44,763 nucleotides of DNA from Terriglobales bacterium. Lineage in GTDB: Bacteria > Acidobacteriota > Terriglobia > Terriglobales > Acidobacteriaceae. Under the pieces are notes generated by a model. It was not told where the DNA came from and did no database searches. It saw only the letters and a list, made by a program, of their open reading frames with translations. The stretch covers positions 1-44,763 of the forward strand of contig JAICSO010000031.1 of NCBI GenBank assembly GCA_025936825.1, read 5' to 3'. The stretch's first letter is position 1, and every line of letters starts with the position of its first letter. Shown here in pieces: positions 1 to 44,763 of the stretch. Made by a program: the position numbers and the translations under genes.

Positions 1-118
<118 letters not shown>

Positions 119-119
119 A

Positions 120-1727
120 TCACTGCCGTACCGCTTGCGTCTCCGTGTTCCCGATCGCATCTCCTGAGAGCACGAGTTCCACTCTGCGGTTCTGCTGGCG
201 GCCTTCGGCCGTGTCGTTGGTAGCGATCGGCTGCGTCTTGCCAAACCCGCGGGCCTCAATCGAATCTGCCGAAATGCCCTGTTGCACGAAATAGGCCTTA
301 ACAGCGTTGGCCCGATTTTCAGACAACGTCTGGTTGTATTCATCGGTGCCGACGCTGTCGGTATGTCCTTCGATCTGGACATGGAGGCTGGGGTATGCGA
401 GCAGAATTCCCGAAACCTTTGCCAGACGCTCACGTGCGCCGGGCGCCAGTTCGAAGCTGCCGGTCTTAAACAGCACGTCGGACATGTTGGCGATCAGCCC
501 TCGCGCGCTGTCGCGTGTCGCCAGCACAGAATTCAGCTGCTGCAATAGGCGGGCGCGGAGCTCTTGTTTTTCCTTTTCGGCCTGCTGGCGGAGTTGTTCG
601 GACTGAGCCGCCGCCTGTTGGGCCTTGGCGGTTTCTGCCGCCAGCGTTTGTTGCTGGGCGATGGCCTCAGCTTTTGCCTTTTCCGCTTCTTCTTTTTGAC
701 GCGCAGCTTCCGCGGCGGCCTGCGCCGCCTGCTGCGCAGCCTGCTCTGCTTCAGCCTTGGCCTTCTCCGCTTCAGCTTTTGCGGCTTCAGCCTGCTTCTG
801 CGCTTCTTCGGCTTGCGCGCGGCGCTGAGCTTCAGCTTCCGCATCAGCGCGGGCCTTAGCTTCGCGTGCTTCCGCGGCAGCCTTGTCGGCGGCAGCCTTC
901 GCCTGTGCTTCATCTTCGGCACGCTGCTTCACAGCCATGACGCGCGCTTCTTCCGCGGTCTGCGCGGTTTCACGGGCAGCGGCTTCGATTGCCGGCTTAC
1001 CTTGCTTCTGCCGATAAGCCGTTTCCGCTTGCATCAAGAGCTGATCGGCCTTGGGCAGAATCGACGTCGCATATTTGTCGCCGGCGGCGATGTGCGCAAT
1101 TCGAACCGCGTTCCGAGCTTCGAACAACTGCATCGGCGTGGTGCGATCGATACCGAAAATGGCGTTCTGGATCTTCTGGTTTGCGGCCGAGTAGGTGCCG
1201 CGTCCCAGCAGTTCGTATTTCGTCTCAATGTTTTCGCCCTGAGCCATGCCCTCTGGAGCAACGCTCTCCGCGACCACCGTGTCTCCTGGTTGCGTGACTG
1301 CGAAGTAGGGCTCAGCTGTGACGATCATTCCGAACGTCTGCATGTCCGTGGAAGCTTTCAGATGCGCATTACCTTTTTCAACCACCAGCTCGCCGAGACT
1401 TTCGGCGCGGCCCTGTGGAGACACTGCCCACAGCACGTAGGTCAGATACTCGAGCCCGAACTTCGTGGCATCATCGAGGCCCTGGAACTTGGCGTCGATG
1501 GTGACGGTTGCCTTCTTGCCTTCAATCTTTGCTTCGCCCGACGCCCCCCGCATCTGGTCCGTTGCCTGAAAAGCAATCTTGACGCTGCTGCCCTGGCGGA
1601 AGTGCATCGCTTGCAAAGTGCGAGATACGCTGTTGGCCGCAGGAGCAGTTGCCGCAGCGTCCGACGCCTGTGCGGTCATCAAGCTGGTACTGAAGAACAG
1701 AGTGGCGCAAAGAAAAAGGTATTTCAC
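120..1727 (-). CDS. OmpA-family outer-membrane/peptidoglycan-linking protein with long coiled coil
   Basis: 535 aa. Residues 1-22 form a signal peptide ending in TAQA. Residues about 25-225 are a globular part I do not recognise. Residues about 230-400 are an Ala/Glu/Lys/Gln-rich coiled coil with many KAEAE-like runs. Residues about 414-522 are a canonical OmpA C-terminal domain with GHTDSVG near 454-460, NRANAV, and the closing NRRVEL, the signature of proteins that bind peptidoglycan diaminopimelate. The expected role is a periplasmic or outer-membrane protein tethering the envelope to peptidoglycan, with the coiled coil as a spacer. I see no beta-barrel domain, so this is not classical OmpA. 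The gene stands alone, with a spacer of about 130 bp to the SulP gene upstream. The Ala-rich segment produces long false ORFs in other frames. Confidence 0.9.
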   Translation of the reverse strand: MKYLFLCATLFFSTSLMTAQASDAAATAPAANSVSRTLQAMHFRQGSSVKIAFQATDQMRGASGEAKIEGKKATVTIDAKFQGLDDATKFGLEYLTYVLWAVSPQGRAESLGELVVEKGNAHLKASTDMQTFGMIVTAEPYFAVTQPGDTVVAESVAPEGMAQGENIETKYELLGRGTYSAANQKIQNAIFGIDRTTPMQLFEARNAVRIAHIAAGDKYATSILPKADQLLMQAETAYRQKQGKPAIEAAARETAQTAEEARVMAVKQRAEDEAQAKAAADKAAAEAREAKARADAEAEAQRRAQAEEAQKQAEAAKAEAEKAKAEAEQAAQQAAQAAAEAARQKEEAEKAKAEAIAQQQTLAAETAKAQQAAAQSEQLRQQAEKEKQELRARLLQQLNSVLATRDSARGLIANMSDVLFKTGSFELAPGARERLAKVSGILLAYPSLHVQIEGHTDSVGTDEYNQTLSENRANAVKAYFVQQGISADSIEARGFGKTQPIATNDTAEGRQQNRRVELVLSGDAIGNTETQAVRQ

Positions 1728-1854
1728 ATAGTCTCCCGTGGCACGAAGGTGTAAAGGAAGTTGTACTTCTAATGATCTGCGTCTTCAACCTGAAAAGGAA
1801 GGCCAGCTAGTGTTGCTACTTTGGTTACGTGGACCTCAGCAGTTTCACTGAGTC

Positions 1855-3558
1855 CTACTTGGCCGTGGCGGCCATCGGCTTGATGCGCTCAAACACGTCC
1901 TCAGCCCGGCGCAGCGCCTCTTCCACGTTCGCACAGATATTCTCCGTGCCGACCACTTCCTCAAACTCGGCCTGGTGGATTAGTTGCGCCGGCTGCTCGC
2001 GGGCGCCGCAAAGGATGAGCGTGCGCTTCGACGCGTGCAATTGTTTCGCCACCTCTTCCAGGGCGTAGAGACCGGTCGCATCGAGGGCCGTCATATTCCG
2101 CAGCCGAATGATCACTACTGGCGGCAGCTTGTGAACGTTTTCCGTCACTGTGGCAATCTTGTCGGTGGCTCCGAATAGAAAAGGTCCATGGATGCGGAAA
2201 ATCGTCGCGTAGTAAGGGATGTCCTTGTCCTGCAGGATGTGCACGCGCCCGTCTTCAATGTAATCGTCGGTGACTTGCGAAACGGTGGTAGTATTCGCTA
2301 CCCGAGTAATGAACAGGAGCGCCGCCAGGATCATTCCTGCTTCGACGGCGACCGTGAGGTCCGCGAAAACTGTTAACAAAACAGTTACGAGCCAGACGCT
2401 GATGTCGGTTTTCGTCAGTTTGAGCAACTGCGGAATCTCACGCCACTCGCCCATGTTGTAGGCGACGATCATCAGGATGCCCGCGAGTGCCGCCATCGGG
2501 ATGAAACTGGCGTATTTGGCCGCAAACAGCAGGACGCACAGCAATGTCACGGCGTGGATCATCCCCGCGATCGGAGATTGCGCCCCCGAGCGGATATTCG
2601 TCGCCGTCCTCGCAATGGCGCCGGTGGCCGGCAAGCCGCCAAACATTGGAGAAAATATGTTGGCGATGCCTTGTCCCATGAGCTCGACATTGGGATTGTG
2701 GTGATCGTTGCTCATGCGGTCCGAGACCACTGCCGACATAAGCGATTCGATTGCCCCGAGCATAGCAACCGTGAAGGCAGGGCCAAGAAGCCCGTGCACC
2801 AGTCCCGCGTGCCAGCGCGGGATGACCATGTGAGGCAAGCCGCTGGGAATGCCGCCGAATCTGGAGCCAATTGTTTCGACCGGCAGCTTCAACAAGTATG
2901 CCGCGATGGTGACTCCCAGCATGGCGACAATCGGTCCTGGAATGCGGCTGGAGACCGCGCGGCAGATCAGCATGATCGCAACCGTGCAAGCCGCGAGCAG
3001 TGTGGCGCGCCAGGACCACGTCGGTGCAGAAGCTGCCAGCGATTTCATGCGAAGCCAGAATTCACCGGGAACCTTGGCAAGCGTGAGTCCGAAGAAATCT
3101 TTGATCTGCGTGCTGGCAATCAGCACCGCGATCCCATTGGTGAAGCCGATCACGACCGGACGCGGGATGAACTTTACCGCCGAGCCCATTCCGGTTGCGC
3201 CCAGAATAAGGAGCAGCACTCCGGCCATGACCGTGCACATGAACAGGCCGTCTACACCGTGAACGGCAACAATTCCCGCAACAACCACGACGAATGCGCC
3301 AGTCGGACCGCCGATCTGGGTTTTGGAGCCGCCAAATGCCGAGATCAGGAATCCCGTGACAATCGCGCAATAAATGCCAGCCTGCGGAGTCAGACCCGAG
3401 GCGATGCTGAAGGCCATGGCGAGCGGAAGCGCCACCAGGCCAACCGTGATTCCAGCGATCACGTCTTTGATGAACTTGTTGAGGTTGTAATCGCGCAGGC
3501 AGAGCACAGATTTGGGCAGCCAGCGATCATCAACAAAAGGCACAACGCGAGAAGACAT
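1855..3558 (-). CDS. SulP family inorganic anion transporter with STAS domain
   Basis: 567 aa from the ATG at 3558. A longer reading from a GTG at 3612 adds 18 unremarkable residues, and neither start has a clear ribosome site. The N-terminal two thirds are many hydrophobic helices with SulP motifs: GLVALPLAMAFSIASG, the GGSKTQIGGPTGAF segment, and GLPATGAIARTATN. Residues about 440-550 form a cytoplasmic STAS domain (FRIHGPFLFGA, then ALDATGLYAL). In STAS proteins the D-S-G/A position can be phosphorylated; here a Thr stands there (DATG). The family moves sulfate, bicarbonate or other anions across the inner membrane; the substrate cannot be read from sequence. No carbonic anhydrase or sulfate-activation gene is adjacent, so bicarbonate and sulfate remain equally open. 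Confidence 0.93.
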   Translation of the reverse strand: MSSRVVPFVDDRWLPKSVLCLRDYNLNKFIKDVIAGITVGLVALPLAMAFSIASGLTPQAGIYCAIVTGFLISAFGGSKTQIGGPTGAFVVVVAGIVAVHGVDGLFMCTVMAGVLLLILGATGMGSAVKFIPRPVVIGFTNGIAVLIASTQIKDFFGLTLAKVPGEFWLRMKSLAASAPTWSWRATLLAACTVAIMLICRAVSSRIPGPIVAMLGVTIAAYLLKLPVETIGSRFGGIPSGLPHMVIPRWHAGLVHGLLGPAFTVAMLGAIESLMSAVVSDRMSNDHHNPNVELMGQGIANIFSPMFGGLPATGAIARTATNIRSGAQSPIAGMIHAVTLLCVLLFAAKYASFIPMAALAGILMIVAYNMGEWREIPQLLKLTKTDISVWLVTVLLTVFADLTVAVEAGMILAALLFITRVANTTTVSQVTDDYIEDGRVHILQDKDIPYYATIFRIHGPFLFGATDKIATVTENVHKLPPVVIIRLRNMTALDATGLYALEEVAKQLHASKRTLILCGAREQPAQLIHQAEFEEVVGTENICANVEEALRRAEDVFERIKPMAATAK

Positions 3559-3605
3559 ACGTTGCTCGCAATTATGACAGATGCTTCCCGCCGGTGCGGC
3601 CGTAT

Positions 3606-3633
3606 TTGGCACGAACGTAACTGAATCTATACT
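3606..3633 (+). promoter_or_regulatory. Predicted sigma-70 promoter of the ABC ATPase gene
   Basis: TTGGCA at 3606-3611, a 16-bp spacer, then TATACT at 3628-3633. Transcription would begin near 3640, leaving a leader of about 70 nt before the ATG at 3710. The site overlaps the longer GTG reading of the divergent SulP gene, which is a further reason to prefer the shorter SulP start. The call rests on consensus match only. Confidence 0.55.
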
Positions 3634-3709
3634 TTGCGCTCTTGCCCCAGGGGATAATTTCAGCGCTCTCCAGCGCCATCACTGCCTTGTTGTAAGATCA
3701 GTAGTTTGT

Positions 3710-4417
3710 ATGCCACCGATCATCGAAGCCGTCGATCTGCGCAAGACGTATCACATCGGCAAAATCGACGTGAATGCACTGTGCGGCGTCTCGTTCACCG
3801 TGGAACGAGGCGAATTCGTCAGCATCGTCGGCCCGTCGGGCAGCGGAAAGTCGACGCTATTCTATTTGCTCGGCGGACTCACCCGCGCCGATGGCGGCCG
3901 AGTTGTTATTGACGGTGTGGACTTCGCAACGCTGTCAGACGCGGAGCGCACTCGTATGCGCAAATCCAAGATCGGATTCGTGTTTCAGAAATTCAACCTA
4001 CTTCCGACCCTCGACGCGCGCTCTAACATCGATGTTGCCATCGACATAGCAGGGGAGAATGGCGACCGTGATCCGGCCTACCTTGCAAAGATCATCGATC
4101 TCCTAGGTTTGACGAAGCGCATGAATCATCGTCCAGCCGAACTCTCCGGCGGCGAGCAGCAGCGCGTTGCACTGGCACGCGCGCTGGTAAATCGTCCAGC
4201 GATCGTGCTGGCGGACGAACCTACCGGCAATCTCGACTCCAAGAATTCCGAAATTGTGCTCGGCATGCTCCGCCATTCAAATAAAGAGCTGGGCCAGACC
4301 GTGCTAATGATCACGCACAATCCCGAAGCGGCAGGCTACGGCGACCGCATCATTCATATGCGTGATGGCCAGATCGTGCAGGCTGAGCAGGACCCGCAGT
4401 GGCGCGCTGGCCACTAA
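3710..4417 (+). CDS. ABC transporter ATP-binding protein, LolD/MacB type
   Basis: 235 aa from the ATG at 3710; an in-frame extension upstream runs through the promoter and is not protein-like. All nucleotide-binding motifs are present: Walker A GPSGSGKST at 41-49, Q-loop Gln93, signature LSGGEQ at 145-150, Walker B IVLADE at 165-170, and the H-loop MITHN. The pattern PTGNLDS after Walker B and the overall length place it with LolD/MacB/FtsE-like ATPases, which power lipoprotein release, macrolide/peptide efflux or envelope mechanotransmission. No permease gene is adjacent: SulP is divergent and the next gene is on the other strand. Its membrane partner must be encoded elsewhere, so the exact role is open. 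Confidence 0.93.
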   Translation: MPPIIEAVDLRKTYHIGKIDVNALCGVSFTVERGEFVSIVGPSGSGKSTLFYLLGGLTRADGGRVVIDGVDFATLSDAERTRMRKSKIGFVFQKFNLLPTLDARSNIDVAIDIAGENGDRDPAYLAKIIDLLGLTKRMNHRPAELSGGEQQRVALARALVNRPAIVLADEPTGNLDSKNSEIVLGMLRHSNKELGQTVLMITHNPEAAGYGDRIIHMRDGQIVQAEQDPQWRAGH

Positions 4418-4442
4418 TATCCCTTCTGATTGCCTATTCCAA

Positions 4443-5978
4443 TTATGGTTTGGGATGTTTCACAAAGAACTTGTAATAGACGTCCAACGGGCTATATCCA
4501 GAAGCACTAGCCGGCCCCTTGCCGGTGTCCAGGTAGCGGTTACACGGCTTCGTCCAGTCACAGGTGGAGTTGCGGAGATCAAGCGCGATTTTGGAATGCG
4601 TTGAAGGGTTATTGCATCCAAGAGTGTCATTTCCGTTCCAATCGAATGAGCACCATGGTGTTCCGGTTCCATTGCCCTCAAAGCGGTAGACGTATATCTC
4701 GGTCCGGAGCCGTCCGCCACTGCTCTTTAAAACCATCAGGCCCGTAGGAAGCCCATTCCCTGATCTGTCGAATGTCCCCGTGCAAAAGGTTTTGCCGGTA
4801 TGCTTTGGTAGGAAAATGTGAGTGGTCGTAACGTCTACGTGATCATAGTAGCGAATGCTGTCATCGACGGTCAGTCGGTGATACCAACCGCTGGTGCTCG
4901 GAAAATTATCACCGCAGATGTTCGCGTAGTTCTGTTTGCCTAACGTGTAGGCACCGGGGGTCATCACCACCGATAGAGGCTGCTTTGGATACGGCAGAGT
5001 CTTGCCGTATTCAGGGGCCTTCGGGCGACGGACCGTGAAGTTCGCATCCATGTTGTTGAAGCTGGACTCATTGTTGAGTGCGATAGCCGCGACGAGGTCC
5101 GCATTTGCTGCGGACGCTTGGATCGTCATTGCAGTCATGTACCCGTCGGCAATCCAGTCGCTCGTCATGTAAACCTTCTTGGGGTCAAGGTGAAGATCAC
5201 GGACAGTGAGCAGAACCAATTGCCGGATGAAGTCTACGTCGTTGGGCGTAATGCGATTGACCCAGGTGAACCGATTGCGACCGAGCCAGTTCCAGCGTTC
5301 GTCGCTACGATTGTCACGCCACGCAGCCTCCGGGCAGAGCAGCACCGGCGCAGGACTGGGAACGGTGTCGAGATACGACGCCCATCCAGCAACTTCGTTC
5401 GTTGGCGGGCCACAAGCATTTCCGTTGGTGGCATTCAGGCCGTGCCCCGCGCCGCCGATGTTCACGATCAAGGCGCTGCGTCCGGCAACGTAGTTGGTAG
5501 GAATGTGAACCTCCCAGCGACGATCGGCTGTGCCCACAATTTCCTGGTGTGACATACGGCAGTCATTCCTCTGCCCGGGGCCTCTCTTTCTGTAACCGGT
5601 GGCGCAATCTCCTGTTGCTCTAGGGATCGTGCCTCGCACAGTGATGGTCGCCGTCTGCGCCTGAGATCCGTTCACTGCTCGAATCACCGCCGTCCCTGGA
5701 TTGTTTGGAGCCGTGTATACGCCGCTCCTGGTCATCGTGCCAACACCGGAGACCAAACTCCAGGAGCAGGCGCTCGATGTCCCCAATTCGCAGGAGAATG
5801 GAACGACTGCAGTTTGCTCAACAGTCGCAGAGGACGGATAAACTGTCAGCTTGCCAGAACTGCGGGAGGCGGCATTTTGGGCTGGGGCATTCCGTGTTTT
5901 CGTGTTCTGCCCGATCGCGGTGTGTGAGGTCGAAAGAACCGCAAGCACAAAAATGGAAAATTGCAGTCTCACGTGCAT
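4443..5978 (-). CDS. Secreted Ig-like plus esterase/PHB-depolymerase-fold protein, nucleophile apparently lost
   Basis: 511 aa. Residues 1-23 are a signal peptide (cleavage near AIGQ). Residues about 44-115 form a bacterial Ig-like domain (VEQTAVVPFSC, GVYTAPNNPGTAVI). The rest resembles the alpha/beta-hydrolase fold of secreted feruloyl esterases and poly-hydroxybutyrate depolymerases: a Gly-rich oxyanion-type segment (NIGGAGHG, 173-180) and the characteristic DVDFIRQLV...LDPKKVYM stretch before the nucleophile elbow. At the elbow the family has G-x-S-x-G (commonly TGxSNGG); here residues 272-279 read TSDWIADG, with no serine in the expected place. Either the protein is a non-catalytic binder or the mechanism has changed. 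Several Cys residues suit a secreted disulfide-bonded protein. It is convergent with the ATPase gene and separated from it by about 25 bp. Confidence 0.65.
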   Translation of the reverse strand: MHVRLQFSIFVLAVLSTSHTAIGQNTKTRNAPAQNAASRSSGKLTVYPSSATVEQTAVVPFSCELGTSSACSWSLVSGVGTMTRSGVYTAPNNPGTAVIRAVNGSQAQTATITVRGTIPRATGDCATGYRKRGPGQRNDCRMSHQEIVGTADRRWEVHIPTNYVAGRSALIVNIGGAGHGLNATNGNACGPPTNEVAGWASYLDTVPSPAPVLLCPEAAWRDNRSDERWNWLGRNRFTWVNRITPNDVDFIRQLVLLTVRDLHLDPKKVYMTSDWIADGYMTAMTIQASAANADLVAAIALNNESSFNNMDANFTVRRPKAPEYGKTLPYPKQPLSVVMTPGAYTLGKQNYANICGDNFPSTSGWYHRLTVDDSIRYYDHVDVTTTHIFLPKHTGKTFCTGTFDRSGNGLPTGLMVLKSSGGRLRTEIYVYRFEGNGTGTPWCSFDWNGNDTLGCNNPSTHSKIALDLRNSTCDWTKPCNRYLDTGKGPASASGYSPLDVYYKFFVKHPKP

Positions 5979-6032
5979 TGCGCAGTTTCAGCACCGATCC
6001 TTGTACTCTCGCAGGAACGCTGAATCGTAGTT

Positions 6033-6038
6033 TATAAT
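6033..6038 (+). promoter_or_regulatory. -10 box for the tRNA-Gly gene
   Basis: A perfect TATAAT ends 11 bases before the first base of tRNA-Gly, the spacing expected for a stable-RNA promoter. The -35 region with a 17-bp spacer reads CGCAGG, which is poor; TTGTAC at 6001-6006 is too far away. tRNA-Cys may be transcribed from the same promoter. Confidence 0.5.
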
Positions 6039-6049
6039 TTCTACACTGA

Positions 6050-6124
<75 letters not shown>

Positions 6125-6231
6125 GATTTTGCGTTTCGTCCTGATGTCGCGGCAAGACCGCTGGTTTTGGCCAGACCGTTCCAGCAGCCGGTGGACAATT
6201 TCCGTGCGGGACGGTACCTTAATGTTCCGAG

Positions 6232-6310
<79 letters not shown>

Positions 6311-6354
6311 CCTTCCCAGCATTGTTGCTCTTGCGCCAAACGATTGTCAGTGAT

Positions 6355-7638
6355 TTAAGTGAACATCGCGGCCATGGGCACCGAGCTATATACTCTGCCA
6401 ATCACCACGATCCCCGACTCCGTGACGTGCCATCCGCGGGCGCGGTCGGCGTCGAGATCGTAGCCCACGGTCAAGCCTTCCGCGATAGGGACGTTCTTAT
6501 CGAGGATCGCGCGCCGAACTTTCGCGTGCCGGCCGATGTCGCAGTTGTCCATGAGAACGGAGCCTTCGACCACAGCTCCGGTGTGCACGCGCACTCCGCG
6601 TCCCAGCACTGACTTTTTCACAATGCCGCCGGACAGAATGCAACCGCCGGAAACGATACTGTCGAGCGCCTCGCCGCGCCGGTTGGCTTCATCAAAAACA
6701 AATTTCGCCGGAGGATCGGGATAACTGGTGCTCCGCACCGGCCATTCGCGGTTGTAAAGGTTGAGGTCCGGCTTGATCTGATTGAGATCCATGCTGGCTT
6801 CGTAGTAGGCGTCGATCGTTCCTACGTCCCGCCAGTACGGCACAGAATCTTCGGCCTCGCCCGGGATCCGATTGGTCTCGAAGTTGTACGCGTAAATGGG
6901 CGCCTTGCCGGCGAGTTTGGGCAAAATGTCCATGCCGAAGTCGTGATGGCTGGCTTCGTTTTCGGCATCAGCCTTCAGCAGTTCCAGGAGCGTGCTGGTC
7001 GAGAAGATGTAGTTGCCCATCGAGGCATACACCCGGTTGGGATCGTCTGGCATCGTCGGTGCATCCGATTTTTTTTCGTGAAAAGCCATGATGCGCCCAT
7101 CTTCTCCAACCTCAATCACGCCGAATTCGCGAGCCTGTGATCGCGGCACTGGTATTGCAGCCACCGACACTTCTGCCTTCTTAGTTCGATGGAAATCAAT
7201 CATCCCGGCGATGTTCATGCGGTAAATGTGATCGGCGCCGAAGATCGCAACAAAATCCGGATGCGATTGCTCAATCAAGTTGATGTTCTGGTAGATTGCA
7301 TCCGCCGTTCCCTGGTACCAGGATTCGCTCTCGGAACGCATTTGAGCGGGAACGTGCGTGATGAAGTGGCTTTTCAGAAGCCCGCTGAACTGCCAGCCCT
7401 CGCTCAAGTGCTGCAACAGCGACTGGCTGCGGAATTGTGTGAGCACGTAGATCGAGTAGATTCCGGAATTCACAAAATTGCTGAGAACGAAGTCGATGAT
7501 TCGATACTTGCCGCCGAAGGGAACTGCAGGTTTCGCGCGCTCGCGGGTCAGAGGATAGAGGCGCGTTCCTTTTCCTCCGGCGAGCACGATTCCCAATACC
7601 CGGCGGCCAAGCGTTACCGCATCCGTCTTCTCAGGCAT
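6355..7638 (-). CDS. glgC: Glucose-1-phosphate adenylyltransferase (ADP-glucose pyrophosphorylase)
   Basis: 427 aa. It makes ADP-glucose from ATP and glucose-1-phosphate, the committed step of bacterial glycogen synthesis. The N-terminal nucleotidyltransferase domain has the pyrophosphorylase signature LAGGKGTRLYPLT, followed by RAKPAVPFGGKYRIIDF; FGADHIYRM and the YWRDVGTIDAYYEA segment are also typical. A left-handed beta-helix with hexapeptide-like repeats (VKKSVLGRGVRVHTGAVVEGS) forms the C-terminus. I chose the ATG at 7638 because GGGAGG sits 5-6 bases upstream; an in-frame TTG at 7662 lacks that support. No other glg gene is adjacent, but an amylo-1,6-glucosidase-like gene and a GT4 gene occur near 34-37 kb. 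The enzyme family is allosterically regulated. Confidence 0.97.
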   Translation of the reverse strand: MPEKTDAVTLGRRVLGIVLAGGKGTRLYPLTRERAKPAVPFGGKYRIIDFVLSNFVNSGIYSIYVLTQFRSQSLLQHLSEGWQFSGLLKSHFITHVPAQMRSESESWYQGTADAIYQNINLIEQSHPDFVAIFGADHIYRMNIAGMIDFHRTKKAEVSVAAIPVPRSQAREFGVIEVGEDGRIMAFHEKKSDAPTMPDDPNRVYASMGNYIFSTSTLLELLKADAENEASHHDFGMDILPKLAGKAPIYAYNFETNRIPGEAEDSVPYWRDVGTIDAYYEASMDLNQIKPDLNLYNREWPVRSTSYPDPPAKFVFDEANRRGEALDSIVSGGCILSGGIVKKSVLGRGVRVHTGAVVEGSVLMDNCDIGRHAKVRRAILDKNVPIAEGLTVGYDLDADRARGWHVTESGIVVIGRVYSSVPMAAMFT

Positions 7639-7782
7639 GAACCCTCCCAGACGTTCCCGCAAGATGGTACCAAAGGTCGCGGGAATCAGTATTGCTGACC
7701 TGCTCTGCTGCTTCTGCGATGAGTGTTTTTTAGGTTGAGACCGAGCACGCGTATGCCAAGGGCGTGCAGCCTTAACTCGCGG

Positions 7783-10458
7783 TTACTCGATCTCTTGCTT
7801 CAGTGGCAAATTGCGCGACGATCCGCCAACGCTGACGGTTCGTTTGCCAACCGGTGTCAGCCATTTCTGTTCCTTCCTTGACCAATACTGCGTCTGGCGT
7901 TCGGCAACGTGAAGCGTAATAGTTTTCGCTTCTCCCGCCCGCAGATGCACGCGATCGAATGCCACGAGCGCGCGCACCGGAAACTGCACGCCGTCTGGAA
8001 TATCACTCGGCGCTCCGAGATAAACCTGCGGCACTTCGTCGGAATCTACGCCGCCGGTGTTCTTGATCTGTGCCGTGACATCAAGACCGCCATCCGCAGC
8101 CTTCGCCACCTTCAGCCCGGAATACTCGAACGACGTATAGCTGAGCCCGTGGCCGAACGCGAACAGTGGCTCAACATTCTCCTTGTCGAACCAGCGATAG
8201 CCGACATTCACGCCCTCGCTGTAGGTCGTCTTCTTATCGACGCCCTTCTTACTTCGTTCTGGATACTTGGGATTTGTCGCCGGATAGTCCTCCAATTGCT
8301 TGCCCCAAGTCACTGGCAGGCGTCCCGCGGGGCTGACCTTGCCCAGCAGAATGTTGGCGGTTGACCAGCCGCCTTCGTCGCCGGGCCACCACATTTCGAG
8401 TACCGCCTTAACCTTGTCCACCCACGGCAGCGCAACCGGCTGGCTCGTGTTCAAGACGACGATGGTGTTGGGATTTGCGGCTGCCACCTCTTCCACCAGC
8501 TTGTCCTGATCTCCGGGGAGGCCGAACACCGGCTGCAGCCGTGTCCAGACAAACACCACCGCGGTTTTTGCTTTCTTCGCCGCAGCGATTGCGGCATCGT
8601 GGTCCGCCACGCGCTCCTCGGGCGTATACCAGTTCAGCCGCAACTGAACCGGGGATCCGGATGTGTCTGAGCTGGTTACAATCTCGACCTGATGCGGCCC
8701 AGCGGTGAGTTCAACCGCGCGCCGCACATTGTCGAGTCCATCTGGCGTTGGGACGACGTTGTCCTGATTGGCCTGCAGAATGTCGCCGTGCACGCCGCCC
8801 TGGAATGCTCCTGTCCGCAGCGCGCGTTTGCCGTCAATGGACATCGTGGCATTGGTTCCGATCGCCTGGAGATAGATCCAGTAGTTGCCTGCGTGAGGCG
8901 GCGTGAGCGTGCCCTTCCACGTCAGGACGGAATTCGGCGGAAGTGCGGTTCCTTGTTTTACCGTGAAGTTGATTTGGGCGTCGGTCTGTTCGTTCTTCCC
9001 GCCACTTCGGAGCAGACCTGGCTTGCCGTCGTGGCTCAGGGCGTCAGCAGGAATCAGGGATCCGGTCATGTCGTCGGCGACCGCGAATTGAATATTCGCG
9101 TTTCCGGAAATCTTCCTCATGGCTGCGAGCGGTCCGACCTGTCGTGATGGCAAGCCCACCGAGCGCTCGCCGTTGATGCCGATCGAATCCACCTGCGCTG
9201 CGGTCGGTCCAATCAGGACGACCGAACTCAGTTCACCTGCTTTTAGCGGAAGCGCATGATCGTCGTTCTTCAGCAGCACGGCAGCGTCTTCGCCCGTCTT
9301 CTGAATGATCTTGGCATTTGCTTCGATCGCCTGCGTCGTTACTGTGTGCTTCTGTTGCCCGTCCATGTAACCGAAGTGCACGATTTCATATAGAACGCGG
9401 CCAGCAGCCCGATTGATCGCAGCTTCGGTCACAGTTCCGTCCTTCAGCGCTTCCTGCATTTTCTTCGGGCTCAATTTCACGCCAAAGTCACCGCCTCCAA
9501 ATCCCTTTGGCGCGGGCTCTTCCGGAATATGTCCGCCGAACATTTCCATGAGCCCTTCCATGGCCCGAGGTGGCGGAGGTGGCGGCAGCGGTTTGAAATC
9601 GAAGAAAGAGGGAATCGTGAACACCGCCCCCGGCGCTGGTTCGCCGGGCATCTCCACATCGAGACCCGCATTGATGAAATCCACCGCGTGCGTTGCGCCC
9701 CAGTCGGATGTAACAAAGCCTTTAAAGCCGATCTGGTCGCGCAGGATCGTGGTCAGCGTGTCCTTGTTGCCGCAGGCAAACGTTCCATTCAAGCGGTTGT
9801 AGGAGCACATAATCGACGAGACGCCCGCTTTCACCGCCGCATCGAAGGGCGCCACATAAATCTCGTGCAATGTCTGATCATCGATAAAGATATTCGTCGC
9901 GTCGGAGTCGTACCCGACGTAGTGCTTTACCTGCGCCATCACATGCTGCGATTGAATACCCTTGATTTCAGCCGCGCCCATCACAGACGTCAGGTACGGA
10001 TCTTCGCCAAACGTGTTGTATCCGCGCCGGAACTCCAGGTCGCGATCGATATTGACGAACGGCTGCAGAGATACATCGATGCCGAGTGCGCGATCTTCAC
10101 GGCCAATTACTAATCCGTTCTGTTCCGCGTCCTTCGCGCTAAAGGTTGCTGCGACACCCATGGTCGCGGTCTCTCCTTGCGAGGGATGACGAGTCAAGAC
10201 TCCTGGAGGGCCGTCGGCAAAACGCAGGCCCGGAATTCCTAGCCGCGGCACACCCGCGAGATAACCTGCCTGGCCTTGATAGACCTTGGCATCTTCCTGG
10301 GTGCCATGAATCAGAGTGATCTTCTCCTGCAGCGTCATCTGGCTCAGGAGCTTGTCGACACGTGCGTCGCCCGTCGCTACGGGCACTGTAGCCTTATTAG
10401 CGGTTTGTGCAAGGACAGCGGCCGAAAGCAATAACCACCAAAGAACGAATGATTTCAT
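7783..10458 (-). CDS. Secreted GH3 beta-glucosidase with inserted PA14 domain
   Basis: 891 aa from the ATG at 10458, which has GGGAG 7 bases upstream; a start 36 bp earlier lacks support. Residues 1-18 are a signal peptide (KSFVLWWLLLSAAVLA). The GH3 N-terminal barrel shows GIPGLRFADGPPGV (75-87), KHY (178-180) and the nucleophile Asp252 in SDWGA. An unusual Pro/Gly-rich insert occurs at about 290-325 (a run of prolines, then a Met/Gly-rich loop). The C-terminal GH3 domain is interrupted at about 490-620 by a PA14 domain (TWKGTLTPP, GNYWIYLQ, SIDGKRAL), as in many barrel-type GH3 enzymes where it shapes substrate entry. A fibronectin-III-like domain closes the protein (NTGGVDSDEVPQVYL). The enzyme would release glucose from beta-linked oligosaccharides in the periplasm or outside. 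It follows glgC at 144 bp in the same direction but has no other carbohydrate gene beside it. Confidence 0.95.
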   Translation of the reverse strand: MKSFVLWWLLLSAAVLAQTANKATVPVATGDARVDKLLSQMTLQEKITLIHGTQEDAKVYQGQAGYLAGVPRLGIPGLRFADGPPGVLTRHPSQGETATMGVAATFSAKDAEQNGLVIGREDRALGIDVSLQPFVNIDRDLEFRRGYNTFGEDPYLTSVMGAAEIKGIQSQHVMAQVKHYVGYDSDATNIFIDDQTLHEIYVAPFDAAVKAGVSSIMCSYNRLNGTFACGNKDTLTTILRDQIGFKGFVTSDWGATHAVDFINAGLDVEMPGEPAPGAVFTIPSFFDFKPLPPPPPPRAMEGLMEMFGGHIPEEPAPKGFGGGDFGVKLSPKKMQEALKDGTVTEAAINRAAGRVLYEIVHFGYMDGQQKHTVTTQAIEANAKIIQKTGEDAAVLLKNDDHALPLKAGELSSVVLIGPTAAQVDSIGINGERSVGLPSRQVGPLAAMRKISGNANIQFAVADDMTGSLIPADALSHDGKPGLLRSGGKNEQTDAQINFTVKQGTALPPNSVLTWKGTLTPPHAGNYWIYLQAIGTNATMSIDGKRALRTGAFQGGVHGDILQANQDNVVPTPDGLDNVRRAVELTAGPHQVEIVTSSDTSGSPVQLRLNWYTPEERVADHDAAIAAAKKAKTAVVFVWTRLQPVFGLPGDQDKLVEEVAAANPNTIVVLNTSQPVALPWVDKVKAVLEMWWPGDEGGWSTANILLGKVSPAGRLPVTWGKQLEDYPATNPKYPERSKKGVDKKTTYSEGVNVGYRWFDKENVEPLFAFGHGLSYTSFEYSGLKVAKAADGGLDVTAQIKNTGGVDSDEVPQVYLGAPSDIPDGVQFPVRALVAFDRVHLRAGEAKTITLHVAERQTQYWSRKEQKWLTPVGKRTVSVGGSSRNLPLKQEIE

Positions 10459-10630
10459 GGACTCGCTCCCAGGAAAACTTACCCCGCCACGCACATTGCA
10501 AGAAATGCGGCCCGCCAGAATACCACCCGCCCACTTTCTGCGCCCCGCCGCTTGAATGTTCTAACTCTGCCATCCTTGTGGTTCCCTCGGGCACCTTGCG
10601 GCCAATCCCTGACGTAACCTTGCTGATGAA

Positions 10631-10659
10631 TTGTCAGGCTCTCCGGAACATCGTATGAT
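10631..10659 (+). promoter_or_regulatory. Predicted sigma-70 promoter of the PilZ gene
   Basis: TTGTCA at 10631-10636, a 17-bp spacer, then TATGAT at 10654-10659. Transcription would start near 10666, giving a leader of about 40 nt with an AAGGGG ribosome site before the ATG at 10706. Confidence 0.6.
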
Positions 10660-10705
10660 TCGCACAAAATCGGTTTTCCTGTAGTCGGGGAGAAGGGGTG
10701 CGCAA

Positions 10706-11050
10706 ATGGCTCCCGATCGCATTCAGGAACGGCGAAAGTTTCCTCGCGTGAAATCGGCGCTCGCGCTCGAATTGCGCTACGCCGGATGTACGGCTCCGGT
10801 GAGAGTTACGACCACCGAAATCAGCTTAGGCGGTTGCTACATCGAGACCATGTTCACTCTGGATGTGGGCACGAAGCTGGACCTTGTCATGTGGCTCGAC
10901 GGCCAGAAGCTAAGCGCAAAAGGCCTCATTGCTACCCGTTATCCCCAAGTTGGGAACGGTATCGACATCACCGACATGAAGCCCGAAGACCGCGCGAAGC
11001 TCGAGGCGTTTCTGAACACACAGACCCTGCAATTTCCCAAGCGGTTTTAG
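10706..11050 (+). CDS. PilZ domain protein (c-di-GMP binding)
   Basis: 114 aa, a single PilZ domain. The RxxxR motif is present as RRKFPR at residues 9-14. The second motif, normally (D/N)xSxxG, reads E-I-S-L-G-G at 38-43, so the Ser and last Gly are kept but the first acid/amide is Glu. The rest (GGCYIET, VGNGIDITDM) is typical. Such small proteins act as cytoplasmic c-di-GMP receptors, often controlling motility or exopolysaccharide. It has its own promoter and is convergent with the STAS gene. No cyclase or phosphodiesterase is nearby. Confidence 0.9.
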   Translation: MAPDRIQERRKFPRVKSALALELRYAGCTAPVRVTTTEISLGGCYIETMFTLDVGTKLDLVMWLDGQKLSAKGLIATRYPQVGNGIDITDMKPEDRAKLEAFLNTQTLQFPKRF

Positions 11051-11079
11051 TTCGGATTGCCGCACGACCTACCACGCTT

Positions 11080-11436
11080 TTATGCTTGCGCCGCACTCTG
11101 CAGCGCCGCAATGGCCTCGTCCGGGCTGGGAAAAATCAGGAACAGGTCCTGCACGCGTGTAATCTCAAACAACTTCTGCACGCGCGCATTGATGCCGCTG
11201 AGCACAATTTTCCGCCCCGCTTTTTGGCGCGAGATGAATGCGCTCACCAATGAGCCAAGCCCGGCAGAATCCACGTATGGTACGTCCGAAAAATCCAGGA
11301 TCACGATCTCCGCGGGTTCCTCGCGCCGCATTGCATTTTGAAAGATCGGTGCGTTGCCGGCGGTCAAAGGACCGCGCAGCGCAAGCACTTCGTGCGTAAA
11401 TGCATCCGACCGATCGATACTGAATTCTTCGTCCAT
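11080..11436 (-). CDS. STAS domain protein, anti-sigma-factor antagonist type
   Basis: 118 aa from the ATG at 11436; a GTG at 11445 would add three residues and neither start has a clear ribosome site. The whole chain is one STAS domain: ALRGPLTAGNAPIFQNAM, then IVILDFSDVPYVDSAGLGSLVSAF with the conserved Asp-Ser-Ala-Gly in which the Ser is phosphorylated in SpoIIAA/RsbV proteins, and GINARVQKLFEITRV. The expected role is in a partner-switching pathway that frees a sigma factor or controls a signalling complex. No kinase (RsbW-like) or phosphatase gene is next to it. Confidence 0.9.
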   Translation of the reverse strand: MDEEFSIDRSDAFTHEVLALRGPLTAGNAPIFQNAMRREEPAEIVILDFSDVPYVDSAGLGSLVSAFISRQKAGRKIVLSGINARVQKLFEITRVQDLFLIFPSPDEAIAALQSAAQA

Positions 11437-11894
11437 AGGCGCCACGTTCGACTAGGGAAGAGGATTGTAGGCCATTCCCAAGCTCCTCTTCAAGCGCCGC
11501 ACAGTACTCGCAGGCAGGTTCGCATGAAGAGCAGTTTCCGGAGGTTAAATGGCGACTGGGCCGGACTGTATGGCAAGCTCTGCATTACGGCCGTGATCCC
11601 AATCACAAAGCCATTTGCGTCCAACGTGCTACAGTTGAGGAGTAACACATGATCCATTGCGGCTTACACTTGCTGTGTTGTTGTCTCTGCGCCGGTTGCG
11701 CGGACTAGTGGGCTGCAAGGGACCAAGCAATCTTTCAAGATTCCAGTAGATTCCCGGACGGCCCACGATCTCAGACTCGTAGGCCGTTGTTGTTTTATAG
11801 TGCTCGATTTTATTCGTGCACCTTTGTGTCCTTTGCGGTGAAAAGCCGCAAGCGGCGCCAAAAGCACGAGGTCGCCCTGCAGGAGACTTACACA
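11437..11894. other. Gene-free spacer before cysK
   Basis: No convincing protein is encoded here on either strand. It should contain the promoter of cysK (plus strand) and of the STAS gene (minus strand). A TATAGT at 11796-11801 is a possible -10 box for cysK but has no good -35 partner. The end of the spacer (about 11820-11860) contains TTTGTGTCCTTTGCGGTG followed by GCCGCAAGCGGC, a small hairpin that occurs again in the leader of the gene at 15871. I see no riboswitch here. Confidence 0.5.
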
Positions 11895-12860
11895 ATGAAA
11901 GTCGCGAAAGATGTAACCGAACTCATCGGACGCACGCCGCTGGTGCAACTCAATAAGGTCGTGAATGGGAGCAAGGCGACCGTGCTGGCAAAGCTGGAGA
12001 GCTTCAATCCGTGCTCGAGTGTAAAGGACCGCATCGGTGTCAGCCTGATTAACGAAGCCGAGAAGGCAGGAAAGATCCATCCCGGCAAAACGGTTCTGAT
12101 CGAGCCTACCAGCGGGAACACAGGCATCGGGTTAGCATTTGTAGCGGCTGTGAAGGGCTACAAACTTGTTCTCACGATGCCCGACACCATGACCATGGAG
12201 CGCCGTGTCCTGCTCAAAGCCTTTGGCGCGGAGATTGTTTTAACACCGGGAGCGAAGGGAATGTCGGGAGCGATCTCGAAGGCGAACGAGATTCTTGCGA
12301 ATACATTAAACGGATACATCCTGCAGCAGTTCGAGAATCCTGCGAATCCCAAAATTCACTTCGAAACGACTGGTCCGGAAATCTGGAACGACACAGATGG
12401 TAAGGTCGACATCCTGATCTCAGGCGTGGGGACAGGCGGCACACTGACTGGCGTTTCTGAATTCATCAAGCCGAAAAAGCCTTCTTTCAAGGTGGTCGCA
12501 GTCGAACCCGTTGAGAGCGCCGTTCTTTCCGGCGGAGCGCCGTCTACGCATAAAATTCAAGGTATCGGCGCTGGCTTCATTCCAAAAATTCTTCGCACGG
12601 ATTTCATCGACGAGGTTGTCCAAGTTTCCAGCCAGGACTCGATTACGATGGCGCGGCGCCTGGCGATCGAGGAAGGCCTGCTAGTTGGAATCTCCTCAGG
12701 TGCGGCAGTTGTAGGGGCGTTGCAGGTTGCCGCACGAGAGGAGAACGCAGGCAAGATAATTGTCGTGGTGCTTCCCGATTTCGGGGAGCGCTATTTGAGT
12801 AGCATCCTATTCGAAAGCTTGCGGAAAGAAGCGCAAGAACAGGCGACCGTAGCGGTGTAG
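11895..12860 (+). CDS. cysK: Cysteine synthase A (O-acetylserine sulfhydrylase)
   Basis: 321 aa, start ATG at 11895 with AGGAG about 10 bases upstream. It converts O-acetylserine and sulfide to cysteine using PLP. The PLP-binding Lys44 lies in SSVKDR (41-46); the phosphate and substrate loop PTSGNTGIG is at 71-79; the Gly-rich [11 protein letters not shown] loop binds the cofactor phosphate; GISSGAA is near the C-terminus. Length is standard. It is followed after 176 bp by cysE on the same strand, making the two-step pathway from serine to cysteine one unit. The intervening spacer carries two REP-like hairpins. Confidence 0.97.
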
Positions 12861-12961
12861 AGCCTGCAGCAGTCGAATGGGCTCGGCATGGATCGACCGA
12901 GCACGCGAGGGAGCCGAATGGGTCAAAGCGGCCGCATCGGTGCATGGCGCGCGAACGGGAG

Positions 12962-13016
12962 GGCACGACTTTAGTCGTGCCGTAAGAGCGTCCAAAATGA
13001 CTGGGGCTTCAGCCCC
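12962..13016. repeat. Pair of REP-like hairpins between cysK and cysE
   Basis: First hairpin: arms GGCACGACT (12962-12970) and AGTCGTGCC (12973-12981). Second hairpin: arms GGGGCT (13003-13008) and AGCCCC (13011-13016). There is no T-run after either, so they are not classic terminators; they could still attenuate or stabilise the cysK-cysE message. The first shares the GGCACG...CGTGCC core with the pair at 24691-24756. Confidence 0.8.
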
Positions 13017-13036
13017 CGGGCATTAAGAGGTCAGCA

Positions 13037-13744
13037 ATGCCTTTCCAACGCATGCGCGATGACATCTCGTGGATATTGCAGAACGACCCAGCTGCCAAAT
13101 CCGCGCTCGAAGTCGTGCTCTGCTACTCCGGCCTGCATGCGTTGTGGTTTTATCGTCTCGATCACTGGCTGTGGACACACGGCATTCGTTTGATCGCCCG
13201 TTTTCTCTCGCAATTTGCGCGCTGGATGACAGGTATCGAGATTCACCCCGGCGCACAGATCGGAGCCCGCCTGTTCATCGATCATGGAATGGGTGTTGTC
13301 GTTGGCGAGACCACAATCATCGGCGATGAGGTGACCATCTACCAGGGAGTGACCCTCGGGGGCACCGGGAAAGAGCAGGGCAAGCGTCATCCGACCATCG
13401 GAAACGGCGTTGTCATTGGCGCCGGCGCACGCGTGCTTGGCAATATTGAAATCGGGCACAATTCGCGGATTGGCGCCGGTTCGGTCGTCCTGCGCAGCAT
13501 TCCCGATGACTCCACAGTGGTTGGCGTGCCCGGCCACATCATCTTCCGCAACGGCAAGCGCGTGGTGATCACCGATCCCAAGCAGATCACGGATCCTTTG
13601 TCCGAGGCACTCTCCGTCGTTGCGACCCAGGTCAAAGAACTGCAGAAGCGTGTGCACCAACTGGAAGGGACGGTCGCCGAAGTTGCCGACCAGGATAGCG
13701 AGAAATCGCTGCAGGCAATTATCGAAATCGACTATCAGATTTAA
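13037..13744 (+). CDS. cysE: Serine O-acetyltransferase with C-terminal coiled coil
   Basis: 235 aa, start ATG at 13037 with GAGGT 6-7 bases upstream. It acetylates serine with acetyl-CoA. The N-terminal helical part (NDPAAKSALEVVLCYSGLHALWFYRL) is the usual CysE trimer-contact region, followed by a left-handed beta-helix of hexapeptide repeats with IDHGMGVVVGETTIIGD, GVTLGGTGK and KRHPTIG, which hold the catalytic His residues. In many CysE proteins the C-terminal tail inserts into CysK to form the cysteine synthase complex and ends in Ile; this protein also ends in Ile but after an extra tail of about 45 residues (VVATQVKELQKRVHQLEGTV) predicted to form a coiled coil. Confidence 0.96.
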   Translation: MPFQRMRDDISWILQNDPAAKSALEVVLCYSGLHALWFYRLDHWLWTHGIRLIARFLSQFARWMTGIEIHPGAQIGARLFIDHGMGVVVGETTIIGDEVTIYQGVTLGGTGKEQGKRHPTIGNGVVIGAGARVLGNIEIGHNSRIGAGSVVLRSIPDDSTVVGVPGHIIFRNGKRVVITDPKQITDPLSEALSVVATQVKELQKRVHQLEGTVAEVADQDSEKSLQAIIEIDYQI

Positions 13745-14056
13745 AACTGGCTTTCAAGACGGTCTCCGGACCTTAAGAATATGTCATCCCGAGCAAGCAG
13801 ATTCATTCGTTTGCGAATGAATCTCATCTGTTTTTCACAAGCAATTGCATTCCCGACGTGGTGAAACACCTCGTAATACACCAGCCGATTGATGGTAACG
13901 TTTAGTGAATCCCTCGATGTCACCACTCTTGTGCTGTAGTACGCGTCGGAAAATACTGTTAGTCACCCCCGTGTACAGGTTCAGCGATCTACTTGCCATG
14001 ATGTACACGTAGTATTTGTATTGTTTCAACTGCAGATCCCTCTCTGTGAAGTTCAT
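13741..14056 (-). pseudogene. Frameshifted GIY-YIG endonuclease gene inside a palindromic element
   Basis: Two overlapping minus-strand reading frames together make a small GIY-YIG (URI-type) nuclease. The first (from 14056) has KYYVYIMASRSLNLYTGVTN and RRVLQHKSGDIEGFTKRYH; the second, one frame away, continues with INRLVYYEVFHHVGNAIACEKQ. The switch falls near 13895. The normal C-terminal Lys/Arg-rich helix (KQIKGWRR-like) is replaced by residues encoded by the flanking repeat (MRFIRKRMNLLARDD). The gene lies within a 310-bp element whose ends are 13-bp perfect inverted repeats (13782-13794 and 14079-14091). I infer a decayed gene. A programmed frameshift is possible, but I see no slippery heptamer. 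Confidence 0.75.
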
Positions 14057-14091
14057 CCGCGAGCGAATGAGCTTCTTCGCTCGGGATGACA
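13782..14091. repeat. Palindromic element with terminal inverted repeats carrying the GIY-YIG remnant
   Basis: The left end TGTCATCCCGAGC (13782-13794) is the exact reverse complement of GCTCGGGATGACA (14079-14091). Just inside each end is a GAATGA/TCATTCG-rich segment that can itself fold. The same end sequence with small changes bounds elements at 23113-23206, 30812-30986 and 37533-37645, and the right end of the repeat region at 33880-33961. Confidence 0.85.
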
Positions 14092-14158
14092 GGGAGAAGG
14101 ATAATGGGACTCTAAGATCAATGTCTGTGACGGATGAACATCAAAAAAGCTGGAAAAT

Positions 14159-15361
14159 CTACACCGTCACACCTTGCAGCGGCCCAGCCAACTGCGGGCT
14201 CGTGGTCCAATCCATGTCGGGATTCAGTTCCTCGACCAATCTCGTAAGGATCTCCAGGAAGCGATCGACTTCGGTTTCGGTGTTGAATCGCCCGAGGGTT
14301 ATGCGAACCAGTCCACGCGCGCGCTCGGCATCGTAGCCCATTGCGAGCAGTACGTGCGAGGGTTTATCCGCGTGGTGGGCGTTGCAGGCGCTCCCGGCAG
14401 AAACCGCGACACCAGCCCTGTCCAAAAGTTGAACCAACCGACCCGCGAGAACCTCCTGTCCGGCAAATGCCAACGACAGATGACCCGGCAGCCGCTTTTC
14501 CGGATGGCCGATCACGTAAGCCTGCGGCACCGTCTGCGCGAGCACCCGCACGATCTTCTCCCGCAGGTTTCGAAGGCGCGTTGCCTCAGCGTCCATTTCT
14601 TTTCGCGCAATCTCTGCTACAACGCCGAATCCAACAATTCCGGCAACGTTTTCTGTTGCGGACCGCAAGCCGCGCTCCTGTCCACCACCAAGCACGATCG
14701 GCGCCAGTGCAACACCCCGTCGCACAAACAGCGCCCCGATTCCTTTGGGCCCGTGCAGCTTGTGTGCAGAAAGCGAAACCAGATCAATTGGTGAACTCTT
14801 CACATCTATGGGAACCTTGCCGCCGGCCTGCACCGCGTCAGTGTGGAACAACGCGCCGTGCTCGGCGGTGATCTCTGCAAGTTCTGCGATGGGCTGAACC
14901 GTCCCAACCAGGTTGCTTGCGGCCATGACGGAGACAATCCGTGTTTCGGGACGAAAAGCGGCTTCGAGGTCCAAGGTGTCAACGAGCCCATCAGAGTCCA
15001 CGGGCAGCCGGGTGACACTTACTCCGCTTTCTTCCAGATACTCGCAGGTCTTTAAGATCGCAGCATGTTCAATGGGACTGCTAATAACATGGGCCGGCCC
15101 AACGCTCGTCCGCACCGCTCCGATCAGTGCCAGATTGTCGGCCTCGGTGCCGCTGCCGGTGAAGATGATTTCATTCGCGTCTGCATTGAGCAGCGCCGCA
15201 ACCTGCGCGCGTGCTGTCTCCACGGCTTCGCGTGCCTCACGTCCTTTGACGTGCTGGCTGGATGCGTTACCAAATGACTCGACGAGGAAGGGAAGCATCC
15301 CCTCGAGCACACGAGGATCGAGCGGGGTGGTGGCGGAATGATCAAAATAAATTCGCGACAT
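14159..15361 (-). CDS. Cysteine desulfurase, NifS/IscS type, downstream of a SAM riboswitch
   Basis: 400 aa, start ATG at 15361 with GGAG 5 bases upstream. A PLP class-V enzyme that takes sulfur from cysteine as an enzyme persulfide for Fe-S clusters, tRNA thiolation or other acceptors. The PLP Lys201 lies in SAHKLHGPKG, the PLP contacts SGTEADN (70-76) and HTDAVQ (173-178) are present, and the catalytic Cys326 lies in SAGSACNAHH. The order matches group I (NifS/IscS) rather than SufS. No iscU, iscR or tRNA-thiolation gene is next to it. It is transcribed toward cysK-cysE and is preceded by a promoter, a SAM-I aptamer and a terminator, so it is likely shut off when S-adenosylmethionine is plentiful. 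Confidence 0.95.
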   Translation of the reverse strand: MSRIYFDHSATTPLDPRVLEGMLPFLVESFGNASSQHVKGREAREAVETARAQVAALLNADANEIIFTGSGTEADNLALIGAVRTSVGPAHVISSPIEHAAILKTCEYLEESGVSVTRLPVDSDGLVDTLDLEAAFRPETRIVSVMAASNLVGTVQPIAELAEITAEHGALFHTDAVQAGGKVPIDVKSSPIDLVSLSAHKLHGPKGIGALFVRRGVALAPIVLGGGQERGLRSATENVAGIVGFGVVAEIARKEMDAEATRLRNLREKIVRVLAQTVPQAYVIGHPEKRLPGHLSLAFAGQEVLAGRLVQLLDRAGVAVSAGSACNAHHADKPSHVLLAMGYDAERARGLVRITLGRFNTETEVDRFLEILTRLVEELNPDMDWTTSPQLAGPLQGVTV

Positions 15362-15400
15362 GAGGTCTCCAGCTGAGCTGCGCTGGGCCCTGCGCGCTCC

Positions 15401-15441
15401 TAAAACACGAAAGCCTCATCCGGGTTCGAGGGGGATGAGGC
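15401..15441 (-). terminator. Intrinsic terminator of the SAM riboswitch expression platform
   Basis: On the minus strand, GCCTCATCC (15441-15433) pairs with GGATGAGGC (15421-15413) around an 11-nt loop, followed by TTTCGTGTTTTA (15412-15401). It lies 18 nt after the aptamer and 40 bases before the desulfurase start codon, the position expected of a SAM-I off-switch. I did not identify the competing anti-terminator with certainty. Confidence 0.8.
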
Positions 15442-15458
15442 AAACCTCTCACCGTCTT

Positions 15459-15569
15459 CTCATGTCCCCCGCTATTCGGGCGGGACTTGGCACCAGGCGA
15501 TCAGGCTGGTTCCTGATCCGGTTGCCGTGGCTTCCTCGGGCCCGTAACCCTCAGCCACTCTGCATGAGT
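15459..15569 (-). promoter_or_regulatory. SAM-I (S-box) riboswitch aptamer
   Basis: Read on the minus strand, P1 pairs ACTCATG (15569-15563) with CATGAG (15464-15459). Between them are the S-box landmarks in order: GCAGAGTGGCTGAGGG, GGCCCGAGGAAGCCAC, GGCAACC, a P3 hairpin (GGATCAGG/CCTGATC), GGTGCCAAGTCC, and a P4 hairpin closing before the P1 3' strand. The only departure I see is a slightly longer AGGG-to-GGCCC junction. The first gene downstream is the cysteine desulfurase. Confidence 0.93.
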
Positions 15570-15602
15570 ACGGCTATTCAGGCCTTGCAGCCTGAAGTTA
15601 CA

Positions 15603-15631
15603 AGACTACGAGCCAAGAAATGTCGTGTCAA
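15603..15631 (-). promoter_or_regulatory. Promoter of the SAM riboswitch-desulfurase transcript
   Basis: On the minus strand a perfect TTGACA (15631-15626) is followed by a 17-bp spacer and TAGTCT (15608-15603). The start would fall near 15596, about 27 nt before the aptamer. A small hairpin (TTCAGGC/GCCTGAA) lies in that short leader. Confidence 0.75.
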
Positions 15632-15770
15632 GGATATTTGTGTCGGAAGGACCCCGCGGTCGCGGCACGGTCGAGTCTCGTACAAAAAGTCTCAAACTCG
15701 TCTCCGCATGACAGGCAATCCGATTACAAACGAAGACCGTACTCTCCACGAACGTGGAAAAGTAACCAGC

Positions 15771-15799
15771 TTGGCGCGCCAACGCTGTGGCTTTACAAT
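15771..15799 (+). promoter_or_regulatory. Predicted sigma-70 promoter of the secreted hypothetical at 15871
   Basis: TTGGCG (15771-15776), a 17-bp spacer, then TACAAT (15794-15799). The start would be near 15806, giving a leader of about 65 nt that contains a GCCGCAAGCGGC hairpin and ends in a good AGGAG site. The same hairpin sequence occurs in the leader of cysK. Confidence 0.6.
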
Positions 15800-15870
15800 T
15801 CTCCACGTTTCGCGACAGGGGAGAGCCGCAAGCGGCGCTCGCTCCGGATTTCAATCCAACAGGAGACGAT

Positions 15871-16350
15871 ATGAGAATCAGGATTTTTGTGGGGGTGTGT
15901 GTAGTCGCTCTTAGCAGCATGACGTTTGCACAAAACAAGGTTTCAGGCACCGCGCATTGCAACAAACCCGATGTTCAGCAGAAGGTTGATATTTCGGATC
16001 ACACAGGGCACATGCTGACACTCACGCAGGCGAAGTGCACTTGGACCAAGCCGCTCGATGTCGACGGCGTCCAGAGCAAAGACGGCGAGGACAGCGGTGT
16101 GAGCGACGTTTACGGGATGGCGGGAACTGGGCATGGCTATTACATTGACACAATGGCCAATGGCGACAAAAGCTTTGTCAAATGGCAGGGAAAGCAGTCA
16201 GCCGACGGAGCCGCTGAAGGAACTTGGAAGTACGTCGGTGGAACTGGGAAATTCAAAACTCTGAAAGGCAGCGGAACTTACAAAGGCAAAGCCGAGCAAG
16301 ATGGCAGTGTGACGTTTGATGTTGAGGGCGAGTACACGTTGGGGAAGTAG
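15871..16350 (+). CDS. Secreted hypothetical protein
   Basis: 159 aa from the ATG at 15871, which has AGGAG 7 bases upstream; the in-frame extension upstream reads through the promoter. Residues 1-20 are a signal peptide (FVGVCVVALSSMTFAQ). The mature part is rich in Gly, Lys, Asp and Thr with short beta-strand-like pieces, ending in GGTGKFKTLKGSGTYKGK and TFDVEGEY, which suggests a small all-beta barrel in which a solute could be bound. Two Cys (CNK and KCTW) could form a disulfide. I do not recognise a family with certainty. It stands alone. Confidence 0.8.
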   Translation: MRIRIFVGVCVVALSSMTFAQNKVSGTAHCNKPDVQQKVDISDHTGHMLTLTQAKCTWTKPLDVDGVQSKDGEDSGVSDVYGMAGTGHGYYIDTMANGDKSFVKWQGKQSADGAAEGTWKYVGGTGKFKTLKGSGTYKGKAEQDGSVTFDVEGEYTLGK

Positions 16351-16363
16351 TGGGTTTTGTTCA

Positions 16364-16401
16364 GTCCCACGCTCTCGAAGAAAGCGCGACCAGGGTGGGA
16401 C
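16364..16401. repeat. Palindrome after the secreted hypothetical
   Basis: GTCCCAC (16364-16370) pairs with GTGGGAC (16395-16401), with an inner CGCT/AGCG pairing. It lies 14 bp after the plus-strand stop codon and 16 bp before the end of the convergent gene, so it could act as a bidirectional terminator hairpin, although there is no strong T-run on either side. Confidence 0.6.
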
Positions 16402-16416
16402 GACATGGAATTAACT

Positions 16417-16680
16417 TTATGAACGCCTTTCAATCCCCACAGACGCCGGCGATTGCGGCGTGTCTTTCAGCGGCGGATTCCAAGGTTCATCGTGCCGGCG
16501 GCTCCAGTAGCTGTGAACGCTCAGAATGAAAATGACCGTCCACACAACAGTCTCCCAATCAAGGCCCCCTTTTCTAAAGGCCTCGGTTGCACCTGCGGCC
16601 ACGCATACTATCGCAACCAACGCGTCTTTGAATGATGCACGGCGTTCCGTAATACGCCGATTTGGAATCTGATCAAACAC
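16417..16680 (-). CDS. Small membrane protein directly after sdhA
   Basis: 87 aa. The GTG start (16680-16678) abuts the sdhA stop codon with no gap, so it is likely translated by coupling. Two hydrophobic segments are visible, about residues 17-35 (SFKDALVAIVCVAAGATEAF) and 43-60 (ETVVWTVIFILSVHSYW), flanked by Arg-rich ends. It is not SdhB (no Cys clusters) and does not look like SdhD. I do not recognise it. The position suggests a link to the dehydrogenase, but it could be a passenger. Confidence 0.6.
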   Translation of the reverse strand: MFDQIPNRRITERRASFKDALVAIVCVAAGATEAFRKGGLDWETVVWTVIFILSVHSYWSRRHDEPWNPPLKDTPQSPASVGIERRS

Positions 16681-18450
16681 TCAATATTTCCTTGCTCTCG
16701 GTGGGATCAGCGACACATCCACCGGCTCGAACTCAAACTTCGGCTCATCCGCGTCCGGAGCGAAGTAGGCTTTCGTGGTCTTGAGCCAATTTTTGTCATC
16801 GCGCTCGGGGAAGTCGGGCTTGTAGTGTGCGCCGCGAGATTCGTCGCGCATGCGCGCCCCCTGGGCAATCACTCGCGATAACTGCAGCATGTTGTAAAGC
16901 TGGCGCGTGAAAACGAAAGATGTATTCGCCCACATCGAACGATCACTCAAATTGATGTTGCGATAGCGTTCAAGCAACTCCACCAGCTTGGCATCGGTTT
17001 GGACCAGATTGTTGTTGTATCGGATAACTGTGCAATCCTTGGTCATCAACTCGCCCAGTTCACGCCAAAGTCGGAATGGGTTCTCCGAGCCATCCGACTT
17101 CATCAGGTTGGCATTGATCTCTTCCTGACGTTTGCGCTCGGAATCAAAATGCCCGTTGCTCGGCGCCGCCGACTGTGAACGCGCATACCGCACCGCATTC
17201 GGCCCCGCGCTGAACCCGCCGAAGATGCACGATACCAGCGAATTCGCCCCAAGCCGGTTGGCACCGTGGTATTGGTATTCGCACTCGCCGGCGGCAAAAA
17301 TCCCGGGAATGTTCGTCGCCTGGTTGAAGTCCACCCACAGCCCGCCCATGGTGTAGTGCATGCCGGGGAAAATCTTCATCGGCGTGTCGCGCGGATCGTC
17401 TCCCACAAACTTCTCGTAGATTTCCAGAATGCCCTCGAGCTTGCGATCGAGGGTCGCGCGATCGATGTGCGTAAGGTCGAGGTAGACCATCGGCTTGCCG
17501 TCGATGCCGAGGTTGTACTCGAAAACCACTTTGAAGATGGCGCGCGTCGCAACATCTCGGGGAACCAGGTTGCCGTACTTCGGATACCATTCTTCGAGGA
17601 AGTACCAGCGCTCGCTTTCCGGAATCGCTTTCGGATCTCGCTTGTCGCCCGCATTCTTCGGCACCCACACGCGACCACCTTCACCACGCGCCGACTCCGA
17701 CATTAGGCGCAGCTTGTCTTCGCCTGGAATCGAGGTTGGGTGCACCTGAATGAACTCGCCGTTCGCGTAATAGCAACCTTGCTGATAGAGCGCCGACTGC
17801 GCCGCTCCCGTGCACACCACCGAGTTCGTGCTCTTGCCGAAGATGGCACCAATGCCGCCGGTTGCCATGATGACGGCGTCGGCGGGGAAGGTGCGCACTT
17901 CCATGGTGCGCAGATCGATGGCGCAGATACCACGCGCGATGCGATTGCTATCGAGCACCGCCGAGAGAAATTCCCACGCTTCGTACTTGGTGACCTTGCC
18001 TTCAGACTCGTACCGCCGCACCTGCTCATCGAGAGCGTAAAGAAGTTGCTGGCCGGTGGTTGCTCCCGCAAATGCCGTGCGGTGATGCAGCGTACCGCCG
18101 AAGCGCCGGAAATCCAGCAATCCTTCTGGGGTACGATTAAACGGCACGCCCATGCGATCCAAGAGATCAATGATCCCCGGCGCAGCCTCGCACATGGCCT
18201 TGATTGGAGGCTGGTTGCCGAGGAAGTCGCCGCCGTAAACTGTGTCGTCGAAGTGCTGCCAGGTGGAATCGCCTTCGCCCTTCAGGTTCTTCGCGGCGTT
18301 AATTCCGCCTTGCGCGCAGACCGAATGCGAACGCTTCACCGGCACGATCGAGAACAGGTCAACGTGCCCGCCCATCTCGGCGATCTTGATGGTCGCCGCA
18401 AGCCCTGCGAGTCCGCCACCAACGACGATGATTTTGGGATTAGCTGCCAT
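16681..18450 (-). CDS. sdhA: Succinate dehydrogenase/fumarate reductase flavoprotein subunit
   Basis: 589 aa. Oxidises succinate to fumarate (or the reverse) with covalently bound FAD. FAD-binding GGGLAGLAA is at 11-19, and His42 in RSHSVCAQGGIN is the expected FAD attachment site. The substrate region has HPTSIPG, then SARGEGG, and HYTMGGLWVD carries active-site residues; the C-terminal domain has GARMRDESRGAHYKPDFPERDD. The length and sequence style fit the SdhA of class B-type (Bacillus/Bacteroides-like) complexes, agreeing with the single large cytochrome b subunit upstream. sdhC lies 87 bp upstream with heptamer repeats between. No iron-sulfur subunit gene follows. Confidence 0.96.
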   Translation of the reverse strand: MAANPKIIVVGGGLAGLAATIKIAEMGGHVDLFSIVPVKRSHSVCAQGGINAAKNLKGEGDSTWQHFDDTVYGGDFLGNQPPIKAMCEAAPGIIDLLDRMGVPFNRTPEGLLDFRRFGGTLHHRTAFAGATTGQQLLYALDEQVRRYESEGKVTKYEAWEFLSAVLDSNRIARGICAIDLRTMEVRTFPADAVIMATGGIGAIFGKSTNSVVCTGAAQSALYQQGCYYANGEFIQVHPTSIPGEDKLRLMSESARGEGGRVWVPKNAGDKRDPKAIPESERWYFLEEWYPKYGNLVPRDVATRAIFKVVFEYNLGIDGKPMVYLDLTHIDRATLDRKLEGILEIYEKFVGDDPRDTPMKIFPGMHYTMGGLWVDFNQATNIPGIFAAGECEYQYHGANRLGANSLVSCIFGGFSAGPNAVRYARSQSAAPSNGHFDSERKRQEEINANLMKSDGSENPFRLWRELGELMTKDCTVIRYNNNLVQTDAKLVELLERYRNINLSDRSMWANTSFVFTRQLYNMLQLSRVIAQGARMRDESRGAHYKPDFPERDDKNWLKTTKAYFAPDADEPKFEFEPVDVSLIPPRARKY

Positions 18451-18452
18451 TT

Positions 18453-18531
18453 CAGCTCTTAGCTGTTAGCTCGTAGCTGTTAGCTAAACCAGTGGGTTCA
18501 AGCTAAAAGCTAAGAGCTAATGGCTAACAGC
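18453..18531. repeat. Heptamer repeats in inverted halves between sdhC and sdhA
   Basis: From 18453: CAGCTCT, TAGCTGT, TAGCTCG, TAGCTGT, TAGCTAA; then after a 13-bp gap AGCTAAA, AGCTAAG, AGCTAAT, GGCTAAC and AGC. Both halves keep a strict 7-bp period, and the second is roughly the reverse complement of the first, so the spacer can fold into one long imperfect hairpin inside the sdhC-sdhA message. Confidence 0.85.
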
Positions 18532-18537
18532 ACCGCC

Positions 18538-19314
18538 TCACTTCATCGTGTACGAATCCATCTCGTTGGCGCTCGGCTGAAAGGGCTGCTGCGGCACGGA
18601 CCGGAACGAATACAAGGTTGCGAATCCTACGCCAATGAACAACAGCGCGATTGCTACGCAAACGTATCCCCATCGTCTTCGCGCGATAGGGCCTTGGGTG
18701 ATCCCCCACTTGGCCGCAAACAGCCACAATCCGTAGGCGAAATGCCATGAGGCAGCGATGATTCCGACCACGTAAAACACAAACTGCCAGGCGACGAACA
18801 ACTCATTTTGCACTTTGCCAAATGCAGAACCCGGATACGTCAATAGGTGTACGCCTGTAAAACGCAGATGCCAGGTATGCCAAACGATGTAAGCGAATGT
18901 GACCGCACCCGTCCAGCGCTGGGCGGCGTACATCCAGTTGCCGGTCCAGGGATACTCGCTAACATTGCTCTCGCCGCGATACCAGATGTAGAACCCGTAA
19001 AGCGCGTGATAGGTAATCGGAATCCAGATCCCGAATAGCTCGAGAAAGAAGACGAATGGGAATCCGCTGAGGAGTTCCACTTGCTTTGCGTACGCCCCCG
19101 GGCCTCTCGTCGCGAACGCGTTGGACACGAAGTGCTCGATGAGGAATAGCCCGACCGGCACAATCCCGCTGAGGGAGTGCAGACGGCGCCAGAAAAAGGA
19201 GTGTCCCTGGCCTGCTCGCAGCGGAGCGACGCCACTTTTGACCACCGGAGTTGTACTTGGAGCAGTTGCCACGAAGTCCCTTGCGTAGTCGCGAATGAAG
19301 AGCGAACTCATCAT
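18538..19314 (-). CDS. sdhC: Succinate dehydrogenase cytochrome b subunit
   Basis: 258 aa. Five hydrophobic segments with conserved His residues suit a di-heme b558-type anchor that passes electrons from SdhA/SdhB to quinone: RRLHSLSGIVP, FLIEHFVSNA, TYHALYGFYIW, IVWHTWHLRFTG and ASWHFAYGLW. One large subunit of this kind replaces the SdhC/SdhD pair. The first two codons are ATG ATG; no strong ribosome site is visible upstream. It starts 129 bp from the divergent lptFG gene and is followed by sdhA. Confidence 0.93.
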   Translation of the reverse strand: MMSSLFIRDYARDFVATAPSTTPVVKSGVAPLRAGQGHSFFWRRLHSLSGIVPVGLFLIEHFVSNAFATRGPGAYAKQVELLSGFPFVFFLELFGIWIPITYHALYGFYIWYRGESNVSEYPWTGNWMYAAQRWTGAVTFAYIVWHTWHLRFTGVHLLTYPGSAFGKVQNELFVAWQFVFYVVGIIAASWHFAYGLWLFAAKWGITQGPIARRRWGYVCVAIALLFIGVGFATLYSFRSVPQQPFQPSANEMDSYTMK

Positions 19315-19443
19315 TATCTTGGCGGAAGGAAAGCCAAGTCAAATCGGTGCGGGTAATTTTGTGAATTAAGGGCGCGAATTGCGCGCCAAACAAAGTGCAG
19401 TATTGCACCTTTCGTAGCGTGCTAGACTCCAGCTATTGCGGGC

Positions 19444-21774
19444 ATGCGGATCCTCAGGCGCTACATTCTCGGCGAAGTCACCTCGCACGCGCTTATCGGC
19501 ACCGGAATCTTCACATTCATAATTTTCACCAAACAACTAGGACAGATCCTTGAGCTCGTGGTGCGCAACAGCGCACCCTTACCCAGCGCAATCGAGCTAT
19601 TCCTGCTGATCATTCCCGGAGCTCTAACGATCACCTTGCCTGCGGGTGTGCTGATTGGGGTACTGCTGGGATTGAGCCGCCTCGCCGCCGACAGCGAGAT
19701 TACCGCCATGAAGGCGTGCGGTATCAGCCTCAGCAAATTCCTGCAAACCCTTTCGATCTTTTTTCTAGGCGCTTGGATACTGGCGCTTGCAAACAGCGTG
19801 TATCTCGCGCCGCGTTCTCAGCAGGCGTTGTCGCATCTAGAAGATCGCCTCAGGGGATCTCAAGTCTCGTTCGAGATCCAGCCACGGGTTTTCTACGAAG
19901 GATTTCCAAAACTTGTTCTCTACGTTCACGACGTGAAGAGTGCGCAAGGAGCGGCGATCTGGAAAGGCGTGTTCATTGCCGACATCAGCGACCCCGCTGC
20001 GCCGCGCATCACGCTTGCCGAGCGCGGAATCCTGGTCAGCGAGGGGAAGAACCTGCTGCATCTTCACCTGATCAACGGGTCGTCGCACGAAACCGTGGCC
20101 AATGAACCGGACAAATACCAGATCTCCACGTTCCAGGAAACCGACTTGCCGATCACGTTGCCAGAGACCAGCGCGGCGAAAGACCAGCCGCCATCAGCGA
20201 TTGGGGAAGTTCCCACGTGGCAACTCCCGGGCCTGGCTCGCACGCGAAAGAACCCGGCCGCGGGGCGCTGGTATTGGATCGAATTCCATCGGCGATTCGC
20301 GCTGCCCACCGCATGTCTCGTCCTTGGACTCGTTGGCTTCCCGTTGGGCATGTCGGCAAAGAAGGGCGGCAAGTCAACAGGCTTTGTGCTCACCGTCGTT
20401 CTTGTCTTCGCCTACTACTTCGTATCATTGCTCGGCGTCTCTCTGTCGAGGCAGGGGAAACTCTCGCCTTTCGCCGGGGTCTGGCTTGCGGACTTTGCAT
20501 GCCTTGGCCTGGGTGTGTTCTTGATCTGGCGCTCGGAAAAACGCCCGTTTGAGATCACCGCGCTTAAGGGGATCTGGACAGCATTGAAAGCGCGCTTCCA
20601 GCGAGGGGAACTGCTGCTCCCCACATCTGGCCAGAATGCGTTTCACCGCGCCGCAACCCGAACACGATTTTTCGCCAGCGGCTTTCCGATGATCTTGGAC
20701 GATTACGTCCTGCGCGATTTCGTGTTCAACTTCGCGCTCATCCTGGGATCGATCACCGTGCTCTCGCTAATTTTCACGGTATTCGAATTGATTGGTGACA
20801 TTCTGAAAAACCAGGTTTCGCCATGGGTGGTAGGCGAATATCTGCTGAACGTGACTCCGTTTTTTCTGTACAACACAGCGCAATACGGCGTGTTGCTGTC
20901 GGTATTGATCACTCTTGGCCTGATGCAGCGCTCCAACGAAGTGACGGCCATGAAGGCTACCGGCATCAGCATTTATCGAATTATTGTTCCTGTGCTGGTC
21001 GCTGCCGTTCTGGTCTCTGCCGGCCTCTTCCTCTCCGACCAGTTCTACTTGCCGCACACCAACAAGCGTCAGGACGCGCTGCTGAACAAGATCAAAGGCA
21101 GGCCCGCGCAGACCTACCTGAACCCATCGCGCAAATGGATCTTCGGTGCGAACTCCACCATTTATTACTACCAAGTATTCGATTCCGATCGAAACGAGTT
21201 CGGCGATCTTTCCGTCTTCCAATTCAAGCCCAGCACCTTTGAACTTCTGAACCGCATTTACGCAAACCGCGCACAGTGGGACGCGAGCCTGAAGCGTTGG
21301 GTGTGCACGCAGGGGTGGGAACGGTCTTTCCAGGGATCCGCGATCAGTGACTACCGAACTTATGACGCTTCCACCTTTGCCTCCGTTTCCGAGCCGCCGG
21401 AATACTTTAAGAAAGAAGTAAAGCAGTCGCTGGAGATGAACTACGAGCAGCTGCGCCGGTATATTCACGACCTGCAGCAGAGCGGTTTTGAGGTGGTGAA
21501 GCTCAAAGTCCAATTGCAGAAAAAAATAGCGTTCCCGTTCGTCACATTCGTCATGGGCGTGCTTGCTATTCCGTTTGCACTCTCAGCGCGGAAACGCGGG
21601 GCTGTGGCGGGTGTCGCAACCGCGATTGGAATTGCCGTGATTTACACCGTGGTTTCGGGTTTATTCGAGTCAATGGGGAACATCAGTTCCTTACCTCCAG
21701 TTCTGGCCGCTTGGTCCCCGGACGTGATCTTTGCGCTGGTTGGCGGATATCTGATTCTGAAGGTCCCAACCTAA
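19444..21774 (+). CDS. Fused LptF-LptG lipopolysaccharide export permease
   Basis: 776 aa, about twice the length of LptF or LptG. Two YjgP/YjgQ-family permease halves lie in one chain. The first (about 1-365) has RRYILGEV and the coupling-helix motif EITAMKACGIS at 85-95; the second (from about 417) has LDDYVLRDF and the matching EVTAMKATGIS near 499. Each half has the usual layout of helices, a periplasmic beta-jellyroll, and more helices. A cytoplasmic linker of about 40 residues joins them. In the Lpt system these two proteins pair with two LptB ATPases to extract lipopolysaccharide from the inner membrane. The fusion would give one-to-one stoichiometry. No lptB, lptA or lptC gene is adjacent. 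Start ATG at 19444. Confidence 0.92.
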   Translation: MRILRRYILGEVTSHALIGTGIFTFIIFTKQLGQILELVVRNSAPLPSAIELFLLIIPGALTITLPAGVLIGVLLGLSRLAADSEITAMKACGISLSKFLQTLSIFFLGAWILALANSVYLAPRSQQALSHLEDRLRGSQVSFEIQPRVFYEGFPKLVLYVHDVKSAQGAAIWKGVFIADISDPAAPRITLAERGILVSEGKNLLHLHLINGSSHETVANEPDKYQISTFQETDLPITLPETSAAKDQPPSAIGEVPTWQLPGLARTRKNPAAGRWYWIEFHRRFALPTACLVLGLVGFPLGMSAKKGGKSTGFVLTVVLVFAYYFVSLLGVSLSRQGKLSPFAGVWLADFACLGLGVFLIWRSEKRPFEITALKGIWTALKARFQRGELLLPTSGQNAFHRAATRTRFFASGFPMILDDYVLRDFVFNFALILGSITVLSLIFTVFELIGDILKNQVSPWVVGEYLLNVTPFFLYNTAQYGVLLSVLITLGLMQRSNEVTAMKATGISIYRIIVPVLVAAVLVSAGLFLSDQFYLPHTNKRQDALLNKIKGRPAQTYLNPSRKWIFGANSTIYYYQVFDSDRNEFGDLSVFQFKPSTFELLNRIYANRAQWDASLKRWVCTQGWERSFQGSAISDYRTYDASTFASVSEPPEYFKKEVKQSLEMNYEQLRRYIHDLQQSGFEVVKLKVQLQKKIAFPFVTFVMGVLAIPFALSARKRGAVAGVATAIGIAVIYTVVSGLFESMGNISSLPPVLAAWSPDVIFALVGGYLILKVPT

Positions 21775-21845
21775 TCACGCTTCATGCATCCAGATGGACT
21801 CGGGCGAGTGAAAGCCTGTTTCCTCGCCCCTTCCCGCTCTTTTCC

Positions 21846-22280
21846 CTATGATCTGGCGGGTAGCGGTTGAGTCGTTCTCATGCGGACCGTGGAGGTGGAC
21901 TCCTCGCGCACTGCGGTTAATTGAGCCAGCGAGAATGCCGCAACCGCAAGTCCAAGATCGCGCACTGCAACGTCGAGAAACTTACCCATGATCAGCAGAT
22001 TTAACGCAATGGCAACCAGCCATGCGGTGACAACGTAGGCACCCACTTTGGTGAAGTGCGACAACACCACGATTCCAGCGATGATCTCGATCACCCCGAC
22101 GATGTGCATGAACGTGACCGGGCTTACAGGAACGATTCTTGTTGCGACAGGATTCAGGTACGCCTCCCAGTTGGTAAGCAGGTTGAAAAACTTATCCAGC
22201 CCGGCCGCGATGGGGACGAAGCCAAATAGCACGCGCAGTGCCCACCAAGTGGTATTCAGTCGATTGTCTGTGTTTTGCAT
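21846..22280 (-). CDS. DoxX family membrane protein
   Basis: 144 aa from the ATG at 22280, which has a strong AGGAGG site; a longer reading frame upstream runs through the divergent promoter region. Four hydrophobic segments are visible: WWALRVLFGFVPIAAGLDKF, FMHIVGVIEIIAGIVVL, VGAYVVTAWLVAIALNLLI and VRDLGLAVAAFSLAQL. The GLDKFFNLLTNWEAYL and VGVIEIIAGI stretches are typical of DoxX-like proteins, whose members are associated with redox or thiol stress in some bacteria. It is divergent from an ECF sigma gene and shares an identical promoter type with it, which suggests it belongs to that sigma factor's regulon. Confidence 0.9.
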   Translation of the reverse strand: MQNTDNRLNTTWWALRVLFGFVPIAAGLDKFFNLLTNWEAYLNPVATRIVPVSPVTFMHIVGVIEIIAGIVVLSHFTKVGAYVVTAWLVAIALNLLIMGKFLDVAVRDLGLAVAAFSLAQLTAVREESTSTVRMRTTQPLPARS

Positions 22281-22297
22281 TTTGCCTCCTGCCTGCA

Positions 22298-22326
22298 ATA
22301 GAGTCTTGCTTCGGAAGCCGGTTACA
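22298..22326 (-). promoter_or_regulatory. ECF-type promoter of doxX-like gene (TGTAAC-N17-CTCTAT)
   Basis: On the minus strand TGTAAC (22326-22321), 17 bp, then CTCTAT (22303-22298). It matches the plus-strand site at 22357-22385 in both hexamers, spacer length and the preceding GA. Transcription would start about 11 nt before the AUG. Confidence 0.75.
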
Positions 22327-22356
22327 AACGCGTCTATTGCCCTGAATTCGAACGCC

Positions 22357-22385
22357 TGTAACGTTTTTTGTGCTGGCGACTCTAT
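22357..22385 (+). promoter_or_regulatory. ECF-type promoter of the sigma gene (TGTAAC-N17-CTCTAT)
   Basis: TGTAAC (22357-22362), 17 bp, then CTCTAT (22380-22385), 22 bp before the sigma-factor ATG. It is unlike TTGACA/TATAAT and the same as the site driving the divergent DoxX gene, so it is probably recognised by the sigma factor itself (autoregulation). Confidence 0.75.
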
Positions 22386-22407
22386 CCTGTAGACCGGAAG
22401 AATCAGA

Positions 22408-23097
22408 ATGAGCCCTACTGTTCTCGAAGAGATGAATAGCACTGAGCCGCTGTCCGACGAAGAGATTGTTCGGCGCATTCTCGACGGCGAGACGGCGCTT
22501 TTTGAGCTGATCATGCGCCGCTATAACCAGCGCCTGTATCGCGTGGCGCGGGCCATCCTTCGCGACGACGCCGAAGCCGAAGACGTGATGCAAGACGCCT
22601 ACGTCCGTGCTTATGGGCATCTTTCGCAGTTTGCCGGCCGTTCGCAATTCGCCACCTGGCTCACGCGTATTGCGATCCACGAGGCGCTAGCACGCGTTCA
22701 GCGCCGCAAGAAGACCGATCAGTTGGGAGCGAATGAGTGGAACGATGGAGAAGGGGAGATGAATATTGCAGCGACAGCGCTGAATCCGGAAGAACAACTA
22801 TCCGCGTCGGAACTGGGCCGCGCGCTGGAGAGCGCAATTCTCTCCATCCCCGAGCAGTACCGCCTGGTGCTGATGATGCGCGACGTGGAACAACTCAGCA
22901 CTACCGAGACCGCGACCGCCCTTGACCTTACTGAAGAAAATGTCAAAGTGCGCCTGCACCGCGCGCGCGCCATGGTTCGCAAGAATCTGTTTGCTCAGGC
23001 AGGATCTGAAGCCCCACGCGCCTTCGGCTTCATGGGCGAGCGCTGTGATTGCGTGGTGGCCAGGGTGATGGCGAAGATTGCTGATTTGCGCGCTTAA
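22408..23097 (+). CDS. ECF sigma factor with Cys-containing C-terminal tail
   Basis: 229 aa. Region 2 (FELIMRRYNQRLYRVARAIL, DAEDVMQDAYVRAY) and region 4 (ALESAILSIPEQYRLVLMMRDVEQLSTTETATALDL, VKVRLHRARAMV) are complete, with the WLTRIAIHEAL segment typical of ECF factors. After region 4 is an extension of about 35 residues ending in ERCDCVVARVMAKI. A Cys-x-Cys there could sense metal or redox state in place of a separate anti-sigma factor, of which none is encoded nearby. Start ATG at 22408 with GGAAGA upstream. It probably transcribes itself and the divergent doxX-like gene. Confidence 0.93.
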   Translation: MSPTVLEEMNSTEPLSDEEIVRRILDGETALFELIMRRYNQRLYRVARAILRDDAEAEDVMQDAYVRAYGHLSQFAGRSQFATWLTRIAIHEALARVQRRKKTDQLGANEWNDGEGEMNIAATALNPEEQLSASELGRALESAILSIPEQYRLVLMMRDVEQLSTTETATALDLTEENVKVRLHRARAMVRKNLFAQAGSEAPRAFGFMGERCDCVVARVMAKIADLRA

Positions 23098-23112
23098 CCA
23101 ACCTTATGGGTA

Positions 23113-23206
23113 TGTTATTCCGAGCCGCTTTAGCGGCGAGGAATCTGTTTTTTGTGTGCATAGGAGAAAAGCAGGTTCCTCGAACCTAAAGGTTCTCGGA
23201 ATGACA
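23113..23206. repeat. Palindromic spacer element (GTCATCCCGAG family)
   Basis: Ends TGTTATTCCGAG (23113-23124) and CTCGGAATGACA (23195-23206) are inverted repeats matching at 11 of 12 positions. Inside, CCGCTTTAGCGG forms a hairpin next to GAGGAATCTG on the left, and GGTTCCTCGAACC and AACCTAAAGGTT fold on the right. No ORF is inside. Confidence 0.8.
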
Positions 23207-23250
23207 ATAAAGAAAAGGGGTTGTGGGGTGGACAACTGCGGTTAGATTTT

Positions 23251-23271
23251 CAACGACCAACGACCAACGAC
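23251..23271. repeat. Three exact heptamers (CAACGAC)
   Basis: CAACGAC is repeated three times in tandem, ending one base before the stop codon of the endonuclease III gene. It has the same period and same position relative to a stop codon as the ACTAGCC array at 1-118. Confidence 0.85.
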
Positions 23272-23272
23272 G

Positions 23273-24133
23273 CTAAGCTTTCGCTCCCGCATGCCTGTCC
23301 ACTGTGCTCCACGTTTTGTCTTCCGCGTGGCAAATATTCTCGAGCGGGCAATCCGCGCACTTCGGAGAGCGGGCGAAACACAGCTTACGTCCATGCCAAA
23401 TGACCTGATGTGAGAACAGAATCCACTTCTCCTTCGGAATGATTCGCATCAGGTCTTCTTCAATCTTTTTCGGATCCTCATTCTTGGTTAGCTCCAGCCG
23501 CCGCGAAATGCGGTGAACGTGAGTGTCCACCACCACGCCGTCGGCTGTCTTGAACCAGGTTCCCAACACCACGTTAGCGGTTTTCCTCGCGACCCCGGGC
23601 AGGGTAAGCAGGTCGGCCATGTTCTCGGGAACTTGTCCGCCAAAATCGCTGACAATCTTTTTCGCAGCGCCCACCACCGATTTTGACTTATTTCGAAAGA
23701 AACCGGTCGAGCGTATATCCGGCTCAAGCTGCTCCGGTTCGAGCCGGGCGAAATCCTGCACAGTGGGATACTTCTTGAACAATTCTGGCGTGACCATATT
23801 CACTCGAACGTCGGTCGACTGAGCCGAAAGAATCGTCGCCACCAGCAGTTCCCACGCGCTCTTGTGCGTGAGGGCACAGGTCACGTCGGGATAGAGTTGG
23901 TCGAGTCGTTTGAGGATCTCTGAGACCCGCTCTGGAGCCGTTGGCTTGTACCCCTTGGCGGACTTTGCAGTTTTGTCCTTCGGTGCTGAGTGGACACTAG
24001 CTTGACGCTTGGTTCCACCAAACGGTTTTGCTTTGGAACTAACGGCAACCTTTCCGGTCACTTTCGTCGCGGTACGCAATCCGCCGTGCCTGCCGCTCTT
24101 CGCTGGTTTTCTGGGAGTGATTCCTCTGGGCAT
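23273..24133 (-). CDS. nth: Endonuclease III
   Basis: 286 aa, start ATG at 24133 with GGAG 6 bases upstream. A DNA glycosylase/AP lyase of base-excision repair for oxidised pyrimidines. The helix-hairpin-helix LPGVARKTANVVLG holds catalytic Lys184; Asp203 lies in VVVDTHVHR; the C-terminal [4Fe-4S] site has the pattern C-X6-C-X2-C-X5-C (CFARSPKCADCPLENIC). The first about 65 residues are a basic, low-complexity extension (many Lys, Thr, Ser) absent from the standard 210-residue enzyme; it may add DNA affinity. The gene is convergent with the ECF sigma gene. Confidence 0.96.
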   Translation of the reverse strand: MPRGITPRKPAKSGRHGGLRTATKVTGKVAVSSKAKPFGGTKRQASVHSAPKDKTAKSAKGYKPTAPERVSEILKRLDQLYPDVTCALTHKSAWELLVATILSAQSTDVRVNMVTPELFKKYPTVQDFARLEPEQLEPDIRSTGFFRNKSKSVVGAAKKIVSDFGGQVPENMADLLTLPGVARKTANVVLGTWFKTADGVVVDTHVHRISRRLELTKNEDPKKIEEDLMRIIPKEKWILFSHQVIWHGRKLCFARSPKCADCPLENICHAEDKTWSTVDRHAGAKA

Positions 24134-24161
24134 CGCTTCTCCGGGGCAGGAAAATCTTATC

Positions 24162-24326
24162 AGTTCCTAGTTGTCAGTTCCCGGTTCACAGTCTCGCCTC
24201 AGGTAACTCTCAATTGCATGTTGATAACCGAGGACCAGCATTTCAGTGACGCTCGGGACCTCGCAAGTGGGAACTGGCAACTAGCAGCTAAAAACCCCGA
24301 AACTCGAAACTTGAAACTCGAAACTA
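24162..24326. repeat. Two runs of degenerate heptamer repeats upstream of nth
   Basis: Run 1 (24162-24193): AGTTCCT, AGTTGTC, AGTTCCC, GGTTCAC, AGTC. Run 2 (24271-24326): GAACTGG, CAACTAG, CAGCTAA, AAACCCC, GAAACTC, GAAACTT, GAAACTC, GAAACTA, in unbroken 7-bp register. The middle (24194-24270) shows nothing clear. Run 1 contains AGTTCC and run 2 GGAACT, so the two can pair. The spacer between nth and the next gene is about 270 bp and should also hold both promoters. Confidence 0.8.
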
Positions 24327-24404
24327 GGGTTCCATCCCCTCCGTGCTCCCACAGCAATTGACGCCCATCCATCGGCCCTTTACTCTGGAACCGAGGGGAA
24401 TGCG

Positions 24405-24629
24405 ATGGCGGTAAAACTCGTTCAGATGGGGCAGGTCTGGCGTAAGGACGATGATGGTCAGGATTATCTCGTCACCAAGGTTTACAACGAAGTGTTCTCG
24501 CAATATGCGGTGTTGCGTCCCGCCGAGGTTACAGCGCCTGACGCGCCGACCGTCAAAGTGAAAGTGGCGAAAGCCGCCGTCGGCGTCGCGTTGCCCGGGT
24601 TCACATTCACGCAAGACGGATCATTCTGA
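24405..24629 (+). CDS. Conserved-looking small hypothetical protein
   Basis: 74 aa, start ATG at 24405 with GAGGGG upstream. The sequence (VQMGQVWRKDDDGQDYLVTKVYNEV, then YAVLRPAE) looks like a compact beta protein; the end is GVALPGFTFTQDGSF. No signal peptide or membrane segment. Codon use and a clean start favour a real gene. I do not recognise the family. Confidence 0.7.
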   Translation: MAVKLVQMGQVWRKDDDGQDYLVTKVYNEVFSQYAVLRPAEVTAPDAPTVKVKVAKAAVGVALPGFTFTQDGSF

Positions 24630-24685
24630 CGTTCCGACGAATTCGTAGTTGATTACATCGAGAGAACCAATCTCCCAATCATGCT

Positions 24686-24760
24686 GGGAGGGCACGGCCT
24701 ACGGCCGTGCCGTACGTGGACCAAATAGAATGTTCGGCACGGCTGTAAGCCGTGCCCTCC
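24686..24760. repeat. Paired REP-like hairpins in inverted arrangement
   Basis: Hairpin 1: GGCACGGCC (24691-24699) with GGCCGTGCC (24703-24711). Hairpin 2: GGCACGGCT (24736-24744) with AGCCGTGCC (24748-24756). The outer flanks GGGAGGGCACGG and CCGTGCCCTCCC are also complementary, so the whole 75 bp is an inverted pair like a BIME. It ends 16 bp before the DedA start codon and can mask its ribosome-binding region. Confidence 0.9.
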
Positions 24761-24775
24761 CGAATTCCAGAGCTC

Positions 24776-25402
24776 ATGACTGAAAAAATTCTTGCGATTC
24801 TCTTCGTCTTCATTAAGGGCCTGATGGCTTGGGGCGGTTACGGCGGCATTGTCATCCTCATGGGGATCGAGTCGGCCTGCATCCCCTTGCCTTCCGAACT
24901 GATTATGCCTTTCGCCGGCTACCTTGTTTTCGAAGGCACAATGAAGTTGTTCTGGGTGGCGACGGCGGGCGCAATCGGCTGTAACGTGGGATCTCTCGTC
25001 GCATACGAGATCGGCTGCTACGGAGGCCGCCCTCTGGTCGAGCGCTATGGCCATTGGATCTTGATGGGCCGCCGCGAACTCGATTGGGCCGACCGCTTCT
25101 TCGCCCGTTGGGGATATCTGGCAGTTTTCTTTGGCCGCCTGCTCCCTGTGATCCGCACATTCATTGCACTGCCCGCTGGCATTGCACGCATGCCGCGCGG
25201 CCGCTTTCACATCTACACCTTTCTTGGATCGTGGCCTTGGTGCTTCGCTTTGGCATGGTTCGGGATGAAGCTGGGGGAGAACTGGCGCGGGTTAGGGAAG
25301 TACTTCCATAAGTTCGATGCCGTGATCTTTGTAGTGCTGGCAGTCGGGCTGATCTGGTTCATCTGGTCACACTGGCAGAACCGGATCAGAACCGCGCAAT
25401 AG
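24776..25402 (+). CDS. DedA family membrane protein
   Basis: 208 aa from the ATG at 24776; a GTG at 24752 lies inside the REP-like element and is unlikely. The family signature is clear: ESACIPLPSELIMPFAGYL near the N-terminus, then VGSLVAYEIGCYGGRPLVERYG, FFGRLLPVIRTFIALPAGIARMP with the conserved Arg, and GSWPWCFALAWFGMKLGENW. Several hydrophobic segments. DedA proteins are membrane transporters tied to lipid-carrier (undecaprenyl phosphate) recycling and membrane potential. The reverse transcriptase gene follows 55 bp later on the same strand and may be co-transcribed. Confidence 0.94.
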   Translation: MTEKILAILFVFIKGLMAWGGYGGIVILMGIESACIPLPSELIMPFAGYLVFEGTMKLFWVATAGAIGCNVGSLVAYEIGCYGGRPLVERYGHWILMGRRELDWADRFFARWGYLAVFFGRLLPVIRTFIALPAGIARMPRGRFHIYTFLGSWPWCFALAWFGMKLGENWRGLGKYFHKFDAVIFVVLAVGLIWFIWSHWQNRIRTAQ

Positions 25403-25457
25403 TTCTGAATCTCCTTCTTGCCCTTGGCGTCGTTTCCGAGTAGATTGCTTTGCACTC

Positions 25458-26942
25458 ATGTCACAGCGGCTCCGGAACGAAACCATACGCCCTCTGCGCT
25501 GGCGGAATGTATATCGCGAAGCCGAACTCTACAAGGCCGCTGTTCGGGTGTACACCAAGCCGCTCTTCCTCTGGCGTAAAGCCCTCAATGTTTCTACCGA
25601 TGGCAAAACGCTGTACGATCTGGCTGCCCGCGGCCTGAATGGCCTGGCCACGATTCACGATCAGCTACGGACGGAGCGATTTATCTTTCGCCCTTGTGTT
25701 GGCCTCAAGTACAACTTTAACGGCAAGCGACGGACTCTCTACATTCCTCCTTGGGAGGAGCGGATCGTCGATCTGCTGATTTATAGGCTGCTCAGCCGGA
25801 AACTGCACTACTGGTTCTCGGCTTCGTCGTATGCATACCGCGATCACACCTATGGACTGGATCGATGCCAGTCGCGAATCGCCGCGGTGCTGCGTTCGGC
25901 GAAGTTTCCCATGTACGTAGTGACGCGGGATATTTCGGATTATTTTGCGTCAATAAATCACGAAATTCTGTTGCGGCAACTCGAGAAGCTGGTTGCGCCG
26001 GAGGATTATTTGTTCCAATTGATTTCCGAGCGCATTCGTTTTGCTTATCAGGACGAGACTGGATCCCATCGTGCCACGATAGGCATCCCTTTCGGATGCG
26101 CCAGCGCTTGCGTGTTCGCAAACGTTCATTTGACCGAATTGGATCGAGAGATCGAGAGCATTCCTGCCGTCCACTACTTCCGGTATGCCGATGACATTCT
26201 GGTGTTATCGGAGGACTGCAGCGCGGCGCTGCTCGGAAAACAAAAGTTACAAGACGGCCTGAGCAAACTTCGCCTCACGACTAAGGCGAGTCACGAGTCA
26301 GATTTCGTCCTGACGACACTGCAGGTGCCACGCGATTCAACGTTCCAGCAAGCGATCTCATTCCGTCATCTCGGTTTGCAGTTTGAGCACGGCGGCTCCG
26401 TGTCGCTCTCCCGCGACAAGCAGCGAAAGATTCAGAACCTGTTTCGTTTCGCTTTTCGTCGGGCTCGGCGCCGTTGGCAAAAGATTGCCGATCCGCACGA
26501 GCGGGCGCGCACGTTGATCGCGATTGCCTGCCAGACAATCGACAAGGGCGTCCGGAATGTCGCGATCCTGGATTATTACCTAAAGCACGTCACCGATACT
26601 TCGCGTTTGCGGCTGCTGGACCGCTGGCTTGCGGAGGAGATTCTCAGCCTGGTGTTCGGTGGGCACAAAAAAGGGAACTTCGCGAAGATTAGTTACGAGC
26701 AATTGCGTGGGTACGGCTTGCCGTCTTTAGTTCACCGGCAGCGCCTGATTCGGCACGGAAAGATTGATAGTCCATTTTTTATTTGGCAGCAGCAGAAAGC
26801 AGACAGAGCGTTCAAGGGGACGGTTGCCAGTCGGAGTCGTGCCGCAAGCACGGTTACCGATTTCTCTCCGTGCCCAGAAGCAGCGGCCCCTGAAAAGCCC
26901 GTGAGAGAGGGCGGCCGCCTGTACATGGGTGTGATGGAATAA
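25458..26942 (+). CDS. Stand-alone reverse transcriptase of unassigned group
   Basis: 494 aa. The polymerase motifs are intact: fingers RTLYIPPWEERIVD (92-105) and SSYAYRDHTYGLDRCQ (123-138), motif A with Asp158 in RDISDYFASINH, motif B GIPFGCASACVFAN (209-222), catalytic FRYADD at 241-246, and the primer-grip HLGLQF (304-309). Motif B differs from the PQGxxxSP of group II introns and from the GNxTSQ of diversity-generating RTs. No maturase-X, HNH or protease domain is visible, and no intron or template/variable repeat pair was found. The C-terminal helical part has GHKKGNFAKISYEQLRGYGLPSLVHRQRLIRHG. The recognisable body ends near residue 449, exactly where a 22-bp inverted repeat begins; residues 450-494 look low-complexity. 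ATG at 25458 has no obvious ribosome site. It may belong to the unknown-group/defence RTs or to group-II-like domesticated RTs. Confidence 0.9.
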   Translation: MSQRLRNETIRPLRWRNVYREAELYKAAVRVYTKPLFLWRKALNVSTDGKTLYDLAARGLNGLATIHDQLRTERFIFRPCVGLKYNFNGKRRTLYIPPWEERIVDLLIYRLLSRKLHYWFSASSYAYRDHTYGLDRCQSRIAAVLRSAKFPMYVVTRDISDYFASINHEILLRQLEKLVAPEDYLFQLISERIRFAYQDETGSHRATIGIPFGCASACVFANVHLTELDREIESIPAVHYFRYADDILVLSEDCSAALLGKQKLQDGLSKLRLTTKASHESDFVLTTLQVPRDSTFQQAISFRHLGLQFEHGGSVSLSRDKQRKIQNLFRFAFRRARRRWQKIADPHERARTLIAIACQTIDKGVRNVAILDYYLKHVTDTSRLRLLDRWLAEEILSLVFGGHKKGNFAKISYEQLRGYGLPSLVHRQRLIRHGKIDSPFFIWQQQKADRAFKGTVASRSRAASTVTDFSPCPEAAAPEKPVREGGRLYMGVME

Positions 26943-26994
26943 CTTGCCGCTAAAGCGGAAGTTCGTTTGCGAAACCGTCCCCTTGATCGCTCTG
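26804..26994. repeat. 191-bp element with 22-bp inverted ends across the RT stop codon
   Basis: The left arm 26804-26825 and right arm 26973-26994 are reverse complements at 21 of 22 positions (core TCAAGGGGACGGTT / AACCGTCCCCTTGA). Between them are 147 bp containing the last codons of the RT gene, its stop at 26940-26942, and a small hairpin CCGCTAAAGCGG at 26947-26958. The right arm ends 17 bases before the next gene. It could be an inserted MITE-like element or the stem of a structured RNA. I see no convincing target-site duplication. Confidence 0.9.
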
Positions 26995-27011
26995 AGTAAG
27001 CGGAAGCAACT

Positions 27012-27530
27012 ATGGGATTGCTGGATTTTTTGATGAGCTTGTTTGGCGGCGGGGGCACCATCGAGTGTCCCAACTGCGGCACGCCCGGCGCACGGAAGAC
27101 GGACGACGAAGTAGTTCACTGCAAGAATCCGCGCTGTCCGTATTTTGATGCCAGCCTGGGACGCGCTGGAACGCTGCGGCAAGCTGGAACCACCGTCCCA
27201 ACCCGTGGAGATTTTCGCCCGAGGAATCCAGTCTCGATCCGCTACGTCAACTTCGCCGGACAGAGCAGGGAGTTTTCCGCTGAACGAGATTCATTAGTCC
27301 GCAAGAAGAACCACATTGTGGCGGAGGTCGCTCCTACGGGCAGGAAAATTGCTTTATCGCGCGACCGGATTCAGAACCTCAGCGAGGTTGAAGGACAGAT
27401 GCCGCAGCGGGTGGCACCGGGGCAAGATTGGCCCACTCCTCGCGAGCGCCAGATCCTTGGATATCACAAGAAGAACGGCACAACCTCGCCACGATACCAG
27501 CTGCTAAGGGCGAAGTATCCGAACTGGTGA
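27012..27530 (+). CDS. Zinc-ribbon protein of unknown function
   Basis: 172 aa, start ATG at 27012 with GGAAG 5 bases upstream. After a hydrophobic start (LLDFLMSLFGG) comes a four-Cys zinc ribbon: Cys19, Cys22 (CPNC) and Cys37, Cys42 (CKNPRC). The middle (VSIRYVNFAGQSREFSAERDSLVRKKNHIVAEVAPTGRKIALSRDRI in separate strands) suggests a small beta domain that could be WYL- or SH3-like. The C-terminus is PTPRERQILGYHKKNGT. No enzymatic motif is visible. It lies 69 bp after the reverse transcriptase on the same strand, so a functional link is possible but unproven. Confidence 0.75.
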   Translation: MGLLDFLMSLFGGGGTIECPNCGTPGARKTDDEVVHCKNPRCPYFDASLGRAGTLRQAGTTVPTRGDFRPRNPVSIRYVNFAGQSREFSAERDSLVRKKNHIVAEVAPTGRKIALSRDRIQNLSEVEGQMPQRVAPGQDWPTPRERQILGYHKKNGTTSPRYQLLRAKYPNW

Positions 27531-27567
27531 GATGCCTGGCGACCAGTGGAAGCTGAGGAGTACTGAA

Positions 27568-28032
27568 ATGATGAGGTTGGACGCGGTGAAGAGACCGCCG
27601 TTGACTCTCCTGCTACTCACACTCTTCATAACGGTCCCAATACGAGTGGAAGGAGCAACTGCGACGGGGTATGTACCATTTTCGTGTCCAATGAACAGCC
27701 ACTCCAAACTTCACCTGACGCTGGTTGATGGCCATAGACTGAAACGAGAATTAGTGTTGTTAATTCCTGAATCGCAGTTTTGGGGCGTTGTTGATCCAAA
27801 GGATTGGTACGAGAATCCCGGCGAAGATTGTTCTTCCGATAGGTGCGAACCTATCGCACATAGCAGGGTTCAAATCGTGCACATCTCGAACACCCTGCGT
27901 TTGCCATTTCGGCGTGTCCGAACAACAGGTATTTCGGGCAACTTTGAGATCGAGCTCCGAGACGGCAGAAAAATAGCAGGCTCTTTTAGTGCGAAGGTTC
28001 CCAAGCCGCCGAAAGAAGCGGGTTGTGCCTAA
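27568..28032 (+). CDS. Small secreted hypothetical protein
   Basis: 154 aa from the ATG at 27568, which has GAGGAG 7-8 bases upstream; an ATG at 27532 is possible but unsupported. An N-terminal hydrophobic segment (LTLLLLTLFITVPIRVEG) is a signal peptide or anchor. The mature part is probably all-beta, with two Cys pairs (SCPM, then DCSSDRCEP). It has no catalytic motif I recognise and is the third of three same-strand genes after the reverse transcriptase. Confidence 0.7.
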   Translation: MMRLDAVKRPPLTLLLLTLFITVPIRVEGATATGYVPFSCPMNSHSKLHLTLVDGHRLKRELVLLIPESQFWGVVDPKDWYENPGEDCSSDRCEPIAHSRVQIVHISNTLRLPFRRVRTTGISGNFEIELRDGRKIAGSFSAKVPKPPKEAGCA

Positions 28033-28038
28033 ACGCTC

Positions 28039-29394
28039 TCAGTCGTAATATTCCAGCCCCAAGTGCGTGATCAACTCTTCGCCCTTCAGGTGCCGCAGCG
28101 TGTTTTTCAGCTTCATCGACTGAATGAACAAATCATGCTCCGGATAAAGTCCCGGTACCGTCATTGGCGACTTGAAGTAGAAGCTCAGCCACTCCTGGAT
28201 ACCAATTCCGCGTAGTTCAGGCGTACGCTTCGCTAGGTCGAGGAACAGCACCAGATCGAGCACGATGGGTGCGGCCAAAATCGAATCGCGGCACAGGAAA
28301 TCGACCTTAATCTGCATCGGATAGCCAAGCCAGCCAAAGATGTCGATGTTGTCCCAACCCTCTTTGTTATCACCGCGTGGCGGATAGTAGTTAATGCGGA
28401 CCTTATGGGTGAATTTGCCGTACAACTCCGGGTAAAGATCTGGCTGCAGGATATGTTCTAGCACGGACAGCTTCGACTCTTCCTTTGTCTTGAACGACCC
28501 CGGATCGTCGAGCACTTCGCCGTCGCGATTGCCGAGAATGTTGGTCGAGAACCATCCTGCCAATCCCAGCAAGCGCGCTTTGAATCCCGGCGCCAGGATC
28601 GTCTTCATTAACGTCTGTCCGGTCTTGAAGTCCTTGCCGCAGATGGGCGCGTCGTTCTTGCGCGACAGCTCAAGCATCACCGGAAGGTCAACCGTCAGGT
28701 TCGGTGCGCCATTGGCAAACGGCACGCCTTCCATCAGCGATGCATAGGCATAGATCATCGAGGGTGCGATACCCTCGTCATTCTGCTGCATTGCCTTCTC
28801 GAATGCCTTAACCGACTGATGCGCCGCGGTGGGTTGTAAAAAGATTTCCGTCGAGCCGCACCACATGATCACCAGCCGCGAGGCCCCGGACGTCTTCTTA
28901 AAATCCTGGATGTCGGCCCGAACCTGCTCGGCCAGGTCCATCTTGTTCTTTCCCTTTTTCACGTGATGGCCGTCGAGCTTCTTGACGTAATTGCGGTCAA
29001 ACACCGCCGGACGCGGCTTCACGGTGCTCAAAAAAGGCTTTATCTTATCGAGCATCTCGTTTTCTAGTACCCCAGCCTTCTTCGCTGCCGTGTACATGTC
29101 ATCGTCGAACGGGTCCCATCCGGTGAACACCAGGTCATCCAAAGCCGCCAGAGGCACAAATTCCTTCACTTGTGGGAAGCGCCCTTCCGTACGTCGGCCT
29201 AGACGGATTGTCCCCATCTGGGTGAGGGAACCGATAGGACGGGCAAGCCCCTTACGCACGGCTTCTACGCCAGCGACGAATGTGGTCGCGACGGCCCCCA
29301 TGCCCGGAATCATGATTCCCAACTTACCCTTGGCGGGCTGGATTTTTGCTGGTTCCTGCTGCTTCTCTTGAGCGGACTTCTGGCTCTTTGCCAT
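28039..29394 (-). CDS. Inositol-3-phosphate synthase (myo-inositol-1-phosphate synthase)
   Basis: 451 aa from the ATG at 29394, chosen because AAGGA lies about 11 bases upstream; an ATG at 29403 is too close to that site. It converts glucose-6-phosphate to inositol-3-phosphate with NAD. The Rossmann start is GIMIPGMGAVATTFVAGVEAV; VIMWCGSTEIF, GVPFANGAPNLTVDLP, and GKDFKTGQTLMKTILAPGF are the family's NAD and active-site segments; the C-terminal part has LGWLGYPMQIKVDFLCRDSILAAP-like signature pieces. Bacterial members supply inositol lipids or inositol thiols/osmolytes. No partner gene is adjacent, and the neighbour on the left is convergent. Confidence 0.93.
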   Translation of the reverse strand: MAKSQKSAQEKQQEPAKIQPAKGKLGIMIPGMGAVATTFVAGVEAVRKGLARPIGSLTQMGTIRLGRRTEGRFPQVKEFVPLAALDDLVFTGWDPFDDDMYTAAKKAGVLENEMLDKIKPFLSTVKPRPAVFDRNYVKKLDGHHVKKGKNKMDLAEQVRADIQDFKKTSGASRLVIMWCGSTEIFLQPTAAHQSVKAFEKAMQQNDEGIAPSMIYAYASLMEGVPFANGAPNLTVDLPVMLELSRKNDAPICGKDFKTGQTLMKTILAPGFKARLLGLAGWFSTNILGNRDGEVLDDPGSFKTKEESKLSVLEHILQPDLYPELYGKFTHKVRINYYPPRGDNKEGWDNIDIFGWLGYPMQIKVDFLCRDSILAAPIVLDLVLFLDLAKRTPELRGIGIQEWLSFYFKSPMTVPGLYPEHDLFIQSMKLKNTLRHLKGEELITHLGLEYYD

Positions 29395-29642
29395 GGATGG
29401 CATCTTCCTTGTCTGAAAAGAGTTATTAAGGCAAACGGGTATGTTCTCGTATTGACGAATGTTTTGCAACCCGTCGACGCCGAACAGCGAATCTAGACAG
29501 GTGAGGGGTTCATCCAATTAGCTGGGTAACCTTGTAGAGGCAAAGGCGCGTCCAACCTTGTAGGTTCCCCGGCGAAGCTACGCCGGAGGACTATAATCAG
29601 AGGCAGCGGCACCCCTCTTTCGGGGTTGAATTGGAGATTCTT

Positions 29643-30737
29643 ATGAAACTACGAGCGATCCCTTTGACGGCAGCAATGCTGGCATTTGCTCTGGCGCCAT
29701 TCACCTATGGCGCGGATAAAGACAAGACGAATGACCAGACCGCCCCGACTGCCGCGCCCCCCTCGGCCTCCACGGTTGAGCCTTCGGGCAAGGTGCCCAA
29801 TGACGGCGGCCGCGATGACATCAATGCAATCGGTAATCGCAACGTAGGTTGCGCTAAGGGCATGGGTAACTGGTACAGCCTGGAGAAGCAGATCGCCCTT
29901 GGCAAGCAGATTTCGCAGCAGGTCGAGTCACAGTCCAAGGTGATCAACGATCCAGTTGTTTCCGAGTACATCAACCGGCTTGGACAGAACCTGGTGCGCA
30001 ACTCCGATTCGCAAGTGCCGTTCACCATCAAGGTCATTGACTCCGATGACATCAACGCCTTCGCGCTTCCGGGCGGCTTCTTCTACGTGAACTCAGGCCT
30101 CATTCTTGCGGCCGACGAAGAAGCGGAACTTGCCGGTGTTATGGCGCACGAGATCGGACACGTCGCTGCCTGCCACGCGGCCCGCGAACAGACTCGCGGC
30201 ACCCTGATGCAGATGATGACCATTCCATTGATCTTCATGGGTGGACCAATCGGTTATGCGGCCTACGAAGGCGCCGGACTTGCGGTTCCGCTTACGTTCC
30301 TGAAGTTCTCGCGTGGATTCGAGGCCGAAGCTGATTATCTTGGCGTCCAGTACATGTACAAGGCTGGCTACGATCCTGCGGCGTTCGTGTCCTTCTTCGA
30401 AAAGGTTCAGGTGCAAGAGAAGAGAAAGCCGGGAACAATCTCGAAGGCCTTCTCGACTCATCCACAAACGCCTGACCGAATCGAGAGAACGCAGGACGAA
30501 ATCTCGAAGATTCTGCCGGCGAAGCAGGAGTACCTGGTTTCCAGCTCCGAGTTTGACGAAGTTAAAGCTCGGCTCGCGGCAATCGAGAATCGCCACAAGC
30601 TCAATGATCAGAAAGACACGAAGAAGCCAACATTGCGCCGTGCCTCTTCGACGGACAAGAACGGCAGCGATGACAAGACTTCGACCGATGACGGCCGTCC
30701 AACCTTGAAGCGCCGTCCGGACGATCAGCAGCAGTAA
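29643..30737 (+). CDS. Secreted M48 family zinc metalloprotease
   Basis: 364 aa from the ATG at 29643 with GGAG 8 bases upstream. Residues 1-23 form a signal peptide (LTAAMLAFALAPFTYG). The zinc site HEIGH is at 169-173, and the third ligand lies in the FSRGFEAEAD segment typical of M48 (BepA/LoiP-like) periplasmic proteases. Upstream, NAFALPGGFFYVNSG is diagnostic. The last about 60 residues are a charged low-complexity tail rich in Asp, Lys, Arg and Ser. Such enzymes degrade misassembled outer-membrane proteins. A strong terminator follows, so it is probably a single-gene transcript. A TATAAT occurs at 29592-29597 in the leader region without a good -35 box. Confidence 0.93.
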   Translation: MKLRAIPLTAAMLAFALAPFTYGADKDKTNDQTAPTAAPPSASTVEPSGKVPNDGGRDDINAIGNRNVGCAKGMGNWYSLEKQIALGKQISQQVESQSKVINDPVVSEYINRLGQNLVRNSDSQVPFTIKVIDSDDINAFALPGGFFYVNSGLILAADEEAELAGVMAHEIGHVAACHAAREQTRGTLMQMMTIPLIFMGGPIGYAAYEGAGLAVPLTFLKFSRGFEAEADYLGVQYMYKAGYDPAAFVSFFEKVQVQEKRKPGTISKAFSTHPQTPDRIERTQDEISKILPAKQEYLVSSSEFDEVKARLAAIENRHKLNDQKDTKKPTLRRASSTDKNGSDDKTSTDDGRPTLKRRPDDQQQ

Positions 30738-30758
30738 GCAGACTGCTCCTCAGAGGAA

Positions 30759-30788
30759 AATGGCGGGACTCGCGTCCCGCCATTTTTT
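30759..30788 (+). terminator. Intrinsic terminator after the M48 protease
   Basis: AATGGCGGGAC (30759-30769) pairs with GTCCCGCCATT (30774-30784) around a 4-nt loop, followed by a T-run to 30788. It lies 22 bp after the stop codon. Confidence 0.9.
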
Positions 30789-30811
30789 GCGCACTCGCTT
30801 TACTTCGATTA

Positions 30812-30986
30812 TGCGTCATCCCGAAGTGCCGCGCTTTCACCAGCGGCACGAGGGATCTCGCGTGGAGCACCGCAGCTCAACCTTCGTCGTTTAGAAGGAC
30901 GTGCTGAGTTGTTGCGATGCAAAGTGCGCCGGTGATCCGCGCCAGATCCCTCCGTCGTCTGAAGACCGCCGACGTTCGATGACGCA
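30812..30986. repeat. Palindromic spacer element (GTCATCCCGAG family)
   Basis: Ends TGCGTCATC (30812-30820) and GATGACGCA (30978-30986) are perfect inverted repeats. Inside on the left is GAGGGATCTCGCGTG and on the right GCGCCAGATCCCTCCGTCG, both also found with small changes near 33882-33930. No ORF is credible inside. With the terminator it fills the gap between the protease gene and the small gene at 31084. Confidence 0.85.
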
Positions 30987-31083
30987 TCCACAAAAGGCAA
31001 AGGATGGGGATTATGTGTTCGCAAACGTTGAGCTTGCAGCACTGATGAAGATCGGAAGCAGAACGCGTGCGGGACGGAATTCC

Positions 31084-31314
31084 TTACGCCGCCTCTTTTG
31101 TCGCCAGCGAAGCCACCGCTACCCGCTCCGGTGTCCCGCGGACAATCTTCATCTGCTTCCAGTCGTAAGGCATCTCTCTGCCACAGTCGAGGCACACCAC
31201 ATAAGTTCCCGTAGGGAAGGCAGCGCGGCTGCGCGCGCCCTTTTTGATGGTGATGGGAAAGCTGATGTGGCTATGCGTGCAACCGAACAGCACGTCTAGA
31301 ATCCGGGAAAACAT
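31084..31314 (-). CDS. Small Cys-containing hypothetical protein
   Basis: 76 aa, start ATG at 31314 with GGAGG 7 bases upstream. Three Cys: FGCTH, then CLDC in TYVVCLDCGREMPYDW. With His13/His15 nearby these could form a zinc site. The sequence GCTHSHISFPITI and GREMPYDWKQMK looks like a conserved family, but I cannot name one. Not secreted. Confidence 0.7.
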   Translation of the reverse strand: MFSRILDVLFGCTHSHISFPITIKKGARSRAAFPTGTYVVCLDCGREMPYDWKQMKIVRGTPERVAVASLATKEAA

Positions 31315-31458
31315 CCCTCTACCTCCACAGAAAGCCGTTGCGGAACTGGGGGTACGCTATCCGGCTTCTACTTACCTTAGATTCAGAATTGCTGAAAAGG
31401 GTTCGACCGACTCAGGTGGGCTGTATTGCTCAACGATCCTCTGGAACCGGCTTGGCTG

Positions 31459-31719
31459 CTAGGCTTTTCCCTCGGAAGTCTTGTTTTTGTGCGACTTGCA
31501 GCGGGTTGCAATTGCCGATCGGAGCTTGGTCTCGAGGTTTTCGGGAAGTTCGTAAAGCTTGGAATCGCGGTAGATCTCGATGGTCTTCTTGGTGGTGTCG
31601 CAAACTACATAGCAGTTGTGGCACCAAGCCAGATGCTCTTCGAGTTCAGATTTTGTGCCGGCGTCAATCACGCCGTCGAGGTAGTCGGTGAGTTCGTGGA
31701 GAAATTCAGAGCACTTCAC
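31459..31719 (-). CDS. Zinc-finger anti-sigma factor
   Basis: 86 aa. The zf-HC2 motif is present: CSEF at 3-6 and HLAWCHNC at 29-36 (H-x3-C-x2-C), as in ZAS-type anti-sigma factors. No membrane helix follows, so it would act in the cytoplasm. The start is GTG at 31719, overlapping the sigma stop codon (GTGA), so the pair is translationally coupled. It probably binds and restrains the ECF factor, with release on thiol oxidation or zinc loss as in related proteins. Confidence 0.88.
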   Translation of the reverse strand: MKCSEFLHELTDYLDGVIDAGTKSELEEHLAWCHNCYVVCDTTKKTIEIYRDSKLYELPENLETKLRSAIATRCKSHKNKTSEGKA

Positions 31720-32372
31720 TGGTTGCCATCTCCACTGACGGTTTTTTGCGATCCATTAGCTCGGTCTCGTCTTTGAAAGAATTTGTTCAGGCGCTCCCGC
31801 AATTGCAGGCGGGCCCGAAGCAGTCTTGACTTCACCGCCGGAATGCTCAAGCTCAGCGCCTCGGCAGTTTCTTCGGTCGAAAGCCCTTCTACGTCGCGCA
31901 ACACAAAAACCGTACGGAACGTGGCCGGAAGGCCGTGAATCGTGCGGTCCAGTATGTCCCGAAGTTCCGCCTGAGTGTATTGCTGTTCAGGGTTAGGACT
32001 CCAGTCGGCAACTTCGCGTGGAACCGAATCGTCCTCGGTCTTCACGTCCTCATCGAGTGAAACTGTGCGCTCCGGACGACGGCGCCGCAACTTCATCAGC
32101 GCCTCGTTGACTGCAATCCGAACCAGCCAAGTGTAAAACTTCGACTGTCCCTGGAACTGCTTCAGATTGGTGTACGCCTTAACGAACGCGTCCTGGACAA
32201 CGTCTTCGGCATCCTCGCGGTTCTGCGTAATGTGCTGCGCGATGCGGAAAACGTTGCGGTCGTAGCGGCGGACTAACTCTTCAAAAGCCGCGTCGTCTCC
32301 GGCTTTTGCCGCTTCAACCAGGGCCAGCTCATCACTGACCGGTTCACTCACCTTTGGTTGGATTGCGCCCAT
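31716..32372 (-). CDS. ECF sigma factor (RpoE-like) paired with a zinc-finger anti-sigma
   Basis: 218 aa, start ATG at 32372. Region 2: FEELVRRYDRNVFRIAQHIT and DAEDVVQDAFVKAYTNL; region 4: DRTIHGLPATFRTVFVLRDVEGLSTEETAEAL, AVKSRLLRARLQL. It is the third gene of a same-strand series: LPXTG-type protein, sortase, sigma, anti-sigma. The gap to the sortase gene is 58 bp. It lacks the Cys tail seen in the other ECF factor at 22408. No TGTAAC-N17-CTCTAT site is found upstream. Confidence 0.94.
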   Translation of the reverse strand: MGAIQPKVSEPVSDELALVEAAKAGDDAAFEELVRRYDRNVFRIAQHITQNREDAEDVVQDAFVKAYTNLKQFQGQSKFYTWLVRIAVNEALMKLRRRRPERTVSLDEDVKTEDDSVPREVADWSPNPEQQYTQAELRDILDRTIHGLPATFRTVFVLRDVEGLSTEETAEALSLSIPAVKSRLLRARLQLRERLNKFFQRRDRANGSQKTVSGDGNQ

Positions 32373-32430
32373 TGGTCATTCGATGCAGGAATTTTCGCAG
32401 CTAAGTGGTAAGGTTACCTGGATCGATGAG

Positions 32431-33150
32431 CTATTTTACCGGGGATGCGGGGATGGCGCCACCTATCGGTCCTATGGCGGCCCGGGCGCCTTCGCCTGCG
32501 CGCACCCAAGGCATGGTTGCCACTACAACCAGCCTTTCCGGCGCTGGGCCGATCGCATGCGTGGGATAGCAGGTAATAAGCGTTAATTCAGCCTTGTCGC
32601 TAGACTTCAGCACCGATAAGTCATTCGGTTGGACGATCTTCCTGGCGCTCACTCTGTACCGGAAGCGGTGTCCATCGCGAACCACGTAAATGTCGTCTCC
32701 TGGACGTAGCTTGTGCAGCTTGCGGAAGAAGGTATCGCGATGGCCGGCAATGACCGCGTTCCCGGGCATGCCCGGTTCAACGGAATTCTCCATGTGACCC
32801 GGCCCAAGCAGCAATGAATCTGAGCCCACCCCCTCCAGCACCACGTCTTCAAGCTTGATACGGGGGATCCAGAGCTTGGTCATGCCCGCTCGGGCAGTGA
32901 GTTGCTCATTCCATTGTTTCAGCAGGGAACGCTGTTTCCAGTACATCCACGAATAAGTGCCGAGAACCCCACTGCAGAGAACTCCACCGGCGACGATCAG
33001 CAGGTACGCTAGAATCTGGCGCCGGTTCGCCAGCAACTTAGGTTTGATGAGGAATTCGTTTGGACGCCATGATCCAGCTTTCAGGATCAGTTTCGAGCGG
33101 CCTGGACGAGGGCGACTTCTACCCGAGGGCTTGGTCCGGAGGACCTGCAT
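32431..33150 (-). CDS. Class D-like sortase
   Basis: 239 aa from the ATG at 33150; a GTG at 33156 overlapping the upstream stop (TAGTG) would add two residues. A basic N-terminal tail is followed by one membrane helix (about 46-68) and a sortase domain. The catalytic triad is complete: His137 in AGHRDTFF, Cys194 in TLITCYP and Arg206 in APERLVV. Sortases cleave an LPXTG-like motif and join the protein to an amine. The gene directly upstream encodes a protein with just such a motif, so this is a dedicated sortase-substrate pair. In a diderm cell the acceptor is unknown. Confidence 0.93.
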   Translation of the reverse strand: MQVLRTKPSGRSRPRPGRSKLILKAGSWRPNEFLIKPKLLANRRQILAYLLIVAGGVLCSGVLGTYSWMYWKQRSLLKQWNEQLTARAGMTKLWIPRIKLEDVVLEGVGSDSLLLGPGHMENSVEPGMPGNAVIAGHRDTFFRKLHKLRPGDDIYVVRDGHRFRYRVSARKIVQPNDLSVLKSSDKAELTLITCYPTHAIGPAPERLVVVATMPWVRAGEGARAAIGPIGGAIPASPVK

Positions 33151-33155
33151 AAACA

Positions 33156-33536
33156 CTACCGGCGCGCAAAAAGGCCAGCAACAAGTGAACCTAAACCTAT
33201 TAAACCGAGCAGTGGCAAGATTGTCGAAGTTTGCGGCAATTGGCCATTGGGCGTTGCCGGGTCGTTCGACGTCGAATTTTCGATGGTACGGTTCGGGCTT
33301 GCCGTTGTCGGGGTGGACGATGAATCGCGGGCAGCCGGTGCGCTCTGGGCGGAACTGCTCGGAGTGCCTTGCTGGGCCGCAGGGTTGCGAGTCGAATTCT
33401 GAGTGCTGGTCTGTGTGACAGCAGTCGAGGACGACGCCGCGCTGGGGGACGCTGCGCTAGTCGAATGGTCTTGCGCAAACAACCCAAGCGAGGCAGCAGC
33501 CAAGATGGCCGTGAGGAACACTCCTACTCTGGTCAT
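33156..33536 (-). CDS. Secreted Ser/Thr-rich protein with LPXTG-type sorting signal
   Basis: 126 aa from the ATG at 33536 with GGAGG 5 bases upstream. Residues 1-21 are a signal peptide. Residues about 22-98 are almost only Ser, Thr, Ala, Pro, Asn and Gln, a disordered stalk with no globular domain. The C-terminus has LPQTS at 100-104, a hydrophobic helix (ILPLLGLIGLGSLVAGLF) and a final RR: a textbook sortase sorting signal. Its stop codon overlaps the possible GTG start of the sortase gene. The protein is so small that it may be a surface spacer or a marker rather than an enzyme. Confidence 0.85.
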   Translation of the reverse strand: MTRVGVFLTAILAAASLGLFAQDHSTSAASPSAASSSTAVTQTSTQNSTRNPAAQQGTPSSSAQSAPAARDSSSTPTTASPNRTIENSTSNDPATPNGQLPQTSTILPLLGLIGLGSLVAGLFARR

Positions 33537-33670
33537 GCAAGCCTCCAAGCTTTGGTTATTTCCAAGCTAAGCGGCTGCTGTGGCAATAGCTATCCGGTGA
33601 TCGCCGTAAGCGGAGCAGAAGGTTCAGGTAAGACCCTTAGGTGTGTAGCTGACCCATTCGCCTCCTTCGC

Positions 33671-33780
33671 CGTCGCTCAGTCGCTCAGGGCAGGCTCCAT
33701 TCGCGCTCTCTGCGTCGCTCAGTCGCTCAGGGCAGGCTCCATTCGCGCTCTCTGCGTCGCTCAGTCGCTCAGGGCAGGCT
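33671..33780. repeat. 42-bp tandem repeat, about 2.6 copies
   Basis: A 42-bp unit beginning CGTCGCTCAGTCGCTCAGGG starts at 33671, 33713 and 33755; the first two copies are nearly identical and the third is cut short at CAGGCT. Each unit itself holds CGCTCAG twice. It lies in the 440-bp gap between the LPXTG gene and the debranching-enzyme gene and is not part of a credible gene. Confidence 0.9.
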
Positions 33781-33879
33781 GTTCGTTGGCGCACTCTGCA
33801 CAGCGCGGGCCGCCTTACTCCAGCCTCTCTGGATTTAATTGCGTCCCGAACGCCCGCGTTCTTCTCAGGGGCGGAGGGA

Positions 33880-33961
33880 TCTCGCGTGAAGGATCCCAGC
33901 AATGTAAGTGCTCCGCGCCAGATGCCTCCATCGGCTCAACAGCGCCGATGCTCGGGATGAC
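33880..33961. repeat. Right half of a palindromic spacer element
   Basis: GAGGGATCTCGCGTG at about 33885 and GCGCCAGATGCCTCCATCGG near 33915 match the inner parts of the element at 30812-30986, and the end CTCGGGATGACG (33953 onward) matches its right end. A clear left end is not visible; the 42-bp repeat array may have disrupted it. Confidence 0.7.
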
Positions 33962-33974
33962 GCAAACGGGGAAC

Positions 33975-36137
33975 CTAGAGCGTCGCCACCACTTCCACGT
34001 CGCCCTGCTTTTCTAGCACTTGCACCCGCACAGTCTCATACTCCCGTTCAAACAGCAGATCAACGGACGCCTCACCAACGCGCAGTCCTCGAATGGATAA
34101 ATGCGGAATCCCTTCCGGCAGAGCAGGGCGGGTGAATACAACCCGATTGTGCGCGCCCTGAACGGTTAATCCCAAGCATGACTGAATGAGCAAGAATGGC
34201 GCTGCCGCCGCCCATGCCTGGGGAGCACAAGCCACCGGATATAACGTTGGGCCCTCACCTTCGCGTCGCTCAAGCCCGCAGAAGAGTTCCGGCAAGCGAT
34301 GCAGTTCCAGATTGCTGCTGACGTCCATCAAGGCAAGAAGAATCTTGCCGGCGAAGTTCTTGAACCCATAGCGCGCCAGGCCCGCGGCGATCATTGCATT
34401 GTCATGCGGCCACACGGATCCGTTGTGATACGAGAGCGGATTGTAGCGAGCCTCACCAGTGGCGAGGGTGCGGATTCCCCAACCGCTGTAGAAGTCCTCC
34501 GCAAAGAGCGTCTGTGCCAGCGCCCTGCCGCGCTCATTGCGCGCAATGCCAGAAAACAAACAGTGTCCGGCGTTCGACGCGCGAACCTTGCATGCGCGCT
34601 TCTTGCCGTCCAGCGCCAATGCATAGATATCCAGTTCGTTGCACCAGAAGGCGTCCTCGAACTTGTCACGAAATTCGGCCGACTCTTTCTCCAACTGAGC
34701 GGCAGTTGTGCTGTCTCCGAGCATTGCGCTGAGGCGCGCCGCGGCGAGTTTTGCCGCGTACACATAGCCTTGCACCTCGCATAACGCAATGGGCGGCTCG
34801 GCAATCGTGCCGTCGGAATGAAAAACCGAATCGTTCGAATCCTTCCATCCCTGCTGCACCAGACCTTTATTTCCGTGCGCGGCATATTCAACGAACCCGT
34901 CGCCATCCATGTCGCCGTAATTGTCCATCCAGTCGAGAGCGGCGCGAATGTTGGGCCAAATTTGCTGGATGAGCGCCCGGTCGCCGGTGCGCTCGTAGTA
35001 CGAGCCCGCGAGCATGACAAACAGCGGTGTGGCATCGACAGTTCCGTAATATTTTGCGAAGGGAATCTCGTGCAGGTTTGCCATTTCACCATGGCGCAGC
35101 TCGTGCAGGATTTTTCCCGGCTCAGCTTCGTTCTTAGGATTAACCTCAATCGCCTGCGTGCTGGCGAGATACTCTAATACGCCTTTTGCGAGCTGGGGCT
35201 GCACCCACAGCATCTCCATTGCAGTGATAATGCCGTCCCGGCCAAATACTGTGCTGAACCACGGCACCCCCGCGTACGGATAATTCGTCTCCGGATTACC
35301 GATCGTCATCATCTGCACGTCTGCGCTGGAGCGACGAATCCAGTCATTGAAACGCGAATTGGAACTTGCCACCTGCGGCAGGCTGCGGGTCAGCGTCTTC
35401 ATTTCGGTCTCAGCACGCCGAGCAGCTTGGGAGTAGCTGTACTCCTTTGAAGGCCTGGCTTCTCCTTCGCAGGTCATCTCGAACGAAATTGTCAGCTCGC
35501 CTTTGGGCTTCAATTCAAAGTGGAAGTCCATCTCTTTGTCGTTAATGTTCGTGGGAGTGGGCTGGCAATGAATACGGGTCCGGCGCGTGATCCGATCGAG
35601 GCCCTCGCAACAGAGCACCAGCGCGTCTCGCGAAATCTCCGGCTCCAGGATGCGTCCGGCATGCTCGCGCGTCATGCCGCGCACCTCAAAAATGTCGTGG
35701 AAGTCGGCAGAGAAACAGACATTCAGTGGCACCGACAGAGTGTCCATTCTGTAGTTCACGAATTTGAGCTCCTCGTAACAGGAGTTCTGCCAGAGAAACC
35801 GTGAACGAAGTATGTGCAGCGTTCCACGGTGGATAACGACCTTACCGCCTCGCGATACATCGAGGTTGGCGAGGTCTGCGGTGAAAAGGAAGTTGTTGGG
35901 CTCGATCATCGAGCTCAGCAGGAGAGGGCGCTCTTTCCATAACCGTATATGCATCTCGGAAAGATGCCGTGTGCCGTTGTAGAAAACCCCTTGTTCACCG
36001 AGGCCCTGATGGCGTATATCGCCCAGCCTGTCAAAGACAGCAAACATTGCGCCATATTTGAGTACTCGCGCGCGGTCTTCGGTGGGGGCTGCTTTGGTCG
36101 CTATGTAGTACTGCTGGGAGACGTTAACTTCATCCAA
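33975..36137 (-). CDS. Amylo-alpha-1,6-glucosidase-like glycogen debranching enzyme
   Basis: 720 aa. The N-terminal third is the beta-sandwich domain of bacterial debranching-like proteins (GVFYNGTRHLSEMHI, LLSSMIEPNN). The C-terminal two thirds are an (alpha/alpha)6 barrel: YPYAGVPWFSTVFGRDGIITAMEMLW, ALDWMDNYGDMDGDGFVEY, CEVQGYVYAAKLAAARL, GWGIRTLA and YNPLSYHNGSVWPHDNAMIAAG, with acid residues in the expected places. It is expected to cut alpha-1,6 or related glucosidic links in the cytoplasm. The start is TTG at 36137, supported by GGAG 7 bases upstream; the next ATG is 30 codons in. It overlaps the end of the GT4 gene by 37 bp, so the two are one unit. Confidence 0.9.
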   Translation of the reverse strand: MDEVNVSQQYYIATKAAPTEDRARVLKYGAMFAVFDRLGDIRHQGLGEQGVFYNGTRHLSEMHIRLWKERPLLLSSMIEPNNFLFTADLANLDVSRGGKVVIHRGTLHILRSRFLWQNSCYEELKFVNYRMDTLSVPLNVCFSADFHDIFEVRGMTREHAGRILEPEISRDALVLCCEGLDRITRRTRIHCQPTPTNINDKEMDFHFELKPKGELTISFEMTCEGEARPSKEYSYSQAARRAETEMKTLTRSLPQVASSNSRFNDWIRRSSADVQMMTIGNPETNYPYAGVPWFSTVFGRDGIITAMEMLWVQPQLAKGVLEYLASTQAIEVNPKNEAEPGKILHELRHGEMANLHEIPFAKYYGTVDATPLFVMLAGSYYERTGDRALIQQIWPNIRAALDWMDNYGDMDGDGFVEYAAHGNKGLVQQGWKDSNDSVFHSDGTIAEPPIALCEVQGYVYAAKLAAARLSAMLGDSTTAAQLEKESAEFRDKFEDAFWCNELDIYALALDGKKRACKVRASNAGHCLFSGIARNERGRALAQTLFAEDFYSGWGIRTLATGEARYNPLSYHNGSVWPHDNAMIAAGLARYGFKNFAGKILLALMDVSSNLELHRLPELFCGLERREGEGPTLYPVACAPQAWAAAAPFLLIQSCLGLTVQGAHNRVVFTRPALPEGIPHLSIRGLRVGEASVDLLFEREYETVRVQVLEKQGDVEVVATL

Positions 36138-37192
36138 TTCAGAGCTCCATTGGCGACTGTGAGCGGGGTCTTCTTCAGCATGCGCTCATAGATTCGCAGA
36201 TAGTCCTGGGTCATGCGGGCAGCCGTGAATCGCTGCTCGAAGTATTTCCGGATCTTCTTGCGGTCGAGTCTATCGACCTTCTTCACTGCCTCGACGGCGC
36301 CATCGAGATCGGAAACTACGTAACCTGAGACACCGTCCTGCATGACTTCCGGCACAGATCCGAAAGGATACGCGATAACAGGCGTGCCGCACGCCATTGC
36401 CTCGATCATGACGATGCCGAATGGCTCAGGCCAGCAGATCGGGAACAGCAGCGCCACTGCCTCGCCCAGGAACTTATTCTTTTCCGGGTAGCCGATCTCT
36501 CCCAGAAACTCGACATCTTTCGAATCCAACGCGGGCTTGATGCACGTATCGAAGTATTCCTGGTCCGCTTTGTCGATTTTGGCTGCAACCTTGAGCGGCA
36601 TGCCAAGTCTCTTGGCGATGTCGATCGCTTTATCCAAACCCTTTTCCGGCGAAGTCCTTCCTAAAAACGCCAGGTACTTTCCCGGCTTGGTATACAGCTT
36701 GTAAGTTTCCGGTGGAAAGCCGTGGTACGCCGTTCCTTGCCAATTGAGATGCGGCAGCGGATCGCGCTGCGCGTTGGAAATCGAAATTACCGGCATGTGC
36801 GAGTAGATCTCGTACAACGGCACGAGATCCGGGATATCCAGGCGGCCGTGCAGAGTGGTCACGCTCTGGTACTCTTCGCGCGAGCTGATCGGAAAGTGCA
36901 GGTAGTCCGTATGAAAATGGATCAGGTCGAACTCTTCTTTTTCCTGCAGAACTTTTTCGAGCTGCACGAAGTGATGAGCCATCTGATCGATGCAATCCGT
37001 AGACAGCCGCAGTGACTCAGGTGAGCAGGGAACCAGGCGAGCGGTCGTCATTGAGTCCCCGCTCGCAAAAAGCGTGACTTCATGGCCGAGACGCACCAAC
37101 TCCTCTGTCAGCCAGGAAACAACCCTCTCCGTGCCACCGTAGGTTTTCGGAGGGACACTCTCGTACAACGGCGCAACCTGTGCAATTCTCAT
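36101..37192 (-). CDS. Glycosyltransferase family 4
   Basis: 363 aa, start ATG at 37192. GT-B fold: N-terminal Gly-rich loop KTYGGTERVV, middle GRTSPEKGLDKAIDIAKRL, and the C-terminal nucleotide-sugar site PEPFGIVMIEAMACGTPVIAYPFGSVPEVMQDGVSGYVV with the E-x7-E motif. It transfers a sugar from an activated donor with retention. Linkage to a debranching-type enzyme suggests a maltosaccharide or trehalose-like glucan, but the donor and acceptor cannot be read here. Confidence 0.93.
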   Translation of the reverse strand: MRIAQVAPLYESVPPKTYGGTERVVSWLTEELVRLGHEVTLFASGDSMTTARLVPCSPESLRLSTDCIDQMAHHFVQLEKVLQEKEEFDLIHFHTDYLHFPISSREEYQSVTTLHGRLDIPDLVPLYEIYSHMPVISISNAQRDPLPHLNWQGTAYHGFPPETYKLYTKPGKYLAFLGRTSPEKGLDKAIDIAKRLGMPLKVAAKIDKADQEYFDTCIKPALDSKDVEFLGEIGYPEKNKFLGEAVALLFPICWPEPFGIVMIEAMACGTPVIAYPFGSVPEVMQDGVSGYVVSDLDGAVEAVKKVDRLDRKKIRKYFEQRFTAARMTQDYLRIYERMLKKTPLTVANGALNWMKLTSPSSTT

Positions 37193-37532
37193 GAAATTGT
37201 CCTTGGTCGAGCTGTTTTACCTCGCCCTTCCGGAATCGCTAGCACCACACGAACCGAAAGAGGCACAGGGCGTGCTCAGTACAGTGGAGGCTCCGAAGAA
37301 CGGCCGACAAAACTCCACGAAGTTGGGCGCAACTATCGTCACATCAACAGTTTAGCGGGATGGCGGTGGATTTGCCATCGGGTCCATCCTGTAGGTGCGG
37401 CTACGACGATTCCGAGAGTGCACTAAGAATTGGTTCGGTGGAAAACGCTGGAGAGTTCTTTTAATTCAGGCCATGCGCCTTTATCACATTTTGCGTGTTG
37501 CTAAGGTGTTTTCATGCTCCTCATTCCATTTG
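37193..37532. other. Gene-free spacer upstream of the GT4 gene
   Basis: No convincing gene on either strand. It must contain the promoter of the GT4-debranching operon. I see no riboswitch or strong hairpin. The distal end merges into the palindromic element at 37533. Confidence 0.5.
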
Positions 37533-37645
37533 GTCATCTCGAACGTCGGAGTAGTTCAGCCGACGGAGGTATCTCGCGTGTGTCACTTGGGTCTCATGTT
37601 GCTGCGCGGGTATTCCATGTCCCGCTGGTGAAAACGCGAGATGAC
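37533..37645. repeat. Palindromic spacer element (GTCATCCCGAG family)
   Basis: Ends GTCATCTCG (37533-37541) and CGAGATGAC (37637-37645) are perfect inverted repeats. A left hairpin is formed by CGTCGG and CCGACG around 37543-37565, followed by GGAGGTATCTCGCGTG, as in the elements near 30.8 and 33.9 kb. No ORF is inside. Confidence 0.85.
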
Positions 37646-37683
37646 GCAAGAGGAACGCAGTCATTTCGGAAATAGTCGGGGTT

Positions 37684-38811
37684 CTACCAAACGCCCTTAT
37701 CGCTTCCAGTAAGCCGATACGCCACCAGCGCCGACACTGCCAACGGCGGCAACAAAGGAAGGCGAGACATGGCCCGGAAATCCCGGTGCAGGCTGGCGTT
37801 CAACAACTGCGATCCGTACAATCCCGCGGCAGGGCGCATGGGAACGCGTAAGAACTTGTTCTTAAACTGAACCGATAGATCCGGTGAATAGGCGCTCTCG
37901 ATCACCTCACGTGGCAGGCTCACGTTCCCGCCATACTGCTTCACGTATCCCGCCACGATCACCAGGAAGCTCGCCACGCCTGGCCAGATGCCGCCGGATT
38001 CAGCGCCTCGCCGCAACTCAGCGAAGTCCACCGCTCCGCTCTGAAGCAGGGCGGCCATATCTGCCATGTCACATAGGCGGAAGTAGAAGTGCCGGTACAT
38101 GCGCTGCAAGGTCGATATCAAAATGCGCTCTTCAGGTCCCGCAACCGGGAACGTGCGGCCATTCACGGTCCTTTGCACGCTGCGCTCGAGCACCCGTTGC
38201 GCAAGTTGTCTCTGCTCTCCGGTCTGGCCGAGATACTGGACGTGGATTTCGACCAACTCTTTCAATCCGGGGACTTCGAAGTTCCACTTATTCGCGAGGC
38301 GGTCTCCCCAGCTTCGTGGCTCCAGCTTTGCGTGTAGCTTCTCCTGCATCACGCGGACTACCTGATCGGGCGCCCCGCTGGTGTAGAGGTCAAGATCGCT
38401 GCCCAGGTCAGGCCAATGGTCGAGCGACTTGATGACGCTAACCGGGCATCCCGATGATTGCAGTGCCTGCACGATGGCGTAGAGCCATTCCACGGCTCGG
38501 CCGATCCGGCTATTTTCGGCCTCGATGGCCGCCTCGCACCATTCCTGCACCTGCTTCTTCTGCTGTTGGATTGCTAGCCACTCGAGCACCCGCAGCGCGC
38601 GCACCGTGACGTGATGTGTGTCAGCGAGCTCCACGAATTCCCGAAACTGCTCTTCGTTGAAACCGGCGACTCTGTCCAACTGCGGCGTGAGGTGCTCCAG
38701 ATCCGTTCGAGGTTCGGCGTAGTCGCCGCGGTAACCCTGAATTACCAGCGTGGACAGCAGGGAAATATTCGCGTTATCAGTTCCGGAAGATTGGGTCGAT
38801 GATTGGGTCAT
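37684..38811 (-). CDS. Nucleotidyltransferase-fold family protein
   Basis: 375 aa, start ATG at 38811. The key segment is VSVIKSLDHWPDLGSDLDLYT: the G-S-D-x-D pattern of the nucleotidyltransferase fold, as in the uncharacterised nucleotidyltransferase_5-like families often found in polysaccharide loci. The rest is helical and the C-terminal part is hydrophobic-rich (WPGVASFLVIVAGYV). The substrate is unknown. It is the last gene of a minus-strand series beginning at 44166, after a gap of 63 bp from the GH99-like gene. Confidence 0.8.
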   Translation of the reverse strand: MTQSSTQSSGTDNANISLLSTLVIQGYRGDYAEPRTDLEHLTPQLDRVAGFNEEQFREFVELADTHHVTVRALRVLEWLAIQQQKKQVQEWCEAAIEAENSRIGRAVEWLYAIVQALQSSGCPVSVIKSLDHWPDLGSDLDLYTSGAPDQVVRVMQEKLHAKLEPRSWGDRLANKWNFEVPGLKELVEIHVQYLGQTGEQRQLAQRVLERSVQRTVNGRTFPVAGPEERILISTLQRMYRHFYFRLCDMADMAALLQSGAVDFAELRRGAESGGIWPGVASFLVIVAGYVKQYGGNVSLPREVIESAYSPDLSVQFKNKFLRVPMRPAAGLYGSQLLNASLHRDFRAMSRLPLLPPLAVSALVAYRLTGSDKGVW

Positions 38812-38874
38812 AAGAATTTAGGTGCTCCTCGGGCGAGCAATTCTGTTCGATGTTGGTGCAGCAGAACGGGTTGG

Positions 38875-39858
38875 TCAGCGTGATGCCGTCTCGGTAATCG
38901 GCCGGTTGCCGTTGCAATCGGAAACGCCTGTCTCGATCTGCGTGCCTTCCTCGTAGTCGTTCCACGTGGCGATCAGGAGAAAAGGCATGGGATGGTCCGG
39001 ATTGTCGTACTGGTGAAACAGCTTCAGCGTGTCTTCGAAGGTCGCGCCGCAGCGACGGTCCATGTGCCGATTCAGGCTCCACGACGCCCTCGTATCGTTG
39101 AAGCCGGGCCACACGCCACCCACCATGATCTTGCCCGGATGATCGCTCGCCTTCTTGTAAAAACGTTCGAGGTACTCTTTTCCCCAGTCGCGGCCGTGTG
39201 GGTCCCAGTGCTCGCCGGGATGGATCCACGCGTAAAGGCCATCGAAATCGTTCATGTACTTCGCGGGAGGATCGTCCTTGTAAAGCAGAATGGGTGGTCG
39301 GTCCCACTGATTCACCGCCGCACGCACGCGGTCCCAATCGGTATTTCCGCGTTTCGGGAAAATGAAGATCACCGGCCGCCCGTTGTATGTGACGTACCAC
39401 TCATGCCCCGGCGCATTGGGTCCGATATACGCGCGATAGGCTTTGTCGAACGCTTCTAGCGCATCTTCGGTCGCGTGGCCATTGTCCTCCTGCGTCTCGT
39501 CGTACATCAGGCAAATATGAAAATGCTCCTCGGCTGAAACCTGCTGAAGAATGGCATAGCTGCGATCTTCAAAAGGACGCCGCTCGCCGTACCAATCCAC
39601 CGCAAAGGCGTAGATCCCCATCTCCTTCGCCTTCTGGACTTGCTTGCGAAGGACGGCGGGATCCTGTGTCGAGTATCCCACGTTGATGTGATCGCGATCT
39701 CCAAACCACGGTTGGTAATCGGCTAGGATGCGCGGGCCCTGCTCCACGCCTCGCGTTGCCTGGGCGAGCGATTCGCGCACAGACGTGTTGTGGCTGCAGG
39801 CGCTGGTCACCAGCGCAAAGCCGACGAGGATCAACACACCTGTGTGCAGGAATCGCAT
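38875..39858 (-). CDS. GH99-like (WbsX/endo-mannosidase-type) exported lipoprotein
   Basis: 327 aa from the ATG at 39858; an ATG at 39888 would give 337 aa, and neither has a strong ribosome site. I prefer the shorter because it begins a proper signal peptide (RFLHTGVLILVGFALVTSAC) ending in a plausible lipobox Cys. The mature part is a TIM-barrel of the GH99-like group: ILADYQPWFGD, MGIYAFAVDWYGERRPFED, HICLMYDETQED, RPVIFIFPKRGN, and WNDYEEGTQIE near the end. Relatives act on alpha-mannans or are found in O-antigen and capsule loci. Likely anchored in the periplasm. The 183-aa gene lies 45 bp upstream. Confidence 0.88.
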   Translation of the reverse strand: MRFLHTGVLILVGFALVTSACSHNTSVRESLAQATRGVEQGPRILADYQPWFGDRDHINVGYSTQDPAVLRKQVQKAKEMGIYAFAVDWYGERRPFEDRSYAILQQVSAEEHFHICLMYDETQEDNGHATEDALEAFDKAYRAYIGPNAPGHEWYVTYNGRPVIFIFPKRGNTDWDRVRAAVNQWDRPPILLYKDDPPAKYMNDFDGLYAWIHPGEHWDPHGRDWGKEYLERFYKKASDHPGKIMVGGVWPGFNDTRASWSLNRHMDRRCGATFEDTLKLFHQYDNPDHPMPFLLIATWNDYEEGTQIETGVSDCNGNRPITETASR

Positions 39859-39903
39859 ACGGAGTTCTGGGAAGTTTGGATGCGGCATTTCGGACGCGAG
39901 TGG

Positions 39904-40455
39904 CTACTTCTCTCCCTGAGAGGCTTGCATTTGCTGAGCTTGTATTTGCCGAACCAGCCAGCGATCGGCGCCGGGTGTCATGAGCACGATGTACTCAGCA
40001 TTGACCGGCTCGTCGTAGATGACCTTGTCGCCATCAAGCACCTGCAGATCGAACTGCGCATGATCGCGAAGCTGCATCGCATCGCCGGCCGGGGCATAGA
40101 AGATGGCTTCGAGCTTGTGGCCGCGGTCCTGATAGCGCGTATGGAGCCCGGAGCCGATCTGCGACTTTACGCGGTTGCCGAGGTCCTGCTTGGCAAGGCC
40201 GGTGAAGTATCCGTCGAGCAGTCCCGGACGATTCTCATTCAGCGCTTGCTCCATGGTCTGCCACGCAAAACCGTAATCACGAGGGACGCTCTTGCTGGTC
40301 AGGTCTTCAATCTGGCGTGGTGCGATGTTGTCTGCGTTGAACTCGACGTGCGGAACCTCGCTGTCGGCTGCTGCTCCAAGATGAAGCACCGCGAACGCGC
40401 ACACCACGAGAGCGAAAACAAGAATCAACAAGGAATATCGCACTGCGGCGCTCAT
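39904..40455 (-). CDS. Membrane-anchored hypothetical protein
   Basis: 183 aa, start ATG at 40455 overlapping the previous stop (ATGA). One N-terminal hydrophobic segment (YSLLILVFALVVCAFAVLHLG) anchors or exports it. The rest (IEDLTSKSVPRDYGFAWQTMEQALNENR, LLDGYFTGLAKQDL, YDEPVNAEYIVLMTPGADRWLVR) resembles a small alpha+beta fold such as NTF2-like, without clear catalytic residues. Not recognised by name. Confidence 0.75.
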   Translation of the reverse strand: MSAAVRYSLLILVFALVVCAFAVLHLGAAADSEVPHVEFNADNIAPRQIEDLTSKSVPRDYGFAWQTMEQALNENRPGLLDGYFTGLAKQDLGNRVKSQIGSGLHTRYQDRGHKLEAIFYAPAGDAMQLRDHAQFDLQVLDGDKVIYDEPVNAEYIVLMTPGADRWLVRQIQAQQMQASQGEK

Positions 40456-41315
40456 TGAGGCTGTCCTCCCGCCACGTCCAATTCATTGCCAGTTACGACT
40501 CCTGATGCCACCGTGATCCGAGCGCGTCCATCAATCGGCATCTCGACCTTCGCCACACCACGTTTAATCGGCACATCGACCGTGGTCTTGCCGGCGGAAT
40601 CAGATTTCGTGAAGCTCACCACGGTGCCGTCTGGGATCGAGTTGCCCGAACAATCACGAACCGGATCAGTCTCGATCAGGAATGCGTTCTTTACCCGGCT
40701 GGCTTTGATGCGAAGATTGCACGCCTCTGCCGCCACCTGTTGCACCACGCGGACCTCGTTGGCATTTCCAATCGAGGCTGCGATTCGCACCGGCCCTTCT
40801 TTCTTAGCGGAGCTGATACGCACCCAGGCGACACCGTTCTGCGAACCACGGTCCGCGGAAATCTCCTTCGCGTCCTTCGGGAGGATGCTGAATTTAACCT
40901 GCTCCGGCTTGAGAACGAAATTGTGGAAATTGTCGAATACAAACGCGACGGTGCTGATCCCATTTGCGCTGCCTACGGGCACTCGTGAGGGGTGGACCAA
41001 CAGGCTCAACTTATTTGGAGCTGCCGGAACCACGAAGAAATTCGACGACGCGCAACCATCCGAGGCACACAGCACCGCAACATAGCGTCCAGCAAGTTGC
41101 AGAGAATCTGATTCCACGGAGATGTCGCTCCCAGCTTGAACCTTCTTCTTGCTGGCGACATCGGGTCCGATCAAGTAAAACGTCGCTTCGCCCGAACCGC
41201 TCGTCGGAATGGTGATCGACGTCCCTGCGGTCACTTGTTGCGGAGGATGAATCTCCGCCGCCTGCGCCGCGACCGCCAAAACTAGAGCAACAAGGATTGC
41301 GCTCAATCTGTTCAT
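40452..41315 (-). CDS. Secreted protein with Ig-like domains, function unknown
   Basis: 287 aa, start ATG at 41315 overlapping the previous stop. Residues 1-19 are a signal peptide (LSAILVALVLAVAAQA). The mature chain reads as two or three Ig-like beta-sandwiches (SGEATFYLIGPDV, VPVGSANGISTVAFVFDNF, DCSGNSIPDGTVVSFT). Four Cys are present, two of which lie in one segment (CASDGC), suiting disulfides. No enzymatic motif. Confidence 0.75.
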   Translation of the reverse strand: MNRLSAILVALVLAVAAQAAEIHPPQQVTAGTSITIPTSGSGEATFYLIGPDVASKKKVQAGSDISVESDSLQLAGRYVAVLCASDGCASSNFFVVPAAPNKLSLLVHPSRVPVGSANGISTVAFVFDNFHNFVLKPEQVKFSILPKDAKEISADRGSQNGVAWVRISSAKKEGPVRIAASIGNANEVRVVQQVAAEACNLRIKASRVKNAFLIETDPVRDCSGNSIPDGTVVSFTKSDSAGKTTVDVPIKRGVAKVEMPIDGRARITVASGVVTGNELDVAGGQPQ

Positions 41316-42421
41316 GACTGTGAAGTTGAATCGTAGTGATTCACAACTACGCGGTACGTCTGAACGTTCTTGGCAACATCCGGCGGCAGATCCACTGCGA
41401 ACGGCAGCGGAATCTGCGGCAGAAGAGCCTGCGCCATGTAGCCGTCCGAAACCCAGATGACCTTGCCGTTACTGTCGTAGAACGCGGCAATCACGTGTGG
41501 GATGTTGACGACTGATCCGCTCTGGTTGAGCAACTGCCCGCTCAGAACTTTCTTGCCGAGCGCATCCGTCTCCAGTTTCTGCTGATTCACTTCAATCACC
41601 GGATCGGCGCTCGCCGGTACCAGCAAGGCTTTCGTGTCCATGCGCACGCTCTTTATCTTCTCCATGCGCATGTTGGGAAAGTCGATGCGATACGGCGAGA
41701 CCTGCTTCGGGAGCAGGATGTGCGAAATCTTGTCGAAGCTGCTTTCCTGCGCCAGTTCCGCGCCACTGGGATCGAGCAGGGTAGCGCCAACGTTCACATA
41801 AGCAGGAACCGAATCCTCATTCACCACTTCACCGACCAGTACCACGCTATCTGGACGCTGAATGGCGTTCATCGAGACCACACGCACCTGAGGCGAGTCC
41901 ACGTTCTGCACGCCCCAGTCGTCGCTCGCGCCACGGCTGATCACGTCCCAGCGGAGATAGTTGACAGGAATCACCTGCGGGGGAAGTTTGGGCGCCTTGC
42001 TGACCGGCCACAACACCTTCCAGGTATCGCCTGTGTGCTGCACCTTCAGGTCGCGGATGTCATCGAGCGGGCCGACTGCCGTCGAATAATGCAGCTTGGC
42101 TCGCACCGTCGCGTCCTGTTCGTTGGTCTTGAGACCCCACACGTCAAAACTTTCCATCGACGCGTAGGTCAACAAGCTTCCGTTACTGCCATCGAATTCA
42201 CGGATGAACGCATTCTTGTCGACGTCATCGCGATTCGCCAGCCGTGCATAGGCTGCGTCAAAGTTGTGCGCCTTGACTTGCGAAAGCATCAGTCGCACGG
42301 CCTGGTCCGGAGTGGTAGCTGCCTGCAGTTCGTGCGCTTCCGCACCACCCGACTGAAACCATGCGATTACGATCAGGATGACTGTTACCACACCAAGCAG
42401 GATTGGAAGTCCGCGTTTCAT
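41312..42421 (-). CDS. Membrane-anchored hypothetical protein
   Basis: 369 aa, start ATG at 42421 overlapping the previous stop as TAATG. An N-terminal hydrophobic anchor (LPILLGVVTVILIVIAWF) is followed by a helical NTF2/Vit-like region (DQAVRLMLSQVKAHNFDAAYARL) and a beta-rich C-terminal half with FxxN-like repeats (VVLVGEVVNEDSVPAYVNVGATLLD; VLSGQLLNQSGSVVNIPHVIAAFYD), which look like two copies of a FxLyD-type domain. No catalytic motif is seen. Confidence 0.75.
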   Translation of the reverse strand: MKRGLPILLGVVTVILIVIAWFQSGGAEAHELQAATTPDQAVRLMLSQVKAHNFDAAYARLANRDDVDKNAFIREFDGSNGSLLTYASMESFDVWGLKTNEQDATVRAKLHYSTAVGPLDDIRDLKVQHTGDTWKVLWPVSKAPKLPPQVIPVNYLRWDVISRGASDDWGVQNVDSPQVRVVSMNAIQRPDSVVLVGEVVNEDSVPAYVNVGATLLDPSGAELAQESSFDKISHILLPKQVSPYRIDFPNMRMEKIKSVRMDTKALLVPASADPVIEVNQQKLETDALGKKVLSGQLLNQSGSVVNIPHVIAAFYDSNGKVIWVSDGYMAQALLPQIPLPFAVDLPPDVAKNVQTYRVVVNHYDSTSQS

Positions 42422-44166
42422 TAGCGTGCCTCCCGTACTAGCGCGCCCTCTGGTGTGGGCGCCGGAAATGGAACCACCACATCCTCAGTGCGAACCCGCG
42501 CCTGGTCTGGAATCAGGAACGCGAACAGGATGGCGAGAATGCTGCTAGCCAGTGGCAGCGTTCCCCACAGCAGTCCTTCGAGCGCCGTCGGCATGGCATC
42601 CGAAGGCACGGGGCGAGCCGGCGGAATGTCCTCGCGCGACCACACGGTGATCGAGCCATTGTTGTAGCTTTCCACCTGCCTCCAGCCGGCAAAGCTGACG
42701 AGCGGCTCGTAATACGGGTCATGTACGAAGATGTACTTGAGCCCGTAATGCGCCGCGTGCCGCAGCATCATGCGCAGCGCGTCCATTCCGGCCGTGCCGA
42801 AGTACTTGGCGCTAGTCAACTGTGCGGTGCCGTAGTGCGTGAACTCCGGGAGCAGACGCGCTGAGTTGTACTCGCCGTCGACGCTATTCGCGTCGGTATA
42901 GGTAGAGACCTTCGGCAAGGAGTTTCCAAAGCCCAATGTCAAATACCGGTATCGGTCATGTCCGTCCCGGTTCAAGAAACTGTCGACAGGATCAACGTTC
43001 AAGTCCGCGTTCGCGGAGAACGGGCTGATAGCAATCCACACCATCGGGAGCACAAGAGTGATCAGGGCCGCACAGGCGAGCCCGATCGCGGCCCTGCGCT
43101 TATAGTTATCGATCAACTTGACGGCGATGTATCCGACGATTGGCAACGCCATCATCACGGCCCAGAGCGTGAATCGCTCGAACGTTAGAATCTCGAATGC
43201 GCGACGGAAAACCAATCGCGGAATTGGCGTAGTCCCACCCAGACCAAAGATGAGAGTCACCCAGAAGCCGAGCATGAGTGGCCGCAGTCGCCTGACCGCC
43301 GATCCGTACCAAAGGATGAAAGGTAGGGCGATCACCAGCATTCCGTACGGCACGAAGAAGTAGTTAGTCAGATAGGTGATGTTCAGAATCAGGTTCGAAC
43401 GGCTGGCGTGCGGAATCGGCATCTGCTCGATTGGGTGCTTGATGATAGCGATCCAATAAGGAAGCAAAACAATGCCGACACCGGCAGCCGCGATTCCGGC
43501 CATAATGGCGCCCCGGATCACCACAGCGACTGAACTGCGCTCGCCACGGTCGATTACCGCTAGCCACAGCACAGGGAGCGCAAACAGCACCGATCCGAAG
43601 ATCAAGGTCACGTGGTGCACTCCGGCCGCGGCTAAAGTGAAGATCACACCTTTGATCAGCGCCTTGCCATCCGCTGATCGAGACCAGTCATAAAAGTAGG
43701 GGAGGGCCAGCAAGTACAAAGGGGCGGACAGCGTTGTCGGCAGCTGGCCTGCAGAATAAACCAGGAATACCAATGCTCCGGCAAAAACGCTGAACAAGGA
43801 CGCGTAACTGGCCGCGCGCTCGTCTACCCAAATCCGCGCAAACTTATAAACGCTATACGGGGTCAACAGTACCGCTATAAGTTGAACCAGCAAGAACGCC
43901 CAGTGCAGCCCAAACACATAGGAGAGCAAAGCGATCCACTGATGAGCGAGCGGCGGATAGGTCGTTTGCGAAAATCCAGCAAACCACTTTGGGTTCCACG
44001 GATCAAACCAGTGGTGCGCGTAATGGGACGCAAAAAATACGTGGAAATTCGCGTCGTAGGAATTGGTCAGCGGCAGCTGCAACGCCAGCAGCGGGCCATG
44101 AATCGCCAGCGCCAGCAGAATGATGAAACGTAGCGGAATAGGTCGTGAAAAATAACTCGTTTCCAC
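42421..44166 (-). CDS. Polytopic membrane protein, PTPS-related/GT-C-like
   Basis: 581 aa from a GTG at 44166 with GGGGAGGA upstream; an earlier GTG at 44202 adds 12 residues and lacks a ribosome site. About 10-12 membrane helices, beginning PLRFIILLALAIHGPLLAL. The loop after helix 1 has TNSYDANFHVFFASHY and WNPKWFAGFSQTTYPPLAHQ, in the style of GT-C glycosyltransferases and of the 6-pyruvoyl-tetrahydropterin-synthase-related membrane proteins. A C-terminal periplasmic portion contains short beta-strands. It may transfer sugars from a lipid carrier. It is the first gene of the overlapping cassette, which suggests that the secreted proteins downstream work with it. Confidence 0.8.
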   Translation of the reverse strand: METSYFSRPIPLRFIILLALAIHGPLLALQLPLTNSYDANFHVFFASHYAHHWFDPWNPKWFAGFSQTTYPPLAHQWIALLSYVFGLHWAFLLVQLIAVLLTPYSVYKFARIWVDERAASYASLFSVFAGALVFLVYSAGQLPTTLSAPLYLLALPYFYDWSRSADGKALIKGVIFTLAAAGVHHVTLIFGSVLFALPVLWLAVIDRGERSSVAVVIRGAIMAGIAAAGVGIVLLPYWIAIIKHPIEQMPIPHASRSNLILNITYLTNYFFVPYGMLVIALPFILWYGSAVRRLRPLMLGFWVTLIFGLGGTTPIPRLVFRRAFEILTFERFTLWAVMMALPIVGYIAVKLIDNYKRRAAIGLACAALITLVLPMVWIAISPFSANADLNVDPVDSFLNRDGHDRYRYLTLGFGNSLPKVSTYTDANSVDGEYNSARLLPEFTHYGTAQLTSAKYFGTAGMDALRMMLRHAAHYGLKYIFVHDPYYEPLVSFAGWRQVESYNNGSITVWSREDIPPARPVPSDAMPTALEGLLWGTLPLASSILAILFAFLIPDQARVRTEDVVVPFPAPTPEGALVREAR

Positions 44167-44416
44167 GGTGCGGTTTTCCTCCCCACATCTGAATGTGAGC
44201 ACCCGCTTGGATTCGCGTTGCGCTTCTAAGGTTTTCTAAGGGAGGACGCCGCTTTGCATCCTGCGATTTTCCACAACTTACTGTAGGTGCAGGAATTTGC
44301 AGCCCTTAGGTGCGTCTCAGAATCCAACCGCAGCAACTTGCAATGCATCTGAGCGAGCGATGTCGGCAGGCTTATTCGGGGAGCAGTAGAAAGGCGCCGC
44401 CGCCAGCTACCGCACC
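44167..44416. other. Divergent promoter spacer
   Basis: 250 bp between the minus-strand operon and the TPR gene. It should contain both promoters. I find no strong consensus pair and no RNA element. Confidence 0.4.
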
Positions 44417-44763
44417 ATGGGCAGAAGAATCTATTCCATTGCGTTGCTGTTTGCCTTTTCAGCAGGTCCTCTGCTGAAGGCGCAGACGTTCGAGGTGAAT
44501 CAGCCGTCGCAATCCAAATCCAAAAAAGGCAAGAAAGCTCCTGCCGCAACCCAGCCGCAATCGGAGAATGCCAACGGTATCGGATGGGGCTCCGGCATCG
44601 AGACTGCTCGCGAGGCCCGCGCCGTTCAGCAGGCCCTTTCGCGCAATGATTACAAGTCGGCGATTGCTTCCGCGAGTCGCGCCGCGAATTCCGCCCCTCA
44701 GAACGCTCAGCTTTGGTTCCTGCTCGGATACGCCGCTCGCCTCGGCGGGGATTACAACCTTTC
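44417..44763 (+). CDS. TPR-repeat secreted protein, 5' part
   Basis: 115 complete codons from the ATG at 44417, running off the right edge. Residues about 1-22 are a signal peptide (YSIALLFAFSAGPLLKAQ). A Lys/Ser/Pro/Gln-rich linker follows, then the first helices of a TPR or tetratricopeptide-like array (AREARAVQQALSRNDYKSAI, then NAQLWFLLGYAARLGGDY). Probably a periplasmic scaffold; the rest lies beyond the window. Confidence 0.8.
   Translation, partial: MGRRIYSIALLFAFSAGPLLKAQTFEVNQPSQSKSKKGKKAPAATQPQSENANGIGWGSGIETAREARAVQQALSRNDYKSAIASASRAANSAPQNAQLWFLLGYAARLGGDYNL

Follow-up and report, generated by a model that had tools for sequence, protein, structure and literature searches.

Genes and features at the locus

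The window analysed here is a stretch of 44,763 nucleotides from a Terriglobales bacterium. Its forward strand carries a stand-alone reverse transcriptase (RT) gene (25458-26942), a structured non-coding RNA (ncRNA) of around 190 nt (26804-26994), which overlaps the RT gene's final 139 nt, and a gene for a 172-residue zinc-ribbon/small β-barrel protein (27012-27530). Elsewhere the window contains a SAM riboswitch on the reverse strand (15457-15570, Rfam RF00162, 69.1 bits), forward-strand genes for tRNA-Gly (gcc, 6050-6124) and tRNA-Cys (gca, 6232-6306) and, upstream of a DedA gene, an inverted repeat of 30 nt around a 16-nt spacer (24686-24761) that is perhaps a REP-like element. A promoter scan returned 0 sites and was uninformative.

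The RT reading frame is intact and encodes 494 residues. RVT_1 (residues 88-277, E = 1.4e-17) was the sole Pfam family to pass E 0.001, and no maturase or endonuclease domain was found at that threshold, as the first-pass annotation had proposed. The RT domain spans residues ~88-310 and is followed by a helical thumb/C-terminal part to ~440, while the tail (439-494), which overlaps the RNA element, is of low confidence in the structure model. That model shows an RT fold, which matches those of DRT9 and DRT2. The motif residues D158, FRYADD (241-246) and GIPFGCASACVFAN (209-222) lie where they had initially been read, and no variation is seen at R157, D158, F212, G213 or F241-D246 when 10 to 14 relatives are aligned. 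Comparison with the ortholog at locus L008 gave pN of 0.16 and pS of 0.68, indicating that the RT gene is under purifying selection. The RT stands alone in its own assembly (6.54 Mb, 99.67% complete), where RVT_1 matched nothing else at E 0.001. Two of the orthologs, L062 (7890-9440) and L063 (7731-9398), have in-frame inserts of ~20-35 residues near query residue 290.

Distribution of the RT and its zinc-ribbon partner

We identified 16 distinct bacterial RT loci, the query included: L003/L040, L008 to L016, L045/L064, L060, L061, L062 and L063 are the others. Matches in genomes G523, G571, G583, G589 and G574 apparently correspond to the genomes of L009, L010, L011, L015 and L016. The aligned bacterial RTs share 51-75% identity with the query, and the named relatives are Acidobacteria-type metagenome-assembled genomes (MAGs), except for L014, which is labelled FCPU426. 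At E 1e-60 or better, the RT was carried by 2 of 396 genomes of the phylum and by 10 of 399 genomes of the class, its own genome being counted in both. The contigs of L014 and L016 end inside the RT, which in L016 is split over two frames, and both were left out of the counts that follow. MAG contigs end inside or just past the module at L009, L010, L011, L014, L016 and L060, and the zinc-ribbon gene or part of it stands at the start of another contig in G523, G571, G583 and G728. These breaks perhaps stem from differences between strains or from faulty assembly at the RNA.

The zinc-ribbon protein has four conserved cysteines (residues 19, 22, 37 and 42), and its comparison with L008 gave pN of 0.15 and pS of 0.70. 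Its gene lies downstream of the RT and RNA in 12 of 13 bacterial loci, in line with the earlier suggestion that it belongs with the RT. The linkage of RT, RNA and zinc-ribbon gene is conserved. The predicted fold of the protein gave weak matches to mixed small barrels. WYL-domain proteins are not singled out among these, as other small barrels score alike (3bdu at 5.1, the Sla1 homology domain at 4.9, Hfq up to 4.0), and Pfam WYL gave no match. No relatives were confirmed in viral contigs and none were found in plasmids; a 49-residue fragment in G561, which occurs without the RT, is a weak outlier.

DedA, which had been suggested as a possibly co-transcribed upstream partner, was rejected as part of the module: the available flanking sequence of 10 other loci (1.5 to 6 kb, less where a contig ends) yielded no homologue. 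Among ten neighbouring genes examined at five loci are those for envelope functions, a kinase, an oxidoreductase and an ion channel, which speaks against a defence role, and no defence-island context was seen. The only hints of defence were a zeta-toxin-like ATPase at L040 and a Ser/Thr kinase at L061, the latter also matching PADLOC kinase models.

A covarying pseudoknotted RNA overlaps the 3′ end of the RT gene

Next, we examined the element at 26804-26994. The first-pass annotation had marked it out next to the RT gene, and it is indeed real and conserved near orthologs; what had been missed is that it is a covarying, pseudoknotted RNA. Insertion of a MITE or REP element was rejected as the origin of the inverted repeat, since it is present in a single copy in the genome and occurs with the RT. 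No family in Rfam 15 matched the element. Folding of positions 26795-27005 gave -100.3 kcal/mol (z -6.6). Sequence conservation extends beyond the RT stop codon, the position of which varies between nt 33 and nt 138 of the RNA across loci. Between the query and L008, identity at third codon positions is 84% within the RNA (45 codons) versus 44% in the rest of the RT gene (449 codons). Thus, the RNA region is conserved beyond what protein coding explains. The RNA was found in all 14 bacterial loci that extend past the RT, being complete in 13 and truncated in L011, where the contig stops.

The RNA is enclosed by a 21-bp closing stem, in which 26805-26825 pairs with 26973-26993 (97.0% of cells paired, double-sided changes in 10 of 21 pairs). 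Inside it follow hairpin P1 (26829-26862), which is variable in length and has double-sided changes in 7 of 8 pairs, a UCUCUC strand (26863-26868), and arm P2 with hairpin P3 (26872-26930), which take in helices 3, 4, 5 and 7 of the covariation analysis. In P2, an A-rich 3x3 internal loop adjoins an invariant G.U pair, while the GAGAGA loop of P3 (26903-26908) pairs with UCUCUC to form the pseudoknot. Hairpin P4 (26941-26963; double-sided changes in 6 of 10 pairs) is followed by CGUUU (26964-26968), which is conserved as unpaired in the alignments, and by the closing strand. All of these elements lie on the forward strand.

The structure is shown by covariation. On a MAFFT alignment of the 13 complete sequences (A7), from which the 62-pair structure was itself derived, with the pseudoknot added by eye, 96.2% of base-pair cells are paired. 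Double-sided changes occur in 32 of 62 pairs, pseudoknot counted, versus 14.9 (sd 2.1) in shuffled alignments, none of 500 reaching as high. Sliding the partners by 1-3 columns reduced pairing to 38-53% and the double-sided pairs to 4-10. The pseudoknot helix is 100% paired in the 13 sequences; one of its pairs varies on both sides and two vary on one side.

Relatives of the RT and RNA in phages

The widest viral scan found some relative of the RT encoded in 426 stretches, of which 79 loci were returned. In 76 of these the RT match was only partial, with best segments 23-31% identical. The remaining three, on IMG/VR contigs of 125-147 kb (L046, L047 and L087), have relatives that span most of the RT and are 32-34% identical to it overall.

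We searched for the RNA using two covariance models, R1, built from the 13 bacterial sequences, and R2, from the same 13 plus phage L087. R1 matched 8 of 299 class genomes, comprising 7 RT carriers and G169, whose 43-nt match (24.8 bits) is a weak outlier. Among 36 other loci, R1 placed one copy of the RNA immediately upstream of the L087 RT (52.9 bits) and three weak copies in L047 (23.2, 21.2 and 15.2 bits), with no match in L046. R1 also matches the antisense strand of the RNA weakly (about 20-42 bits), as the RNA is near-palindromic; alignment A13, contaminated by antisense matches, was excluded. With filters off, R2 detected one copy upstream of the L046 RT (53.7 bits, E 5.4e-12), where the antisense strand of L046 gave 8.0 bits and the next match 7.3 bits. 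L046 was held out of R2 training, although the test was not blind, its fold having previously been noticed by eye. R2, not trained on L047 either, scored the three L047 copies at 34.1, 30.8 and 29.7 bits. They lie upstream of the RT on the opposite strand (2995-3926, reverse), two adjacent and one beside the RT start. By a stricter route with R1, the three whole phage records yielded the L087 copy only; the L046 and L047 copies come from the shorter loci with R2 and filters off.

The phage copies pair according to the R2 structure in 51/54 (L087), 49/52 (L046) and 34/41, 39/45 and 38/43 (L047) positions, the L087 antisense row being excluded, and at most 49% remain paired after sliding by 1-3 columns. 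Double-sided differences among the five copies occur in 37 of 60 pairs, in an alignment fitted to the model. The weakest L047 copy, folded alone, was no better than shuffles (z -1.0). R1 gave 0 matches at E 1 on 76 viral RT loci. R2 likewise gave 0 on 41 loci of other RTs, UG26, Drt3a, DGR, group II, Cas1-RT and retron-like RTs included. Several of these control loci extend only ~1.5 kb past the RT. From sequence comparison, the link between RT and RNA is strongly supported.

The phage arrangement bears on whether the RNA serves for binding or regulation and is no template. The RT would then bind its own mRNA to control how much of itself or of the zinc-ribbon protein is made, and would act on different substrates, perhaps in DNA repair, as G2L4-type RTs are reported to do. 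In phages the RNA precedes the RT or, in L047, occurs as three copies on the opposite strand, a poor fit to a cis-regulator of a downstream gene, and the patchy distribution (10 of 399 class genomes) also argues against this role, which we consider rather unlikely.

Placement of the RT among known families

We compared the RT to profile models of described families. The best PADLOC model was UG26, with 124.7 bits over residues 88-427. A group II RT scores 103.2 bits on this model and a genuine UG26 from another genome of the phylum 482.9 bits (L124, G095 contig 26, 3614-4876, reverse strand), and UG26 membership was rejected on that difference. The genuine UG26 also lacks the RNA element and sits apart from the query in the tree, where its branch is long. 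UG26 was reported from cold-seep viruses and is described there as being of unknown role (PMC10504277). Scores on other PADLOC models were 82.8 (Drt9), 75.0 (Drt3a, where a genuine Drt3a reaches 363.5) and 88.3 bits (UG17). In the tree, which includes few UG references, the RT joins Drt3a at 87/91 on a very long branch. The RT scores below true members on the UG families modelled in PADLOC, and is not convincing as a member of any of them. A search for the Drt9 family in 99 phylum genomes gave no match, but its controls were equally silent, making it uninformative.

By the tests run, the RT is no retron, diversity-generating (DGR) or group II intron RT. The initial placement outside the common classes is upheld by the profile scores, by its separation from the retron-like, DGR and group II rows of the tree, and by the lack of an intron RNA match at the locus in Rfam. 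A retron-like system, in which the RNA would be an msr-msd with a long a1/a2-like closing stem and the RT would make branched RNA-DNA, resembles the locus in having a cis RNA with long terminal inverted repeats adjoining the RT, and the RNA precedes the RT in two phages. However, the RT reaches 53.1 bits on NF038233, the sole retron model within the E-value limit, against a cut-off of 235, and the retron-like rows form the deepest separate group of the tree. NAxxH and VTG are marks of retrons; by eye, both are seen in the four retron-like rows of the tree and are absent from the query. We therefore regard a retron as quite improbable.

A DGR or other retrohoming element, with the RNA copied into another site, is very unlikely. 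Neither the own genome nor the 137-kb L087 record holds a second copy or variable repeat, with only the locus itself and its inverted arms recovered (records and MAGs may be incomplete), and a DGR template reading was rejected on the missing variable repeat. Hardly any more plausible is a worn-down group II intron RT that retains a piece of its intron RNA. The score is far under the group II model cut-off of 300, there is neither a maturase domain nor an intron RNA match, and the pseudoknotted topology is kept over bacterial loci and phages.

Proposed mechanism and significance

The locus is most readily compared to the Class 2 UG defence RTs (DRT9/UG28, DRT2/UG2, DRT10/UG17 and DRT3a/UG3), which likewise pair an RT-only protein with a structured cis ncRNA of similar size; the DRT9 ncRNA is 188 nt (PMC12489045) and a downstream ncRNA is known for DRT3 (PMC13174585). 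It differs from them in the position of its RNA on the RT 3′ end, in having a zinc-ribbon partner rather than SLATT or a second RT, and in scoring far below members on their PADLOC models. The Drt3a locus L208, which may not reach its ncRNA, gave no R2 match.

Cis ncRNA templates are reported for Class 2 DRTs (PMC12632851, PMC12489045, PMC13174585). Together with the anatomy of the locus, this leads to a model that we favour by a modest margin of confidence, in which the locus would encode a ribonucleoprotein of RT and cis ncRNA, with ncRNA-templated cDNA, the zinc-ribbon protein as third component in bacteria, and a likely antiphage use. The RT would bind the pseudoknotted RNA, itself derived in cis from the 3′ portion of the RT transcript, and copy a short unpaired segment into single-stranded cDNA in the manner of Class 2 DRT enzymes. 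Templating of cDNA by the ncRNA is likely on this analysis, with CGUUU, immediately 3′ of P4, as the best candidate template; a by-eye check for an A-B-A′ repeat there showed nothing consistent. The zinc-ribbon protein may bind, sense or relay the cDNA. We infer an antiphage function for the RT-RNA system, which would operate like the Class 2 defence RTs DRT2, 3, 9 and 10.

More tentatively, and with doubt prevailing, the RT and RNA could form an independent, new branch common to Acidobacteria-type bacteria and large phages. Its RNA would template short A-rich or repetitive cDNA, read by the zinc-ribbon/small-barrel protein as an immune output, and phages would carry the RT-RNA core free of the zinc partner, using it to attack competing phages or to counteract the bacterial form.

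De novo gene synthesis, homopolymer synthesis and telomerase-like repeat addition have already emerged from RT-ncRNA systems, and it has been suggested that additional systems of the Class 2 UG kind might use ncRNAs as templates (PMC12632851). No published description of the present RT-RNA system was found in a literature search covering papers outside subscription. The pair looks like a new RT-plus-RNA system, outside the described families tested and possibly antiviral. The locus offers a concrete, testable case beyond the groups modelled in PADLOC, with RNA boundaries, a pseudoknotted structure and a candidate template site, together with a partner protein and relatives carried by phages.
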